Shown here in pieces: positions 1-64,000 of a stretch of 64,000 nt of DNA. The translations under genes and the position numbers were made by a program. Position 1 is the first letter of the stretch. Every line of letters begins with the position of its first letter. The notes below the pieces were generated by a model. It was not told the DNA's origin and did not search any database. It saw only the letters and a list, made by a program, of their open reading frames with translations. This DNA is from Evansella cellulosilytica DSM 2522 (GTDB lineage: Bacteria; Bacillota; Bacilli; Bacillales; Salisediminibacteriaceae), in contig NC_014829.1 of the NCBI RefSeq assembly GCF_000177235.2, positions 4,092,001-4,156,000 of the forward strand. Direction: 5' to 3'.

Positions 1-452
1 TCACAGACTCTTTCACGCAACTAGAAGAAGGGATGGCGGAGCTCTCCTCATCCTATAACGAGTTTCATAATGGATTGTTAAGCTATACTAACGGTGTCGC
101 TGAGCTTTCAAACGGGTACAACGAGCTTCACTCAGGTATCGTCCAATTGTCTAATGGAACAGATGAACTAGAATCTGGTGTTGGTGAATTGTACGATGGC
201 ACAAACGAATTGTACGAATCAACAAACAGATTACCTGATCAAATGAAGGAAGAAATCGATAAAATGATCGCCGAATTCGACAGATCTGATTTCGAACCAG
301 TGTCATTTGTCTCTGCAGACAACAACGAAATCAACTCGGTTCAATTCGTAATACGAACAGAAAACATCTCCATGGATGAAGCAGAAGAAACAACTGAGGA
401 AGAAGAAGAAAAAAGCTTTTGGCAAAAGCTCTGGGATTTGTTTTTTGGATAA
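1..452 (+). CDS. C-terminal part of an MMPL/RND-type membrane exporter with heptad repeats (5' partial)
   Basis: The reading frame is open from the window edge (first full codon at base 3), so this is the end of a larger gene. The visible part has about eight seven-residue repeats of the X-X-X-Leu-X-X-Gly kind (each ending in NG, SG or DG), a block around PVSFVSADNN, and an acidic tail ending in SFWQKLWDLFFG. Such heptads and a similar tail occur in Bacillus MMPL/YdgH-like transporters and in YhgE/Pip proteins; MMPL is the better match from memory. A hairpin terminator follows seven bases after the stop. The substrate cannot be judged from this fragment. Confidence 0.6.
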   Translation, partial: TDSFTQLEEGMAELSSSYNEFHNGLLSYTNGVAELSNGYNELHSGIVQLSNGTDELESGVGELYDGTNELYESTNRLPDQMKEEIDKMIAEFDRSDFEPVSFVSADNNEINSVQFVIRTENISMDEAEETTEEEEEKSFWQKLWDLFFG

Positions 453-737
453 GAAAAACGTAATAACAGCTTCGTGAAGCTGTTATTACGTCTTTTCTTA
501 GAAGCGGTGAAGAAATGATGCCAAGTTTTACTTCTTTTTCTATAAAGAGGTTGTCTCATAAATGGTAGAAAGTACTGGCAATGGCTTCGTTCGTTGCGCG
601 ACTACTATGAGAAAACCACTCATAGTAGTCTTTTAAAAGATTGCAACGACTACGCACATTGCTTTGAGGCACTGAAAAAGGTAAATTTCGACCTTTTTCA
701 GTGCTCACTACTACGCGTGGCACCATTTCCACCGCCA
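453..737. repeat. 285-bp tandem repeat, copy 1
   Basis: Copy 1 of a direct repeat with a 309-base period. It contains three inverted repeats: the terminator-like hairpin at 459-490, GACTACTATGAG/CTCATAGTAGTC near 600-631, and CACTGAAAAAGG/CCTTTTTCAGTG near 670-703. Small frames inside it are not supported by ribosome sites and I do not call them genes. Confidence 0.85.
459..490 (+). terminator. Intrinsic terminator after the MMPL-type gene
   Basis: A 15-bp perfect stem (CGTAATAACAGCTTC / GAAGCTGTTATTACG) with a GT loop is followed by TCTTTTCTT. It lies seven bases past the stop codon. An exact second copy occurs 309 bases downstream as part of the tandem repeat. Confidence 0.8.
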
Positions 738-761
738 AGTTTTAAATTTCTTATCTTTTAT

Positions 762-1046
762 GAAAAACGTAATAACAGCTTCGTGAAGCTGTTATTACGT
801 CTTTTCTTAGAAGCGGTGAAGAAATGATGCCAAGTTTTACTTCTTTTTCTATAAAGAGGTTGTCTCATAAATGGTAGAAAGTACTGGCAATGGCTTCGTT
901 CGTTGCGCGACTACTATGAGAAAACCACTCATAGTAGTCTTTTAAAAGATTGCAACGACTACGCACATTGCTTTGAGGCACTGAAAAAGGTAAATTTCGA
1001 CCTTTTTCAGTGCTCACTACTACGCGTGGCAGCATTTCCACCGCCA
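762..1046. repeat. 285-bp tandem repeat, copy 2
   Basis: Copy 2 of the repeat at 453-737. I saw one difference by eye (C at 723, G at 1032). The near identity points to a recent duplication. It ends about 20 bases from the stop of the minus-strand amylase gene, so its hairpin at 978-1013 could help end that transcript, although no T-run follows it. Confidence 0.85.
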
Positions 1047-1065
1047 TAGTTTAATTTTCACTTTA

Positions 1066-4011
1066 TTATAACTCTGATTGTTCCTTCACTGATTTTTTTC
1101 TTATCACGAACAATGTTGCTCCACCTAATAAGAGCAGTACAAGCCCCATTAACATTACTGTATAAGTGTTTGTTGCAGTATCTGGTAGCTTTTCTCCAGC
1201 TTTTTCACCTGATTCTTCATCAAGTTTAGAATCCGAATCATCCTTCACTACTTCCGAATCCGAATCTTCTGACTTTTTGTCTTCCTCAGAATCTGTGTCT
1301 TCCTGTTCTCTTGGCTGTTCCTCATCTTCGTCTTGTATAGGTTCTTCCCCATTAGGATCTTTTTCTTCATCTTTGTCTTCGTCTTGTGGATCCTCAGGTA
1401 AATCTTGTTCTTCATTAGCTACAGTTAATAGAACGGTACCTCCGTCAGCCATCGCTGGAATACTTACAGTTACTTCTGTTCCATCCGCTTCGTACGTTAC
1501 TCCACTGTAGCTATCTGTTACTGTAGCACCAGATTCAACCTCGAGTGTTACTTCTTGCACCTCTTCCGAAACGTTTAAACCAACAAACACACTTTCTCCT
1601 TCAAACGAACGATCAAATACAAGAAACTCTTCTTCATCTGATCCTGCTATTTGACTTCGATCACCTCTTGCAAAAATGAGGGAATGATCATTTCTAAATG
1701 ACAATAGCTTTTGATAGTGTTCTAGAATGTGATTATCCTCAACACTATCCCAATCTAAGTCATACCTGTTGTCATATTGTGGCCAGTTATTCGCACCAGA
1801 TTGACCAAGCTCCTCGCCGTAATAAATAACCGGTTGCCCTTTAGCTGTTATTTGAAGCGCTGCAGCTATTTTAAGCATTCCTTCATTTCCATCGACTAGA
1901 TGACTAAGGAAACCATCTTCATCGTGACTTCCAAGAAACTGTCCTAGTGTTGCCGTATTGTCAATTATTGCGTTTCTCTCAATCAGATCTTGGTTGACGC
2001 TTTCCAGTTGCCCTTGTGCAAACCTCCTTGCACTTCCCTTAAATTCAAAGTCTAGTAGCGAATCCATTGTTCCCGTATTTAGGTAGCCATGATCATTATT
2101 TTGCCCAGCACCCCAAGACTCACCAATTAGTTTAAAATCAGGTTTCAACAATGTTAATTCTGTTTTAAATTGTTGCCATGTAGCATCATCTACGTGTTTC
2201 ACTGTGTCTACTCGATAGTAAGAAATCGTATTACCATTTTCCGTTGTAGCACGATCTATCCAGCTCGTTTGCCAATCAATCAGTGTTTCACTCACGCTTG
2301 GGTCCTCAGTAATAAAATCAGGTAAATAGGATAGTTCCATCGTTAAATCATTAGATCCTGGTCTTTCTCGAATCATCCCTTCGAACCGCTCACGATCAGC
2401 GTCTGTCGGATAGCCAATTGGACGCTCATCTTCAGGTAGAGCATCCTCCATCTTTAGGCCGTATCCTGGATGATTCAAAACAACATCGACCATGATTTTC
2501 ATGTTACGCTCAGCTGCTGAATCAATTAGTTCATGGAAATCTTCTAATGTACCAAGATGTGGGTTAAGTTCTTCAAAATTCTTTGCCCAATACCCATGAT
2601 AGCCAAAAAATGCACCTGGACTGCCCTCTGGTGTATCTACAGAACCGAGGTCATGGCCAATGTTCTCCACTATTGGCGTGATCCAAATAGTATTAATACC
2701 TAAATCTTCCAAATAGTCTAGGTTTTTCGTAATCCCTTTAAAATCTCCACCTTGATAAGTACCACGGATATTGTCGTAATTTTCATAACCGATACCGTAT
2801 GGATCATTGTTGCTTGGATCACCATCATAAAAACGGTCTGTTAGCATAAAATAAATAATCGCTTCATCCCAGTCAAAGTCACCATTTTTCTCTGGACGCG
2901 GTTCAACTTGAACCGTTGTTGTGGTGTGATACGTTCCGTTATCTTCATCAACGACTGTTATTGGAATTGTTTTCTCACCTGGTTCAATATCGTAACGAAC
3001 GGAAATTGATATTCTATTATTAAATGAAACTACTTGCTTCTTATTTGATCCACCTAATTCAGTAAGATCGATGAATATTTCATTAATTCCTACGTCATCA
3101 TTGTTCTCAATATCCACCGATAAAACAGCATTTTCATTATAGTTCAATGAAGAAGAAACTTCTCCAGAAACGGTGATATCATACTCGCCGTCCTTATACT
3201 CTATTTCTTCTTCCTCTTCATCTATATAATACGGATTCGTATATATATGATTATTTCTTCCGTTAATGAAAATTTGATCATGATTTTCTAAGTCTTCAAA
3301 CGTAAAGTCACCAAACTGTTCAGTCGTTTCCATATTTACAAACAAGAAACGAATATGAGTACCATCTTCTCTATACTCAACGTCAGTATATGCCCCATGT
3401 TTCCCTACTTGATCATTAGAAAAAGGTTGTGCTCCAATTGGCCAACCGCCTCTATCTTCGGACATTTCTAATACGTCTCCCCATAACCATAATCCCCATG
3501 GTTCATAAGAGCCGTCTTCTGAGTAGTAATGAACTCGAATATGGTTTTCCTCTAACTCCACTGGTTCATAAAGGGAAATGTCACCATCTCTAGATATCCA
3601 AACCTCGTCCATATTTTCTGAAATAATATCAATTTTCAAAGAGGAATCTAGTAATTCCGTATCTTCATATAACACGATCATTTCTAATAACTCAGGATCT
3701 TCGATAAGCTCAATATCTACATATGGTCCGTAGTCAGTTGCTTGTCCCTCTGGAAAAGCCATCCCATTTGGCCAGCTGTCTAACTCTTCAGACCAGGTTG
3801 CTGCGTCTCCGTAAATCCATAACCTTATATTAGCAATCTCAAGTTCTCCACTTTCAAAGTGAACACGTATATGATTCTCTGGAATATCCGACTGTCCCTC
3901 ATGCTCCTCCGCATTAACAAATGGTGTTGGAGAAAATTTAGGAATCAAAGTAAACAACATAATAATAATCATACTAATAGCTAAGTAACGATTGTTTTTA
4001 CGCTTCAGCAA
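1066..4011 (-). CDS. Cell-wall-anchored GH13 amylase/pullulanase-type enzyme with two starch-binding domains
   Basis: Predicted to cut alpha-glucans outside the cell. Order: signal peptide (about 1-34), two pullulanase-associated/CBM41-like domains (about 44-145 and 155-262, each starting NHIRVH), a beta-sandwich (about 272-372), a GH13 barrel (about 378-800), a highly acidic linker, LPDTAT (942-947), a membrane segment and a basic tail. The GH13 triad is present: Asp602 (YRVDTVKH), Glu631 (IGESWG) and Asp697 (GSHDED). The start is TTG behind GGAAGG; the paralogue at 4448-6991 has ATG one codon later, where this gene has CTG. It is the last gene of the starch block, with a cre-like site upstream. 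Exact product specificity cannot be read from sequence. Confidence 0.9.
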   Translation of the reverse strand: MLKRKNNRYLAISMIIIMLFTLIPKFSPTPFVNAEEHEGQSDIPENHIRVHFESGELEIANIRLWIYGDAATWSEELDSWPNGMAFPEGQATDYGPYVDIELIEDPELLEMIVLYEDTELLDSSLKIDIISENMDEVWISRDGDISLYEPVELEENHIRVHYYSEDGSYEPWGLWLWGDVLEMSEDRGGWPIGAQPFSNDQVGKHGAYTDVEYREDGTHIRFLFVNMETTEQFGDFTFEDLENHDQIFINGRNNHIYTNPYYIDEEEEEIEYKDGEYDITVSGEVSSSLNYNENAVLSVDIENNDDVGINEIFIDLTELGGSNKKQVVSFNNRISISVRYDIEPGEKTIPITVVDEDNGTYHTTTTVQVEPRPEKNGDFDWDEAIIYFMLTDRFYDGDPSNNDPYGIGYENYDNIRGTYQGGDFKGITKNLDYLEDLGINTIWITPIVENIGHDLGSVDTPEGSPGAFFGYHGYWAKNFEELNPHLGTLEDFHELIDSAAERNMKIMVDVVLNHPGYGLKMEDALPEDERPIGYPTDADRERFEGMIRERPGSNDLTMELSYLPDFITEDPSVSETLIDWQTSWIDRATTENGNTISYYRVDTVKHVDDATWQQFKTELTLLKPDFKLIGESWGAGQNNDHGYLNTGTMDSLLDFEFKGSARRFAQGQLESVNQDLIERNAIIDNTATLGQFLGSHDEDGFLSHLVDGNEGMLKIAAALQITAKGQPVIYYGEELGQSGANNWPQYDNRYDLDWDSVEDNHILEHYQKLLSFRNDHSLIFARGDRSQIAGSDEEEFLVFDRSFEGESVFVGLNVSEEVQEVTLEVESGATVTDSYSGVTYEADGTEVTVSIPAMADGGTVLLTVANEEQDLPEDPQDEDKDEEKDPNGEEPIQDEDEEQPREQEDTDSEEDKKSEDSDSEVVKDDSDSKLDEESGEKAGEKLPDTATNTYTVMLMGLVLLLLGGATLFVIRKKSVKEQSEL

Positions 4012-4447
4012 TATCCTTCCACTCCCTTAGTTAATTTAAGTGTTCATAAAAATCCAAAATCTCAGTTTGAACTAAACTAGTACACTAGTATGCGACAACC
4101 ACCTCCCTTGTTGTCGTTCTATACCTCGGTTAATACACAAAACGTTCGTTTCCCTCTATCCTTTGTCCCTACAACAGTGCAAACGTTTGCATAATTAGCT
4201 CCAACTTTTCCTTATACTTGCTTGTTCCTTTAATGCTGTAATTTTAACAAAAACGCTTTCCAGGGATAGGCTGGCTATTACGTAACTAGAAAGCTACTCT
4301 TTAGATAGTTCGTTAAATGAGGTCAGAAAAAGGAAACACCAAGAGAGTGAAAAGGTCGATTTGATCCTTTCTTACGAGCCCTCTAAAACGCCCTTTTTCC
4401 GTACCTCACTTGTCATGTTTAAACACGAACATCAAGCTAATCTTATG
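4012..4447. other. Intergenic region between the two amylase genes
   Basis: It holds a perfect cre-like palindrome (4178-4191) and a direct repeat ACTAGTACACTAGT near 4078. No convincing intrinsic terminator for the upstream amylase gene was seen. The 436-base gap and the cre-like site suggest that the distal amylase gene may have its own promoter; no clear -35/-10 pair was found. Confidence 0.5.
4178..4191. promoter_or_regulatory. cre-like catabolite control site
   Basis: TGCAAACGTTTGCA is a perfect 14-bp palindrome and fits the Bacillus CcpA cre consensus (TGNAANCGNWNNCA). It lies about 167 bases before the start of the distal amylase gene. It differs from the TTAAACGTTTAA operators near 14.4-14.7 kb, so CcpA is the likelier ligand; a LacI-type local regulator is the alternative. 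Confidence 0.6.
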
Positions 4448-6991
4448 TCATTTAACAAGTGCTTTTTTTCTATTGAATAAATACAATCCTGCTCCTACAA
4501 GGAATAACATAGAACCTATCAATAAGACATTGTACATAGATGTACTAGTATCTGGTAATTCCCCGCCATCTTTATTAGTATCTTTATCGCTACTTAACGA
4601 CGTTTCTTTTGATTCTTGACTACTATCGTCTCCATCAGATGTAGCACCACGAAGTGATTCCAATTCTTTTTCTAATTCCTCTATCAGACTATCTCGCTCA
4701 GATAGCATTTTTTCTAACGCCTCATACCTTGCTTTAAGCTCTTCTAATTCTTTTGTAATTGCTTCATTTTCTTTTTCTAATTCTGCATTTCTTTCCTGTA
4801 ATTCATTTATTAAATCTTTTAATCGCTGCAGCTCATCCTCTACATCGACCGGAATTTCTGGATCTGTCGGTTCTGGTTCTCCCTCTTCCTGACCTGGTGC
4901 TAGAACGATATATTCCCACGCAGCAAAATCGAACGAATGCGTTTCTTCTAAAACAAACTCCGTACCTTCAAAATAAGATACATACTCTCCTGCTGTTGAA
5001 CCAGCATGAACCGTTCCTGAAACATCACTATCAGACAAGTTCATCATGACAACAACTTTATTACCATTCATCTCTCTTTCAAAGGCTAAAAGATGGTCAT
5101 CTGATGTATCTAAAAAGACAATATCACCACCAGCAGCGCCATTCCACAATGCCTCATTATCCTTTTTCAATTGAATCAAGTCTTGATAGAACGCTTGCAT
5201 AGACAAGTCGCTCCAATCGATTTCATCTTTATCAAAGAAATTCAAACGCTTATCTAGACCAGCTTCTTGCCCAGAGTAAATGAGTGGGATACCTGGAACC
5301 GTAAAATATAAGGCAGCCATTGCATCCGCAGCGTCACCAAATGTTTCATTAATTGTTCCTTCCCAAGAATTCTCATCATGGCTCGTTAGGAACTGCATTG
5401 GATAAGTTCCAATAGGATACAGCTCTTTTGCTTCTTCAAAATGTGAAATTACATCACTTTTGTCACTGCTTCCATCTGCTATATCAATCATGATATGATG
5501 GAATGCCCAGCCCCAATTAACGAAGAAGGCTTCTTCTAAAAAGTCATACCTCATATTGTCTTCCGCTAACATGAACACTGGCTTAATGGCATTTAATTCT
5601 GCACTAATTTCTTCCCAAAAATCTTTAGGAACGCCTGTCGCATAGTCTGCTCGGTATCCATCAACGCCAACTTCCTCCACCCAATACAACATGGCCTCTT
5701 TCATTTCCTGACGCATATCTTCATTAGAGTAATCAAGCTGTGCAACATCCGTCCATCCGAATTCTTCTACATGCGTAATATCTCCATCATCATTTTTTTC
5801 ATAATATTCTGGATTTTCTTCAATCCATGCGTGATCCCAACCAGTATGATTTGCAACCCAGTCTAACACGACATAAAATCCCATATCCTGAGCGGTATCA
5901 ACTAATCTTTGAAAGTCTTCCATTGTCCCGAATTCAGGATTAATTGCTGTGTAATCTTGTACAGCATAATAAGACCCTAATTCTCCCATTCTTCTCTCTT
6001 CTGATATTGGATGAATTGGCATAAACCAAAGAATATCTACACCTAATTCTTGTAATCGAGGAAGATGCTCTTCAAACGCCTCAAACGTTCCCTCTTCTGT
6101 GTATTGTCTAACGTTAACTTCATAAAGTACGGAATTTTTTGACCACTCTGGTATCGTTGCGTTCGTCTCGACTTGTTCTACTACTTCTCTTACATAGTAT
6201 GGATTTGTATAAGCACGATTATCTTCACCGTTAACAAATATTTGATCATGGTTCCCTAAATCTGAAAACGAAACTTCTCCAAACTGTTCTTCCGTTTCAC
6301 GGTTCACATACAAGAATCTAATTACATTAGCAGCTTCTTTGTATTCAACATCAATGTACGCGCCATACTTTCCTACTTGATCATCAGAAAATGGATATGC
6401 ACCTGTTGGCCATCCACCTCTACTTTCTGAAGTTTCAACTAGATCTCCCCATAACCACAATCCCCATGGCTCATATATACCTTCTTCATTATACCAATGG
6501 ATTCGAATATGGTTTTCCTCTAGTTCGACCGGCTCATAAAGGGAAACATCACCTTCTCTAGATACCCAAACCTCATTCATCTCTTCTGAGATCATATTTA
6601 TTTTTATAGAAGAACCTAATAAATGATCACCTTCATATATTACAATAAACTCTACCAACTCTGGATCTTCTGCTAGTTCTATATCGACATATGGCCCGTA
6701 GTCTGTAGCTTGTCCTTCAGGAAATACCATCCCATTTGGCCAACTACCTAATTCTTCAGACCATGTTGCCACATCCTCATAAACCCATAATCTTAAGTCC
6801 TCAACATTAAGGTCTCCACTTTCAAAATGAACGCGTAGGTGATTCTCTGGGATATCCGTTTCTACAACCTCTACATCATCTTGCTCCTGTGCATTGGCAA
6901 GCAGTGCTGTCGAAAATGATGGCATTAAACTTAATAACATAATAACTACTAAGCTCATAGCTAAGTAACGTTTGCTTTTCTTCTTCATCAA
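4448..6991 (-). CDS. Cell-wall-anchored GH13 alpha-amylase with two starch-binding domains and coiled-coil stalk
   Basis: Paralogue of the amylase at 1066-4011; the first ~270 residues align closely, the catalytic halves differ. Order: signal peptide, two CBM41/PUD-like domains (about 50-145, 160-262), GH13 domain (about 280-640), C-terminal beta domain, a long Glu/Lys/Leu coiled coil (about 712-782), LPDTST (812-817), membrane segment, basic tail. Triad: Asp449 (GYRADYA), Glu477 (LAEDN) and Asp539 (TSHDEN), numbered from TTG at 6991. ATG at 6988 is better spaced from the AGGAAT ribosome site and is probably the true start. The coiled coil may act as a wall-spanning stalk (inference). Confidence 0.9.
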   Translation of the reverse strand: MMKKKSKRYLAMSLVVIMLLSLMPSFSTALLANAQEQDDVEVVETDIPENHLRVHFESGDLNVEDLRLWVYEDVATWSEELGSWPNGMVFPEGQATDYGPYVDIELAEDPELVEFIVIYEGDHLLGSSIKINMISEEMNEVWVSREGDVSLYEPVELEENHIRIHWYNEEGIYEPWGLWLWGDLVETSESRGGWPTGAYPFSDDQVGKYGAYIDVEYKEAANVIRFLYVNRETEEQFGEVSFSDLGNHDQIFVNGEDNRAYTNPYYVREVVEQVETNATIPEWSKNSVLYEVNVRQYTEEGTFEAFEEHLPRLQELGVDILWFMPIHPISEERRMGELGSYYAVQDYTAINPEFGTMEDFQRLVDTAQDMGFYVVLDWVANHTGWDHAWIEENPEYYEKNDDGDITHVEEFGWTDVAQLDYSNEDMRQEMKEAMLYWVEEVGVDGYRADYATGVPKDFWEEISAELNAIKPVFMLAEDNMRYDFLEEAFFVNWGWAFHHIMIDIADGSSDKSDVISHFEEAKELYPIGTYPMQFLTSHDENSWEGTINETFGDAADAMAALYFTVPGIPLIYSGQEAGLDKRLNFFDKDEIDWSDLSMQAFYQDLIQLKKDNEALWNGAAGGDIVFLDTSDDHLLAFEREMNGNKVVVMMNLSDSDVSGTVHAGSTAGEYVSYFEGTEFVLEETHSFDFAAWEYIVLAPGQEEGEPEPTDPEIPVDVEDELQRLKDLINELQERNAELEKENEAITKELEELKARYEALEKMLSERDSLIEELEKELESLRGATSDGDDSSQESKETSLSSDKDTNKDGGELPDTSTSMYNVLLIGSMLFLVGAGLYLFNRKKALVK

Positions 6992-7309
6992 TATTCCTCA
7001 CTCCTCTTATTAGTTAGCTACAATTAATGGTCGTGACATTCAATGTAAAGGACCACCCCCTTTGTTGTAGTGAAAAATAAGTACGTATGATGAAAACCAA
7101 GGCCGAAGATTCAGGGACAATCACTTTACCGATTGAAAACCCTTTCATTTCAAATTAAAGAAAAAGCAAAGGTAATAAAAGAAGGATAAATTAGACTCTT
7201 CCTATATAATTTGAGGGTCTGAAAAAGTAAAGACAGACTTGTTCAGTTCCCTCTATAATTGCCCTTGCTTTTTCTAATTCTCTAAATGACTACATTACTC
7301 GCATCGATC
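6992..7309. other. Intergenic region upstream of the proximal amylase gene
   Basis: A-rich spacer between the GH31 gene and the amylase gene. GAAAAAGCAAAGG (about 7162) and CCCTTGCTTTTTC (about 7263) form a long-range inverted repeat with a loop near 90 bases. No clear promoter, operator or compact terminator was seen. Confidence 0.4.
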
Positions 7310-9688
7310 TTAAAACTCGTTCCGACCTAGTTTTACTTCCAATTTATTGTCTGCGAGTCGTTTGCTATTGTTTTGCACATTTCCATTTACGAATACTTCG
7401 AGATCTTCTACTATGCCGTGAATAACAAAGACAGCATTTTTCCATTCTGGTTGATACTCATCATGCTCAACATGAGTTAATATGTCCAACCGATTTTTCT
7501 CTAGCTTCGCTTCAAATCTACATTGATAAAAAGAGCCTCGCTCATACTCAAAGGATTTGCCATCGTCTTCGTAATACGTAAATGTGCTTTTCTCTTCATC
7601 AGTTACGTAGATGTGCACCTTCAGCTCCGTTTCCTTTGCCTCTGTAGAGCTTTTTACTGTTCCATGTGTAAGAATTGATCCCTCTTTCACAAAAATAGGA
7701 AGTATATCAAGCGCCGCTTGGACGAGGTGATGCTTTCCACCTTCAAGCTTCACTTCCGTCCAATAATTGACCCAATTCCCTTCAGGTAAGTAAACTACAC
7801 GATGGTACGTATCTGGTGTTGTGATTGGGGCAACAAGGACGTCTGCACCAATAAGAAATTGGTCTGATAAATTAAACGTATTTTTGTCGTTTGGATATTC
7901 TAGTACTAGTGGACGCATGACTGGTTCACCTGTAACACTCGCTTCTTGGAATAAAGTATATAAATAAGGTAGCCAGACATAGCGCTCCTGAATATATTTC
8001 TTCACTACCGCTTCATATTTTTCTCCGAACATCCATGGCTCTTGATGAATAGAATTTAATTCGCTATGGTTTCTAAAGAAAGGAGTAAATGTTCCAAATT
8101 GTGTCCAACGAGCAAGTAATTGGCCGTTGGAATCATGGGCAAATCCCCCAACATCCGGACCACAGAACGGCACACCCGAAATACCTAAATTCATACACAT
8201 TGGAATTGCCATCTGAAGGTGCTCCCAGAAGCTGCGATTATCGCCAGTCCAAACCGCCGCATATCTTTGTACCCCAGCAAATCCAGCTCTCGTGAGTAAA
8301 AATGGACGGTTCCCTTTCAAATGGTTTTTCATCCCTTCATAAGTTGCCTCTCCCATTAGCAGGCCATAAAGATTATGAAGTTCACGATGTGTTTTTGGGT
8401 CTCCGTCGTTATCATGCATGACCTTTATATCCATCGTTTTCGTTTCATTAAATACAGCTGGTTCATTCATATCATTCCAAATACCTTCAATTCCTAGATC
8501 AGAATAAAATTGATGATTTTTTCCCCACCAACGACGAACCTCGCTGTTTGTAAAATCAGGAAATGCACTTTCTCCTGGCCAAACATCACCAGTATAAATG
8601 TCTCCTTCTATATACTTACAGAATTGATCGTTTCTAACTCCCTCTTGATAAATGTTGTATTCTGGATCGACCTTTACACCTGGATCTACAATTGGCACAA
8701 CACGGACACCTTGATTTTTTAAATCATGTAGAAGCTTTTTCGGGTTCGGAAACCTTCCTTCGTCAAATGTAAAAACTCTATACCCGTTCATGTAATGTAG
8801 ATCTAAATATATGGCGTCTAAAGGGATGTCTTTTTCCTTAAATGTATTTACAACATCCCTCACTTCCTCCTCTGTTTCATAGCTATAGCGAGATTGATGA
8901 TAGCCCAATGCCCATTTTGGTGGAAGTGGCATTTTCCCTGTTAGCTCAGAAAACTGTGCAACCACCTCTTTCGGCGATGGCCCTGCAAATACATAATAAT
9001 CTAGCTGTCCGCCTTCCGCAGAAAAAGAGTATGTGTCATCAGAAGTTTTCATATCGAAAACAGTCTTAAATGTATTGTCAAAATAAATGCCATGAGCTTT
9101 ACCATTTCGAACCGTCATAAAGTATGGAATAGATTGATAGAGTGAATCTATTTCTGGGTTATGTGGCGCATACACATCGGTATTCCACATTGTCATCTTT
9201 TCGCCACGTTTATCTAGGAAGCTCGTTTTTTCACCAAATCCGTAAAAATGATCTTCGGCATCCATTTGCTTATAGCAGATCACTTCGTTTTTATCATTAA
9301 ATCCCATTCCTACATGATCGTCTTTCACTAGTAACTTCTTATGATGATCAAAAATAGAAATGGAGACTTGGTCTCTTTTTATAACAAGCGTAAGTTTCTC
9401 ACTTGCAACTCGAAGTTCTTTTTCACCTTCTGTAATATGAGGCTTAATTTGTTCACGCTCTCCCACTACAGCAAAGCTTGATTGATAACTTGGTCTACCT
9501 TTATGATTCATAATGATACGAACGATATCGTCTCTATAAAACAATATGGAGACATAGCCGTTATCACATTGAAATACTACTGCATTATTCTCTATATTGT
9601 AGGATTTAACGGTACCTAAGCTTTGATAATTAACTTTACTTCCATGCTTTTTATTTTCTGGTAATATTGCGAAACTTGTATCTTCCAT
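7310..9688 (-). CDS. GH31 family alpha-glucosidase
   Basis: A 792-residue enzyme without a signal peptide, so probably cytoplasmic, releasing glucose from imported maltodextrins. It has an N-terminal beta-sandwich (to about residue 250), the GH31 barrel, and C-terminal beta domains. The nucleophile is Asp406 in WNDMNEP and the acid/base Asp483 in WTGDNRSFW, both as expected for GH31; FFRNHS is also present. It follows mdxG by 28 bases and starts at ATG behind GGAGGAGG, so it is in the same operon. The B. subtilis mdx region uses GH13 and GH65 enzymes at this step. Substrate linkage (alpha-1,4 versus alpha-1,6) cannot be decided here. Confidence 0.92.
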   Translation of the reverse strand: MEDTSFAILPENKKHGSKVNYQSLGTVKSYNIENNAVVFQCDNGYVSILFYRDDIVRIIMNHKGRPSYQSSFAVVGEREQIKPHITEGEKELRVASEKLTLVIKRDQVSISIFDHHKKLLVKDDHVGMGFNDKNEVICYKQMDAEDHFYGFGEKTSFLDKRGEKMTMWNTDVYAPHNPEIDSLYQSIPYFMTVRNGKAHGIYFDNTFKTVFDMKTSDDTYSFSAEGGQLDYYVFAGPSPKEVVAQFSELTGKMPLPPKWALGYHQSRYSYETEEEVRDVVNTFKEKDIPLDAIYLDLHYMNGYRVFTFDEGRFPNPKKLLHDLKNQGVRVVPIVDPGVKVDPEYNIYQEGVRNDQFCKYIEGDIYTGDVWPGESAFPDFTNSEVRRWWGKNHQFYSDLGIEGIWNDMNEPAVFNETKTMDIKVMHDNDGDPKTHRELHNLYGLLMGEATYEGMKNHLKGNRPFLLTRAGFAGVQRYAAVWTGDNRSFWEHLQMAIPMCMNLGISGVPFCGPDVGGFAHDSNGQLLARWTQFGTFTPFFRNHSELNSIHQEPWMFGEKYEAVVKKYIQERYVWLPYLYTLFQEASVTGEPVMRPLVLEYPNDKNTFNLSDQFLIGADVLVAPITTPDTYHRVVYLPEGNWVNYWTEVKLEGGKHHLVQAALDILPIFVKEGSILTHGTVKSSTEAKETELKVHIYVTDEEKSTFTYYEDDGKSFEYERGSFYQCRFEAKLEKNRLDILTHVEHDEYQPEWKNAVFVIHGIVEDLEVFVNGNVQNNSKRLADNKLEVKLGRNEF

Positions 9689-9716
9689 TAAGGCTCCTCC
9701 TCCTTTATGTGATGTT

Positions 9717-10559
9717 TTATCCTTTCGTAGCCCCTGAGGTTAAGCCACTGATTAAATAGCGCTGAAGTGCTAAAAAGACAATTGCAATCGGAATCGCGAT
9801 CAATATAGCTCCCGCAGCAAATCTTGTAAAGTTATTTGCAAACTGGGCATTTACAAAGTTATATAACCCTAGTGCTAGCGTAAAGTTTTCTGGACTTCTT
9901 AATAATATTCTTGGCAATATAAAATCCATGAATGGTGCCATAAAGTTAAATAATGCAACAACTGCGAGAATTGGCTTAGCTAGTGGTAGCATAATTTGAA
10001 ATAAAATCCTAAAATGACCAGCTCCATCGATTTTTGCAGATTCATCAAGCTCTCTAGGAATCGTGTCAAAATAGCCTTTTACTAAAAACGCATTCATCGG
10101 AATGGCTCCACCAACGTAAACTAAAATCAGTCCTAGTAAAGAATCTAATAATCCTACTAAATTTAAAATGATATAAATCGCTACCATCGCCATTAATACC
10201 GGAAACATTTGTAGTAATAGAAAAGCATAAATCCCATATTTCCTTCCTACAAAACGGTATCTTGAAAATGCGTAGGCTACTAAAGTAACAAAGATCGTTG
10301 ATAGTAATGAAGCTGAAAATGCAACGATTAAAGTATTTTTGTACCATGTCAAATAATTACTTGCTGGGTCTGTAAAAAGCCATACATAATGTGTAAATGA
10401 CCAGTTTTCCGGAATCATAGAAGCACCATACATACTCGTTCCTGGATTAAGCGATATGCCAAATGTCCATAAAAGAGGGTAAAGGATAATAACAAACATC
10501 ACTAAAATACTTCCGTATATTACTGTTAATTCTAAAACGTTCTTTAATTTTTTGCTCAT
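9717..10559 (-). CDS. mdxG: Maltodextrin ABC transporter permease MdxG/MalG
   Basis: A 280-residue inner-membrane protein with six likely membrane segments and the EAA loop (ELDESAKIDGAG) that contacts the ATPase. Length and sequence fit MdxG/MalG of carbohydrate uptake-1 importers. Its start codon overlaps the stop of mdxF by one base (TAATG), which implies translational coupling. No ATPase gene is present in the block; in Bacillus several such importers share MsmX encoded elsewhere, and the same is inferred here. Confidence 0.92.
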   Translation of the reverse strand: MSKKLKNVLELTVIYGSILVMFVIILYPLLWTFGISLNPGTSMYGASMIPENWSFTHYVWLFTDPASNYLTWYKNTLIVAFSASLLSTIFVTLVAYAFSRYRFVGRKYGIYAFLLLQMFPVLMAMVAIYIILNLVGLLDSLLGLILVYVGGAIPMNAFLVKGYFDTIPRELDESAKIDGAGHFRILFQIMLPLAKPILAVVALFNFMAPFMDFILPRILLRSPENFTLALGLYNFVNAQFANNFTRFAAGAILIAIPIAIVFLALQRYLISGLTSGATKG

Positions 10560-11866
10560 TATATTTTCCCCTCCTCTTTAAATGATCTTGTTTTTCTAAA
10601 TTGGAAAAAGGCGAAAGTCGCTACGATTAATCCGAGTATGAGGGATATAGCTGCTGCCATACCGTACTGTTGTGACTCAAAGGTTAAATCATACACCCAT
10701 GAAATTAAAATATCGGTACCCCCTGCATTTTGCCCTCTTACTGCAGGACCACCTTCATTAAATAAGTAAATAATATTGAAGTTATTAAAATTCCCTGCAT
10801 ATTGCATAATGAGTAGTGGTGCTGTCGCAAACATTAAATGTGGGAATGTAATGTGTCTAAATTTTTGAAGTCGGGTTGCACCATCAATATCTGCTGCCTC
10901 ATACCAATCGTGGGATATACTTTGAAGTACCCCTGTAAATAAAGCAAAGACAAAAGGAAACCCTAACCAAGTTTGAATAGCAATAAGTGCTGTTCTAGTC
11001 CAAAACGGATCACTCATCCACGGTGCCCCTTGACCAAAAATCGGTTCAAGAATATCTCGATTTATCGCACCGAAATTATCATTAAACAATGCAGCAAATA
11101 CAAGAATAGTAACGAATCCAGGTACTGCCCAAGGGAGTATCAAAACTGTTCTTATCAGCCTTTTCATTTTCACTCTTGCATCATTTACGATTACCGCTAA
11201 ATACATTGCAAGGCTAATTTGAAGGGTAGTCGCAACTAATGTCCAAACTAACGTCCAAGAGAGAACGGAGAAAAATGTATTCCTCCACATCGGGTTAGTA
11301 AGTAAATTTGCAAAGTTGTCGAAGGCTATCCACTCAAGAAGTCTGCCTGGTGGTGCATTCATCAGTGTATAGTTTGTAAATGCTAAAAAAACCATAAATA
11401 GTAACGGAAATATAACAACAAAAACTAATAAAAAGAGACCTGGCCCAACGAGTAAATACGGGAACCCTTTATCCCATGCGTTACGAAAGGCTTCTCCCAT
11501 TGAGGTTATTTCCCAACCATCTTTAATCTTTTGTGCATCCTTCCGTGCATCTACAATGTTTGCTACATAAAATGTTAATGCGAACGCTGTGATGATAAGT
11601 GCAATAATCCCTTGACTTAATAAAACTCTTGAATCATCAACACCTGGAATCTCCCCTAAAGTGAATAGTCCCCAGTATCCAATATTCAAAAAGTCATGAA
11701 ATACAATTAAAAACGCTAAAAACAATACAAAAATAATCGATCCTTTAATGAATCTTCGGTTATACATCTGCCCAAAGCCTGGAATAAAGGACAGTATTGT
11801 TGCAATGTTAGGACTATGATTTTGCCTGTTTTTTTTCAATTTTTCTCGAGATTCCTCAGGTTTCAT
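10559..11866 (-). CDS. mdxF: Maltodextrin ABC transporter permease MdxF/MalF
   Basis: A 435-residue permease, the length of B. subtilis MdxF. The extra N-terminal hydrophobic part with YNRRFIKGSI is typical of this group, followed by the six-segment permease core with EAA loop EAADIDGATRLQKF. It pairs with MdxG to form the channel for maltodextrins. ATG follows AAGGAGGG. A GC-rich hairpin in the gap to mdxE (11893-11930) would keep the binding protein more abundant than the permeases. Confidence 0.92.
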   Translation of the reverse strand: MKPEESREKLKKNRQNHSPNIATILSFIPGFGQMYNRRFIKGSIIFVLFLAFLIVFHDFLNIGYWGLFTLGEIPGVDDSRVLLSQGIIALIITAFALTFYVANIVDARKDAQKIKDGWEITSMGEAFRNAWDKGFPYLLVGPGLFLLVFVVIFPLLFMVFLAFTNYTLMNAPPGRLLEWIAFDNFANLLTNPMWRNTFFSVLSWTLVWTLVATTLQISLAMYLAVIVNDARVKMKRLIRTVLILPWAVPGFVTILVFAALFNDNFGAINRDILEPIFGQGAPWMSDPFWTRTALIAIQTWLGFPFVFALFTGVLQSISHDWYEAADIDGATRLQKFRHITFPHLMFATAPLLIMQYAGNFNNFNIIYLFNEGGPAVRGQNAGGTDILISWVYDLTFESQQYGMAAAISLILGLIVATFAFFQFRKTRSFKEEGKI

Positions 11867-11892
11867 CCTATGTATCCCTCCTTATAACGATA

Positions 11893-11930
11893 AAAAAGAG
11901 ACGGCAAGCGGAAACTGACCGCCTCTTTTT
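11893..11930 (-). terminator. Attenuator hairpin between mdxE and mdxF
   Basis: Read on the minus strand, AAAAAGAGGCGG pairs with CCGTCTCTTTTT (one G.T pair) around a 14-base loop and ends in a T-run. It is placed between the binding-protein gene and the permease genes of one operon, where partial termination or mRNA stabilisation is commonly used to raise binding-protein output. Confidence 0.7.
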
Positions 11931-11946
11931 CCTATCAGAGAAATTG

Positions 11947-13242
11947 TTATCTATAATTCATATCAATGTCCTGTCTTACCACATCTACTTCTTCTTCCAA
12001 TGTTTCTAAAACGTCATCGCCTTGTGTGATGAATTGAAGTGCATCAGCCATTGGGTCCCAAACAGTAGAAAGTGCTGGTACAGGTGGAAATGGCTCTGCT
12101 CTTTCTAGTTGTGTTGCAAATCCAGTTAACAATGGATCATCTTGTAGCTGGCTACTTGCTAAAATTTCACTATTAGCAGGCATTTCTCCAGTCGCTTCAA
12201 ATAATTTCGTTAAGGAGCTTTCGTTTGTTAAGAAAATCGCTAATTCTGTTGCTAATTCTGGTTGTTCGCTATACTGGGATAGCATCCATCCTTTTGTTCC
12301 TAAGAAAGTAATTGGATACTCACCGTTGTCAAGCTGTGGTAAAGGAGCAGTAGCTAAGTTTTCTCCTAAAGCTTCTTGGTAATCACGCATTGCCCATGGT
12401 CCATCTACTACGATACCTGCTTTACCATCATTGAATAGACCACTTCTTACATCGCCATCAACACCTTGTGGTAAGATACCGCTTTCAAACCAGCCTTGAA
12501 TTAAGGAAGCGCCTTCAACTGCTCCATCATTTGCTAAACCAATATCATCAAGGTCAAAAACGCCATCATCTTCACCAAAAATATAGGCGCCATACCCAGC
12601 CATAAATGGGAATGAAAAATAGAAATCATCTGCAGGATACAAGAAACCATACTCATCATTTGATGCGTCAGTTAGTTCAAGTGCAATTCTTTCCAAATCT
12701 TCTATTGTTTCTGGTGCTTCAGGTACAAGCTCAGTATTATAATAAAGTCCAATAGATTCTACTACCGCAGGAAGTCCGTAAATCTCACCTTCATAACTTA
12801 AAGCCTCAACAGACCCTGGAGAATAGGCATCTAAAATCGCTTGATCAACATTCATCGGTTGAACTAACCCTCTTAAAGATAAGCTACCTACACCTGGCTG
12901 ATAAAATAAGTCAGGTCCTCGACCGGCTGGGCCATCTAGAGAAATAGCGTCCTCCTGGTCACCCATCCCCATCGGTACGACATTAACAGCCACACCTGTT
13001 TCATCTGTAAATTCTTCTGTAAGTGCTGTAACGATTGCAACTTCATGCTCTTCATCGTTTACCCAAATTGTTAATTCTTCAGGATCTGTTTCTTCTGTTG
13101 TCCCTTCACTTGTTTCGCCATTATCATCTGAATCCGTATTTGCTGGCGTGTCTACATCATCTCGATCTGGTCCACAAGCAACTAATAAAAGAGTTAAAGC
13201 TATCAAACTAATAATAAGACTCCACTTTTTATTTTTTAACAT
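11947..13242 (-). CDS. mdxE: Maltodextrin-binding lipoprotein MdxE/MalE
   Basis: A 431-residue extracellular solute-binding protein (family 1). The N-terminus has a charged start, a hydrophobic core and lipobox LVAC with Cys23 as the lipidation site, then an acidic linker and the SBP fold (TIWVNDEEHEVAIVTALTEEF onward). It delivers maltodextrins made by the wall amylases to MdxFG. It lies 33 bases after the LacI-type gene with ATG behind GGGGGA. Substrate is inferred from the neighbouring amylases, alpha-glucosidase and Mdx permeases. Confidence 0.92.
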   Translation of the reverse strand: MLKNKKWSLIISLIALTLLLVACGPDRDDVDTPANTDSDDNGETSEGTTEETDPEELTIWVNDEEHEVAIVTALTEEFTDETGVAVNVVPMGMGDQEDAISLDGPAGRGPDLFYQPGVGSLSLRGLVQPMNVDQAILDAYSPGSVEALSYEGEIYGLPAVVESIGLYYNTELVPEAPETIEDLERIALELTDASNDEYGFLYPADDFYFSFPFMAGYGAYIFGEDDGVFDLDDIGLANDGAVEGASLIQGWFESGILPQGVDGDVRSGLFNDGKAGIVVDGPWAMRDYQEALGENLATAPLPQLDNGEYPITFLGTKGWMLSQYSEQPELATELAIFLTNESSLTKLFEATGEMPANSEILASSQLQDDPLLTGFATQLERAEPFPPVPALSTVWDPMADALQFITQGDDVLETLEEEVDVVRQDIDMNYR

Positions 13243-13274
13243 AATAAACTATCCCCCTGTTAATAATTGTTTTT

Positions 13275-14327
13275 TTAGCACTGGACTGAGCTCGTCGTCT
13301 TTCTGACCTTCATTTCTATTGGCAACACCACCTTTCGATAATTGATCATTCTCTTATTCTCAATTTGATCTAATAGATGCATAATAGCTGTTTGCCCTTT
13401 AGCAACTATATCTTGATGTACCGTAGTTAGTGGAGGACTAGTATATTCTGATAAAAACAAGTCATCAAAACCCACTACAGAAATATCTGTTGGGACATTT
13501 ATCCCCATTTCATCAAACCCTCTTAATAAGCCCATAGCACTGACATCGGAAAAAGAAAATACAGCAGTGATTTCTTTTCGTTTTGCTATTTCTTTAGCTG
13601 CTTTGTAACCACCCTCCATGGATGTAGGGAGTGAAATAATCAGTTGAGAATCAAATGCTATCCCTTTCTCATCCAAGGCTTCTTTATAACCTAGTATGCG
13701 TTCATGAAGTACACCGTATCTATGAGACTCTTCATATGGAATATCACCTAGAAGTATCGCGATATTTTCATGACCTAAATCAATTAAATGTTTTGTTGCT
13801 TGATAAGCTCCTAGCTTGTCATCAATACAAACTTGATAAAGATCAGGGTCAGATATATAACTATCCATAAATACTGAAGGCACATTTAATTTTCTAATTT
13901 GCTCTACTGTCAGCGACCCTTCATATCCCCCAACTACAATCAATCCGTCTAATTGTCTTTCCTTCACTATCGAAAGACCCTTTTCATCACCATCAGCTAC
14001 TCCCATCAAAATAACGTGGAACTGCTTGTCTCGAGCGCCTTCCTCTATACCTGTCACTAAATCCCAATAAAATGGATTGTCCTGCAAACGACCTGGCATT
14101 GATGTTGGGACAATCACCCCAATCAAGTGTGATTTTTTAGTCTTTAAGTTTCTAGCTGACATACTCGGTGAATAATTCAACTCTTCTATTACCTTCTTCA
14201 CTTTAGAAATAGTATTTGTTGACACACGACCTTTTCCATTAATGACATTCGAAACTGTCGCAATAGATACATTTGCTCGTTCTGCTACATCTTTGATATT
14301 AATAGTTTCCTTCATAAAATTACCCAT
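13275..14327 (-). CDS. LacI-family transcriptional repressor of the maltodextrin operon
   Basis: DNA-binding HTH at the start (INIKDVAERANVSIATVSNVINGKG), hinge, and a periplasmic-binding-like effector domain (GVIVPTS..., VVGFDD). I chose ATG at 14327 because GGAGG ends immediately before the ATG at 14336 but is nine bases from this one. It is the first gene of the starch block, and four TTAAACGTTTAA-centred palindromes lie in front of it, so it probably controls itself and the genes behind it, with maltodextrin as inducer. Functionally it resembles MalR/MdxR; orthology was not tested. Confidence 0.9.
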   Translation of the reverse strand: MGNFMKETINIKDVAERANVSIATVSNVINGKGRVSTNTISKVKKVIEELNYSPSMSARNLKTKKSHLIGVIVPTSMPGRLQDNPFYWDLVTGIEEGARDKQFHVILMGVADGDEKGLSIVKERQLDGLIVVGGYEGSLTVEQIRKLNVPSVFMDSYISDPDLYQVCIDDKLGAYQATKHLIDLGHENIAILLGDIPYEESHRYGVLHERILGYKEALDEKGIAFDSQLIISLPTSMEGGYKAAKEIAKRKEITAVFSFSDVSAMGLLRGFDEMGINVPTDISVVGFDDLFLSEYTSPPLTTVHQDIVAKGQTAIMHLLDQIENKRMINYRKVVLPIEMKVRKTTSSVQC

Positions 14328-14344
14328 CACAATCATCCTCCGAT

Positions 14345-14370
14345 ACTTTGATTAACCGTTTAATCAAAGT
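14345..14370. promoter_or_regulatory. Operator 1 for the LacI-type repressor
   Basis: A 26-base near-perfect palindrome (ACTTTGATTAA..., one mismatch at the centre) directly before the repressor gene. It overlaps the likely -10 element, so binding here would block transcription. Confidence 0.8.
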
Positions 14371-14395
14371 ATAAATGAATACAAAGATGAAACAA
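14368..14395 (-). promoter_or_regulatory. Probable sigma-A promoter of the starch operon
   Basis: On the minus strand, TTGTTT (14395-14390), a 16-base spacer and TATACT (14373-14368). The -10 abuts operator 1, and the start would lie inside the operator. Found by eye; start site not known. Confidence 0.5.
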
Positions 14396-14489
14396 AGTTA
14401 ATTATTTCTTATTCTTTATTTTTCATCGTTTTTCAACAAAGTAGAACATTTATCCCCTACTTTAAGTTATCAAAAATAGTCACATTTTC

Positions 14490-14503
14490 ATTAAACGTTT
14501 AAT
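14490..14503. promoter_or_regulatory. Operator 2 for the LacI-type repressor
   Basis: ATTAAACGTTTAAT, the same core as operators 1, 3 and 4, about 133 bases from operator 1. Multiple separated operators suggest looping or cooperative binding. Confidence 0.7.
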
Positions 14504-14608
14504 CAAAGGGAGAAAAAATTTATAACTATATTTCCCAGTTATAAATCTACCTTTTTTTTACAATAATTATTAGTTATACATTCATAATTTGATAAAATAA
14601 GGATTATT

Positions 14609-14626
14609 TGATTAAACGTTTAATCA
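14609..14626. promoter_or_regulatory. Operator 3 for the LacI-type repressor
   Basis: TGATTAAACGTTTAATCA, a perfect 18-base palindrome with the shared core. Confidence 0.75.
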
Positions 14627-14714
14627 TTATGTAAAAAAATATAATTTATGAATCCTTTTTTTGCAACATTTTCTAAACCGCTTACATTTTGAAGTTTAAA
14701 AGAATTAAGACTAG

Positions 14715-14726
14715 TTAAACGTTTAA
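14715..14726. promoter_or_regulatory. Operator 4 for the LacI-type repressor
   Basis: TTAAACGTTTAA, the shared core, about 130 bases before the end of the HAD gene. The rest of 14372-14856 is very AT-rich and holds no gene. Confidence 0.65.
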
Positions 14727-14856
14727 TCAAATTATAGCATAGATTTGATATTTGACAAGTAGAAATTTATTTTTTCTGTAAATTCTTTAAAAAAGTAGCC
14801 TTAAGAGCGTTTCTTCTCCTATGACTACTTTGATTTCATATCTACTTATTTTCTTT

Positions 14857-15663
14857 TTATCTTACCGCCATATAGAAATCTTCTATACTCTTAAACTTTA
14901 CAATTTTCTTAATCGTGTCACTTGCTTCATACTTTAAGGCATTTATGGAAACATCGGTTAACCAGACGGAACTAATGCCTAAGCTCATTGCTCCAACGAC
15001 GTCTGTATCATAGTTATCACCAATCATGACACATTCACTCGCTTTCACATCGCAAGACTCCATTCCATAAGTAAACAAGTAAGGAGATGGCTTTCCAAAT
15101 GTCATGATTGGATTACTAGTAATTGTTTCAATTGCCGCGATTAAGGAGCCAGTTTCAGGTACAATTTCTCCGTTCAGTCCAGGGTGCGCTGCATCCATAT
15201 TTGTTCCAAGAATAATTGCACCACGTTTTTCCTCATTCACAACCATTTTCAATTTTTCATAGCAGAAGGTAACATCACGTCCGATAATGATCACTTCTGC
15301 TCGCTCATGACTAAAATCATCTAATACTACATGCCCGTGGTGAATAATACTTTTTTTTAATCCAATACTTCCAACTACCTTAACCTTAATTTCACCAAAT
15401 CGTTCTTTTAAATATAAGCCAATATAATCTGTTGCAGTTATAATTTCCTCAGTTGCAACTTGAATACCCATATTTAATAATCTATCTTGAATGTCAATTG
15501 CATTATCTGTTGAATTATTCGTAATAAACCTTATTTGTTTATTTTCCCCTCTTAAAAATGCAATTAATTCTGCTGCTCGTGTAGATGCTCTATGCCCATG
15601 ATAAATGCATCCGTCTAAATCAAAGAGGAAAACTTTCTTTTCTAGAAGTAGTGATTCATTCAA
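14857..15663 (-). CDS. HAD-superfamily (class IIA, NagD-like) sugar-phosphate phosphatase
   Basis: A 268-residue cytoplasmic phosphatase with motif I DLDGC (Asp nucleophile near the start), motif II FITNNST, and the C-terminal GDNYDTDVVGA metal-binding motif. HAD-IIA enzymes include NagD and phosphoglycolate/glycerol-3-phosphate phosphatases. It is the last gene of the operon that holds a GlpP-type regulator and a phosphodiesterase, so removal of phosphate from glycerol phosphate or a related sugar phosphate is a reasonable inference. The start is TTG behind AAAGGAGAT, with no ATG nearby in frame. Confidence 0.85.
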   Translation of the reverse strand: MNESLLLEKKVFLFDLDGCIYHGHRASTRAAELIAFLRGENKQIRFITNNSTDNAIDIQDRLLNMGIQVATEEIITATDYIGLYLKERFGEIKVKVVGSIGLKKSIIHHGHVVLDDFSHERAEVIIIGRDVTFCYEKLKMVVNEEKRGAIILGTNMDAAHPGLNGEIVPETGSLIAAIETITSNPIMTFGKPSPYLFTYGMESCDVKASECVMIGDNYDTDVVGAMSLGISSVWLTDVSINALKYEASDTIKKIVKFKSIEDFYMAVR

Positions 15664-15682
15664 TGGTTTGTATCTCCTTTTA

Positions 15683-17017
15683 CTAGTTTAACAATTCATT
15701 TGCTTGCTTCGCGGCATCTGTAATAGCTTCATCAACCGTTTTTTGTTGCAGTAGTGCAGCTTGTATGTTGTCCTGAACAATTTGGTATACTCTAGACCCT
15801 GCAGAACCTGGGAAGTTATACCATGGTACCATTTCATCTACTTGGTCATATGTTACCTTAGCAGCAGGAACTTCTTCCAAGAAATCTCCCATGAGGCTCG
15901 CTTCATCTAATGGACTTTGACGAGTGACCATATACCCGATTTCTTGTGCAATAAATGTTGTTCCCTCGGCAGAAGCAGCAAATTTCATAAAATCCCAAGT
16001 TGCCGCTTGTTTTTCTGGTTCAACAGAAAGCATGAACAAGTTGTTTCCACCGGCAGGTACTACCCGTGGTAGCCCATCAACCGTTGGAAAAACAGCAGTT
16101 CCAACTTCAAAATCTGATTGTGTTCTAAAGCTCGTCAATGAAGCTGTTGTCGTTACAAACATAGAAGTGTTACCTGATAAAAAGCTTTGTGACGCTTGCG
16201 TTCTATCAATATTAGGCATTGATTTATCCTCATTTACAAGATCTACCCAATATTGTAGTGCTTTTCTTCCAGCATCCGTATCAAAGGCTACCCCCGATAA
16301 ATCTTCTTCCATCATTTGTCCACCAGCAGTCTCTACCATCGCTTGATACAGCCAGTTTCCAGTAATTTGATAATCAAAATAGATTCCGTATCGATCATCA
16401 AACGTTAATTTTTCTGCTGCTTCACGAAGCTCATCCCAAGTTTGTGGAGGATTATTTGGGTCGAGTCCAACCTCTTCAAAATGATCTTCATTAAAGTAAA
16501 CAACTGGGGTACTGACGGCAAATGGCATACCATATTGCTCCCCATCATCACTTTGACCTAGCGTTAGCATCGATGGAAAGAAATCTGATGTATCGTAATT
16601 TTCTTCATCCATAAAGCTTTGTAATGAGATAACTGGTAACGTATCAATCGCAAACCTCGTATACACATGTCCATTGGTAATGACGTCCGGAAGACTCCCT
16701 GTTGTTGCTCGCATTTGAACTTGTTCAACAATCCCCTCATAAGAACCCTCAACAAAAGTCGTTTTCACACGAACCTCATCTTGCGCTTCGTGATACTGCT
16801 CAACAAGACGCTCAACGATATCACCACCGTGCATATGCATAAACTCAATTTCTATTGCATCACTGGACTCCGATGAGGTCTCAACGTCCGACGATGAAGA
16901 TTGATCATTACTACCGTCTGCTTCATTACTACTTGCTCCTTCAGAAGTGTTGCCACATGCTGCTAATACGAAAACCATCATCAAACACAACAAAAATGAG
17001 TAAATATTCTTTTTCAT
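15683..17017 (-). CDS. Solute-binding lipoprotein of a glycerophosphodiester/sugar ABC importer
   Basis: A 444-residue family 1 binding protein with lipobox LAAC (Cys21), a Ser/Asp-rich linker, then IEFMHMHGGDIVERLVEQYH and the usual SBP core. The family includes UgpB (glycerol-3-phosphate and glycerophosphodiesters). The operon companions (GlpP regulator, phosphodiesterase) favour a glycerophosphodiester ligand, but this is inferred from context. ATG at 17017 is placed nine bases after GGAGG; another ATG between them is out of frame. Confidence 0.85.
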   Translation of the reverse strand: MKKNIYSFLLCLMMVFVLAACGNTSEGASSNEADGSNDQSSSSDVETSSESSDAIEIEFMHMHGGDIVERLVEQYHEAQDEVRVKTTFVEGSYEGIVEQVQMRATTGSLPDVITNGHVYTRFAIDTLPVISLQSFMDEENYDTSDFFPSMLTLGQSDDGEQYGMPFAVSTPVVYFNEDHFEEVGLDPNNPPQTWDELREAAEKLTFDDRYGIYFDYQITGNWLYQAMVETAGGQMMEEDLSGVAFDTDAGRKALQYWVDLVNEDKSMPNIDRTQASQSFLSGNTSMFVTTTASLTSFRTQSDFEVGTAVFPTVDGLPRVVPAGGNNLFMLSVEPEKQAATWDFMKFAASAEGTTFIAQEIGYMVTRQSPLDEASLMGDFLEEVPAAKVTYDQVDEMVPWYNFPGSAGSRVYQIVQDNIQAALLQQKTVDEAITDAAKQANELLN

Positions 17018-17058
17018 ATTTCATTACCTCCAATTTTTTTTATGTAAAAGGATAAGGG

Positions 17059-17898
17059 TTACCCTTTTAAACCAGTATGCGTCATACCTTCAACAAACTT
17101 TTTCTGTGCGATTAAATATAGTAGTAGGATTGGCAATATCGCTAATGTAGCAACTGCCATCGTTGGTACCCAATCTAAGTTATGCTCTTCTCGAAACTGA
17201 ACAAAAGCAACAGGTAATGTTTGCAGCTCTTTATCAGATAAAACGAGAAGTGGCCAATGATAGTCGTTCCAATTATTAACGAACAAAATCAACCCGAGTG
17301 CCACTAGAACGGTAAACGATAAACGAACATACACGTGCCACATTATTTGTAACGGATTACAGCCATCGATTTTTGCTGCTTCACCAAGATCCTTTGGTAT
17401 CGTTAAAAATGTCTGTCTTAATAAAAATATTGCGTATCCACTTGCTAGCTGTGGTAAAATAACACCCGCAAACGAATTTACTAAACCCATTTGGTTAATG
17501 ATCATATACGTTGGTACCATCCCGACTTGCGGTGGAATCATCATCGTCATGAGTACGAAGAAGAATAAAAGCTCTCTTCCCCGAAAACGAAAATGTGAAA
17601 AAGCATAAGCAGCACAAATGGCAACGAGAAGCTGTCCACCTGTTTGGATAACAGTAATGATGCTACTATTTAAAAACCAACGTAAAAACGGAATTTCTTG
17701 AAAAACTTGCCTATAACCATCCAAGCTAAAGGTTGATGGGATAAACAAATTACCTGAAAAAACATCTGAAGGTGTTTTTACTGATGTCGCCAACATCCAG
17801 AAAATTGGTATTAATGTAATGAAGGCAGCTACTAGTAAAAACAAATGTTTACCACTCTCTCCGGCCGTACCTCTCAACGGCAACGATTGTTTACTCAT
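17059..17898 (-). CDS. ABC importer permease (UgpE/MalG-like)
   Basis: A 279-residue permease with six membrane segments and EAA loop DLGEAAKIDGCNPLQI. It pairs with the permease encoded just upstream. The start ATG follows GGAGG, with an 11-base gap to the preceding stop. As in the maltodextrin operon, no ATPase gene is present, so a shared ATPase (MsmX type) is inferred. Confidence 0.88.
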   Translation of the reverse strand: MSKQSLPLRGTAGESGKHLFLLVAAFITLIPIFWMLATSVKTPSDVFSGNLFIPSTFSLDGYRQVFQEIPFLRWFLNSSIITVIQTGGQLLVAICAAYAFSHFRFRGRELLFFFVLMTMMIPPQVGMVPTYMIINQMGLVNSFAGVILPQLASGYAIFLLRQTFLTIPKDLGEAAKIDGCNPLQIMWHVYVRLSFTVLVALGLILFVNNWNDYHWPLLVLSDKELQTLPVAFVQFREEHNLDWVPTMAVATLAILPILLLYLIAQKKFVEGMTHTGLKG

Positions 17899-17909
17899 GT
17901 ATTGACCTC

Positions 17910-18842
17910 CTATTGATAGTGAACAAGTTTTTTTCCAATGACGAGCTGAATAACCGTAAATACAATGACAACAACCAGTAATACCGTTGCAGAAGCTGTT
18001 GCAGTCCCAATACTGAAAAACTGAAATGCTTCTTGATAAATGTGATACACTGATACATTTGTTGCATTATTTGGTCCACCTTTAGTCATGATTTGTACTG
18101 TTGTAAACACTTGAAACGATGCGATCATACTCATGACAAAAACGAAGAACGTCACTGGTGAAAGCATTGGTACTGTTACATTTTTAAATGATTGCCACTT
18201 GTTTGCACCATCTAATGCAGCAGCTTCATACAACGACTTATCGATACCTTTCAAGCCGGAAATAAACAGGATGACATTGTAGCCAAATGAATTCCAGATC
18301 CCTACTAATGCGACTGCAATAAGCGCAATTCTCGGGTCATTTAACCAATGAATGCCATGAATACCAAAATTCTTTAAGATCGTATTCACTGCTCCAACTT
18401 GCGGATTATACATGAGGGTCCACACTATTCCCATAATCGCTATTGAACTAACGACAGGCAGGAAAAACAAAAGCCGATACAGTACTTTCCCTCGTTTCAG
18501 ACTTTCTATTATAATTGCAAACCCTAAACCTGCTATTAGGGAAATCGGTACTGTCATCAGTACATAAAGACCTGTATTTCTAAGTGCAATCCAATACACT
18601 TCATTGTTAAAAAGACTTACGTAGTTGTTTAGCCCAACAAAAACAATGTCTGGATTAATCATGTTCCATTCATGAAAACTTAAATACAGTGCGAAAATGA
18701 ACGGAAGTACAAAGAAGATTGCATATAAGCTAAATGCCGGGAGTAAAAACCAATATGGAATAGTCTTTCTCCATTTCATTCGCCACCCTATTGCACGCCT
18801 TTCCTTATTTTGTTTTAACGTAACCGTTGTTGTAGTCTCCAA
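17910..18842 (-). CDS. ABC importer permease (UgpA/MalF-like)
   Basis: A 310-residue permease with six membrane segments after a basic N-terminus and EAA loop SLYEAAALDGANKWQSF. It lacks the N-terminal extension of MdxF, which fits UgpA-type permeases. The start is TTG at 18842 behind GGAGG. The gene overlaps the end of the phosphodiesterase gene by 38 bases in another frame, implying coupled translation. Confidence 0.88.
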   Translation of the reverse strand: METTTTVTLKQNKERRAIGWRMKWRKTIPYWFLLPAFSLYAIFFVLPFIFALYLSFHEWNMINPDIVFVGLNNYVSLFNNEVYWIALRNTGLYVLMTVPISLIAGLGFAIIIESLKRGKVLYRLLFFLPVVSSIAIMGIVWTLMYNPQVGAVNTILKNFGIHGIHWLNDPRIALIAVALVGIWNSFGYNVILFISGLKGIDKSLYEAAALDGANKWQSFKNVTVPMLSPVTFFVFVMSMIASFQVFTTVQIMTKGGPNNATNVSVYHIYQEAFQFFSIGTATASATVLLVVVIVFTVIQLVIGKKLVHYQ

Positions 18843-20172
18843 CCGTCAACTCCTCCTTCCAAATTCCTTCTACCTCCGTTCCATCTATATCATGAAGTTT
18901 TTCACCAATTAACCTCGTTATTGTCGGTGCAAGATCAATGGCACGAACCTCTTCAATTACATGCCCTTCCTTTATAGCAGGACCACTTGCAATAAAGACT
19001 GCCTTCATTTCTTCTAAGTCTGGTGAATACCCATGCATCCCCTTAAATTTAGCTTGCTTTTGTATAACCTCCTCACCTTCAAAACCATAATGGATGAAGC
19101 AATCCTTCTCCATTTCAAATACGAGATCTGGACGGTGATCATCTAATTCATTTTCTACCGGTAATCCTAAAACACCGAACTGTTCAAGTTCATATACTGC
19201 TTTCACATGCTCTGTCGCTGCTAAAAGCGCATGCACTTCTTTTATGAGTTTTTGTTTTTTTACTTCGTCTGTTTCCTTGACGTACACGTAACCTGATCCA
19301 CCATTTGATACCGCAGCCACCTTCGTCTTTGTTCTAAAGTCTGAAGGGTCAAACCATCCTTTTTGATAGAAAAGAATATTAGGGTAAAAACTCCACGATG
19401 TATCAACAAAACCGTGATCAGAAACGACAAACATATTTGTTCTATCCCATAACCCCTTCTCTTTCAAAGCATCTATGACTTTCCCAATTTGCTCGTCAAT
19501 AAATTGCAAAGACCAATATACTTCTTTTGATCTTGTACCGTAATCATGCTGATAACTATCAGGCAGTAGATAATGCAGCATCATTAAGTTAGGCTGATGC
19601 TCTTCAATGAGGTGCTTCGCAATATCAGTTGTCAACGCATCCTGCATATGACCACGAGAATGATCCTTACTCCAGACTCCATAGTTTTCTACTGGTAATT
19701 GCTTTGCCTTTAATTCCTTCCAAAGCTGTTCAGAGGAAAATAATTCAAAAAGCTCCTGCTCATAAAACTCTGGAATGTTATGATCAATAGTTGGTGCAAG
19801 CTTCGTCTTCGGCCAGCAGATCGATGCTGTCGTCCAGTCTTTTTCCTTGGCCACATCATAAAATGTCTTTTTTAACACAGACTCTTCCTTTGTCCATGTT
19901 TTATCACCAAAGTGCTCCCCCACTCTTGGAACAGTCCGATCAATCACCCAATTCCCTAACACACCGTGTTTTTTCGGATAACACCCTGTTACTAAGCTTG
20001 TATGTATCGCCCACGTCGCTGTTGGAAAAATGCTTTTCATCCCTTTTGCAACAGTACCTTTTTCTATCAGTGCTTGAATATTAGGCAAGTCTACCTTCCC
20101 TTCGTCTAAATAAAATTGCGCCATTCCATCAATGCTGACGATTACGATATTGTTCTCTCTCTGAGCTCTCAT
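18805..20172 (-). CDS. Type I phosphodiesterase / nucleotide pyrophosphatase family enzyme (alkaline phosphatase superfamily)
   Basis: A 455-residue cytoplasmic metalloenzyme; no signal peptide. Family motifs are visible: VSIDGM (metal-binding Asp15), PTATW...TGCYPKKHG (nucleophile Thr, probably Thr53), VVSDHGF and KGMHGYSP (metal ligands). I start it at ATG 20172, eight bases after AAAGGAGG; an in-frame ATG at 20280 would run through the terminator hairpin and lacks a ribosome site. With a GlpP-type regulator before it and Ugp-type transport genes after it, it probably hydrolyses imported glycerophosphodiesters or a similar phosphodiester. The substrate is inferred. Confidence 0.85.
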   Translation of the reverse strand: MRAQRENNIVIVSIDGMAQFYLDEGKVDLPNIQALIEKGTVAKGMKSIFPTATWAIHTSLVTGCYPKKHGVLGNWVIDRTVPRVGEHFGDKTWTKEESVLKKTFYDVAKEKDWTTASICWPKTKLAPTIDHNIPEFYEQELFELFSSEQLWKELKAKQLPVENYGVWSKDHSRGHMQDALTTDIAKHLIEEHQPNLMMLHYLLPDSYQHDYGTRSKEVYWSLQFIDEQIGKVIDALKEKGLWDRTNMFVVSDHGFVDTSWSFYPNILFYQKGWFDPSDFRTKTKVAAVSNGGSGYVYVKETDEVKKQKLIKEVHALLAATEHVKAVYELEQFGVLGLPVENELDDHRPDLVFEMEKDCFIHYGFEGEEVIQKQAKFKGMHGYSPDLEEMKAVFIASGPAIKEGHVIEEVRAIDLAPTITRLIGEKLHDIDGTEVEGIWKEELTVGDYNNGYVKTK

Positions 20173-20193
20173 CCTTAATTCCTCCTTTTTTAT

Positions 20194-20275
20194 AAAAAAA
20201 GAGAGAGAGCAACGTGTATAGGAGAAAAACAACAAATAAGCATTTGTCGCTTCTCCAGTGTAGTTGCTTTCTCTC
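20194..20275 (-). terminator. Regulated terminator, probable GlpP antitermination target
   Basis: On the minus strand a 13-bp stem (GAGAGAAAGCAAC with GTTGCTCTCTCTC, one mismatch) is followed by seven Ts. The long loop holds a second hairpin (GGAGAA/TTCTCC). It lies between glpP and the phosphodiesterase gene. GlpP proteins act on such leader terminators in B. subtilis (glpD, glpTQ), so this is the expected control point; the binding itself is inferred. Confidence 0.75.
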
Positions 20276-20310
20276 ATCACTCGCTATCACACTGAAAATT
20301 ACATTTGTAA

Positions 20311-20898
20311 TTAAACATAAATATCTTGAAACTGAAGGTTCCATAAATGCTTTGCACTTACCGATAAGGATGTAGCCCCAGCCTCCAAGCTAGCTCTCAC
20401 TTCATCTTCCGTCTGTACTAAACCACTCGCTATGATCGGAATCTCTTCAAGCTCGTTACTAAAAAATTCAATTGTCTTCGGTATAACACCAGGCATAAGC
20501 TCAATTGCATCAGGCTCTGCAGATTTTATTGACTTAAACCCGTTACTCAAAGCAACAGAGTCTAATGTAAAAAGGTGTAAAACACCATATAGATTTACTT
20601 TTTTTGCTTCACGTATTAAATGCTTTTTCGGAGTCACAATCCCGTCTGCCTTCACGTGGTTAGAGATAAATGCTATCGTTTCTACATCTGTACTAGACAA
20701 ACCACGAACTAAATCGACGTGTATGAATGCTCCTTTGTTAGCTGCCTTTGCCAACCTCACTGCATCTATGATTTCATTAATACTACCACCCATAAAAAAG
20801 ATATTGTCTACCGGACTGTTAATTGCCATTGACACATCCTCTGGCGACCTTAAAGCAGCAATGATAGGCTTCTTTCCAATCATATGTAAAAGCGTCAT
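20311..20898 (-). CDS. glpP: GlpP-type glycerol-3-phosphate-responsive antiterminator
   Basis: A 195-residue TIM-barrel-like regulator: KKPIIAALRSPEDV at the start, FFMGGSI, HVDLVRGL, DGIVTPKK, ELMPGVIPK and SVSAKHLWNL at the end match GlpP. Known GlpP binds mRNA leaders when glycerol-3-phosphate is present and lets transcription pass a terminator. Here it is the first gene of a transport and phosphodiesterase operon, and a strong terminator sits 36 bases behind its stop. ATG follows AAGGAG. It is probably a paralogue dedicated to this operon. Confidence 0.92.
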   Translation of the reverse strand: MTLLHMIGKKPIIAALRSPEDVSMAINSPVDNIFFMGGSINEIIDAVRLAKAANKGAFIHVDLVRGLSSTDVETIAFISNHVKADGIVTPKKHLIREAKKVNLYGVLHLFTLDSVALSNGFKSIKSAEPDAIELMPGVIPKTIEFFSNELEEIPIIASGLVQTEDEVRASLEAGATSLSVSAKHLWNLQFQDIYV

Positions 20899-21256
20899 CA
20901 GTAACTCCTTCCTACTCCTTCTACATCTATAATCCTATCATCTCATTGTTAACTCTAAATTGAGGGACAGTAAAGCTTTTGTAAACTTTGTGAATGTGTG
21001 GAGTAGTTTGATTACACTAGAATATCTATTAATTATGTTTCTTGTTAAAATGTTTGTTCTGGTGAACTTTGTGTATTCTATTTTTCTATTGAGAGGATTG
21101 GTGCGCTATTATTACCTTTAAATTTGATTGTCTTTGTTTTATGGTAGCATTTACTCTTTACAGTGATCATACGCTTAGCACAAAAAAGCATAACTAGCAG
21201 GTTGTTTTTCTGCTAGTTATGCTTTAGCAAACTGTCATTTGTAGAATGCTGGCACT
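20899..21256. other. Intergenic region before glpP
   Basis: It contains the terminator of the monooxygenase gene (21182-21225) and about 280 bases of AT-rich sequence that should hold the glpP promoter. I could not assign -35/-10 boxes with confidence and saw no second GlpP-type hairpin here. Confidence 0.4.
21182..21225 (-). terminator. Intrinsic terminator of the monooxygenase gene
   Basis: A 16-bp perfect stem (AAAGCATAACTAGCAG / CTGCTAGTTATGCTTT) with a nine-base loop, followed on the minus strand by a run of Ts. Confidence 0.85.
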
Positions 21257-22321
21257 CTACTTCGCTGTATATTTTCTTATTGCTGGTAAAATTTCTGTTG
21301 CGATTATTTCAATATTTTTTTGTAGTCGCTCAAATGGTACGCCGCCGAAATCAATTTGTGCTGTGTAGCGTTGGTGTCCAAACACTTCATGCTGATACAA
21401 TATTTTCTCAATGATTTGTTGTGGGCTTCCGACATTCATGACGTTTTGTGTGTCAATCCCTTGTGCAAAGCTTTGTTGTGGGAATCCTTGGCCATTTGTT
21501 CGCTTCATTCCTTCATTAATATGCGGGTACATTTCTTCTATTGCCTGCTGTGAAGTTTCAGCAGCATAGAAAAATCCAGCTGTAGCTATTGGCAATTCTG
21601 TCGGATCAAAGCCGCTTTGCTCTGCCGCTTGTCGGTACGCATCTACCGTTCTCTTAAATACGGAGACAGGTCCACCTAAATGGGCCATAAACATTGGTGC
21701 ACCAACCGCTCCCGCTTTCAATGCACTTGATGGTGATCCTCCAACAGCACGCCAAATGGGCATTTTTCCTTGTTTCGGCCGAGGTATCACTTCTGCGTCT
21801 CGTAATGGCGCTCGAAATTCACCACTCCAATTGACTATTTCTTCTTCATTTATTTTTCTTAACAGATCAAATTTTTCTTCATATAGTGCTTCATAATCCC
21901 GAACATCATAGCCTAGCAATTCAAACAAACCAATTCTCGATGCACGCCCGGCTACAATTTCAGCCCGTCCATTGGAGATTAAGTCAATCGTCGCGAAGTC
22001 CTCATACACCCTTACAGGATCAGAGGTACTAATGATCGTAGAGGAGCTTCCTATTTTTATCTGATTAGTCGCTTGAGCTATTGCCGAAAGGACGACACTA
22101 TGTGCTTGCGTAGCAAAGAATGCTTGATGGCTTTCTCCTACACTAAAAAAATCTAGCCCTGCTTGATCGGCAAGCTTTGCATATTCTATGATTTCATTTA
22201 TACGCTCCTGAGCCGATATTCTCTCTCCTGTCACAGGGTTCGGCAAGTGATCTCCTAGCGTATATATTCCAAACTCCAGCCCTTTATTTTTATTAATACG
22301 ATATTTTTCCATGGGATTCAC
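21257..22321 (-). CDS. LLM-class (luciferase-like) flavin-dependent monooxygenase
   Basis: A 354-residue cytoplasmic protein with the luciferase-like barrel: EFGIYTLGDHLPNP at the start, GESHQAFFATQAHSVVLSAIA, KIGSSSTIISTSDPVRVYEDFATIDLISNGRAEIVAGR, and GGSPSSALKAGAVGAPMF. These are typical of the FMN-dependent LLM group that includes alkanal monooxygenase-like proteins of unknown substrate. It is divergent from an HxlR-type regulator, which probably controls it. The ATG follows AGGTGA. The natural substrate is not known; such pairs are often tied to quinone or electrophile stress. Confidence 0.88.
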   Translation of the reverse strand: MNPMEKYRINKNKGLEFGIYTLGDHLPNPVTGERISAQERINEIIEYAKLADQAGLDFFSVGESHQAFFATQAHSVVLSAIAQATNQIKIGSSSTIISTSDPVRVYEDFATIDLISNGRAEIVAGRASRIGLFELLGYDVRDYEALYEEKFDLLRKINEEEIVNWSGEFRAPLRDAEVIPRPKQGKMPIWRAVGGSPSSALKAGAVGAPMFMAHLGGPVSVFKRTVDAYRQAAEQSGFDPTELPIATAGFFYAAETSQQAIEEMYPHINEGMKRTNGQGFPQQSFAQGIDTQNVMNVGSPQQIIEKILYQHEVFGHQRYTAQIDFGGVPFERLQKNIEIIATEILPAIRKYTAK

Positions 22322-22475
22322 CTATCTTCCTACTATTAGTTTGCCACTTTATTGTTAGTTGCAGCACAATATTTTTCACGTGTCATTGTGTTTATTATAA
22401 AATAGAAGCCAACCTTTTATAAGTACGCACTAAAAAGTGGTATAGTATCAAAAAGGATACTGAGGAGGTGCCCGC

Positions 22476-22808
22476 ATGGAAAAGCTCCCACAAAATTGTC
22501 GTGTAGAGGATGCATTAAATATACTAGTAGGAAAATGGAAGCCAATCATTTTATTACATTTACTTCATCACGGAACAAAGAGGTTTAACGAATTGAGAAG
22601 AGAGATGCCTCGGATTACACAAAAAGTGTTAACAAGTCAACTCCGCGAGTTAGAGGAAGAGGACATTATCGAACGCGTCGTTTATCCAGAGGTGCCGCCA
22701 AGGGTGGAGTATTCCATCACAGAATATGGCCGAAGCTTGGAGCCCATTTTAGATGCGATGCACGAGTGGGGAAAAAAACATACATTATATAAGCAGCGAA
22801 AGCAGTAG
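22476..22808 (+). CDS. HxlR-family winged-helix transcriptional regulator
   Basis: A 110-residue regulator with the HxlR signature: Cys near the start (NCRVEDALNILVGKWKP), RFNELRREMPRITQKVLTSQLRELEEEDIIERVVYPEVPPRVEYSITEYG. The conserved N-terminal Cys is the redox or electrophile sensor in relatives such as YodB and CatR. It is divergent from the monooxygenase gene across 154 bases. GGAGG is well spaced from ATG. AGTATC-N5-GGATACT at about 22446 is a possible operator overlapping its leader. Confidence 0.9.
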   Translation: MEKLPQNCRVEDALNILVGKWKPIILLHLLHHGTKRFNELRREMPRITQKVLTSQLRELEEEDIIERVVYPEVPPRVEYSITEYGRSLEPILDAMHEWGKKHTLYKQRKQ

Positions 22809-22816
22809 GAGCAGTA

Positions 22817-22852
22817 TAAAAAACGACATTCCATTTTATGTAGAATGTCGTT
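22817..22852 (-). terminator. Terminator of the transglutaminase-like gene
   Basis: A 10-bp stem AACGACATTC/GAATGTCGTT with an 11-base loop; on the minus strand it ends in TTTTTT. It separates the convergent HxlR and transglutaminase-like genes. Confidence 0.75.
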
Positions 22853-22881
22853 CGTGCTATACTTCGAGGTTTTTACTCAGC

Positions 22882-24129
22882 TTATTCGACCTCCAAGTAA
22901 TAGCGCTCGTCAGTTTCATGCTCGGTAAAATGAAGCTTTCCTTCTTCATAAAGGATATGAGTCGTATAAAAGTCATTTAACTCCGTCAACTCACTGCCAT
23001 CCTTTTTTATCTTAAATAAATATCCACCATGACTAAAATTACTAAAATATAGCCAGTCGCCGCCAACTGCAATCTCATATGCCCTTACAGGTGCAATTTT
23101 TTTCTTATTCGTCCCGTCGATATTCATTTGATATAAGCTTTCATCATCTGTGTAGTAAATGATATTCCCGTGTCGTTGGCTATGCACTAGCTCTTCAAAG
23201 TAAGAAAATCGCGTGCTTGTTGCCTTAGGATAGTCCGTTTTTTCCCATTCGTGCGTTTGCTCTAGCTTATCATCTGTTATTAAAAAGTATTGATACGACA
23301 CTCTGCCTTCCCTATCAGGAACTGGGTCGTTCCACGTCGCATCTAGCTTATACCATTCACCATCGATATGAACTAAGTTCCATGAATGACCATTTCCGTT
23401 AGCTACGCCAACGACGTACTTCGATTCTACCCCCACTTCTCTCAGCAGTAAGTTCATTGCCTTCGTATATCCGTCGCACACAGCTACCCCATTGATGAGT
23501 GCCCCATAGGCTGTGAATGACAAAGGTGGAACTGTGTTATTTTCAAAGTTTTCATAGTCGTACACTGTGTTTAATACGACATAATCATGCAGCTCTATCA
23601 CTTTCTCTAAATCTGACATATTAGAAGAAATGAAACGATCAATGATGGTGTTTACTTTGTTGTCCAGCGCAGCACGCTTCGCTTCAATGTCCTCCTCAGA
23701 GTATAAGTAATTAAATTCTAACGTTCCGTCTGTCCAAAAATAACTTTCTTCATGATCAAAGTAAAAAATTTCAGGATGATCCTCAATAACTTGCAAGCGC
23801 GTTGCATAAACCTCCTCATGGTCCATGCTATATTGCGAAACATTGATATCTTCTTTTTGATCTAATAGTGCATGAAGTATCGCTTCATATAATGTGTCAA
23901 AGGGGAGCTGCTCCACCTCTCGCTCATACACAAGTACTTCGTCAATTGCTTGTTCTGCCGTCATTTCTTTCGATGGAGAAACGACGTTAGGTAATATTTC
24001 ACGCGTGTTGGAGGAAGAAGGCATATAGTAGCCTATTCTTTCGCTTAATCTATCCTCTTCTCCGCTTACGATGAACCACAATACTAACAACAAAGCCCCA
24101 AAGGCTATAATAGGCTTTATTTTCCCCAT
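22882..24129 (-). CDS. Membrane-anchored transglutaminase-like protein with C-terminal propeller-like domain
   Basis: One N-terminal membrane segment (about 5-22) then an extracytoplasmic part. The transglutaminase-like core (about 150-290) carries Cys218 (AVCDGY), His248 (NGHSWN) and Asp263 (KLDATWND), the standard triad. The last ~110 residues (GNIIYYTDDESLYQMNIDGTNKKKI..., WLYFSNFSHGGYLFKIKKDGSELTEL) look like DUF5050-type blades. Known relatives act as surface proteases or cross-linking enzymes; many are uncharacterised. ATG behind GGAGGTG. Function beyond the fold is not known. Confidence 0.85.
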   Translation of the reverse strand: MGKIKPIIAFGALLLVLWFIVSGEEDRLSERIGYYMPSSSNTREILPNVVSPSKEMTAEQAIDEVLVYEREVEQLPFDTLYEAILHALLDQKEDINVSQYSMDHEEVYATRLQVIEDHPEIFYFDHEESYFWTDGTLEFNYLYSEEDIEAKRAALDNKVNTIIDRFISSNMSDLEKVIELHDYVVLNTVYDYENFENNTVPPLSFTAYGALINGVAVCDGYTKAMNLLLREVGVESKYVVGVANGNGHSWNLVHIDGEWYKLDATWNDPVPDREGRVSYQYFLITDDKLEQTHEWEKTDYPKATSTRFSYFEELVHSQRHGNIIYYTDDESLYQMNIDGTNKKKIAPVRAYEIAVGGDWLYFSNFSHGGYLFKIKKDGSELTELNDFYTTHILYEEGKLHFTEHETDERYYLEVE

Positions 24130-24184
24130 GGACGCACCTCCGTTATTTGATACTTTTTACAGGTGGATATTATTTCCAATATCG

Positions 24185-24440
24185 TGCAAGCTAGTAAACT
24201 ATTTTTTTGGCTGTATTTGTGTGCTCTAGTTTCGTTTATGTTGGCAAACTATTTTTGGGTTTGCAGTGTGTGCCGCTGCGTTTATGCTAGCAAACTATAT
24301 TTTGGTTTTCCGTGAGTGCTTCGTTTCGTTTATGCTAGCAAACTAATTTTTGGTTCCTGTGTGCGCAGTTGCGTTTATGCTAGCAACTATATTTTAGTTT
24401 TCCGTGAGTGCTCCGTTTCGTTTATGCCAGCAACTATTTT
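24185..24440. repeat. Imperfect ~46-bp tandem array (about 5-6 copies)
   Basis: Copies of CGTTTATG(C/T)(T/C)(A/G)GCAA(A)CTAT followed by a T-rich and GTG-rich part begin at about 24233, 24279, 24327, 24372 and 24419, with a degenerate copy near 24189. The spacing is 45-48 bases. No coding potential. It lies immediately before the 52-bp array but has a different unit. Confidence 0.75.
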
Positions 24441-24651
24441 TGAAGTGTTGTGTTGCTAATAGTTGTTAGTGCAGTGAAAACTAGGAACTATAGGAACTCT
24501 CAACTATTATCTATTATAATATCATTTTCGAAAAAGAGGGAGATGGTATGTAGTGGAGATTACGGAGATTGGCGTCTTGCTTTGCATTTGTTTTAGGGGC
24601 AATTTTGCTTATGGTAAATGATTTTGTTGGTTGTGCTATGATTTCTTCTCT

Positions 24652-25223
24652 GAAACGGACGTTTTCTTGAGTGGTTTTCCGTTTATCGACTTATTCCTTC
24701 TATGAATGGAACGCTTTCTCGGGTAGTTTTCCGTTCAGAGACTTTTTCCTTCTCTGAACGGAACGCTTTCTCGGATAGTTTTCCTTTCAGAGACTTTTTC
24801 CTTCTTTGAACGGAACACTTTCTCGGATAGTTTTCCTTTCAGAGACTTGTTCCTTCTTTGAACGGAACACTTTCTCGGATAGTTTTCCTTTCAGAGACTT
24901 TTTCCTTCTTTGAACGGAATGCTTTCTCGGATAGTTTTCCTTTCAGAGACTTGTTCCTTCTATGAACGGAATGCTTTCTCGGATAGTTTTCCGTTCAGTG
25001 ACTTTTTCCTTCTTTGAACGGAACGCTTTCTCGGATAGTTTTCCGTTCAGTGACTGACTCCTCCTCTGAACGGAATGCTTTCTCGGATAGTTTTCCTTTC
25101 ATAGACTTTTTCCTTCTTTGAACGGAACGCTTTCTCGGATAGTTTTCCGTTCAGTGACTTTTTCCTTCTTTGAATGGAACGCTTTCTCTGGTGGCTTTCC
25201 TTTCTAACGCTTTTTCCTCACAT
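24652..25223. repeat. 52-bp tandem array, type 1 (11 copies)
   Basis: Units start with GAACGGAA at 24652, 24704, 24756 and then every 52 bases to 25172. Each holds CTTTCTCGG(G/A)TAG and, half a unit later, TTCC(G/T)TTC, which is complementary to GAACGGAA. So each unit can fold as a hairpin in two registers. There is no open frame or ribosome site. It runs without a gap into the type 2 array. Confidence 0.9.
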
Positions 25224-25772
25224 GAAAGGAATGCTAACCTACTTCATTTTCCTTTCTGACGCTTTTTCCTCACATGAAAGGAATGCTAACCTACTTCATT
25301 TTCCTTTCTAACGCATTTTCCTCACATGAAAGGAATGCTAACCTACTTCATTTTCCTTTCTGACGCTTTTTCCTCACATGAAAGGAATGCTAACCTACTT
25401 CATTTTCCTTTCTAACGCTTTTTCCTCACATGAAAGGAATGCTAACCTACTTCATTTTCCTTTCTAACGCTTTTTCCTCACATGAAAGGAATGCTAACCT
25501 ACTTCATTTTCCTTTCTAACGCTTTTTCCTCACATGAAAGGAATGCTAACCTACTTCATTTTCCTTTCTGACGCTTTTTCCTCACATGAAAGGAATGCTA
25601 ACCTACTTCATTTTCCTTTCTGACGCTTTTGCCTCTCATGAAAGGAATGCTAACCTACTTCATTTTCCTTTCTAACGCTTTTTCCTCACATGAAAGGAAT
25701 GCTAACCTACTTCATTTTCCTTTCTAACGCGTCTCCCTCCCATGAAAGGAATGCTAACTCACGCTCCTTTCA
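25224..25772. repeat. 52-bp tandem array, type 2 (11 copies)
   Basis: Units start with GAAAGGAATGCTAACC every 52 bases from 25224 to 25744 and are nearly identical. TTCCTTTC lies 25 bases after GAAAGGAA, so the arms stay complementary although both differ from type 1. Same period and layout as type 1, but higher internal identity, which suggests more recent spread of this unit. Confidence 0.9.
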
Positions 25773-25949
25773 ACAGCACTATTAGCAGCCTTCAAATACC
25801 TCTCTCATTTTCCAAAACTTCCCTTCGTAAAACACCGTGCAAACACCCTATTCCTCACTAGAAAAAACACTCTAGTTCTTATATATGTTGTATAATAAAC
25901 TACACAACTTAACTTTTTTTTATAAAAACTATAGAAATTAGGAGAATAT

Positions 25950-28040
25950 ATGAGCGACTCAAATTTTAATCCCTCCATACACCCTGACATAGACAAAAAC
26001 AATTACCCATACAAAGAATTGCTAGAAAACTTTACTGAAGCAATATACGTGATAAATTTAGAAGGAAATTTCATAGATTATAATCATGGGTTTAGCTCGT
26101 TAGTAGGCCCTGGAGAAAAATATTTGCACACGAGTTTTCTTGAAATCGTGCATCCTGAAGATATTGAACTTGCAAAAAAAGGGTTTGTGCAAACATTAAA
26201 AGGCGAAGTATTACAAGATGAGCGTCTGCGAATCTATTCTATAGAAGGAAATGAAAAATCAATCGTTACGAGCAAGGTGCCTCTTTTTGGAAAAAGTGGT
26301 CAACTCGTTGGTGTTTTAGGGATTGCAAAAGACATTACAACAGAAGTGCAACTCCAATCACAAATACAACAGCAATTCCATCAATTTCGTTCTTTGCTAA
26401 AAAACTCGAGTAGCGTCAATTGTATACTATCTGCGGAAGGTAACGTCATGTACCGAAGTCCATCCATTGAAAAGGTACTAGGATACAAACCAGAAGAATT
26501 AGCTGGCCCATTTTTTACAATTGTTCATCCTGATGAGCATGATTACGTTCGTTCTCGATTTGAAAATTTACTTGAAAACCCTGATAAGCCTCAGAAGCTA
26601 GACGTACGATTGCGACATAAGGAAGGAAACTGGCGGACTGTTCACGTGATTGCCAACAACCGTATGGATGACCCTCATATTGAAGGGGTGATCATCAATT
26701 ATCATGATGTAACTGAAATGCGTGAAGCACAGCAGAAAATTCATCATATGGCGTATCATGACTATTTAACTGACTTACCGAATCGCCGCTATTTTGAAGA
26801 GCAACTAGAGGCGGAACTACAAGACGCGAAAACAAATAGAAGCAAATTAGCGGTATTATTCATTGATATTGATCGTTTTAAATTCATCAATGACACATTA
26901 GGTCACCACGTTGGCGACAAGGCATTAAAGGAAATAGCTGAAATGTTGGTAAGTCTTGTTTCCGAAAAAGATCTCATCGCTCGAATGGCTGGCGATGAGT
27001 TTATGATTTTAGTTCCTCATATTGAAGCGCTTGATTATGTTAAAGAGCTTGCCGACTCTATTTTAAAGAGGATGGAGAGCCCCATCGTTTTTGATCATTA
27101 TGAACTGTTCGTGACAGGGAGTATCGGTATATCGACTTATCCTGAATCTGGCGAAGACATAAGCGTCATCTTGAAAAATGCAGACCTTGCTATGTATAAA
27201 GCGAAGGAAACGAAAGAGAACAGTTTCGAGTTTTTTACACCAGAAATGGAAGAAAATTCTTATAAAAACTTTGCGTTGCAAAACGACTTAAGAAGAGCAA
27301 TTACGAACAATGAGTTTGAACTTTACTATCAGCCGAAAGTCTCGGCAAGTACAGAAAAAGTTGTTGGTGTAGAAGCGCTGATCCGCTGGAATCACCCTAC
27401 ATTAGGTATGGTATCGCCGGGGCACTTTATCCCAATAGCCGAAGATACAGGGTTAATTGTTCCGATAGGAGAATGGGTTTTCGATGCAGTATGTAAACAA
27501 GTAAAGAGATGGGAGAACACTGGTTTTCCACCGCTCGTTGTCTCGCTAAACTTCTCTGCTATTCAAATGCTACAAAAGGGCTTAGTGACTAAGGTGAAAA
27601 ATCTGCTTGAGAAAAATCAAGTCGAGGGGCATTGGATTGAGGTAGAAATGACAGAAAGTCTCATTCTCGAACACGACAACGATATCCTCAATAAATTAGA
27701 AGGATTAAAACAGCTTGGCATTCACATCGCCATCGATGATTTTGGTACAGGCTATTCCTCGTTAAGCTACTTGAAAAAATATAAGTTTAACACAATTAAA
27801 CTCGATAAATCATTTATTAATGATATTCATACGTCTGCTGATAACCAAGCAATAATCACATTCATCATTCAATTATCGAATCAATTGAATATGAAAGTAG
27901 TGGCGGAAGGCGTTGAAATAAAAGAACAACACGACATCTTACAAAAGCTAAACTGCGATGAATTACAAGGCTTTTACTTTAGTAGGCCGAAGCCAGTGAA
28001 GGAGTTTGAAGAACTCCTCTTAAATCAACAGCAATTATAA
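25950..28040 (+). CDS. PAS-PAS-GGDEF-EAL cyclic-di-GMP signalling protein with degenerate AGDEF
   Basis: A 696-residue cytoplasmic protein: PAS 1 (about 25-125), PAS 2 (about 145-260), GGDEF domain (about 265-430) and EAL domain (about 440-690). The cyclase motif reads AGDEF (347-351). The EAL motif is intact (475-477, EALIRW) with DDFGTGYSS and EGVE, so c-di-GMP hydrolysis is likely. AGDEF has the first Gly replaced and may be an active or a GTP-sensing variant. ATG behind TAGGAGA. It stands alone between the 52-bp array and a terminator; the PAS ligand is unknown. Confidence 0.92.
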   Translation: MSDSNFNPSIHPDIDKNNYPYKELLENFTEAIYVINLEGNFIDYNHGFSSLVGPGEKYLHTSFLEIVHPEDIELAKKGFVQTLKGEVLQDERLRIYSIEGNEKSIVTSKVPLFGKSGQLVGVLGIAKDITTEVQLQSQIQQQFHQFRSLLKNSSSVNCILSAEGNVMYRSPSIEKVLGYKPEELAGPFFTIVHPDEHDYVRSRFENLLENPDKPQKLDVRLRHKEGNWRTVHVIANNRMDDPHIEGVIINYHDVTEMREAQQKIHHMAYHDYLTDLPNRRYFEEQLEAELQDAKTNRSKLAVLFIDIDRFKFINDTLGHHVGDKALKEIAEMLVSLVSEKDLIARMAGDEFMILVPHIEALDYVKELADSILKRMESPIVFDHYELFVTGSIGISTYPESGEDISVILKNADLAMYKAKETKENSFEFFTPEMEENSYKNFALQNDLRRAITNNEFELYYQPKVSASTEKVVGVEALIRWNHPTLGMVSPGHFIPIAEDTGLIVPIGEWVFDAVCKQVKRWENTGFPPLVVSLNFSAIQMLQKGLVTKVKNLLEKNQVEGHWIEVEMTESLILEHDNDILNKLEGLKQLGIHIAIDDFGTGYSSLSYLKKYKFNTIKLDKSFINDIHTSADNQAIITFIIQLSNQLNMKVVAEGVEIKEQHDILQKLNCDELQGFYFSRPKPVKEFEELLLNQQQL

Positions 28041-28049
28041 ATGCAACAG

Positions 28050-28095
28050 AGGGTGACTGAAAAGGTTAGTATATACCTTGAGGTCACCCTTTTTC
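28050..28095 (+). terminator. Terminator of the PAS-GGDEF-EAL gene
   Basis: AGGGTGAC/GTCACCCT stem with a 25-base loop that can fold further (AAGGT/ACCTT), then TTTTTC. Confidence 0.75.
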
Positions 28096-28172
28096 TCTGT
28101 CTTTTTTGAAACTTTTCTGACTTCTTTATCGTATCATTATGTGGAGTATTGAATAGAAAGTGAGGGAATAAA

Positions 28173-29102
28173 ATGGCCATTTTAGAAGTGAAAAATTTGA
28201 AGAAGTCTTTTGGCGACATTCATGCTGTTAAAGATATTAGCTTCTCTGTTGCTGAGGGAGAAGTTTTTACGATCATCGGACCTAATGGCGCTGGAAAAAC
28301 AACGACACTCGAAATGATCGAAGGGTTAGTCCCCCCTGATCATGGTGACATTACGTTCGGCGAGTGGACATGGGCGAAAAACAGCACGAGCATTAAAAAG
28401 AAAATTGGTGTTCAGCCTCAATCAAGTGCCATGTTTGACTTGTTAACGCCTGAAGAAAACTTAAACCTTTTTGCCACCTTCTATGATAAAGCACGACCAA
28501 CCGAAGAAATTTTAAAACTCATCAATCTCACCGATCATCGGAACAATCATGTAAAAAAGCTATCTGGTGGGCAAAGACAAAGACTTGCGATAGGACTCGC
28601 CATGATTAGCGATCCTGACATTATTTTTCTCGACGAACCAACAACAGGGCTTGACCCTCAAGCGCGCCGTAACATTTGGGACATTATTTTGCGCTTGAAG
28701 GAGCTAGGGAAAACGATTATTTTAACGACACACTATATGGAAGAAGCCGAAAAACTGAGTGATCGTGTTTGTATTGTAGACCAAGGAAAAATCGTTACGT
28801 TAGATACGCCTGCAGCGTTAATTGAAAGGTTAACAGAAGAAAGAGAAGTACGTCTTTCCTTCATTGACGGCGTGGATGCCGCAGAAAAAACGACGTCGTT
28901 TTCTCAAAGCCTTGACTCTGTTACACGCACGGAACGAGACGGCACAGCATTAAAGCTCTGGACAACGGCTCCTGAAGATACGCTATACCATTTATTTGCA
29001 TTCACAAAGGAGCATGATTACCAAATTGAACAAGTCTCCATTCGAGAAATGAGCTTGGAGGATGTCTTTATCGCATTCACAGGAAAGGAATGGAGGGATT
29101 AA
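28173..29102 (+). CDS. ABC transporter ATPase (ABC-2 exporter, DrrA-like)
   Basis: A 309-residue nucleotide-binding subunit with Walker A GPNGAGKTT, signature LSGGQRQRL, Walker B IIFLDEPTTGLDP and H-loop TTHYMEEAE, plus a ~90-residue C-terminal extension typical of drug and lantibiotic exporters. It stands one base before the permease gene with a shared ribosome site region, so the two form one transporter. ATG follows GTGAGGG. Substrate unknown; no self-protection or biosynthesis genes are next to it. Confidence 0.93.
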   Translation: MAILEVKNLKKSFGDIHAVKDISFSVAEGEVFTIIGPNGAGKTTTLEMIEGLVPPDHGDITFGEWTWAKNSTSIKKKIGVQPQSSAMFDLLTPEENLNLFATFYDKARPTEEILKLINLTDHRNNHVKKLSGGQRQRLAIGLAMISDPDIIFLDEPTTGLDPQARRNIWDIILRLKELGKTIILTTHYMEEAEKLSDRVCIVDQGKIVTLDTPAALIERLTEEREVRLSFIDGVDAAEKTTSFSQSLDSVTRTERDGTALKLWTTAPEDTLYHLFAFTKEHDYQIEQVSIREMSLEDVFIAFTGKEWRD

Positions 29103-29103
29103 C

Positions 29104-30225
29104 ATGAACAATATGAATCAATTTAAACAAATGTTTTTAGCGCAGTTAAAACTGACGTTACGGGAAAAACAAGCATGGTTTTGGGGAATCTTTTTTCCAG
29201 TTATTTTAATGTCGATTTTTATGGTTATCTTTAGTGGTGGCTCTGACAATGAATTTTCTGCTGATATTGCAATCGTAAACGAAAACCCAAATCCAGTGTC
29301 GGAAATGTTATTGGAGCAAATTAGATATATTCCTGTCCTTGACATAGAAACGGACGCACCAGTCAGCCGTGAAGAAGCAGACCAGTTAGTGCTTGATCAA
29401 GATGTTCATGCTGCAATCATCTTGCCAGATTCAGAAAATGACACTTCTATACTACTTGTAGTAAACAGGGAAAACGAAGGTGGCGTTACTACACAGGCAT
29501 TATCTGGCCTGCTAAATCAGTTCGTACAAGAGGCAAATTTACATGCTGTCGGTGCAACACCTACATACGAGCTACAATTTGAATCGATCACCTCTACGAC
29601 TAATGACATCAACTATACCGATTTTTTGCTCACCGGGATGATCGCTTTAGCAATAGCTCAAGGTGGTATGTTCGGCATGGTTGACTTAGTTGAAATGCGC
29701 CGTAAAGGGTTAATTAAAAGGCTAAGAATGACACCAGCGAATATGGGTATATTTGGATTTAGTGACATGACTATGCGGATGATTTTTAGCGTCATTCAAA
29801 TCGTGTTACTTTCGATTATTGGTGTGTTTGTTTTTGGGGCAAACTTGTATATTAGTTTTCCAAGCTTACTCGTCGTATTTTTATTAGGGGCATTGTCGTT
29901 TAACGCACTCGGCTACTTTTTCTCGTCATTTAGTAATACAGCCGAAGCATATATGGGCGTTGCGAACATCGCTAGTTTTGTCATGATGTTTCTAAGCGGT
30001 GTCTTCTTCCCAATTGAAACAATGCCGGAGTGGATACAACCTATTTCCAACGTCCTACCTCTTACGTACTTTGTTGAAGGGCTTCGTGAAAGTATGGTTT
30101 ACTCAACCGGTATTCTCTCAAGTACCCTCTGGACAGGGATTGGTATCGTCGTCCTTTGGGGAGTAGGAGCATATGTGCTCGGCTCTTGGTTATATAAGAG
30201 GAAATCCATTGTATCAACGAGATAG
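29104..30225 (+). CDS. ABC-2 type transporter permease
   Basis: A 373-residue membrane subunit: one N-terminal membrane segment, a large outside domain (about 45-180), then five C-terminal segments with the ABC-2 signature region around GALSFNALGYFFSSFSNTAEAY and PLTYFVEGLRESM. I start it at ATG 29104, after GGAGGGAT; an upstream in-frame ATG lies within the ATPase gene and has no ribosome site. It pairs with the ATPase as an exporter. Confidence 0.92.
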   Translation: MNNMNQFKQMFLAQLKLTLREKQAWFWGIFFPVILMSIFMVIFSGGSDNEFSADIAIVNENPNPVSEMLLEQIRYIPVLDIETDAPVSREEADQLVLDQDVHAAIILPDSENDTSILLVVNRENEGGVTTQALSGLLNQFVQEANLHAVGATPTYELQFESITSTTNDINYTDFLLTGMIALAIAQGGMFGMVDLVEMRRKGLIKRLRMTPANMGIFGFSDMTMRMIFSVIQIVLLSIIGVFVFGANLYISFPSLLVVFLLGALSFNALGYFFSSFSNTAEAYMGVANIASFVMMFLSGVFFPIETMPEWIQPISNVLPLTYFVEGLRESMVYSTGILSSTLWTGIGIVVLWGVGAYVLGSWLYKRKSIVSTR

Positions 30226-30237
30226 TTAGTTTTTTTC

Positions 30238-30265
30238 GGAAGGCTGTCCGCCTTCCTTTTTTTCT
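30238..30265 (+). terminator. Terminator of the ABC exporter operon
   Basis: GGAAGGC/GCCTTCC stem with a five-base loop and a run of seven Ts. Confidence 0.9.
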
Positions 30266-30335
30266 TGAGACTTTACTCTTGTAAAATAGTGAAGGGCGTA
30301 TTACACTGTCATCATGAATGATGAGGTGAAGATAA

Positions 30336-30869
30336 ATGACTAAGAATAATGAACTTGAAAAAGCAACATTTGCTGGGGGATGCTTCTGGTGTATGGTGAA
30401 GCCCTTCGATGAGTTTCCCGGCATTCATGAAGTCATTTCTGGATATACCGGAGGACATGTTGAAAACCCAACGTACGAGGAAGTAAAAACGGGAACGACT
30501 GGTCACCGCGAAGTCGTGCAAATTACGTTTGACCCTTCTCTGTTTCCTTATAAAGACTTACTAGATATTTTTTGGAGAAACATTGACCCTACTGATGAGG
30601 GCGGACAGTTCATCGACAGAGGTGAGCAATACAAAACTGCAATCTATTATCATACTGATGAACAAAAGCAGCTAGCGGAACATACAAAAAGACAATTAGC
30701 TGAAAGCAATAAATTTGCTGAGCCAATCGTCACTGATATTTTCCCTGCCTCCACCTTCTATCCTGCAGAAGACTATCACCAAGATTTTTATAAGAAGAAT
30801 CCCCTTCACTATAAAAAAGAAGTGGAAGAGTCAGGTAGAAAAATATTTACAGAATCCCAGTGGAAATAA
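30336..30869 (+). CDS. msrA: Peptide methionine-S-sulfoxide reductase MsrA
   Basis: A 177-residue cytoplasmic repair enzyme with active-site motif GGCFWCM near the start, [32 protein letters not shown], and [24 protein letters not shown], all diagnostic. It reduces S-methionine sulfoxide in proteins. It is followed by its own terminator, so it appears to be a single-gene unit. No MsrB domain or gene is adjacent. Confidence 0.97.
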
Positions 30870-30884
30870 TAAATATTGTGTAAG

Positions 30885-30930
30885 AAAAACGAAGTGAATC
30901 ATGTGGGATGAGGCGCTTCGTTTTTGTTTT
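30885..30930 (+). terminator. Terminator of msrA
   Basis: AAAAACGAAG pairs with CTTCGTTTTT around a 21-base loop; more Ts follow. Confidence 0.75.
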
Positions 30931-30932
30931 TT

Positions 30933-30960
30933 GGGGGCGTGGGGGCGAGTTGGGTTAGGG
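30933..30960 (+). other. G-quadruplex-type G-run cluster
   Basis: Four G runs (5, 5, 3 and 3 Gs) with loops of 3, 6 and 3 bases, in an otherwise AT-rich genome, just after the msrA terminator. The rest of 30961-31256 has no gene that I can support. Confidence 0.5.
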
Positions 30961-31256
30961 ATGATTGCTTGCGTGTGGCATTTTCGGGGGAGCATTGTTG
31001 TTTTTTGATGCTTGTCATTGCTTTGTTTTTGCATAGTCCCCAAGCTGCTACATACATTATCTCTGTCATTCCCTGGGGGGTTCCCTACATATAGTGTAAA
31101 CATGACGAATATACAAACTTTTATTGTAGTTTATACTCACTTTCCTTATCGGACTAATACTAGGACATTTTGTATGTTCACTAACCCCACCTGATTACTT
31201 TATTCGCTAAATAGGCATATACCACTGCTAGTATGTTCATATATTTGATATTCTAA

Positions 31257-31451
31257 TTACTTTTTTCTTAAATTGGTTTTTCTTTCGATTAGTTGGACAA
31301 GGACAGTTGAAATAAGTATTGGTAGCGAAATGATTAGAGTTCTAACAACTCCATTCAGAGAGGGATCAAAATACCAAAGTAAAACTAAAATTAGCGCTAA
31401 AGAAATTCCATATATTGTTATTATAAATAGGATTTTCTGTAATATGCTCAT
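31257..31451 (-). CDS. Small membrane protein with two membrane segments
   Basis: 64 residues: a hydrophobic helix (about 6-28), a short loop (FDPSLNGVVR), a second helix (about 36-53) and a basic tail (ERKTNLRKK). The ATG is well placed behind AGGAGG, which makes it a credible gene. It follows the 86-residue frame at 31496-31756 by 44 bases on the same strand. Small two-helix basic proteins beside small hydrophobic peptides are often immunity proteins, but no homologue is recognised. Confidence 0.65.
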   Translation of the reverse strand: MSILQKILFIITIYGISLALILVLLWYFDPSLNGVVRTLIISLPILISTVLVQLIERKTNLRKK

Positions 31452-31495
31452 ACTACCTCCTAATGATATTCCCAGGACATACCCACCGGTCTTAC

Positions 31496-31756
31496 TTATA
31501 TAATTATCGGTCTAATCTTTGACTCAGTTATAAAATGACCTATTATTGATCCTCGAATATACCAACCAACTGCAGTCAATACACCTCTTGATAGTAAACC
31601 TGAGATAGCAGCAAGAGCAACTCCAGTGCCATGTAGAAGTATATTCTCAACAGCTGTTTTACTAAGATATATTTCCGGTCCCCACGGCAAGTGTAATAGA
31701 ATAACAGAATACAAACAACTAAATTTATTTAAAAATGTTAAATTTAGTAATTTCAT
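31496..31756 (-). CDS. Small hydrophobic protein, possibly bacteriocin-like
   Basis: 86 residues. The C-terminal half is Gly/Ala/Ile-rich and amphipathic (ENILLHGTGVALAAISGLL, TAVGWYIRGSIIGHF) after WGPEIYLSKTAV. The first ~25 residues could be a leader. The ribosome site before ATG is poor, so the start is uncertain. Its size, hydrophobicity and the small two-helix gene behind it are compatible with a bacteriocin and immunity pair; a small membrane protein of other function is equally possible. A TATAAT box lies at 31830-31825 on the minus strand. Confidence 0.45.
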   Translation of the reverse strand: MKLLNLTFLNKFSCLYSVILLHLPWGPEIYLSKTAVENILLHGTGVALAAISGLLSRGVLTAVGWYIRGSIIGHFITESKIRPIII

Positions 31757-32099
31757 ATCACTTACACTTAACGAACTAACATGAAGACATTTTTTAGGCT
31801 CTATAACAACCCAATAAATATTGTATTATAGTTAATACTGTTATTGTTCAAGATCCAACAAAACATACTATGTGTAAATAGTACTACAAGAGTATTTATT
31901 TTAGGTTTATTCCCATAAACAATCATCTGTTTTTTTATTTTTGGATATGTGTGGTAGCATAGGACATCATACTTTGAAAAATTTAGTAGATATTAGCTCT
32001 TGTTTACATTAATCACTTTCATAGCTAATTGTCTATCAAAAGACCTGGTAGAGAAGTCTTTATACAATTCCAAGGAATAAATAGCCTCTCCTGTATGAT
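31757..32099. other. AT-rich intergenic region
   Basis: No gene supported. It contains the TATAAT box noted for the small hydrophobic gene (minus strand, 31830-31825) and borders the 52-bp array. Confidence 0.4.
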
Positions 32100-32800
32100 G
32101 ACCTTCAGCTCTTCAGTTTTACTTTCTCGGGTAGCATTGGAATCGTATGTTGACCTTCAGCTTCTAAGTTTTTCTTTCTCAGGTAGCATTGGCTTCGTAT
32201 GACGACCTTCACCGCTTCAGTTTTACTTTCTCGGGCATCATTGCCTTCGTATGACGACCTTCAGCTTCTAAGTTTTACTTTTTCGGGTAGCATTGCCTTC
32301 GTATGATGACCTTCACCGCTTTAGTTCCACTATCTTGGGCAGCATTGAACTCGTATGACGACCTTCAGCTTCTAAGTTTCACTTTCTCGCGTAGCATTGC
32401 CTTAGTATGATGACCTTCAGCTCTTCAGTTTTACTTTCTCGGGTAGCATTGCCTTCGTATGACGACCTTCACCGCTTCAGTTTTACTTTCTCGGGCATCA
32501 TTGCCTTCGTATGACGACCTTCACCGCTTCAGTTTTACTTTCTCGGGTAGCATTGCCTTCGTATGATGACCTTCAGCTTCTAAGTTTGGCTTTCTCGGGC
32601 AGCATTGCCTTCGTATGATGACCTTCAGCTTCTAAGTTTTACTTTCTCGGGTAGCATTGGCTTCGTATAATGACCTTCACCGCTTCAGCTTGGCTTTCTC
32701 GGGTAGCATTGGACTCGTATAATGATCTTCACCGCTTCAGTTTCACTTTATCAGGTAGCATTGCCTTCGTATGACGACCTTCAGCGCTTCCAATTGCTAT
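32100..32800. repeat. 52-bp tandem array, type 3 (about 14 copies)
   Basis: Units start with GACCTTCA(G/C) every 52 bases from 32100 to 32776. Each contains CTTTCTCGGGTAGCATTG, with scattered substitutions. The core CTTTCTCGGGTAG and the exact period are shared with the type 1 array 7 kb upstream, but the flanking parts of the unit differ. No open frame is kept. Confidence 0.9.
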
Positions 32801-32833
32801 TTGCCGGTAGCATTCACGCGCTATGCAAATAGC

Positions 32834-32874
32834 AAAAAGGTTGATCCAAAAGATAAAATCTTTTGAATCAACCT
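32834..32874 (-). terminator. Terminator of the glutamine-synthetase-domain gene
   Basis: A 17-bp stem with one mismatch (AGGTTGATTCAAAAGAT paired around AAAA) followed on the minus strand by TTTTT, 20 bases after the stop codon. Confidence 0.85.
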
Positions 32875-32893
32875 CAACAATCATAACAGCTTT

Positions 32894-33142
32894 TTACGGC
32901 TTTAAATATAAGTCTGATTTATTTATTGGTGTAAATCCTTTAATGGAAGATCCATCGAACATAATATTGCCTTCCTCGATATCCTTTAACTGATCAGCTG
33001 TTACCGTTACACTTTTCATCATTCCTTCAATATCTACAAAGTGCAAATGAATGAGCTCCACATCTTTCTCTTTTATCACATCTTCTGTCACCGCGACATT
33101 GCTTTCAGACTTTACTGGACTTTGGGTTACTAACATCGACAT
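32894..33142 (-). CDS. Stand-alone N-terminal (beta-grasp) domain of glutamine synthetase
   Basis: 82 residues from ATG 33142, placed behind GGAGAGGGGAT. From about residue 23 it matches the N-terminal domain of GlnA: VELIHLHFVDIEGMMKSV, then IMFDGSSIKGF and SDLYLKP, and stops there. The FDGSS loop corresponds to the Asp50 latch that completes the neighbouring active site in GS oligomers. The catalytic domain is absent, and the bases after the stop do not continue GS in any frame I checked. It has a good ribosome site and a strong terminator. It is either a remnant of glnA or a small protein that acts on GS. Confidence 0.75.
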   Translation of the reverse strand: MSMLVTQSPVKSESNVAVTEDVIKEKDVELIHLHFVDIEGMMKSVTVTADQLKDIEEGNIMFDGSSIKGFTPINKSDLYLKP

Positions 33143-33353
33143 AAATTTTCTATCCCCTCTCCAAGTAATATTTGATAAAAACATGTGTTTGTTTATCATA
33201 AATGTTTTTTCACTACCTGTGTTAAATCGTGTTAGATAATCTACTATAGAATTTCCCCAATAAAATTCCTCCCAAAAACAATTTACAGTTATATCCAAAA
33301 GTGATTTTATAATGATATCAATAAAATATCACTAATAAACGGAGGGATATAAA

Positions 33354-33465
33354 GTGAAAGAGACAAAAGTGGGCAGCAGATGACTTCAGAAGTGTAAACA
33401 GCCACATCGAATACTTGCTTAGAGACGCAGCTAAAAAGGCAGGTAAGTTGCCAAAGAAAAAGTAG
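33354..33465 (+). pseudogene. Fragment of an Arc-type ribbon-helix-helix regulator
   Basis: GGAGGG and GTG at 33354 begin a nine-codon frame; a shift of frame after about five codons gives WAADDFRSVNSHIEYLLRDA and AKKAGKLPKKK, then TAG. The DDFRSVN-HIEYLLR pattern is characteristic of small Arc-like DNA-binding proteins of Firmicutes, which are usually ~50-60 residues. The N-terminal beta strand is missing and no in-frame start exists, so I read this as a broken gene. Sequencing error is the alternative. Confidence 0.55.
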
Positions 33466-33501
33466 AAAACGCTCCCTTCGAACGGACATAATCGTCTTCA
33501 G

Positions 33502-33545
33502 AGGTTGACTCGATAGTTTGATTACCTATCGAGTCAACCTTTTGC
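33502..33545 (+). terminator. Terminator after the ribbon-helix-helix fragment
   Basis: A perfect 15-bp stem AGGTTGACTCGATAG/CTATCGAGTCAACCT with a nine-base loop and TTTT. It supports the idea that a real gene once ended here. Confidence 0.85.
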
Positions 33546-33858
33546 AATATCAGGAAATGCTGCTGGCATTTAGAGTCCAATACAAAACGGTCTTAAAATG
33601 AAAGACTAATAATTGCATAGTCTTCCCTCTAAAGATGAATAATCTAAAGTCTGGCGCGGCAAGTGTTGCCATATCCAGGACTTTTATGAGCTTATAGGAC
33701 GCCCCTACATTTTTTAAGAAAAATACCTTCTCTCTCCTCTATCTTCATGAAACTTTTTCATTCATTAAATCGTATATTCAATATGGATGATTTTCGTATT
33801 GTTTTTGTTAAAATATGCTAATATTAAACTATCATTTAACCATGTGGAGGGGATTTAT
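33546..33858. other. pspA upstream region
   Basis: AT-rich leader holding the ECF-type promoter at 33748-33774. Nothing else was recognised. Confidence 0.5.
33748..33774 (+). promoter_or_regulatory. ECF (sigma-W-like) promoter of pspA
   Basis: TGAAAC (33748-33753), a 17-base spacer with T-run, and CGTA (33771-33774), 85 bases before the pspA start. This is the bipartite signature of sigma-W promoters in Bacillus, where pspA is a known sigma-W gene. Confidence 0.75.
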
Positions 33859-34536
33859 ATGTTTCGTTTTTTTAATCGTGTTCGAACTATTGTTGCTTCA
33901 GAAGTTAACTCACTATTGAACAAAGCAGAAGACCCTGCAAAAATGCTTGATCAATTTTTAGCAGATATGGAAAAGGATCTTGCAGAGGTGGAGTCTGCTG
34001 TAGCGAAGCAAATTGCAAATGAAAAAGTGCTTAAAAATAAATATGAGGAAGCTGTTGCTTACGTTAATAGACGTGAAGAACAAGCACTTAAGGCACTAGA
34101 GTCAGGCGACGAGGAATTAGCAAGACGCGTATTAGAGGATAAAAACAAGCAGCAAGGAAATGCTGACTCTTTGAAGCTATCTTACGAGGAAGCACAAAAG
34201 CTTTCTGCTGAATTAAGAGAAAAGCTACAAGAAATGAAAGAAGAATACAATGAGATGAAGATGAAAAAGGACTCTCTCAAAGCACGATCGGAAAGCGCAA
34301 AAGCACGATCTAAAGTGAATAAAACGATGTCTGGAATCGGTTCCGGTGCAAAAGCGGGCTTTGAGCGTATGGAGGAGAAAGTAATCCATCATGAAGCAGA
34401 GGCGGAAACGTCAGAAGAAATGCGAAGTGTAAACAGGACTTTAGATGATGAGCTAAAACAACTCGATAGAAACAGTGCCGTTGACAATGATCTCGCAGCA
34501 TTAAAAGCAAAGCTACAAAATAAGAATGAGGCTTAA
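33859..34536 (+). CDS. pspA: PspA/IM30-family membrane-stress protein
   Basis: 225 residues, almost entirely coiled coil, starting with the amphipathic helix MFRFFNRVRTIVASEVNSLLNKAEDPAKML that binds membranes in PspA/Vipp1 proteins. These ESCRT-III-like proteins coat and protect damaged membranes. ATG 33859 is used because GTGGAGGGG lies just before it; an earlier in-frame ATG at 33787 would put the promoter inside the leader and adds a non-homologous segment. A sigma-W-like promoter precedes it and a strong terminator follows. The TPM-domain gene nearby has the same type of promoter, as with ydjF/ydjH in B. subtilis. Confidence 0.93.
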   Translation: MFRFFNRVRTIVASEVNSLLNKAEDPAKMLDQFLADMEKDLAEVESAVAKQIANEKVLKNKYEEAVAYVNRREEQALKALESGDEELARRVLEDKNKQQGNADSLKLSYEEAQKLSAELREKLQEMKEEYNEMKMKKDSLKARSESAKARSKVNKTMSGIGSGAKAGFERMEEKVIHHEAEAETSEEMRSVNRTLDDELKQLDRNSAVDNDLAALKAKLQNKNEA

Positions 34537-34580
34537 GGAAAGTTTGTCCGAAAGTATGCCAGTAATAATATGTGCAAACA

Positions 34581-34615
34581 AAAACGCTTGGTTTTAACGC
34601 CAAGCGTTTTGATTT
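34581..34615. terminator. Bidirectional terminator between pspA and the lipoprotein gene
   Basis: AAAACGCTTGG/CCAAGCGTTTT stem with an eight-base loop; T-rich on both sides. The two convergent genes share it. Confidence 0.85.
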
Positions 34616-34616
34616 A

Positions 34617-35114
34617 TCAATCAATTTCTACAATAGTAGAAACAGGAATTTCTATTTGTGTATTTACGATATTATCCTCATCTAGAGAAAAATCAGCAAT
34701 TGCTTCAAACTCGTAGTCTCCAGGTTCTAGCTCATCTAATACAGGGTGAATAAATGTCACTTTATGAGCTTCATCTTTCGTAAGGGTTGTCCTCAATAAT
34801 GGTTGGTCCATCCCTCCAATATGTTCGAAATCACCATTTACCTCATATATATGAAAGAAAAAGATGCTTCCTCCGTGGAAAATGTTAATTTTATCTTTAT
34901 CCCCTATATAAGAAATAGTACCGTAAACTTCAAGGTCATTACTATCATTACCGACGTGTATAGATACCTCAAATTCACCATCCTGATTTGTTTCTTCTGA
35001 ATTTATCAACCTTTCATCGCTACTGCTGGAATCCCTACTTTCCTCTGTACCACATCCGAATAATCCAATCACTAAAACAAAAAAGACAACTTTACTAAAA
35101 ATAAACCTCAACAT
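34617..35114 (-). CDS. Lipoprotein of unknown function with ECF-type promoter
   Basis: 165 residues with lipobox LFGC (Cys21), a Ser/Asp/Glu-rich linker and a predicted all-beta domain (EVSIHVGNDSNDLEVYGTISYIGDKDKINIF ... LDELEPGDYEFEAIADFSL). The strand pattern resembles an Ig-like or intracellular proteinase inhibitor (BsuPI) type fold, but that is a guess. ATG follows AAAGGGGG. It is convergent with pspA. Its TGAAAC-N16-CGTC promoter puts it with the neighbouring membrane-stress genes. Confidence 0.8.
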   Translation of the reverse strand: MLRFIFSKVVFFVLVIGLFGCGTEESRDSSSSDERLINSEETNQDGEFEVSIHVGNDSNDLEVYGTISYIGDKDKINIFHGGSIFFFHIYEVNGDFEHIGGMDQPLLRTTLTKDEAHKVTFIHPVLDELEPGDYEFEAIADFSLDEDNIVNTQIEIPVSTIVEID

Positions 35115-35139
35115 GGTCCCTGCCCCCTTTCCAAAATTA

Positions 35140-35165
35140 GACGATAAAGGATGAAGAATGTTTCA
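35140..35165 (-). promoter_or_regulatory. ECF (sigma-W-like) promoter of the lipoprotein gene
   Basis: On the minus strand TGAAAC (35165-35160), a 16-base spacer, CGTC (35143-35140), 26 bases before the ATG. CGTC instead of CGTA is seen in promoters of several Bacillus ECF sigma factors. Confidence 0.6.
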
Positions 35166-35429
35166 AAAGTTAAGAGAGAAGAACCTAATCACGCAACAGA
35201 GGTTGCCCTCCCCCTTAGCCATTGTACTGTCGTGGCGAGGTCATTCTAGTGTAGCCATCGCACCCTCCTTTGAAAGACCAATTTCATAGTAAGCGATAAA
35301 AGAGCGGAGCCATTGTCATTCAATCTAAACGCGCTGAAAAAAGTTGCACTGTTGTTTTCCAGTCGACTCGTCGTAGGTTTAGAGACCATATGATAAGTGG
35401 GCATCTTAAAGAATGAATTTGTAAAACTA

Positions 35430-35515
35430 AAAACTAGCTTCACAAGAGAGCACTGAAAAAGTTGTTTTGTACTTTTTCAGTGCCCTCCTTCACAAAGCTA
35501 GTTTAAGTTTTTTTC
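35430..35515. terminator. Large two-level hairpin, probable terminator of the TPM gene
   Basis: Outer arms AAACTAGCTT/AAGCTAGTTT (small bulges) enclose an inner stem GCACTGAAAAAG/CTTTTTCAGTGC. Runs of T lie on both outer sides. The inner stem resembles the hairpin in the 285-bp repeat at 453-1046. Confidence 0.6.
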
Positions 35516-35565
35516 TTATTAGCGTTCTCAGCATGTATAGCTGTTACGTGTATAATTGAAGGGCA

Positions 35566-38013
35566 TTAAAACCTTCGTCCGCCTCCGCGCGAACCACCGC
35601 GAAAGCCTCCACCACCGCCTCGTGAACCAAAGCTGGACCCGCCACCTCTTGATCCACCAAATCCGCTTCCGCCTCCGCGAGAGCCACCTCCGCCGAAACC
35701 ACCACCGAAGCCGCCGCCAAATCCGCCGCCGAATGTCGTCGTGCGTCTTGACATTTGCATCGCTTGCCTACGTCGTCTCGCTTCAATACGATCATGTTCA
35801 TCCTTCATGTCTTGAATGATTCTTCTACCAATCTTAATTTCACCCATCACACCTTGATAGTTGCCGCGTTCCATATACGCACGAATTTGCGATTCACATG
35901 ATTGAAAGCGGGACCTGAAGTTAGATGAGAAGAACCCTGAAGCATAGCGTCTTTCTGCGTTGCTATAGGCTGATTTCAAGTCTTCAAATTCGCGCTCCGC
36001 TTTCCTTTTTTCATTTAAAACGAAGGTTACTTCACTAGTAAATTCATCTATTCCCCGCTTCGTTTCGTTTGTAATCTCTTTCGCTTTTGTGAGATCAATT
36101 GGCACAGTATCAAGTGCAGCCTTCACTTCCACAAGATTTTTTTCGATTGCTTCGAGTGGTCGTTCGTTCACAGGCAATCGGTTTTGTTCCTTTGTCGTTA
36201 ATGCATCTTGAAGCTTCTCTTGTAGCTCTGTCACAGTTGCAGCGATCGTTTTCGCCTCTTCTTCTAAATTGTCAAACGTATGAAAGCATTCGGCATATAT
36301 ACGCTTCGTGGCGTCGAACTTTTCTAAAAGAACGCGCATTCCCTCAAAGCTCTTTTTATATTGTTGGACATCATCGTTTAACAATTGCTCGATATGAGGT
36401 AAAGTCACTTCGATCTCATTTACAAGATCATTCATTTCATTAAATTGTTTTTCTAAATGAGACCAATGAAGATGTGCATACTTATTGTTCAGCCTTTCTA
36501 GCTCATTTGCAAAGGCATTATCTTTATTTTTATATTGTTGAATATCGGTTGCTAAAGTTTGCACATGTTCCTTCGTTGTATCTCGATATTCGACTAGCTT
36601 TTCAACACGATTTTTCGCTTCGTCTAATCGTTGATAAATTGTATTCAATACTTCACTTCCTTCAGAAGCCTTCCCTTCATCAAGAAGCTGATTTAGCTTC
36701 ACTTCGTAATCGCGTGCATCTTCAATAAAAACAAATGGGTCTTCATCCGCTAATATGAGACGCTCACGCTTAATATACGACGATACTTCCTCTTGCTTTT
36801 CATCTATATGTGTGGCGATTTGCTCATGCGCTTCAAGTAATTGACTTAATAGTGCGAGCTCCTCTTTAAACGTGACAACTACTTTTTTTACGTCTGCAAG
36901 TTCATCATTCGCAGCGAGGTAATCAAAGGCATCCTCTAATGCGACTACTTCATTTAATTGACGAGTGACTTTGTCCTTTTGCTCAAGTAACGATTGAAAT
37001 TGTCTATTCGTTTCTGTTGAAAGGGCCGTGAATTTTTCATTTTGATGCTGTAATGTTTCAGATAAATCCTTTATTTTTTGCGAAGTCTCTAACTCTTTTT
37101 TCACTTGGCCATCGACTTCTGCAATTAACCGTTCTAACTCGGCCAGATCATCCTTACATTCTGCCTCAAGTGGCTTTATAGCTTGATAGAATTTCATGAA
37201 TGATGACCATGGGATCGGTTGTGCTTCTAGTTGTTGCTCACGTTCTTGTACTTTCTTTAGCAATGAGAGAAGCTGTCCATTTAAGTTTTCAAATAATGTC
37301 TTCGTACTGCCTTTCGTTATGCTGACCTTTTCGTTCGTTTTGTTATAGGGCTCATACACTTTAGAAAGGAGTTGACGATGCGCTTGCTGCACCGTTGTAT
37401 AGTACTCCTTCGCTTTTTTTCGTTGAGAAAAAAGAAAGAAAAGATAAACTAGAACGAGTATAGTTATAAAAATACCGATAAAAACAATAAAGCCGTAATT
37501 TGCTTGTGTAGTTGTATTACCGCTACCTTCTGCAGGTGGCGGTGGTGTCGTTGCCCCGCCTTCTGAGACCTCTAATCCTTCTATATATGCAAGAAGTGAT
37601 TCTACACCTGCACCGAACTCCCCATTTTGCGCTTCAGGAATGAATGTATCATCTAACATACGCTCAATCGACTGCCCACCGATCGCACGATCAATATCTG
37701 TGCCATTCGCAATTTCTAAATACACCTCACCTTCCTCGTAAGATATAACGAGTACTGCAGAATAGCCTTCAGTACGCACCTCTTCTAAAGTATTAGAGGC
37801 GTACTGGCTTATTCCGGCGCCATCCAAGCTGTTTAATGTTTGGATATAATAGTCGTGCTGAGATTGATCAAATGTGTCTCGTATTGACTCTATTTCACTT
37901 CCACTAAAAAAATTTCCATCATCATGAATCGAAACAGCAGCTTCTCCATAAAGTGGAAAAAATAACATCACGATGAAGAGTGCACATACCGTTGATTTCA
38001 AAAACTGTCTCAT
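35566..38013 (-). CDS. TPM-domain membrane protein with long coiled coil and Gly-rich tail
   Basis: 815 residues: signal peptide (about 1-25), TPM domain (about 27-150, TLP18.3/Psb32/MOLO-1 family), Pro-rich spacer, membrane segment (about 174-197), a ~530-residue cytoplasmic coiled coil, and a C-terminal Gly/Ser/Arg/Phe tail with GGGFGG repeats. TPM proteins such as B. subtilis YdjH are linked to membrane quality control and to PspA genes. The coiled coil is unusually long for this group by my recollection. ATG behind GGAGGT. An ECF promoter (38086-38112) precedes it. Confidence 0.88.
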   Translation of the reverse strand: MRQFLKSTVCALFIVMLFFPLYGEAAVSIHDDGNFFSGSEIESIRDTFDQSQHDYYIQTLNSLDGAGISQYASNTLEEVRTEGYSAVLVISYEEGEVYLEIANGTDIDRAIGGQSIERMLDDTFIPEAQNGEFGAGVESLLAYIEGLEVSEGGATTPPPPAEGSGNTTTQANYGFIVFIGIFITILVLVYLFFLFSQRKKAKEYYTTVQQAHRQLLSKVYEPYNKTNEKVSITKGSTKTLFENLNGQLLSLLKKVQEREQQLEAQPIPWSSFMKFYQAIKPLEAECKDDLAELERLIAEVDGQVKKELETSQKIKDLSETLQHQNEKFTALSTETNRQFQSLLEQKDKVTRQLNEVVALEDAFDYLAANDELADVKKVVVTFKEELALLSQLLEAHEQIATHIDEKQEEVSSYIKRERLILADEDPFVFIEDARDYEVKLNQLLDEGKASEGSEVLNTIYQRLDEAKNRVEKLVEYRDTTKEHVQTLATDIQQYKNKDNAFANELERLNNKYAHLHWSHLEKQFNEMNDLVNEIEVTLPHIEQLLNDDVQQYKKSFEGMRVLLEKFDATKRIYAECFHTFDNLEEEAKTIAATVTELQEKLQDALTTKEQNRLPVNERPLEAIEKNLVEVKAALDTVPIDLTKAKEITNETKRGIDEFTSEVTFVLNEKRKAEREFEDLKSAYSNAERRYASGFFSSNFRSRFQSCESQIRAYMERGNYQGVMGEIKIGRRIIQDMKDEHDRIEARRRRQAMQMSRRTTTFGGGFGGGFGGGFGGGGSRGGGSGFGGSRGGGSSFGSRGGGGGFRGGSRGGGRRF

Positions 38014-38085
38014 ATTCCACCTCCAAATTATCTATCCTCATTATAAAGCCAACGATCAGCATATAATAGCTTTCATACTTATTTT

Positions 38086-38112
38086 TACGTATCAAAATGG
38101 GAATAAGTTTCA
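38086..38112 (-). promoter_or_regulatory. ECF (sigma-W-like) promoter of the TPM gene
   Basis: On the minus strand TGAAAC (38112-38107), a 17-base spacer, CGTA (38089-38086), about 72 bases before the ATG. Spacing and boxes match the pspA promoter exactly. Confidence 0.75.
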
Positions 38113-38180
38113 GACGAATAAGTGATACAGCTATTTTTGCTATCCGCAAAGGAACATATTTTCCTTTTGAAAGTAGCAGG

Positions 38181-38214
38181 AAAAACCCGTCATGAGTTTT
38201 CTCATAACGGGTTT
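38181..38214 (-). terminator. Terminator of the CAP-domain gene
   Basis: AAACCCGTTATGAG pairs with CTCATGACGGGTTT (one mismatch) around four As, and TTTTT follows on the minus strand. Confidence 0.85.
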
Positions 38215-38257
38215 GTGTTTTGTCGTCAGTCAATATCGAGTGCGAGATGTCCTCTCT

Positions 38258-39280
38258 TTACTGCGAAAGAAACAGTTGTGTCCAATAATGGCCATTGGCG
38301 TCGTAGCCGACACCTAAGTGCGTGTAATTTCCATTCATGATGTTCGTTCGATGCCCAGGACTGTTCATCCATGCGTTAACTACGCTCTCCGGTGTGGAAA
38401 ACCCATGAGCAATATTTTCAGCAGCTGCTCTATAACTGATGCCATAAAAAGTCATCATATCAAATGGAGAACCGTAAGTTGGACTGTTGTGTGCAAAATA
38501 ACCTACTTGAATCATATCGGTTGATTTCTGCCTTGCTACATAGCTCAAGTTCACATGCAGCTTTAATTCAGAAAGCCCCTCCTTTTTCCGTTCAGCATTT
38601 GTTAACCCAAGCACTTCCTTTTCAAAGCTACTAACAGAATGATTCGAAGGAATCGAACCGTTTGTTTTATCTTGCTTAGGTTCCTCTTTTGGTGGCTCTT
38701 CCTTTTTTGGTTCTTCTTTCTTTGGTTCTTCTTTCTTTGGCTCTTGCTTTTTAGGCTCCTCTTTTGAAGGGGTGCTTTCTTTACTATTATTTTGTTGTGG
38801 CTGCTTTTTTTCGGTTTCCTGCTTCGGTTCTTCTTTAGATGTACTATTGCTGTCGGTGCTTGCAGGTGCTTGCTTTGATTCTTCCTGCTCCGGTGTCTTT
38901 GTTGCAATAGGCGTTTCCTCTACATCTTCTTCGGAATCATCTTCTTTAGCTAATTGCTCATCATCTGCTTCCTCTTCTTTGTTTTCATCACGGTCATCTT
39001 CGTTTTCCCGTTCTGCTTTCTGATCCTCTTCTTCATCAGCTTCAGCTGTCTCCAAATCATCTACTAGTTCCTCTATTTCCTCTACTGTTTCGTCGTCTTC
39101 CTCAATATGCTCATCAGGGCTAGCGTCAACTGCTTCATTTTGAGTAGCAAGCGACGAAGCGATGTATATTGACCCTATTGTGAGAACGAGAATAAGGAGC
39201 GATGTAGCCACAATCGACTTTTTGTCCATTCGCTTCACTTTAGAAAAAAATAATTGGACTGTCTCTACTATTCTATTCAT
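38258..39280 (-). CDS. Secreted or membrane-anchored CAP/SCP-domain protein
   Basis: 340 residues from ATG 39280 (behind GGAGG; an in-frame ATG ten codons earlier lacks a site). A membrane or signal segment (about 28-47) is followed by a long acidic linker, a Lys/Glu/Pro repeat region (PKKEEPKKEEPKKEE-like), and a C-terminal CAP domain (about 220-340) with LTNAERKKEGL, YFAHNSPTYG, AENIAHG and MNSPGHRTNIMN. It resembles YkwD-type proteins of Bacillus, whose function is not settled. The charged linker suits spanning the wall. Confidence 0.88.
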   Translation of the reverse strand: MNRIVETVQLFFSKVKRMDKKSIVATSLLILVLTIGSIYIASSLATQNEAVDASPDEHIEEDDETVEEIEELVDDLETAEADEEEDQKAERENEDDRDENKEEEADDEQLAKEDDSEEDVEETPIATKTPEQEESKQAPASTDSNSTSKEEPKQETEKKQPQQNNSKESTPSKEEPKKQEPKKEEPKKEEPKKEEPPKEEPKQDKTNGSIPSNHSVSSFEKEVLGLTNAERKKEGLSELKLHVNLSYVARQKSTDMIQVGYFAHNSPTYGSPFDMMTFYGISYRAAAENIAHGFSTPESVVNAWMNSPGHRTNIMNGNYTHLGVGYDANGHYWTQLFLSQ

Positions 39281-39845
39281 TACATTTCCTCCGCACCTTT
39301 CTAGCTTCAAATATGAGATGTTATTACTAGATTGATAGAACTTTTATATGTTCACGATATTGAACCCCTATGAACTATTATACTATTAACATAAAGGGAC
39401 CGGAGAATCATTTTTACATCGACTGTTCGTATGACTTTCGTTCGCTATAATTAGTCATATCCCATTTGAAGTAGTGCGATGGTGCATATGATCATCTCTT
39501 TTTCAGGTGAAAATGAAAGTGTTGAACTTTCTGAAGACGAGGGTCCTGGGGAAAAGCAGATTAGGTATGGTCTACAGAGTGTGAGGAGGGCAATGAAGTT
39601 GTTCTGTATTTTTCAGTGATAGTATTGTTAGACCGCGGTGCTTACCAATTACCTAGAGAAAGGAAGTGTCCTGAAGCTAAAATATACCTATCATTTTTTC
39701 ATCCAACACATGAAAAATAAGCACAACGGCACACTTCTAAACATAACATTTGATTCATAGAAATATTATCCAATGATAATTTATAATGAATATATGTTTA
39801 CATGTATGCTTAACTGGGTAATAACAACCTAAAGGGGATGATAAT
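39281..39845. other. Intergenic region
   Basis: No gene supported. A 46-codon plus-strand frame starting near 39479 has no clear ribosome site or family. A TATAAT-like box before the CAP gene lies near 39380 (minus strand). Confidence 0.35.
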
Positions 39846-40013
39846 ATGGTTCAAAAATTGTATTATTCTTTCTTACGTAGCTGGCATAATCGTAAGGCTA
39901 ACCTTTATTTAAAAATGTACTATAGCAATGAAGCTCATGAAAATGCCGAGGAATTTATGAAAAAAAGCTCCTTCCACCATATCAAATACGTCCATTACTT
40001 ATCAAAAGGCTAA
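39846..40013 (+). CDS. Small basic protein, 55 residues, unknown function
   Basis: ATG 39846 stands eight bases behind AAAGGGG. The product (start MVQKLYYSFLRSWHNRKANL) is rich in Tyr, His, Lys and Asn, ends with HYLSKG, and has no membrane segment. The stop codon is followed at once by a GGACGGTTC repeat. No family is recognised. The good ribosome site and codon use make it more likely real than chance. Confidence 0.5.
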   Translation: MVQKLYYSFLRSWHNRKANLYLKMYYSNEAHENAEEFMKKSSFHHIKYVHYLSKG

Positions 40014-40048
40014 GGGGGACGGTTCTCATTCGCCATTTCGGCGGCAAA
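40014..40048. repeat. Short GGACGGTTC hairpin repeat
   Basis: GGGGGACGGTTCTCATTCGCC followed by an imperfect partner, placed directly after the stop of the 55-residue gene and before foldback repeat A. Confidence 0.6.
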
Positions 40049-40050
40049 CA

Positions 40051-40419
40051 GGGACGGTTCGGAACCAGTGAAAAAGTACTTATCCTTTAAGTATAGACTA
40101 ATAAATATAAGGTTATTTGAATATAGAAGTTGATGAGACCTGTGCAAACTCGCTTTCCGCGGGCGGCTGGTGAGCCTCCTTGATGCTTTGCATCTACGTA
40201 GTCTCACCCCTGCCTTTTCTCCCGCAGGAACGAGCGTCGCTTCGTCGCTAATGCTTCGAGTTGTCTCGACGGATACGCTCCGTAGCATCTGCTCGTAGAG
40301 GAAGAGACAGTTACATCGCTTACTCCGGTCTCATCAACCTTTTCTATAATTAGATATATTGAATATTAATACAATAAAATATCAAGATCCCTACTTTTTC
40401 AGCGGTCTCGGACGGTTCT
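40051..40419 (+). repeat. Foldback repeat A (long form)
   Basis: About 370 bp. Bounded by GGGACGGTTCGGAACC and GGTCTCGGACGGTTC; inner ends CAGTGAAAAAGTA and TACTTTTTCAGC are inverted, as are GTTGATGAGACC and GGTCTCATCAAC. The core contains CGCTTTCCGCGGGCGGCTGG and a GC-rich middle. Homologous copies lie at 41.7, 46.6, 53.8, 58.4 and 62.6 kb. No transposase frame. Confidence 0.85.
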
Positions 40420-40548
40420 TATTAACCAATTTCCTAACAGGCTTTCATTGCCTAAATCTATCAGCTTCCCTACTGTCGGCTGAAAAGAATTCGATTGTTC
40501 TGAAAATTATCTATGTACTAAAATCCTAGCTATTTTATACAAAGAATC

Positions 40549-40701
40549 TCATGAACCTTTATTAACCAGCTCTTGCTTCCTCGCTTGAATAGATTTCAAT
40601 ATGAGGTCTTCTATTTTTTTGATTTGTTCTAGACTAGCATCCTGCTTTATATATCTTACTGTTTTTTTTACTGTTTTCGGATACGTATCGAAGGATTTCA
40701 T
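40549..40701 (-). CDS. Small charged protein, 50 residues, unknown function
   Basis: MKSFDTYPKTVKKTVRYIKQ followed by a helical Lys/Glu/Ile-rich part (LEQIKKIEDLILKSIQARKQEL). I use the ATG at 40701 behind GGCGGGTG rather than the one eleven codons earlier. A second small gene (40749-40898) lies just upstream on the same strand, so the two may be one unit. No family recognised. Confidence 0.6.
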   Translation of the reverse strand: MKSFDTYPKTVKKTVRYIKQDASLEQIKKIEDLILKSIQARKQELVNKGS

Positions 40702-40748
40702 AAGACACCCGCCTGACTTTGATGAATAAACCACAATTGTTCTAGTAT

Positions 40749-40898
40749 TTACTTGATTATTTCCTTTTGATCAATTTTCAACGTATTACTCATTCTTTTT
40801 TGTATTAGTGCCATCATTTCCGATGTTGTAACACTAGGGTTTTTATCGGCATTTTGCTTAATCTCTAGCATAAGCTTAGTTAAATCTTTCGTTTCCAC
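40749..40898 (-). CDS. Small protein with GTG start, 49 residues, unknown function
   Basis: GTG at 40898 behind a strong AGGAGGGG site. The product begins VETKDLTKLMLEIKQNADKN and continues with TTSEMMALIQKRMSNTLK; it is helical and charged. The next gene on the strand starts 47 bases after its stop. No family recognised. Confidence 0.6.
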   Translation of the reverse strand: METKDLTKLMLEIKQNADKNPSVTTSEMMALIQKRMSNTLKIDQKEIIK

Positions 40899-41072
40899 GC
40901 AACCCCTCCTAGTACTAATTAATCACTCCCCTTACAATAATATAGGTATGTATTACTAATCAACATACAAATTCTAGTAAATTGACGAATATTTATTCAT
41001 AATCTTATAAAAAGCCTATGAATTTGACAGAAATCTCCCAATTACAAATATATTTAGATTTGGTAAAAAACA

Positions 41073-41099
41073 GGCGAAGGGGGACGGTTCTCCTTCGCC
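41073..41099 (-). terminator. GGACGGTTC hairpin acting as terminator
   Basis: GGCGAAGG/CCTTCGCC stem around the repeat core GGACGGTTC; on the minus strand it is followed by TGTTTTTTA. It lies seven bases after the stop of the coiled-coil gene, so a member of the repeat family seems to serve as its terminator. Confidence 0.7.
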
Positions 41100-41105
41100 T
41101 TACTC

Positions 41106-41621
41106 TCAATCCAACTCCTCTAATTCTTTCGTGATCTCCTCTCTCTTTTCATGATATTTTGTGTTCACTACATTAACGGCTTCTCTTAAATCAAATGCAT
41201 CTGAAATAAAGGTGCTATAGTTACTTTCATTTACAATGCTTTTTAGTGCGCGATCAAACGATTGTACAGTAGTAAAAGAAACGTGTAAACTCTTTTCATT
41301 TTTCTTCATTAGTTTTTGAAATTTACTTAAGCTAACAATGTGTTCACTTTTTATTTGTTTAGTATTCATCAAATCATCTATCGTTCGATGAGCGATTACA
41401 CATTCTTGTTCTACTACTTTAAGTTTCTCAATAAGATCTGATTTCCTCTTTTTCTCAAGCATTTTCTGTTTCATATTTTCTGCTTCTTTTCTAGCCTCTA
41501 AAGCTTGCTTTCTATAAACCTCTGTTTCCTTCTGCATTTCCTTCGTAACAGAAATGGTCCATAATGCCACACCAAATGATATGAGAGAAACTACACTAGC
41601 AATTGCATGAATTGTGTCCAA
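41106..41621 (-). CDS. Membrane-anchored coiled-coil protein, unknown function
   Basis: 171 residues. One N-terminal membrane segment (about 5-27), then a long charged coiled coil (KEMQKETEVYRKQALEARKE ...) and a helical C-terminal half. The start is TTG at 41621, about nine bases after a perfect AAGGAGGTGA; no ATG is near in frame. No family recognised. It stands alone between repeats. Confidence 0.75.
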   Translation of the reverse strand: MDTIHAIASVVSLISFGVALWTISVTKEMQKETEVYRKQALEARKEAENMKQKMLEKKRKSDLIEKLKVVEQECVIAHRTIDDLMNTKQIKSEHIVSLSKFQKLMKKNEKSLHVSFTTVQSFDRALKSIVNESNYSTFISDAFDLREAVNVVNTKYHEKREEITKELEELD

Positions 41622-41654
41622 AATTACATTTCACCTCCTTAAATTTGGCTAATA

Positions 41655-42025
41655 GGGACGGTTCGGAACCAGTGAAAAAGTGTAAAAATTAATATATTGT
41701 TGCATTATTATTCAAAATACCTAATTAGAGAAAGAGTTGATGAGACCGGAGCAAACGAGGTAACTGCCTCTTCCTCTACGAGCATATTCTTTGAAGCGTA
41801 TCCGTCGAGACAACTCGAAGCATTAGCGACGAAGAAACGCTCGTTCCTGAGGGAGTAAAGGCAGAGGTAAGACCCCGCAGATGCGCAGCATAGAGGAGAC
41901 TTACCAGCCGCCCGCGGAAAGCGAGTTTGCATAGGTCTCTTCAACCCCTATATTCTAATAACCTTATATTTATTAGGAGGCTCTCTAAATGCAAGTACTT
42001 TTTCACTGATTCCGGACGGTTCTCG
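41655..42025 (-). repeat. Foldback repeat B (long form, inverted)
   Basis: The same element as repeat A in reverse orientation, more diverged at its ends (CAGTGAAAAAGTG and ACTTTTTCACTGATTCC). The core with CCGCCCGCGGAAAGCGAG is intact. Small frames in it are shadows. Confidence 0.85.
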
Positions 42026-42052
42026 TTTGCCTTCATTTGGGTTAATGGGTAT

Positions 42053-42087
42053 GGTTCTTGTTTGCCTTGAAATGGCAAACAAGAACC
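42053..42087. repeat. Short GGTTCTTGTTTGCC hairpin repeat
   Basis: A perfect 14-bp inverted repeat with a seven-base loop; a member of the GGACGGTTC family with the left GGACGG changed to GGTATGG. Confidence 0.75.
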
Positions 42088-42210
42088 GTCCCCACTTGCC
42101 GAAATAGGACTATTTTACCTGAAAATCCTTGAAGTGTAGTTGAAATGCGTCGAAATATGTATATTGATAGTAAGTATGTTTTTTCAACTAATGGAGGATG
42201 GGGTGAGTAT

Positions 42211-43707
42211 ATGAAAGAACAATCTGTAAAAAAAGACAAAGATAGTAATTTTACACTAGAACAAAGAGATCTAATTAAACGTAATGCAATAGTATTTAAA
42301 GCTATTTTATTTGTTAGTATATTAACAGTTGCTCCTATATTATCAATGGGGGGTGACATTACTAGTTATCTATGGATGTTAATGGGTACTCAAATCTTTA
42401 TATTAAGTGTTTTTGCCCTTTTACATTTTAAAAGAAAGCTAATAGGGTTTCTCCCTTATATTGCTATTGGTGGAACAGCAATATCAACGACACTTTCTTT
42501 AATATTTATGCCTGCCTTAACCAATGTATTTTCAATTTACTATTTAATCATACTTGCACTTATTTATATGAATCGAAAAATATCGTTAACTGTCCAAGTG
42601 TATGGTTTCCTTATGCTAGCTTATATTTTGTTTTTACAGAACGATCTATTAAATATTAGTAGTGAAGATCAAATCACTTACATCATCTACTATATTTTAA
42701 TCACAATATTAATGCTGGCTTTACTTCAAGTAACACAACACATTAATGCTGAAATGTCTAAATTTAGAAAAGATAGCCAGCTTTTACTTGAGCAGCAAAA
42801 AGAAGAGAAAGAAAAAATGGTGGAACTTGTTTCGAATGTCACATCTAATTTTAATATTGTTTCTTCTGCAAGTGAAGATAATAACAGTTCCTTTAGTGAG
42901 ATGAACGCAACATTCCAAGAGATTGCGAGTGGTGTCAATTCACAAAATGAAGCTACTGTAGAAATTAATGAATCAGTAACAGCGATGCGTGAAAGCATGC
43001 AGAAGATGGTGCATTCTATGTCGCTATTAAAAACTGGGGCAACTGGCGCATTACAATTATCTAGCAACGGACAAGATGAAATTGAAACATTAACATCAAC
43101 AATTAACGAATTTAAACTAGAAGTTGATTCCATGTCAGTTGACATTAGTGATCTCATAAAAAATCTAGAAGAAACAAATCAATTCAGTAATACTATTATG
43201 GAAATAGCAGCGCAAACAAACCTACTCTCGCTAAATGCAAGTATAGAAGCTGCAAGGGCGGGAGAACACGGAAGAGGATTTGCAATAGTTGCAGATGAAA
43301 TTAGAAAATTATCTGATATGACTTCACAGGCTGCTGAACAAATTTCGAAACACCTCGAGCATTTTTCGTCTCAATCAGATTTAACTAGAAAAAGAATGCT
43401 GCACGTTGGGGACCAGATGGAAAAAAGCTATGATGTAACGAAAAAAACAAATGAATCATTTAATGAGATTAACGAAGCTATCGAAAAGGTAACTCAGCTT
43501 TCTATGGACAGTAACAATTTAATAACAGATATTACTTCAACAGTAGATGTCATTCATTCATCTACGGAAGAGTTAGCTTCTGTTAGTCAACAATCTAGCG
43601 CTTCTTTAGAAGAATTAATTGCTACGCTAGAAACTTTGTTGGATGGCAACTCTACAAGTTTACAAAGTATAAAACAAATTGAAAACAAATTAAAAGAAAT
43701 AACGTAA
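42211..43707 (+). CDS. Methyl-accepting chemotaxis protein with multi-pass membrane sensor
   Basis: 498 residues from ATG 42211 (behind GGAGGATGGGG; an in-frame ATG 22 codons earlier has no site). About six membrane segments (30-195) replace the usual periplasmic domain, there is no HAMP domain, and the cytoplasmic signalling domain has [20 protein letters not shown] and [15 protein letters not shown]. It should signal to CheA/CheW. Its ligand or membrane cue is unknown. It resembles the receptor at 51336-52814 in layout. Confidence 0.9.
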
Positions 43708-43744
43708 TGAAAGCTTAACAATCCAGAGTTTTATCCTATATATC

Positions 43745-43772
43745 AAAAAACATCTCTTAATGAGATGTTTTT
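43745..43772 (+). terminator. Terminator of the MCP gene
   Basis: AAAAAACATCTC/GAGATGTTTTTT with a five-base loop. Closely related hairpins occur at 51206 and 53747. Confidence 0.85.
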
Positions 43773-43870
43773 TATTATGGAACAATGTTTAAAGTTTTCA
43801 CACCCGCTTCTGATGTCCTGTTAGTCGTATGAATGACGTGTATAAACCTCACAGCTCATTTCCTGTTCAT

Positions 43871-45124
43871 TTAACCTTCTAAGTTTTCACTATGCAGCTT
43901 ATCAGTTTCTCCCCTTAACTTTTGATTATCAAAAACTTTAAAGAATGGATACCAGATGATAAATGCGATCGTTAAATTTACTAATAGTAACATAATCGCT
44001 TGAAAACTCGGGCTAATAATGAAGGTTGAAATACCAAATGGTAAATACCAGAGATGCATGACTGATTGTGGAATATCTACTATCCCAACATTTAAAATAA
44101 TATAGGTTACGGTTGGTAACATGATCCCATTTAACCACATTGGCACCATAAGTATCGGATTAAACGCGATAGGCGTTCCGAAGATCACCGGTTCATTAAT
44201 ATTAAAATAGGATGGTGTAATCGTTACCTTTCCGAGCGCCTTTAAGTGTTTAGATTTCGCAGAGACTAACATTAGGATGACGAGTGGTAGTGTCGACCCC
44301 ATTCCACCGAACCATATCCAAGCGATTAAAGTTTCCATTACGTGAATGTTGTTTGGAGATAACCCTTGGCTGACGAGTATTGAATTCTGTTCGACTCCAG
44401 CAATCCAAATTGGAAATAAAATTGGGAACAGCGCCCATGGACTAATACCAAAAGAGTACAGGAAAACACAAATAAAAGTAATAAATACAAAGCCGATAAA
44501 GCTTTGTCCTATTTTATTTAACGGTTCGAAAGCGCTTAAAATTCCACTATATAGATCAAAGCTGCCTACAATGGTCAACAACCAGCCAGTTACTAGCAGG
44601 AATAATATTGGTAATATCGTATCAAACCAAACGATGATAAAATCTGGTAGAGAGCTTGATTTTTTAAAAAATGAAAATTTACTGAACTGGTAAAACACGA
44701 ATCCAACAAATATTCCGACGAAAAGAGACACGAACATTCCGTTAGCGCCAAAACGTTCGAATGCAAATGTTATTGTACCTTCTGTAAATTCAGGTGCTAA
44801 CAGCATGAGGAACAAAGCTACTCCAGTAAGGGCCGCTACAAGTCGACGATCTTCTTTCTGAAGCTTATCCATGATGTAATACGGTGCTAAAAAGGCAATA
44901 AACAAACTGATAAGCCCGAAGGAAAAATCACTTATCGGATGCAAATTGGGCATGCCCGGTATATAATCATTTAATATTGAAATAAGAGTGATAAGAGACC
45001 CGACAAGTATGAGTGGTAAAACGCCAGTTATCGCTCCTTGTATAGCAGCTACCCATGGATTACGAGTCACCTTATTCATTCTAGGTGCAAATGACTCATT
45101 CATCCATTCAATAATCTTCTTCAT
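43871..45124 (-). CDS. PTS EIIC permease, cellobiose/lactose family, without IIA or IIB neighbours
   Basis: 417 residues, about ten membrane segments, with the family motif NINEPVIFGTP that carries sugar-binding residues. The CelB/LicC group takes up beta-glucosides or chitobiose. No IIA, IIB, phospho-glycosidase or regulator gene is adjacent, so it must rely on parts encoded elsewhere or have another role. ATG behind GGGGGAG; a GGACGGTTC repeat starts about 20 bases upstream, close to where a promoter would be. Confidence 0.9.
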   Translation of the reverse strand: MKKIIEWMNESFAPRMNKVTRNPWVAAIQGAITGVLPLILVGSLITLISILNDYIPGMPNLHPISDFSFGLISLFIAFLAPYYIMDKLQKEDRRLVAALTGVALFLMLLAPEFTEGTITFAFERFGANGMFVSLFVGIFVGFVFYQFSKFSFFKKSSSLPDFIIVWFDTILPILFLLVTGWLLTIVGSFDLYSGILSAFEPLNKIGQSFIGFVFITFICVFLYSFGISPWALFPILFPIWIAGVEQNSILVSQGLSPNNIHVMETLIAWIWFGGMGSTLPLVILMLVSAKSKHLKALGKVTITPSYFNINEPVIFGTPIAFNPILMVPMWLNGIMLPTVTYIILNVGIVDIPQSVMHLWYLPFGISTFIISPSFQAIMLLLVNLTIAFIIWYPFFKVFDNQKLRGETDKLHSENLEG

Positions 45125-45711
45125 CTAATTGCTCCCCCCTCTTTCTGGCTAATGAGGCTAATGGGCTAATGGGGACGGTTCTCGTTCGCCGAACTGTTCT
45201 CATTTTCCTTTCATTAACCAAAACTATCATAACTAACCCCCAAAAAATAGCATTGTAATAGAATAAGCGCGCCGTAAGTTTCTTTGAGATTACAATTGTC
45301 TCATATTTTATAGTGCAAGAGAACTATTTGGCAAGTGAGAACCGTCCCTGTTAGCCGTTTAGCAGTTTGGCAAGGAAGGTCCGTCCCTGTTAGCCACTGT
45401 ATTTCATTAAAATGTTCTATCTGGTAAAATATAGAATATAGGTATTTGGTTTCTGCATGGACTCCTGATTATAACAATTTTTTATCAATCTTTGTTCAAA
45501 AAAACAAGGGGTACAAGTTCCATTTAGAATCTTCTACTAAGGTAATGAAGTTAACAGATTCTATGAAGCTATTGAGCAGAAGAAATTTTATGATAAATTG
45601 ATCGATCGGAAGATTCAAAATAGCATCCCTTGAGGAAGCCAAAACTATTGATCTGGTTGATCCCCCTATGTCTATTATGAGTGAGAAACAGTTGGGGAGA
45701 AGGAGGAATTA
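45125..45711. other. Repeat-rich intergenic region with possible coding remnants
   Basis: GGACGGTTC-type repeats lie at about 45140-45200 and 45330-45400 (one variant reads GGTCCGTCC). Between 45430 and 45690, open stretches in two plus-strand frames (for instance WTPDYNNFLSIFVQKNKGYK, then FYEAIEQKKFYDKLIDRKIQ) could be a frame-shifted gene remnant. I recognise no family. Confidence 0.4.
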
Positions 45712-46596
45712 ATGTTTGAAAAAAAATTAATAGTTACTGCTAAGAGCATGATCGTCTATATTGTTTTATTGTTTTTATGGCCTATAATACTTCATATATT
45801 TAGTTTTGAACGGATGGGCGCAGCTTATCAATTAGAGGATTCGTTTATTTTTGTACTTTGGTTTTCCGTGTATGGGCTTCCTATTATTTTGTTGACGGCA
45901 TTTCCGGTAACTGTCTTAGCGGGGTGGATTACTAGGTCGTTGAATGGATTTATTCGAATTTCCGTTAACTTTTTCGTTCATATAGGGGCGGCTATTCTGG
46001 CGAGCGTCATTCTTTTTAAAGGGGAGCATGAAGTCGCTTCTCTTGCAATCGTAGTTGCTGCAGTCTTTTTCATGTTTGATGAGTACCCTCGATATACAAG
46101 TAAAAAAGGTAAGTTTTTGATGAGTATGGTGCCTGTCGTTGTTCTTTTTATTTCACTTATTCCTGTTGGGATACATAACTACCAAGTCTCGATGGAGATG
46201 GAACAACTTGAGCGTAATGGGTTCCCTTCACCTGTTATAAAGATTAACGACAGAGAAATTGAGGTTTCTTTAAATAGAGCAAGTTACGATTCTATTGGAT
46301 TTGAAAATTATCATGTTTTTGATCCATACCTTCTACCTAAGGGGATTTTGCAAGATCCGCAATATGATATATACGAAATCAACGAAGGGGATATAATATC
46401 TCTTTCATTAAATCAAGGTATGGTTAAGAATTTCACAGCAGATATAACGTATATCATGGGAGGTACGATATTTTCGGAAACAATATCCGATAAAAATAAT
46501 AAATTTGTTGTTCCGGATGACTTAGAGCCTCAATCTCTATCGATAGAAATAAACTGGCCACGTCACCAAATGTCGGTAAGTGTAATGGCAAAATAG
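45712..46596 (+). CDS. Multi-pass membrane protein with C-terminal beta domain, unknown function
   Basis: 294 residues. Five membrane segments in the first ~150 residues, then an outside domain of ~140 residues (PSPVIKINDREIEVSLNRASYD ... IEINWPRHQMSVSVMAK). ATG follows AAGGAGGAATT. Fifteen bases after the stop begins a GGACGGTTC repeat. No family recognised; no operon partner. Confidence 0.75.
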   Translation: MFEKKLIVTAKSMIVYIVLLFLWPIILHIFSFERMGAAYQLEDSFIFVLWFSVYGLPIILLTAFPVTVLAGWITRSLNGFIRISVNFFVHIGAAILASVILFKGEHEVASLAIVVAAVFFMFDEYPRYTSKKGKFLMSMVPVVVLFISLIPVGIHNYQVSMEMEQLERNGFPSPVIKINDREIEVSLNRASYDSIGFENYHVFDPYLLPKGILQDPQYDIYEINEGDIISLSLNQGMVKNFTADITYIMGGTIFSETISDKNNKFVVPDDLEPQSLSIEINWPRHQMSVSVMAK

Positions 46597-46616
46597 CTTG
46601 AGTATGTTCAGCTAAT

Positions 46617-46988
46617 GGGGACGGTTCGGAACCAGTGAAAAAGTACTTACACTTATGTGTAGACTAATAAGTATAAAGTTATTTGAATATAGAAGTTGAT
46701 GAGACCTGTGCAAACTCGCTTTCCGCGGGCGGCTGGTGAGCCACCTTCATGCTTTGCATCTACGTAGTCTCACCCCTGCCTTTGCTTCCCGCAGGAACGA
46801 GCGTTACTTCGTCGCCTTATGCTTCGAGTTGTCTCGACGGATACGCTCCAAAGCATATGCTTGTAGAGGAAGAGACAGTTACCTCGCTTGCTCCGGTCTC
46901 ATCAACTCTTTCTCTAATTAGGTACTCTGAATAATAATGCAACAATATATTAATTTTTACGCTTTTTCAGCGGTCTCGGACGGTTCTT
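46617..46988 (+). repeat. Foldback repeat C (long form)
   Basis: Same orientation and length as copy A, about 20 bases after the stop of the membrane protein gene. Small overlapping frames here are chance frames in the conserved core. Confidence 0.85.
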
Positions 46989-47117
46989 GTTCGCCGAACT
47001 TCTTTAATTTCCCCTATACTCACAAACATCTTCATGATTAATAGAATATAGATTTAGCGTACTGCAGTTTCTATGTGATTACAATCGTCTCATTTTTTAT
47101 AGTGCAAGAGAACTATT

Positions 47118-47153
47118 TGGCAAGTGAGAACCGTCCCTATTAGCCTTATAATT
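47118..47153. repeat. Short GAACCGTCC repeat
   Basis: TTTGGCAAGTGAGAACCGTCCCTATTAGCC. The same 50-base neighbourhood (CTCAT-TTTTATAGTGCAAGAGAACTATTTGGCAAGTGAGAACCG) also occurs near 45300-45350, so a longer segment has been copied. Confidence 0.6.
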
Positions 47154-47163
47154 CTTACCTTTG

Positions 47164-47211
47164 AAAAAAAAACGGTTCTTATTTGCCGAGTTATTTGGCA
47201 AATAAGAACCG
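47164..47211 (-). terminator. GGACGGTTC hairpin acting as terminator of the nuclease gene
   Basis: A perfect 15-bp stem (CGGTTCTTATTTGCC / GGCAAATAAGAACCG), nine-base loop, and a run of nine Ts on the minus strand, seven bases after the stop codon. Confidence 0.8.
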
Positions 47212-47217
47212 TCCCCA

Positions 47218-50200
47218 TTAGCTTAGTTGTTTTTTTCTTATGGTTATTGTTGTGTAGCCTATGGTCATGAGGAGTAGGCCGATTAGGATCATATTGTACA
47301 TGTTTGTTGCTGTTGCTGGTAATGTTTCGTCAGTTTCTTCTGTAGATTGTTCCTCAACAGTGACATCTGTTCCAGCTGTTTCTTCATCGTTGTTCGGTGT
47401 TGTTCCTTGCTCTGGATCTTGTTGGCCGCCTTCTGTTGTGTCACCTTGTTCTGGAGCATCTTCTCCTTCTTGTCCAGGTGCTTGATCGCCATCTTGCTCA
47501 GGAGATTCTCCATTACCTGTATCAGGCACATCATTATCTCCATTTTCTTGTGAAGGGTCTTCTTGTTCGGGTCCATCTTCTTCAGTTCCGCCCTCATCTT
47601 CAAGGGATGCGACTGCAAATAAAGCGAACGTACTAAAGTGTGTTGTAGATCCTACAATAAATTGCCCATCATCAGACAGTGTACCTCCATATTCATGGCC
47701 ATGAGCATCTTCACTTACCCATTCCGTCCCATTAAAGTAGAAGATTTTTATATCTTTCGATGTATCGACGTCAGCATTTAACTTAAATGCAATTGAAATT
47801 GGCTCAGTGAAGCTCGTGATTTTTTCTCCATCTTGCCATACGTTAAACGTAAAAATATTACTTAATGCTTGATCGGCATGTGGGAGTGCATCATTATTTT
47901 CTGTCCACGATACAGTGACATCCTTAGAAGAATCTAACGTGCTGACAGGGATTGTTAGTTTTACCCCTGCAGTTTCTAAAGGTAATTCCGTCACATTAAC
48001 TAGTTGATCGGCTGTAAATGATTGTGTTGCCGTACCATCAACGACAGGAACCGTCACAGTTCCACCAGCGTTGATTTCCTCAACAATTGGATCAACCTCA
48101 GGCTCCTCGATAAACAAGCCTTCGTTTCCTGTGAAAACGATGTTGTCGATACGATTCGTACCAAATGTACCTACTGTATTCCCGTTTATAGCAACATCTG
48201 AAGTATTTAGCCATCTAATAAGAACTGACTCATTGTTTTCTACTTCTGCTGGTAAAGCGAGTTGATCGATGACGCCAGAGTTCCAATTGTTCGCAACAAC
48301 AACTTCGCCGCCAGGAACAACACTCCAGTTTTCACCATCAAGGCTATATTGTACTTCAAAATCTCTTGGCCCCGTGTTCGATCCAAACTGACGAGAGGAT
48401 AGCGTAATGTTTTTATAGCCTAAAGTAGAGATGTCTACTACCCAATAGCTTCCCTCTGTCCAACCATTCGCATTAACTGCTCTTGAGTTAGATCCATGAC
48501 CGGCAACGTAACCAGTAATATCAGAACCGACGGTCTCGATTGTTACGCCAGTATTAGCTTCTATACCACCTGTTGCAACTTCTGATTCTCCATCGAAATG
48601 CCAGCTTACTAGCTCGACAATTTCAGGATTGACAGTTAAAACAAATTCCTTCGTTTCTACTAGTTCACCCTTCTGAAGTGTTGCTGTTAAAGTAACAGAA
48701 ACGCCTTCATATAACGGGTTTGTCACTTCACCAGTAGGAGAAATAACTTCTTCATTACTAGATTCCCACGTAATAACAGATCCATAGGAGCCTGTAGTTT
48801 CAAGCATAACGTCTTGTGTCACATTGGCAGCAGAATCACTTCCTTGGAATCCGATGCCTAACGCATTTTTATCCATATCAATCACTTCTTGATCCGTCAT
48901 CTCAAGCGGGGTGTAACCTAAATGCTCTGCTTGTGCTCTTGTGAAAAAGACGCGATATTCCGGTTCAATGATTGCATAGTGGTCAGGTGCCACATATTCT
49001 TTCGTTTTAAAATTACCTACATAGCGTGAAAGTCCCGTGTCGCCACGCTCTCTAGCACGGAACACAAACGGTTCCTCTAAAAGTGGATCTTCAGGGTTGT
49101 AAATGCCTAACTGGTTTTCTCTCGCATATTTTGCTGCTTCAGCATATTCCTCAACTGTATCATCCTCAAACGGATAAATGAAATACGTTGACGCATAGCC
49201 AGCGCGAACCATTTCTAAATTCGTGTTCACACCATCTAACGTAATTACTTCTGCAAGAAGACGACCAAAGCTATCTAATGGTTCTTCCCCTAAACGTATG
49301 GTCACTGTATCGCCTACACTTAACATCGTTTGCATATGTGCAGTTGCATTATCACCGTGACGCATTTGATTTTCATCTAACTCATTATGCACAGCGTGAT
49401 ATGTTTCAGGTGTATCCATGTTTAGAAAACGAACATTCGTCGCACCTAAAATCGGTGTTGCCAATCTAATCGTATCACCATCTGTCACATTAGCGACAAC
49501 CGCTTCGTACTCGCGATTTAATGTCGTCGGCTCATCTCTCTGCTCCGCAAGCTTGACAAAATCAGCGTTACTTCTAGGCAGCACTTGATACGTCGTATTA
49601 AACTGACTGGAAATAGCTGTAACCTCATACCACGTATGCTCTTCTAGCTCAGAAAGGTCAAAGCCTGTGCTTTCCCAAATGCGAATATCTACTGCATCAA
49701 AATCGTCATTAATGATAGAGATTGTCACCCCACCATTAAAGTAATCGTTAATATTACGAATATAGCCTTCAAATTGCACAAGTTGACCTTCATAAGATTC
49801 TGCTAAACTAGCATCCATGTAAGTTGAGAGGTCAATATTTTTCGCTGAAACTTCTTGGTTTCTCTCAAGTACTTCGACGTCCGTCACTGCCAACTGTGTT
49901 ACTTGATTAAATTCTCCAACAGTACCAGTAGCTTTTACAAGGTCTCCTTCTTTTACACTTGGAAAGTCATTGGCGTCAAAACTAAAAAGCTGAATTCCAG
50001 CAGCTTCGTCTTGTATATATAAAGAAAAGTTATTACGATGTAGTAGTCCTTGATCGATGTTCGCAACACCAATCACTGTCACTTCTTCTCCTGACATCGC
50101 GCGCGCATCAGAAATAGATGTATATGTAGGACAGTCTTCATCTCCTGGTACCTCTGGATCCGGCGTCTCGCCAGGTGCACCTGCTTCATCTAATGGGGCC

Positions 50201-50823
50201 GCTTCAATGATGACATCATCTACGCGATTCGTTCCAGCTCCACCTACTGTACCGCCATTAATGGAAACGTCCGATGTGTTTAACCATCTTAAGAAAACTG
50301 TTTCTTGATCATTTACTTCTGTAGGGACTGAAATTTGATTTAATATACCTGTTGTCCAATCGTTCCCAACTTCAAAATCAGCTCCAGGAACGCTCGTCCA
50401 CGTTTCACCGTCTAGACTATACTCTACCGTGAAATCTTTCGGACCTGTATTTGATCCTCTGTGCTTGGAAGAAAAACGAATATCTTCATAGCCTTCCGTT
50501 GTAAACTGTACGAACCAATAGCTTTCTTCAGCTGAATTCCATCCATTAGAATTGAGTGCTCTTGATCCACTTTGGGATCCAAGGACATATCCAGTAGGAC
50601 TAGCACCAGCGATCGAAAATTCTTCGTTTAAGTTCCCTTCAATCCCGCCAGTAGCTAACGGAGTATCTTGATTAAAATCCCACTCTACAAGCGTCACCGT
50701 ATCTGCTTGAATGTCCGCTTGTGCCGACACTGGAACAAATGCAGATAAGATCTGGGAAAAAACTAAAACTAATGCTAAAAATAAAGGTAAAATATTCATT
50801 CTTGATGTGGTTCTATTAATCAT
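47218..50823 (-). CDS. Cell-wall-anchored SNase-type nuclease with duplicated beta-sandwich domains
   Basis: 1201 residues: signal peptide (about 1-35), beta-sandwich A (45-210), OB-fold region (235-425), thermonuclease domain (about 440-585), a linker, an Ig-like domain (about 650-735), beta-sandwich B (740-905, clearly a copy of A), a further beta domain, acidic linker, LPATAT (1168-1173), membrane segment and basic tail. The SNase residues are present: Arg465, Glu473 (DTPET) and Arg521 (FGR). It should degrade DNA or RNA at the cell surface. It resembles B. subtilis YhcR in having OB and SNase parts, but lacks the nucleotidase domain. ATG behind GGAGGGA. Confidence 0.9.
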   Translation of the reverse strand: MINRTTSRMNILPLFLALVLVFSQILSAFVPVSAQADIQADTVTLVEWDFNQDTPLATGGIEGNLNEEFSIAGASPTGYVLGSQSGSRALNSNGWNSAEESYWFVQFTTEGYEDIRFSSKHRGSNTGPKDFTVEYSLDGETWTSVPGADFEVGNDWTTGILNQISVPTEVNDQETVFLRWLNTSDVSINGGTVGGAGTNRVDDVIIEAAPLDEAGAPGETPDPEVPGDEDCPTYTSISDARAMSGEEVTVIGVANIDQGLLHRNNFSLYIQDEAAGIQLFSFDANDFPSVKEGDLVKATGTVGEFNQVTQLAVTDVEVLERNQEVSAKNIDLSTYMDASLAESYEGQLVQFEGYIRNINDYFNGGVTISIINDDFDAVDIRIWESTGFDLSELEEHTWYEVTAISSQFNTTYQVLPRSNADFVKLAEQRDEPTTLNREYEAVVANVTDGDTIRLATPILGATNVRFLNMDTPETYHAVHNELDENQMRHGDNATAHMQTMLSVGDTVTIRLGEEPLDSFGRLLAEVITLDGVNTNLEMVRAGYASTYFIYPFEDDTVEEYAEAAKYARENQLGIYNPEDPLLEEPFVFRARERGDTGLSRYVGNFKTKEYVAPDHYAIIEPEYRVFFTRAQAEHLGYTPLEMTDQEVIDMDKNALGIGFQGSDSAANVTQDVMLETTGSYGSVITWESSNEEVISPTGEVTNPLYEGVSVTLTATLQKGELVETKEFVLTVNPEIVELVSWHFDGESEVATGGIEANTGVTIETVGSDITGYVAGHGSNSRAVNANGWTEGSYWVVDISTLGYKNITLSSRQFGSNTGPRDFEVQYSLDGENWSVVPGGEVVVANNWNSGVIDQLALPAEVENNESVLIRWLNTSDVAINGNTVGTFGTNRIDNIVFTGNEGLFIEEPEVDPIVEEINAGGTVTVPVVDGTATQSFTADQLVNVTELPLETAGVKLTIPVSTLDSSKDVTVSWTENNDALPHADQALSNIFTFNVWQDGEKITSFTEPISIAFKLNADVDTSKDIKIFYFNGTEWVSEDAHGHEYGGTLSDDGQFIVGSTTHFSTFALFAVASLEDEGGTEEDGPEQEDPSQENGDNDVPDTGNGESPEQDGDQAPGQEGEDAPEQGDTTEGGQQDPEQGTTPNNDEETAGTDVTVEEQSTEETDETLPATATNMYNMILIGLLLMTIGYTTITIRKKQLS

Positions 50824-51335
50824 ACTTTCCCTCCTAAAATATTGATCTCAAAAACAACTATTACATTATAACTTAATTTTTATAGATTTATAGGTGTTTT
50901 TTATTAATTTATTGTAAAATTACTTAACATTGACTTAATATTTCTATTTAATGTTCGGGAATTACGGCTAATGGGGACGGTTCTTATTAGCCAAATCCGA
51001 ATTCATTCCAATCTATTTTAGGTGTTTGCAACGCTTTTGATTATTCATAATCGAATAGAATGCTTCCCTTTTTCAAACTGACTTTGGCAACCTCTATTCA
51101 GATCCTTATTTAATAACTATCATTCGCTAAGTTTTCATTGTCGTATTTTCTAAAATAAACTGTGATATTTGATTCTAACAAGATAAAACTAATCAAAGAG
51201 GAGAACATCTCATTAATGAGATGCAGAAGATGTCTCGAGATATTAGAGCTAGCTCCTAGCAATGGCTAACTCGCCACAGTAACAGTAAAAGCCCACTATA
51301 AGGTTATAGTGGGCGCGGGAGGAACAGCTTCTTTT
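50824..51335. other. Intergenic region with short repeat and an orphan leader
   Basis: A GGCTAAT-GGGGACGGTTCTT-ATTAGCC hairpin (50966-50992) and an orphan copy of a lipoprotein leader (51131-51205) ending in a CATCTCATTAATGAGATG hairpin, with no gene between them. Confidence 0.5.
51287..51314 (-). terminator. Terminator of the second MCP gene
   Basis: GCCCACTATA/TATAGTGGGC stem with a four-base loop and TTTT on the minus strand. Confidence 0.85.
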
Positions 51336-52814
51336 TTAAGAGAATGATTTTGTAATTTCTTCTGCACTTTTTGATGTATTATTCATTAATTGTGCAATAG
51401 CTTGATAGTCCTCAGTTAAGTTTTCTATTGTTGCGCTTACCTCTTCTAAGCTTGCTGTTGTTTCTTCAATAATTGCTGCTAATTCAGCAGTCGATCCTTG
51501 TACACCCGTAACCTTAGACTGGGCATTACCTGCTAAATGAGTACTTGTACTCACAGTCTCACCAAGGTGAACTAGCATCGTTTGTATTTTTGCAAAATAC
51601 GTTGTCACTTCATCGGTTGAATTGATCCCTTTAGCAATATAACTATTACAGAGATTGATCTTTTCAAATGCATTTTTATTGCTAGCATTTAACTTAGACA
51701 AGTTTTTCGTTATTTCCTCTGTCGATTCATTCGTTAACACGGACAGCTTTCTAATTTCTTCTGCAACAACAGAAAATCCTTTTCCTGCTTCTCCGGCTCT
51801 TGCTGCCTCAATCGAAGCATTTAATGCTAATAAATTTGTTTGTTCTGTAACATCTGTAATTTTTCCATTCAGCTTGTTTGTTTCAACAATTGTATCTGAT
51901 AAAACTTTAAACGTGCCTTGTAGATCATGCACAATATTTTTTAATGACGTTATATCTTCGTTTAACTCTACTACTTGTTGTTGACCTAGTTCTGCTATTT
52001 GAGTAGATTCCTTTGATTCCTCCACTAGTTCCGTTGATACCGCAGTTAGCTGTTCCATTGATCCCTTTGTATCCACGGAGCTTTCCGATATTTCCGTAAT
52101 ACGTTCTGCTTGGTTTTGACTTCCTACTGATACCTCATTTATTGCAAGCTTCATTTCCTCTTGCGCTTGCAAACTAGTTTGAATTTTTTCATTCACGAGT
52201 TTAATGGAATGCAAAATTTTTGATACATTTGTTTCTAATTGCTGCTTTTGTTCTTCCTTTGTTTTCGCTTCTTTTTCTGATGTGTCAACAAACTGCTGTA
52301 ATTGAGCAAATTGCTTTTTGTTTAAATAAATTAATACGCCTAGTACAAGACCCATGAGAATGTAGATGAAAATTGACATTGTATAGATGCTTTCCAGTAC
52401 TTCCGTTTTGTCTTGATGCAAAGTATTAGCCATTATGATTGTTAATAACCCCATACTATACCCGATTGCAAAAACCTTTATGTTGAAGTGTACCGCTGAT
52501 ATTAATGTCAAAAATATAGCAATTAACACAACATCCGTTGACGGTCCAAATAAAAATAACGATGAAAAGGTAAACACGTAAATGGCAATAATGCTACTAT
52601 ACGGAAAAACAACTGGTTTCTTTATAACTAATTGGAATACTACAAATAATAATATAAAAACTAACAACTCAGATCCGTAAAAAATTACCCGATCCATTCC
52701 ACCTTGAGCTAGTGACCTCAGTAATCCTGTTATTAAAGAAATGGAAAAACTAATTAGCATGAGCAAGTTTTTCTTTTTTACATCCTGTAGCTTCATGTTA
52801 TCTATCGCTGTCAT
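51336..52814 (-). CDS. Methyl-accepting chemotaxis protein with multi-pass membrane sensor
   Basis: 492 residues. About six membrane segments (15-170), a linker coiled coil, no HAMP, and a signalling domain with [21 protein letters not shown] and [15 protein letters not shown]. Same architecture as the receptor at 42211-43707, though the membrane parts are only distantly alike. ATG behind GGAGGT. Signal unknown. Confidence 0.9.
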
Positions 52815-53204
52815 GTTAAACCTCCAAAAAATTTATACTTCTCAACTACTATTTTACTTCATAATTCGACAAAATAATAGATAATATTAGCGAGATTCGA
52901 CATAATTTGACTTTCGGTTAATGGGGACGGTTCTCATTCGCCAAACCCGAAAGCTATCTATGCTTTCTTATTCGATTGACTCGATGGATGTACATATGAG
53001 AAACCGAAGAATAAATTGAGTTTTTAAGCTTACTACAGCTTCAATCATCACTATGACAGCTGAAAGATATAGTCTATCTCCGATGAACACTTTTCACAGT
53101 CCTAAAGACAGTAACCTTATTTTTTCATTGTCGAATATCTTAAAATAAGCTATGATATGTAAGTCTATCAATATAAAAACGATCATAGAGGAGAATACTA
53201 TAGC
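52815..53204. other. Intergenic region before a lipoprotein gene
   Basis: A GGACGGTTC half-hairpin (52918-52943), a hairpin AGCTGTAGTAAGC-type inverted segment near 53025, and the 75-base leader (53121-53195) of the next gene, which has an orphan copy at 51131-51205. Confidence 0.4.
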
Positions 53205-53765
53205 ATGCGTAAAATTTTTCTACTAACTACACTTCTAATTTTTTTAGCAGCATGTAGCAAGACTGACGGGAATATTGAGGATTATGTTCACTTCAATCAT
53301 AGTGTTCCTGAGTTTGATGGTTATGAATTGGCACTTGCTGATGTCTCACCGCGTAAAGGAAATGCAGATTCACTTTCTTTGTATTACTATGATGAATCGA
53401 ACATACCAAGCAATCGAGATACATTAAGTGAAGCAGAGAAAAAAGAAATTAGTGAAGCATATGATATAAAGGCGGTTTATGGTTCATATAGTGACTACAT
53501 TTATCATAGATTACATCTTTATCAACAAAACAAGCCGTTTGAAGATGGATTATTTGGAACGATTGTTACTATCGATAGTCATGATTTCAATTATGCTAAA
53601 GGTGATAGTGATGGTGAACCAATCCTTATCGTTCAAACAGAATATAATGACACATTTTATAGAATGATTCTATTTCTCGATGACGAAGCTACTGATGACG
53701 AAATTGAAGAAATGATAGGCAGCTATTTCTCTGTTGTCTTTGAATACGAAAAAACATCTCATTAA
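53205..53765 (+). CDS. Small lipoprotein of unknown function
   Basis: 186 residues with lipobox LAAC (Cys17) and an acidic alpha/beta domain (EFDGYELALADVSPRKGNADS ... YNDTFYRMILFLDDEATDDEIEEMIGSYF). ATG follows AGAGGAGA. No family recognised. The stop codon lies inside the loop of the terminator hairpin. The same leader without a gene occurs 2 kb upstream, so this gene family was probably once duplicated here. Confidence 0.75.
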   Translation: MRKIFLLTTLLIFLAACSKTDGNIEDYVHFNHSVPEFDGYELALADVSPRKGNADSLSLYYYDESNIPSNRDTLSEAEKKEISEAYDIKAVYGSYSDYIYHRLHLYQQNKPFEDGLFGTIVTIDSHDFNYAKGDSDGEPILIVQTEYNDTFYRMILFLDDEATDDEIEEMIGSYFSVVFEYEKTSH

Positions 53766-53781
53766 TTGAGATGTTTTTTCG
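53747..53781 (+). terminator. Terminator overlapping the lipoprotein stop codon
   Basis: CGAAAAAACATCTCA/TGAGATGTTTTTTCG, 15-bp stem; the loop is formed by the last codons and the TAA. Confidence 0.85.
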
Positions 53782-53788
53782 CTAATGG

Positions 53789-53835
53789 GGACGGTTCTTG
53801 TTTGCCTGCAAGTGTTTGGCAAACGAGAACCGTCC
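53789..53835. repeat. Short GGACGGTTC hairpin repeat
   Basis: GGACGGTTCTTGTTTGCC and GGCAAACGAGAACCGTCC, 18-bp stem with one mismatch and an 11-base loop, joined directly to foldback repeat D. Confidence 0.8.
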
Positions 53836-54196
53836 GGAACCAGTGAAAAAGTACTTACCCTTTAAGTATAGACTAAAATATATAAGGTTATTTGAATATA
53901 GAAGTTGATGAGACCTGTGCAAACTCGCTTTCCGCGGGCGGCTGGTGAGCCTCCTTGATGCTTTGCATCTACGTAGTCTCACCCCTGCCTTTTCTCCCGC
54001 AGGAACGAGCGTTTCTTCGTCGCTAATGCTTCGAGTTGTCTCGACGGATAAGCTTCAAAGAATATGCTCGTAGAGGAAGAGACAGTTACCTCGCTTGCTC
54101 CGGTCTCATCAACTTTTTCTATAATTAGATATATTGAATATTAATACAATAAAATATCAAGATTTCTACTTTTTCAGCGGTCTCGAACCGTCCCCA
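53836..54196 (+). repeat. Foldback repeat D (long form)
   Basis: Same orientation as A and C. Right end TTTTTCAGCGGTCTCGAACCGTCC; here the flanking GGACGGTTC arm is inverted relative to copy A. It ends about a dozen bases from the stop of the convergent serine hydrolase gene. Confidence 0.85.
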
Positions 54197-54208
54197 TTAG
54201 CCATTAGC

Positions 54209-56086
54209 CTAGATTAACTGATAGTGCTGTAAAAGTGTTATTGATGTGGCTAAAAGAACAATATTAATTATAGTGAAGGCAATGATAGCTAGTTTCACTT
54301 TTCGTTTATTTTTAATTAATAGATAGATCATTAGCGCAGTTATCGGCACGGATATATATGGTAAAGGAGTAGCGACTTGTAAATACCATGGTAGGCCGAA
54401 CATCAAGTTATTTATATTTTCAAGTCTCTCAAAGGCATAAATAACAGTAATGTAAAAAAATAAATGGGCACACACACCGATACCGTTGAGTTGCCAAAGT
54501 AGTGATCGCGATTTCCAGCTTTTTTTCACAACATCTCTAATCGCTAATGATATCCACGCAAGTAAAACGATTGTAAACCATACAATTAATACAGTGAAAG
54601 TGCTTCTGTGTGTATTGGGTGATTGCCAGAAATTAGTTTTTACCAAAGCTCCATACCCCGGCAACGCATGGGTTACCTCCCCATTTGAATCGACGTGAAA
54701 AACTAGTGTATTCCCGTTTTCCTGATTTTTAAAAACAAAATCATCTATTTGAATATAATCAGCGCTGCCACTCGCATCGGTAACGGTGATTCCATTATCA
54801 TTAGCTGTAATATTTGTAGCGGGTACAAATAAGCGCATGATTTTTGAAGGGTCACTTAAACTCACTCTCGTATCATAGTATTCCCCCTCAAAACTTGTTC
54901 GGTTTGTTGCTACGAAGTTTGTATAGTTGGAGGATACATGTATTGAATACGGATACAACGTTGTATCGATCATTTGATATAAATTCTCCAACATATGTAT
55001 TGCTTCAGGTCCCGTCGCACTAAAAAACATCCCGAAACTTCTCGTATGATCTAAGATTAAGGTAGAATAAGTACTGTTTGTTGCCCCAGTGTGTGACGTC
55101 ACATGAAAATCTGGCACATTGTACTCGAAAAAGCCATAACCAATTCCCTTCTGCAATGAATGATGCCTAAATTGGGCATGATGCATCTCGGAATGAGATG
55201 TATTCGTCAGAAGATGCTTCCCTTTATATTCACCTCTGTTTAAATGTGCTTCTATATAATGCGACATATCCTCCGCGGTAGCAAGAAATGCCCCAGCAGG
55301 ATACAAGCCATTTAAGTCGTAAACTGGTGCTGGATTATAGTCACCTTCCACATAGTTATATTCCTTCACCAGATATTCAAGTGCTTCACTTGTTATCCTC
55401 GGATGTGTATTCCTCATTTCTAACGGTTCTAAAATATTTGCACGAATATATTCTTCATAAGTCATCCCCGTCACATCTTCAATGATTGCCCCTGCCAAAG
55501 CATATCCATGATTACTATATTGAATGAACAACCCTGGCTCACGAATACGCTCTGGCAAATTTTCTTGTAAATACATTTGAAGCGGGAGTGCATTCTCAAA
55601 TTGCTCTGATTGCATTTTAACTATTTTTTCATCAAATCCAGCAGTATGCGTAAGAAGATGGTTCAATGTTATTGGCTGATCAAACGTTTCAGGCACCCGG
55701 ATATTTTTCAAATATGTATTCACATTTTCATTCAAATCTATCTTCCCCTCTTCAACCAGCTGCATAATAGCAATTGCAGTGAAGGATTTAGTGATCGAAC
55801 CAATACGAAAAAGTGATCGATCATAACGGATAGGGTTGTTAGTCTTTAAATCTTCTACTCCAAAACTAACGTGGTAGACTTCTCCATTATGAACAAATAC
55901 AAAAACGCTTCCTGTAACTTTCGATTCCATTTCCCAATTTTTATAGAATTCTCGAATCTCACGCTTGAATATTTCATTAGTGATCTCAGATAGCTCCTCA
56001 TTAGCATGTATATCAAGTGGCTCGAACATAAATATTAGGATGAAAAATAGAATGGATTTTTTTAAGACCCACTTAGACTTCAACAT
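54209..56086 (-). CDS. Serine hydrolase (beta-lactamase / CubicO family) with C-terminal membrane domain
   Basis: 625 residues from ATG 56086 (behind GGAGGTGT; an in-frame ATG 33 codons earlier lacks a site). Signal or membrane segment first, then a class C beta-lactamase-like domain with Ser97-x-x-Lys100 (GSITKSF) and Tyr190-Ser-Asn (QYSNHGY). After ~370 residues comes a beta domain, then four membrane segments. Members of this group act as D-aminopeptidases, esterases or cell-wall-related hydrolases; the specific substrate is unknown. Catalysis is expected outside the cell. Confidence 0.87.
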   Translation of the reverse strand: MLKSKWVLKKSILFFILIFMFEPLDIHANEELSEITNEIFKREIREFYKNWEMESKVTGSVFVFVHNGEVYHVSFGVEDLKTNNPIRYDRSLFRIGSITKSFTAIAIMQLVEEGKIDLNENVNTYLKNIRVPETFDQPITLNHLLTHTAGFDEKIVKMQSEQFENALPLQMYLQENLPERIREPGLFIQYSNHGYALAGAIIEDVTGMTYEEYIRANILEPLEMRNTHPRITSEALEYLVKEYNYVEGDYNPAPVYDLNGLYPAGAFLATAEDMSHYIEAHLNRGEYKGKHLLTNTSHSEMHHAQFRHHSLQKGIGYGFFEYNVPDFHVTSHTGATNSTYSTLILDHTRSFGMFFSATGPEAIHMLENLYQMIDTTLYPYSIHVSSNYTNFVATNRTSFEGEYYDTRVSLSDPSKIMRLFVPATNITANDNGITVTDASGSADYIQIDDFVFKNQENGNTLVFHVDSNGEVTHALPGYGALVKTNFWQSPNTHRSTFTVLIVWFTIVLLAWISLAIRDVVKKSWKSRSLLWQLNGIGVCAHLFFYITVIYAFERLENINNLMFGLPWYLQVATPLPYISVPITALMIYLLIKNKRKVKLAIIAFTIINIVLLATSITLLQHYQLI

Positions 56087-56442
56087 AGACACCTCCAGTG
56101 TATTAGGTGATTCCTTATTTCTAACAATATTTTTGTTCTTTAAGACAACAGCGTTACAGTATATGACAGGTTGCTTTATTGTCATTTTATTGCAAGGTTG
56201 GCGGATGTTTTGGGGCTTAAACTTACGCTAAGGACAACAACTATATTTAATATAAACATTATCGTTTTACAACCATTTCCACATCCTACAAATCACCTTT
56301 TTTTACGCTAATGGGGACGGATCTCGTTTGCCTGCAAGTATTTGGCAAACGAGATCCGTCCCCATTAGCCACATTAGCCAGAATGCGAGAGAAGAACTTG
56401 GTAATACTAACATTGAATAAAATGTTAAAAGTTGGTGGTTGT
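56087..56442. other. Divergent intergenic region with hairpin repeat
   Basis: Between the serine hydrolase gene and the KaiC-like gene. Apart from the 56307-56369 hairpin, I see no operator or clear promoter pair. Confidence 0.4.
56307..56369. repeat. Perfect 26-bp GGACGGATC hairpin repeat
   Basis: A 26-bp perfect inverted repeat starting GCTAATGGGGACGGATCTCG, with an 11-base loop TGCAAGTATTT. It is a family member in which GGTTCT became GGATCT and the partner AGAACC became AGATCC, so pairing is kept. It lies 70 bases before the KaiC-like start. Confidence 0.9.
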
Positions 56443-57852
56443 ATGAAACAGCTTGTTACTACGGGAATTAACGGTCTAGATAGCCTTTTGAACGGTGGTA
56501 TTCCAAAGGGAAATGGCATCATTGTAGAGGGAGCACCTGGAACTGGAAAAACAACGATGGGAATTCAATTCTTATACCATGGTGCCTTAAATGGAGAGAA
56601 TGGATTATATTTATCATTTCAAGAATTCCCCGATCAAATTTATAGTGATATGAGCAATTTTGGCTTCAATATTAAAGAACTTGAAAAGCAAAAATTATTA
56701 AAAATTGTCTTGCTCTCCCCTGAAGTTCTTTTAGAGGAAATGTTCATTCCATCAGGGCTATTTGAAGAGTTAGTAGAAGAATACGGATGTAAACGTATTG
56801 TTATTGATAGTTTGAGTATTTTTAAACATTTAGAGGAAGATGTTCATAAATTAAGAAAGTTAATTTACTCTTTTAAAAATATTCTTGGAAAGTACCGATT
56901 AACATCACTGATCATTTCAGAAAGGTATACAAATAATCAAGAGTTACCTTTTGAACATTTTATTTTTGATGGATTGATACAACTTAATTATAGGGAGAAA
57001 TTTGATGAGTATAAGGAAAGAACACTTGAAATTTTAAAAATGAGAGGTACAAAGATAGAAGAAGGTGAACATACGTATCGACTAACGGATGAAGGGGTAT
57101 ATATACTTCCTTCTTATAGAACGTTACATATTCAAAGGAGCATTAGTCAACATATCTCTACCGGTAATAAAGTTATAGATGAAAATTTAGATGGCGGGTT
57201 GCAACAAGGTTTAATTTATTTAATTGAAACAGATAGCACATCGATGTACAAATATATCGTTTCATCATTTGTTAGTCAATTAATGAAAAAGTCCCAAAAT
57301 TTTACGTACCTACTTCCTAGTATGATTACGATTCCAGAAATTAAAGCTCTGTTAGAACAGTTCGGAATAAATTTGGAGAAATATTTATTTGAACATAAAA
57401 GTGTATTTATTGAACAATTCGAAAGAACTCCCCCTACTTTTTTAAATGGTTATGTACATAGTGTTTCGCACCTTAATAATACGGATTATCGCTCCTTTGT
57501 CTTAAATGATTTAGGAAAATTAGTTCGAGAAAATAGCAAAACTGATTGGTTTACAATATACAATATTAACTCTGTTATAGATAAACGAGGAAAAAGTTTT
57601 GTATTAGATTTATATCCGGAGCTCGTTGCATTGCAAAAGGAATTAAATATGAGTGCTTTTGTGGTAGCTAACATCGATAAATTGGACAATGACGTTATTG
57701 CATTACTTCAGCACAAAGCAAATGCCATCATTAAAACTTGGAGAAATAACAAATATCAGTATTTGCAAGTAATGAAATCCCAATCTGGCATCTTCTCTCA
57801 ACCATATATTGTAGAGTCTGTAGATGCCCCACCTTTTTTTAGATTAATATAA
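56443..57852 (+). CDS. KaiC/RadA-like ATPase with degenerate second domain
   Basis: 469 residues from ATG 56443 (GGTGG five bases before). Domain 1 (about 1-235) is a RecA-fold KaiC-like ATPase: TTGINGLDSLLNGGIPKG, Walker A GAPGTGKTT (30-38), and Walker B-like RIVIDSLS. Domain 2 (about 240-469) starts with the same fold pattern (STGNKVIDENLDGGLQQG) but its Walker A is replaced by ETDSTSMYK, so it probably cannot bind ATP. Single KaiC-like proteins outside cyanobacteria are signalling ATPases of mostly unknown role. The HTH gene follows by 15 bases, so they are probably partners. Confidence 0.85.
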   Translation: MKQLVTTGINGLDSLLNGGIPKGNGIIVEGAPGTGKTTMGIQFLYHGALNGENGLYLSFQEFPDQIYSDMSNFGFNIKELEKQKLLKIVLLSPEVLLEEMFIPSGLFEELVEEYGCKRIVIDSLSIFKHLEEDVHKLRKLIYSFKNILGKYRLTSLIISERYTNNQELPFEHFIFDGLIQLNYREKFDEYKERTLEILKMRGTKIEEGEHTYRLTDEGVYILPSYRTLHIQRSISQHISTGNKVIDENLDGGLQQGLIYLIETDSTSMYKYIVSSFVSQLMKKSQNFTYLLPSMITIPEIKALLEQFGINLEKYLFEHKSVFIEQFERTPPTFLNGYVHSVSHLNNTDYRSFVLNDLGKLVRENSKTDWFTIYNINSVIDKRGKSFVLDLYPELVALQKELNMSAFVVANIDKLDNDVIALLQHKANAIIKTWRNNKYQYLQVMKSQSGIFSQPYIVESVDAPPFFRLI

Positions 57853-57867
57853 AAAAGGAGACTTCTC

Positions 57868-58335
57868 ATGAATATGAAACAAAAGCGTATTTTGCAGCAG
57901 GAATGCATACAGTTTTTTTATAAAAACGAGAACAGCTACGAAACTGCAAACAGCCTTGCTACAAGGTTAGGGAGAATGGAAAGCCAAGTGAAAGCGACAT
58001 TACAACACCTCGTTTTATCGTCCCACTTGAAAGAGAGAAAAGTAGGATCTCATCATGTATATTTTTTAAATACGGAAAAAGACACCTATAAACATGAATT
58101 TTCTGAAACGGAAGAAAGTAAATTCTCATTAATAATTGAAAAGGTTCAAAAATTAGACATACTTAGCCAAAGGGAAAAAGAGGTAATCATTCACATATGT
58201 AAAGGCTTAGATAACGCGAGTATTGGAGAAAGTTTAGGTATAAGTCCCCATACAGTAAAAAATCATATTAGCAACATTTATCAAAAATTAAATGTAAAAG
58301 ACCGCTTACAGCTTATAAAAGACCTTTACCATTAA
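57868..58335 (+). CDS. LuxR/GerE-type HTH regulator with N-terminal winged helix
   Basis: 155 residues. The N-terminal ~70 residues look like a winged-helix domain (ETANSLATRLGRMESQVKAT ... LSSHLKERKVGSHHVYFL), and the C-terminal part is a LuxR HTH (LSQREKEVIIHICKGLDNAS, GESLGISPHTVKNHISNIYQ). There is no receiver or ligand domain. ATG behind AAAAGGAG, 15 bases after the KaiC-like gene. It is the likely DNA-binding output of that ATPase. A GGACGGTTC repeat starts eight bases after its stop. Confidence 0.87.
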   Translation: MNMKQKRILQQECIQFFYKNENSYETANSLATRLGRMESQVKATLQHLVLSSHLKERKVGSHHVYFLNTEKDTYKHEFSETEESKFSLIIEKVQKLDILSQREKEVIIHICKGLDNASIGESLGISPHTVKNHISNIYQKLNVKDRLQLIKDLYH

Positions 58336-58350
58336 AAGTAAAGGCAAACA

Positions 58351-58634
58351 GGGACGGTTCGGAACCAGTGAAAAAGTACTTACCCTTTAAGTAAAGACTA
58401 ATAAATATAAGGTTATTTGAATATAGAGGTTGATGAGACCTATGCAAACTCGCTTTCCGCGGGCGGCTGGTAAGCCTCCTCTATGCTATGCATCTGCGGG
58501 GTCTTACCTCTGCCTTTGCTCCCGCAGGAGTCTAGCTTGCTCCGGTCTCATCAACCTTTTCTATAATTAGATATATTGAATATTAATACAATAAAATATC
58601 AAGATTTCTACTTTTTCAGTGGTCTCGGACGGTT
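58351..58634 (+). repeat. Foldback repeat E (short form)
   Basis: Same ends as A but about 85 bases shorter: the GC-rich segment with GAACGAGCG...GTAGAGGAAGAGACAG is missing, leaving CCCGCAGGAGTCTAGCTTGC. Copy F shows the same short form. Confidence 0.85.
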
Positions 58635-58667
58635 CTCATTAGCCAGCTTGGCTAATGAGAACCGTCC
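58627..58667. repeat. Perfect 18-bp GGACGGTTC hairpin
   Basis: GGACGGTTCTCATTAGCC and its exact complement around a five-base loop. It overlaps the right end of repeat E. Confidence 0.85.
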
Positions 58668-58802
58668 CTCTTCGTCCTAATAGGTTACTCTTCCTATTTG
58701 CTTCAAGTCATACGAAAGGTAATAGGAAGCGCTGGGGATTGTCAGACAGCGAAGATAATAGGAAAATTGAATGAGAAAAAGCTATTGGAAAGGTGTTTTA
58801 AA

Positions 58803-59519
58803 ATGGAGTCCTCACAAGATTTTTATCACTTATTTCAGCCCATTATCAATACTAATTTCCCTGAAAAACCTATTGGATATGAAGCATTTATTAGAAACAG
58901 ACATGAAAAAAATCCTCTCAAAATTTTTGAAAAAGCTAGAAAAAATAACTCGCTTTTAGAAATAGATCTTCATTCGATAAACTGTGCATTAAAATATGCA
59001 GATAGCAGTAACTCCGCTTACCATCTATTTATCAATATTTTTCCATCTACTCTAGTAAGCGATGCATTCCTAGCGTTACTTGATAAAATAGTAAATAAAC
59101 CAGTGATTTTAGAAATAAATGAAGCAAATGAAGAAACTACAATATGGAATAACCCATTACTAAAGAAAAACATCCTCTTGCTACAGGAACATAATATCAA
59201 ATGGGCTCTTGATGATGTAGGAACTGGCCAAGCTTCTATACAGCGAATATTTGAATATCAACCTAACTACATAAAACTCGATAAATATTTTTCCAATGAG
59301 TTAAGTGCTAGAAAAGAAAAGCAAAAAGTAGTTACTTTCTTCGTTGATTTAACTAAATATATGGGTTCACATTTCATTTTGGAGGGCATTGAGAAGGAAA
59401 CAGACCTTAAAATTGCAAAAGAGCTAGGTGTTAGGAATGTACAAGGATTTTTATTTGGTAAACCGCAAAAAGAAATAAGTCATCCTAGGAGTGATTGTTG
59501 TGCATCAAAAGTTAACTAA
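58803..59519 (+). CDS. EAL-domain cyclic-di-GMP phosphodiesterase or binding protein
   Basis: 238 residues, EAL domain only. The signature is GYEAFIRN (EAF instead of EAL); other motifs are present as [23 protein letters not shown] and EGIEKETD, so metal-binding residues are mostly kept and activity is possible. I use ATG 58803 behind GGAAAGGTG. The downstream MCP gene overlaps its last 20 bases, so the two are translated together. This suggests c-di-GMP signalling linked to that receptor. Confidence 0.85.
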
Positions 59520-60792
59520 CAACATGAAAAAAGTCAAATTTGGATTGAGAAGTAAAATGGCGCTTGCAATCATCGTTAGCTTAGTCATTAGTACCCCTAT
59601 TTCAGCCATAATCAATAACTTTATCGACTTAGTGTACGATGGTAACTTAACTTTGATCGTAGATTCGATCGTTAGTCTATTAGTTACAACATGCATCATT
59701 TCAATATTTATACGATTTTTAGTACTCTCCCCTCTGCATAAAATTATTAATGAATTAGTATTGGTTTCAAAGGGAGATCTCACAAGGTCGATTCCTACTT
59801 CATCTAAAGATGAAATAGGTCAGCTTTCATCATTATTTAATCAAATGACAAGTAATCTTCGTGAGCTATTAAACAATATCATTACAACTTCTGAACAACT
59901 AGCGAATGCAGCAGAGCAGCTAAATGCTAATACGGAAGAAACAGCAACAACAACCACTACTATCGCATCATCACTTGAACAAGTTTTAACTGGCGTAGAA
60001 AATCAACAACATAAAATAAGTGATTCAGTTACAACAGTGAAGGACAATTATGAAAAAATGGACAAAACATCCAACAACATCCTCACACTTAAAAATGATT
60101 CAATCAAAGCCTCTGACAATGCAAAAAATGGAGAAACAATTGTTACCCACGCTATTAAACAAATGGACATTATCCATAAGCATACAAATGAAACTGGTGA
60201 TTTGATTAATCTTTTAAGCGAAAAATCTAACGAGATTGAGAACATTGTCTCAATCATTACTGCTATTTCTGAACAAACGAACCTTCTGGCACTAAATGCA
60301 GCTATTGAAGCTGCGCGTGCTGGCGAACATGGAAGAGGCTTCTCTATTGTGGCAGACGAAGTGAGAAAGCTTGCAGAGCAGTCGAGTTTTTCCGCAAAAC
60401 AAATTAGTGACATTATTCACGATATACAATCGAATACAAAACAAGCGGTTCATGCAATGGATAATAGTGAAAGTGCAGTTAACGAAGGGAGAAACATAGT
60501 TTACTCTGCTGGAGAATCCTTTCAAAATATATCAAATTCGATAGAAGCAGTCGTAAATACATTAACTACTGTCGCATCGTCCATCACTACTATTAATAAA
60601 GAGACAGACGTTTTAGTAACCTCCATTGAAAATGTCAGTGAGATTTCTAAACAAACTACTAGTCACACTCAGGAGGTTGCCGCTGCATCCGAAGAACAAA
60701 CCGCAATTATGAAGGAAGTAAGTGTCGCCACAGAATCATTATCTGAGCTAGCACTACACTTGCAAAAAACAACCAATAAATTCAGAACATAA
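59500..60792 (+). CDS. Methyl-accepting chemotaxis protein with minimal outside loop
   Basis: About 430 residues from GTG 59500, eight bases after AGGAG; a GTG at 59491 overlaps the ribosome site itself. Two membrane segments (about 20-40 and 48-72) enclose only a few outside residues. Then HAMP (about 72-125) and the signalling domain with [20 protein letters not shown] and [17 protein letters not shown]. With almost no outside domain it may sense membrane or internal state. It overlaps the EAL gene. Confidence 0.9.
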
Positions 60793-60795
60793 AAA

Positions 60796-60856
60796 CTAAT
60801 AGGGACGGATCTCGTTTGCCTGCAAGTGTTTGGCAAAGGAGATCCGTCCCTATTAG
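60796..60856. repeat. 25-bp GGACGGATC hairpin repeat
   Basis: Begins CTAATAGGGACGGATCTCG; 25-bp stem with one mismatch and the 11-base loop TGCAAGTGTTT. It starts three bases after the MCP stop codon. Sister of the hairpin at 56307-56369. Confidence 0.9.
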
Positions 60857-60981
60857 CCTCCATTGGCCATCTAATTAAAAATACCTAGTAGAAATGTCAC
60901 ATTATTGTAGTAAAATATAACTATATGCCCTTAACAGATTTGTATAAACTTGCTATGGCGTAAAAATGGGGGGTTGTTCGA

Positions 60982-62550
60982 TTGTTTATCTTTCTTTTTC
61001 TTGTAAGTTTTATTCCTTTTCTGATCATGTTTGCTTTGGCATGTGAAGTGTATTACCGTTCTAAAAAAAGCAATTTTCATAGATTGACTGCGTTATTAAT
61101 CATTTTTTTAAGTATGCTATTTTTAACAGATGCTTTAAAATACTTTCTTCCACCTAGAGAAGCACTTATATTGCTACTTTTCAAATATTATTGTGTCTTC
61201 TTTATTATGACACTAGGAATTTATTTTTTTAGATACATTAGTAAAATCCGTTTATCGGGATGGTGGCATGCTTTGTTCCTATTCCCTTTATTTGGTGCAG
61301 TCATCATGACCTTCATGCTACCATTTGATCCAATTACCTTTAATGAGGTATCGAATGTACAAACCGAAATGTTCAGTCTACCATTTGTTGTATTACTTTT
61401 ATTTTGTACTATTATAGCCTTTATTTTTAATATTTACTTTCTTTATAAGGGATATAAAAAATCAAAAGAAGTGAATATAAGTAAAACTTATGTTAGTCGT
61501 CTACAATTAATTTTAAAAGGAAACATTATAACTACAATTGCAATCATTCTGTTAAACATCATTGTTTTTACTGCAGAACACCATGGAATCATATTAGCTT
61601 TTTTATCACCCTATGCCGTCTTAATTTGGGCATATACAGTTCGCTACTCTATGTTTAAATATGACCTACTTGAATCATCAAGTAGAAAATATGAGTTGTT
61701 ATTTAAAATGAGTACGAACGGTATCCTGATCTTAAATGATAAAGCAAAAATAGTGGATGTGAATCCTACATTTCTAAAAATGCTAGGATATACGAAGATG
61801 GATGTGTATCATCTCCCATTAAGTAGCTTCCTTATTGAGAAATCGCCAATCGATTTCCAATACAATTACGAAGCCGCCTATCCGGTTTCCGACCAACTAC
61901 ACATGGAAGTAACCTTAAGAGCAAGAAATGGGGAAAAAGTAACTGCCGAAATGTTTTCCGACTATATAGATATTGATGAGAAGAAGCATAGCTTTTTAAT
62001 TTTCAGAGATATTACACACCAAAAGACATACGAAGAAAAACTGAGATTTTTAGCTTATCATGACTCATTAACACAACTCGGCAATCGGGTATTGTTTTAC
62101 GAAAAGTTTAAAGAACTGGACAAAACGTTGAATTTTAATCAGCAACAATTAGCAGTAATTTTATTAGACTTAGATAGATTTAAGGAAATTAACGACTCAT
62201 ATGGGCATTCCGCTGGTGATGCTGTCTTAAAAAATGTTAGTTCGCAAATTTTACAATTACTACCTGAAATTGCCTATGGCTTCCGAATGGGTGGAGATGA
62301 ATTTGCCATCTTACTACCAACAACAACACAAAAAGAGCTGCTAGAAATTGTCGAGACCTTAATAGCCAATATACGAAAACCAATACAGATACAAGAAAAA
62401 AAGGTAATCGTATCTACAAGTGTCGGAATAAGCCTAGCAAATGAAGATGGCCTTGACCCAGATACACTCTTAAATAACGCAGACAAAGCAATGTACGAAG
62501 CAAAAAACAAAGACCGACAAACAGGGACGGTTCTTATTAACCAGGGCTAA
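60982..62550 (+). CDS. 7TM-PAS-GGDEF diguanylate cyclase whose last codons come from a repeat
   Basis: 522 residues: seven membrane segments (about 1-225, a histidine-kinase-type 7TM sensor), PAS (about 235-345) and GGDEF domain (about 350-515) with intact GGDEF (437-441), LDLDRFKEIND and DKAMYEAK. It should make c-di-GMP. The start is TTG at 60982 behind GGGGGG. The final residues (TGTVLINQG, stop) are encoded by a GGACGGTTC repeat, so the original C-terminus has been replaced; the catalytic domain itself is complete. Confidence 0.9.
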   Translation: MFIFLFLVSFIPFLIMFALACEVYYRSKKSNFHRLTALLIIFLSMLFLTDALKYFLPPREALILLLFKYYCVFFIMTLGIYFFRYISKIRLSGWWHALFLFPLFGAVIMTFMLPFDPITFNEVSNVQTEMFSLPFVVLLLFCTIIAFIFNIYFLYKGYKKSKEVNISKTYVSRLQLILKGNIITTIAIILLNIIVFTAEHHGIILAFLSPYAVLIWAYTVRYSMFKYDLLESSSRKYELLFKMSTNGILILNDKAKIVDVNPTFLKMLGYTKMDVYHLPLSSFLIEKSPIDFQYNYEAAYPVSDQLHMEVTLRARNGEKVTAEMFSDYIDIDEKKHSFLIFRDITHQKTYEEKLRFLAYHDSLTQLGNRVLFYEKFKELDKTLNFNQQQLAVILLDLDRFKEINDSYGHSAGDAVLKNVSSQILQLLPEIAYGFRMGGDEFAILLPTTTQKELLEIVETLIANIRKPIQIQEKKVIVSTSVGISLANEDGLDPDTLLNNADKAMYEAKNKDRQTGTVLINQG

Positions 62551-62561
62551 TAGGGCTAATA
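62522..62561 (+). repeat. Short GGACGGTTC repeat inside the cyclase gene end
   Basis: CAGGGACGGTTCTTATTAACC, then two GGGCTAATA units. It provides the last codons and stop of the diguanylate cyclase gene. Confidence 0.75.
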
Positions 62562-62848
62562 GGGACGGTTCGAGACCGCTGAAAAAGTAGAAATCTTGAT
62601 ATTTTATTGTATTAATATTCAATATATCTAATTATAGAAAAGGTTGATGAGACCGGAGCAAGCGAGACTCCTGCGGGAGAAAAGGCAGGGGTGAGACTAC
62701 GTAGATGCAAAGCATCAAGGAGGCTCACCAGCCGCCCGCGGAAAGCGAGTTTGCACAGGTCTCATCAACTTCTATATTCAAATAACTTTATATTTATTAG
62801 TCTATACTTAAAGTGTAAGTACTTTTTCACTGGTTCCGGACGGTTCTC
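62562..62848 (-). repeat. Foldback repeat F (short form, inverted)
   Basis: Reverse orientation relative to A. Short form as in E, here with a clean GAGACTCCTGCGGGAG junction. Ends CGAGACCGCTGAAAAAGTA and TACTTTTTCACTGG. Confidence 0.85.
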
Positions 62849-62929
62849 GTTAGCCAAATATTGAGGCAAATTAGGATAATAGGAACCGTCCCCATTTGCC
62901 AAAGTAGTTCCATGATATAACTGTTGCGC

Positions 62930-62965
62930 GCCTTCTATGAAAATCCTTTCATAGAAGGCTTTTTA
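62930..62965 (+). terminator. Intrinsic terminator, probably of the diguanylate cyclase gene
   Basis: A perfect 13-bp stem GCCTTCTATGAAA/TTTCATAGAAGGC, four-base loop, then TTTTT. It now lies 380 bases past the cyclase stop with repeat F between them, which suits a repeat inserted between gene and terminator. Confidence 0.8.
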
Positions 62966-63003
62966 ATTTACAACGGTTTTGTTCAGTTGTTTCTCAGGTC
63001 TTA

Positions 63004-63041
63004 CGGTTCTCATTTGCCTGCAGGATGGCAAATGAGAACCG
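63004..63041. repeat. Short GGTTCTCATTTGCC hairpin
   Basis: A 15-bp perfect inverted repeat CGGTTCTCATTTGCC/GGCAAATGAGAACCG with an eight-base loop, the last family member before the GLUG gene. Confidence 0.8.
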
Positions 63042-63134
63042 TCCCTCTTCACTTTTGTTTTTTTAACTAGTTTTTAACCTTAAGTTGTTAAAATGTTTTG
63101 AATGTTAAAAACTAAATAAGATGAGGTGGTAAAA

Positions 63135-64000
63135 GTGTTTAAGCAGCTAGTGTGGGGGAAGAAGAAGCTACTTGTTACGTTAGTATTGTTGTTATTATTG
63201 GGTACGATTGCTCCTAGTATTATCGGAGCTGGTGGACAGGCTCAAAATAGTGGCCCTACTGTCATCATGAACGCAGGTGATTTGTATGATGTTCAATATA
63301 ACTTAGATGGCGACTACATACTTGGTGCAGATATTAATTTGTCTGTATACCCTAATTGGGTGCCGCTCGGAGGCGACTTTAATGGTAGTCCATTTACAGG
63401 TACCTTTGATGGTAATGGATACAAAATTACTGGTTTAACGATAAGTCGTTGGAATGAAAATAATTTAGGATTGTTTGGTGAGGTCGTTCACGGAGAAATT
63501 AAGAATGTTACAGTTGAAGCCGGCTTATTTAGAGGAAATGATAATATCGGCGGATTAGTTGGGAATATGGTAGGAGGAGTTATTGAAAATAGCCATGTAA
63601 CTAACGGTTATTTTGTAGCAGAGAATTATGTAGGTGGACTCGTTGGTAGGTACAACGGGACCACAATAGTTGATAGTAGCGCTAACGTAAGTATAGAAGG
63701 ATTTGGTAATTATGTAGGTGGGTTGATGGGAGGCGGTCAATTCGGTACGATTGACAATAGTTTTGCAACAGGAGATGTAGAGGGCGTTTCTTTCGTTGGT
63801 GGATTACTTGGTGGTAATGCAAATGGGGAGGTAACAAATTCTTATGCGACTGGCGATGTTTTAGGTGACTCTAGTGTAGGTGGACTCATCGGAATTTTCA
63901 TGGGTGGCGGCGGAAGTTTTTATTACGTAAAACAAAGCTATGCATCTGGAAATGTCGAAGGTGATCTAAATGTCGGTGGTTTAGTTGGTACAGTTGATGG
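63135..64000 (+). CDS. Secreted GLUG-repeat surface protein (3' partial)
   Basis: GTG at 63135 behind GATGAGGTGG; open to the window end (288 codons visible). A basic start (MFKQLVWGKKK), a hydrophobic signal core and a likely cleavage site near AGGQAQ are followed by a beta-rich region (GTFDGNGYKITGL) and GLUG motifs (GGLVG, VGGLVGRYNG, VGGLMGGG, VGGLLGGN, VGGLIG) spaced about 30 residues apart with N/S-YA(T/S)G(D/N)V between them. GLUG repeats occur in bacterial surface adhesins and IgA-protease-like proteins. Sorting signal and full size lie beyond the window. Confidence 0.88.
   Translation, partial: MFKQLVWGKKKLLVTLVLLLLLGTIAPSIIGAGGQAQNSGPTVIMNAGDLYDVQYNLDGDYILGADINLSVYPNWVPLGGDFNGSPFTGTFDGNGYKITGLTISRWNENNLGLFGEVVHGEIKNVTVEAGLFRGNDNIGGLVGNMVGGVIENSHVTNGYFVAENYVGGLVGRYNGTTIVDSSANVSIEGFGNYVGGLMGGGQFGTIDNSFATGDVEGVSFVGGLLGGNANGEVTNSYATGDVLGDSSVGGLIGIFMGGGGSFYYVKQSYASGNVEGDLNVGGLVGTVD

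Follow-up and report, generated by a model that had tools for sequence, protein, structure and literature searches.

Fork-oriented 52-bp palindromic tandem arrays of Evansella cellulosilytica as possible protein-binding DNA sites, with NERD-domain paralogues as candidate partners

Repeats of constant length and variable sequence have been on record in Firmicutes since 2020 and, to our knowledge, no mechanism has been given for them. Closest to the array considered here are the constant-size 52-nt repeats (Subirana and Messeguer 2021, PMC8161180; earlier J Bacteriol 2020), in which the period is the same, the sequence varies and several families occur per genome; like our arrays, they have species-specific sequences and contain short signals together with their reverse. 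This class was published as size-constant, sequence-variable and of unknown function, with a nucleoid protein or a small RNA offered as guesses, and 47 arrays of 51–53 nt were counted in B. cellulosilyticus NC_014829.1 (PMC8161180). In that 2021 paper no sequence is reported as conserved between species, nor is any association with strand, dyad parity or genes; relative to it, the fork polarity, the base-centered dyads, the TGTC-N19-GACA box and the NERD adjacency described below are additions. Our subject, an array in a 64,000-nt stretch of the Evansella cellulosilytica chromosome (positions 4092001–4156000, hereafter the window), belongs to this already published class, and what is added is the rules of the class.

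Other described systems offer partial parallels. The REP/BIME elements with their RAYT enzymes (PMC2817692) are likewise palindromes scattered through intergenic DNA, some copies of which are accompanied by an enzyme gene, and with enzymes matched to their own repeat families they are the closest functional analogy. Unlike them, the arrays studied here are head-to-tail with a fixed 52-bp period, the candidate partner is a NERD/zinc-ribbon/HTH-like protein rather than a Y1 HUH enzyme, and in the observed cases the array lies on the 3′ side of the NERD gene. CRISPR arrays are similar in their regular spacing and in combining conserved and variable parts within the unit; however, in the 52-bp arrays the variable part is itself repeated, each genome has dozens of loci, and the symmetry of the unit is that of palindromic DNA. 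Indeed, where CRISPR loci have a short constant repeat and unique spacers, here the whole 52-bp unit recurs at 88–96% identity. Finally, the tandem repeats of archaeal Borgs (PMC9879509) also have a base composition biased according to the replichore strand, but they are perfect copies, often inside genes, whereas the 52-bp arrays are intergenic and of fixed length, with diverging copies.

Tandem Repeats Finder (TRF) and a listing of the units bore out the original prediction of 22 units with a 52-bp period, falling into two blocks of equal period and different sequence (Table 1). The TRF rows 24645–25218 and 25196–25758 have scores of 817 and 1049, far above chance, and neighboring copies match at 88% in block 1 and at 96% in block 2. 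The arrangement TTCCTTTC-N19-GAAAGGAA is present in 11/11 units of block 2, and because the loop between the example arms listed in the table is odd, the dyad sits on a base pair. The array, a member of what we term family A, is located between two divergent genes, and the degenerate array just upstream of it is probably a separate, decayed repeat. The second 52-bp array of the window, which the original description does not mention, has a consensus that differs from that of the main array and is related to the published family 61_52_6; the frame beside it, judged by the match of its last residues, is a predicted glutamine synthetase fragment or fusion.

Table 1. Features of the window (for the 22-unit array, + is the pyrimidine-rich side and − the leading strand of the replichore)
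Feature	Window positions	Strand	Basis
52-bp tandem array, 22 units, family A	24645–25758	+	TRF and unit listing
Block 1, 11 units, arms GAACGGAA / TTCC(T or G)TTC	24645–25216	+	
Block 2, 11 units (last partial), arms TTCCTTTC / GAAAGGAA, 96% identical	25217–25758	+	
Example left arm TTCCTTTC, first of block 2	25197–25204	+	Direct reading; arm columns conserved
Example right arm GAAAGGAA, 19 bp from left arm TTCCTTTC	25224–25231	+	Direct reading; parity rule
Degenerate 46/92-bp tandem array just upstream of the 52-bp array	24221–24442	+	TRF
Left flank gene, transglutaminase-related lipoprotein-like (below family cut-off), 5′ end towards array	22882–24129	−	
Right flank gene, PAS-GGDEF-EAL, c-di-GMP turnover enzyme-like, 5′ end towards array	25950–28040	+	
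Second 52-bp array, 13.4 units, another family, same period and fork orientation	32093–32790	+	
134-aa frame beside second array; last 63 residues match only glutamine synthetase N-terminus	32894–33298		
Two tandem 309-bp copies, 98% identical, near window start	453–1059		

The window array is one of about fifty 52-bp arrays in the 4,681,672-bp chromosome (dnaA at position 139), which form at least five families of different sequence, all in intergenic gaps; the published consensus units 37_52_10 and 61_52_6 (PMC8161180) match arrays at 18.4 and 18.85 kb. Most families are unrelated to one another in sequence. Their unit length is fixed: among 305 units from 35 arrays of six Evansella genomes, we counted lengths of 52 (253 units), 51 (49), 53 (2) and 50 (1), placing 302/305 at 51–52 bp and 304/305 at 51–53 bp. 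Thus, arrays do not differ freely in unit length, and the closeness of the period to five helical turns of DNA, pointed out originally, is supported by this constancy. Arrays with units of 20–21, 42, 91, 101 and 185 bp occur alongside in Evansella genomes, so the 52-bp ruler belongs to this class. The 91-bp arrays are a distinct palindromic class with an AACCCGGGTT core (G000:C1:4384148–4385651, L182; 3950250–3951254, L109; 3104922–3105316, L193), and there are 184–186-bp arrays built on TGGACAAAT-type inverted repeats (L065, L130, L142 in G004 and L148 in G003). Within the 52-bp arrays, variation in the arm columns is about one fifth of that elsewhere in the unit (0.025 vs 0.119); the left arm is favored in this measure, being the anchor of the unit, and the right arm (columns 29–36), which is not the anchor, has equally low variation. 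Together with a length held constant across unrelated sequences and six genomes, this supports the original view that the array is not a random satellite. Homogeneity is high inside arrays and divergence marked between them, with rapid turnover between species. Among nine genus members compared, the family A motif is arrayed in its own genome only, and a search of 84,980 species genomes returned 17 isolated single hits and no array, on account of which its recovery in other species was given up. In its own genome, family A, including the window array, is concentrated at 3.70–4.37 Mb, around a NERD gene at 4.035 Mb.

The symmetry of the class was examined in 46 family consensus units, 27 of them published (from many species) and 19 from the Evansella genomes studied. 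Outer spans of 25 and of 27 are each represented by inverted repeats in 14 units (1.1–1.4 expected), while those of even outer span are mostly near chance. In a scored search, 31 families favor a base-centered dyad and 5 a between-base dyad, the shuffled ratio being 13:12. Perfect stems of at least 6 bp are found in 21 of the 52-bp families (2.6 expected), with odd and even loops at 20:1 (published 11:0, Evansella genomes 9:1) vs 1.25:1.4 in shuffles; as some families are related, the independent count by our own grouping is nearer 15:1. As a control, 775 other intergenic palindromes are odd in 46% of cases and prefer 4- and 8-nt loops. A recurrent version of the palindrome is the 27-bp box TGTC-N19-GACA or a one-base variant of it, which appears in eight families of seven species, namely coagulans (two families), litoralis, oceanisediminis, thermoamylovorans, alkalitelluris, E. 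cellulosilytica and G002. With the loop length left free, the 27-bp box was recovered in 100/100 of the matches listed for a G002 family and in 27/27 matches of another family in G004; the latter family adjoins no NERD gene. Several families (e.g., 4124093) have no convincing palindrome, and in family A the arms correspond to a box of 33/35 bp, not of 27 bp.

The arrays are oriented by the replication fork and not by the genes around them. GC skew puts the origin near position 1 and the terminus near 2.45 Mb; on this basis, the leading strand is purine-rich in 29/30 sampled arrays of the E. cellulosilytica genome, alike in convergent, divergent and co-directional gaps. Its purine fraction is 0.636 in arrays vs 0.525 in 404 other intergenic segments (p = 8e-16), and 80% of arrays as against 2% of such segments reach 0.6 or more. 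In 11/11 pairs of homologous arrays from opposite replichores, the orientation agrees with the fork. Similarly, for one G002 family, of which 50 forward and 110 reverse matches were counted, the rule holds in 100/100 of the matches listed (49/49 forward below 0.8 Mb, 51/51 reverse above 3.6 Mb). Loci are fork-consistent in 27/31 cases in G003 and 30/35 in G004, where the p-values are somewhat optimistic because the zone limits were set from the skew and switch points themselves. Two G004 arrays inverted relative to the rule, L125 (G004:C1:319454) and L131 (G004:C1:1413676), possibly reflect local inversions. The sole sampled E. cellulosilytica array against the purine rule is L048 (G000:C1:1177924–1178410), which has a 104-bp period, a long inverted repeat (CTATGCTGACCGTG / GACGGTCAGCATAG) and a purine fraction of 0.46. 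Origin-proximal stretches with arrays (10/39 vs 3/31 of untargeted stretches, p = 0.08) show only a trend towards excess.

Covariation of the arms, on which the original argument had leaned, is patchy. The arms of block 1 had been given as uniformly TTCCGTTC and GAACGGAA, and both arms were held to have changed together between the blocks. In the ten anchored units of block 1, the varying pair is G-C in three, a T-C mismatch in five (these combine TTCCTTTC with GAACGGAA), G-T in one and T-A in one; the complementary G-C state is thus confined to 3/10 units, and with this mixture, half of it mismatched, the arms have not simply changed together there. Joint change does hold in the sister array of family A at G000:C1:3704892, with a coupled G-C state in 9/10 units, and the other family A arrays are T-A almost throughout. 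In all, the varying positions amount to essentially one column pair and one neighboring pair. Subtypes with both halves changed occur in G003/G004 (ACCGCT...AGCGGGC and ACCTTTC...GTTCGGGC), of which only the first is complementary, so that halves can stay linked without pairing. Given the few independent changes and the mismatches in block 1, we dropped covariation as the main argument. Pairing in two registers carries no weight as evidence either, since any tandem inverted repeat has two dyads half a period apart; the near-equal loops of 19 and 17 behind this idea are real in family A. Such loops are not general in the class, and a universal 26-bp arm spacing, which holds in family A and not in other families, was discarded.

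The array had been offered either as RNA hairpins or as a phased DNA-binding array, and these alternatives fare differently. An RNA role, with the arrays transcribed as tandem hairpins acting as small RNAs, protein sponges or UTR elements, would accord with the folding of tandem consensus triples, which exceeds that of shuffled units (z −1.77 and −2.04 on the two strands, each p ~1e-7), and with the reported transcription of B. coagulans arrays (PMC8161180). However, the folding propensity is equal on both strands (p = 0.26 for the difference; 35 arrays, related families included), the odd-centered dyads are unlike ordinary intergenic hairpins, and orientation tracks the fork rather than genes. 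Moreover, the window array lies in a divergent gap where promoter- or terminator-like sites are not enriched, and neither it nor the other array regions have a match in Rfam. On the strand-neutral folding, the divergent gene context and the Rfam result we rejected the hairpin reading, and regard an RNA role more generally as improbable. Strand-neutral symmetry, odd dyads and fork-set orientation point instead to double-stranded DNA sites, the other half of the earlier proposal, which the gap context also favors.

A candidate for the protein side emerges from the gene neighborhoods. Among 104 array-flanking genes the commonest Pfam family is the nuclease-like NERD (PF08378), with four members, against a content of only 4–12 NERD genes per genome in the Evansella genomes studied. 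The four proteins combine the NERD core (QID...DIKN) with a zinc ribbon of the CxxC/CxxC type and a C-terminal tail that is HTH-like, a weak call (Pfam HTH_36, with E 0.03 in one member). All four genes have their 3′ end towards the array, at 67, 124 and 132 bp in E. cellulosilytica and at 39 bp in G003. Among genes of this close subtype, collected by a profile search, a 52-bp array follows the stop codon in 3/3 cases in E. cellulosilytica, 1/5 in G002 (starting ~264 bp past the gene end), 1/5 in G003 and 1/6 in G004 (~17 bp). The resulting total of 6/19 vs 0.12 expected includes E. cellulosilytica, where the association was first noticed post hoc, and G003 and G004, which may share it by descent, and for most NERD genes of G002–G004 the comparison covered just one or two array families; restricted to G002 and G004, which were examined after the idea arose, adjacency has p = 0.0017. 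The three NERD genes of E. cellulosilytica adjoin three different array families, that at 4.035 Mb having a family A array on its 3′ side. More than 90% of arrays, including that of the window, have no NERD neighbor, and NERD relatives sought on plasmids, phages and viral contigs were not found. In the bolder version of the proposal given below, a further NERD subtype, more distantly related, may go with the 20–21-bp arrays: its gene at 4283246–4284184 sits among 21-bp arrays, and G009, with distant-subtype genes only, has 20–21-bp arrays and no 52-bp arrays in the 200 kb sampled. The locus around the former gene (L114, G000:C1:4280001–4300000) has dense 21- and 42-bp arrays.

We propose, with a probability of about 0.5, that the array is a set of phased palindromic protein-binding DNA sites for which the NERD paralogues are candidate partners. 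The array would then be a run of cis-acting DNA sites, each 52-bp unit comprising a base-pair-centered palindrome (exactly 27 bp in several families) and a linker; with units five helical turns apart, a dimeric protein could bind every one of them on the same DNA face. We infer that a protein binds these sites and, less firmly, that the binding proteins are the NERD/zinc-ribbon/HTH-like paralogues, each of which might recognize its own array family. Repair or recombination at bound or cut sites could make arrays grow and keep them uniform, and the arrays could serve as polar chromosomal landmarks. In a bolder version, which as a whole we hold to be unlikely, the arrays are cis-elements of the NERD paralogues, one family each, the gene with the 3′ array marks the founder, and spread and homogenization result from breakage or nicking of the sites, the whole amounting to a nuclease-based counterpart of REP/RAYT polarized by the fork.

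Against the proposal of protein-bound sites one must weigh a neutral or selfish satellite, generated by slippage and unequal exchange, with template-switch correction keeping the palindromes and 52 bp being a mutational ruler. Homogeneity within and divergence between arrays, rapid species turnover and patchy arm covariation are what such a process would leave, and strand-asymmetric replication errors are compatible with the fork polarity. It does not predict arms that vary less than the spacers, base-pair-centered dyads, a single ruler for unrelated families, the recurrence of the TGTC-N19-GACA box or the NERD adjacency, and we consider it a doubtful, though serious, alternative. Much further down the scale stand REP/BIME-type elements spread by a Y1 (RAYT-like) transposase: the arrays are dispersed intergenic palindromes, two Y1 genes are among the sampled flanking genes, and one such gene of E. 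cellulosilytica (4383414) flanks the 91-bp array at 4384148, but 0/3 of its Y1 genes adjoin a 52-bp array, two of the three are without any array in the stretch examined, and the 52-bp class is sequence-variable and lacks a common terminal tag. As the Y1 genes go with other arrays, this reading of the 52-bp arrays was rejected, and we give it very little credence.

The symmetry rule, the box length, the orientation rule and a candidate protein family provide handles on the function of the 52-bp class. Should the symmetry and polarity alone hold up, the arrays would still be the likely footprint of a chromosome-organizing protein. If the NERD link is true as well, they would represent a new class of nuclease-linked repeat system, comparable to REP/RAYT, across Bacillaceae chromosomes.
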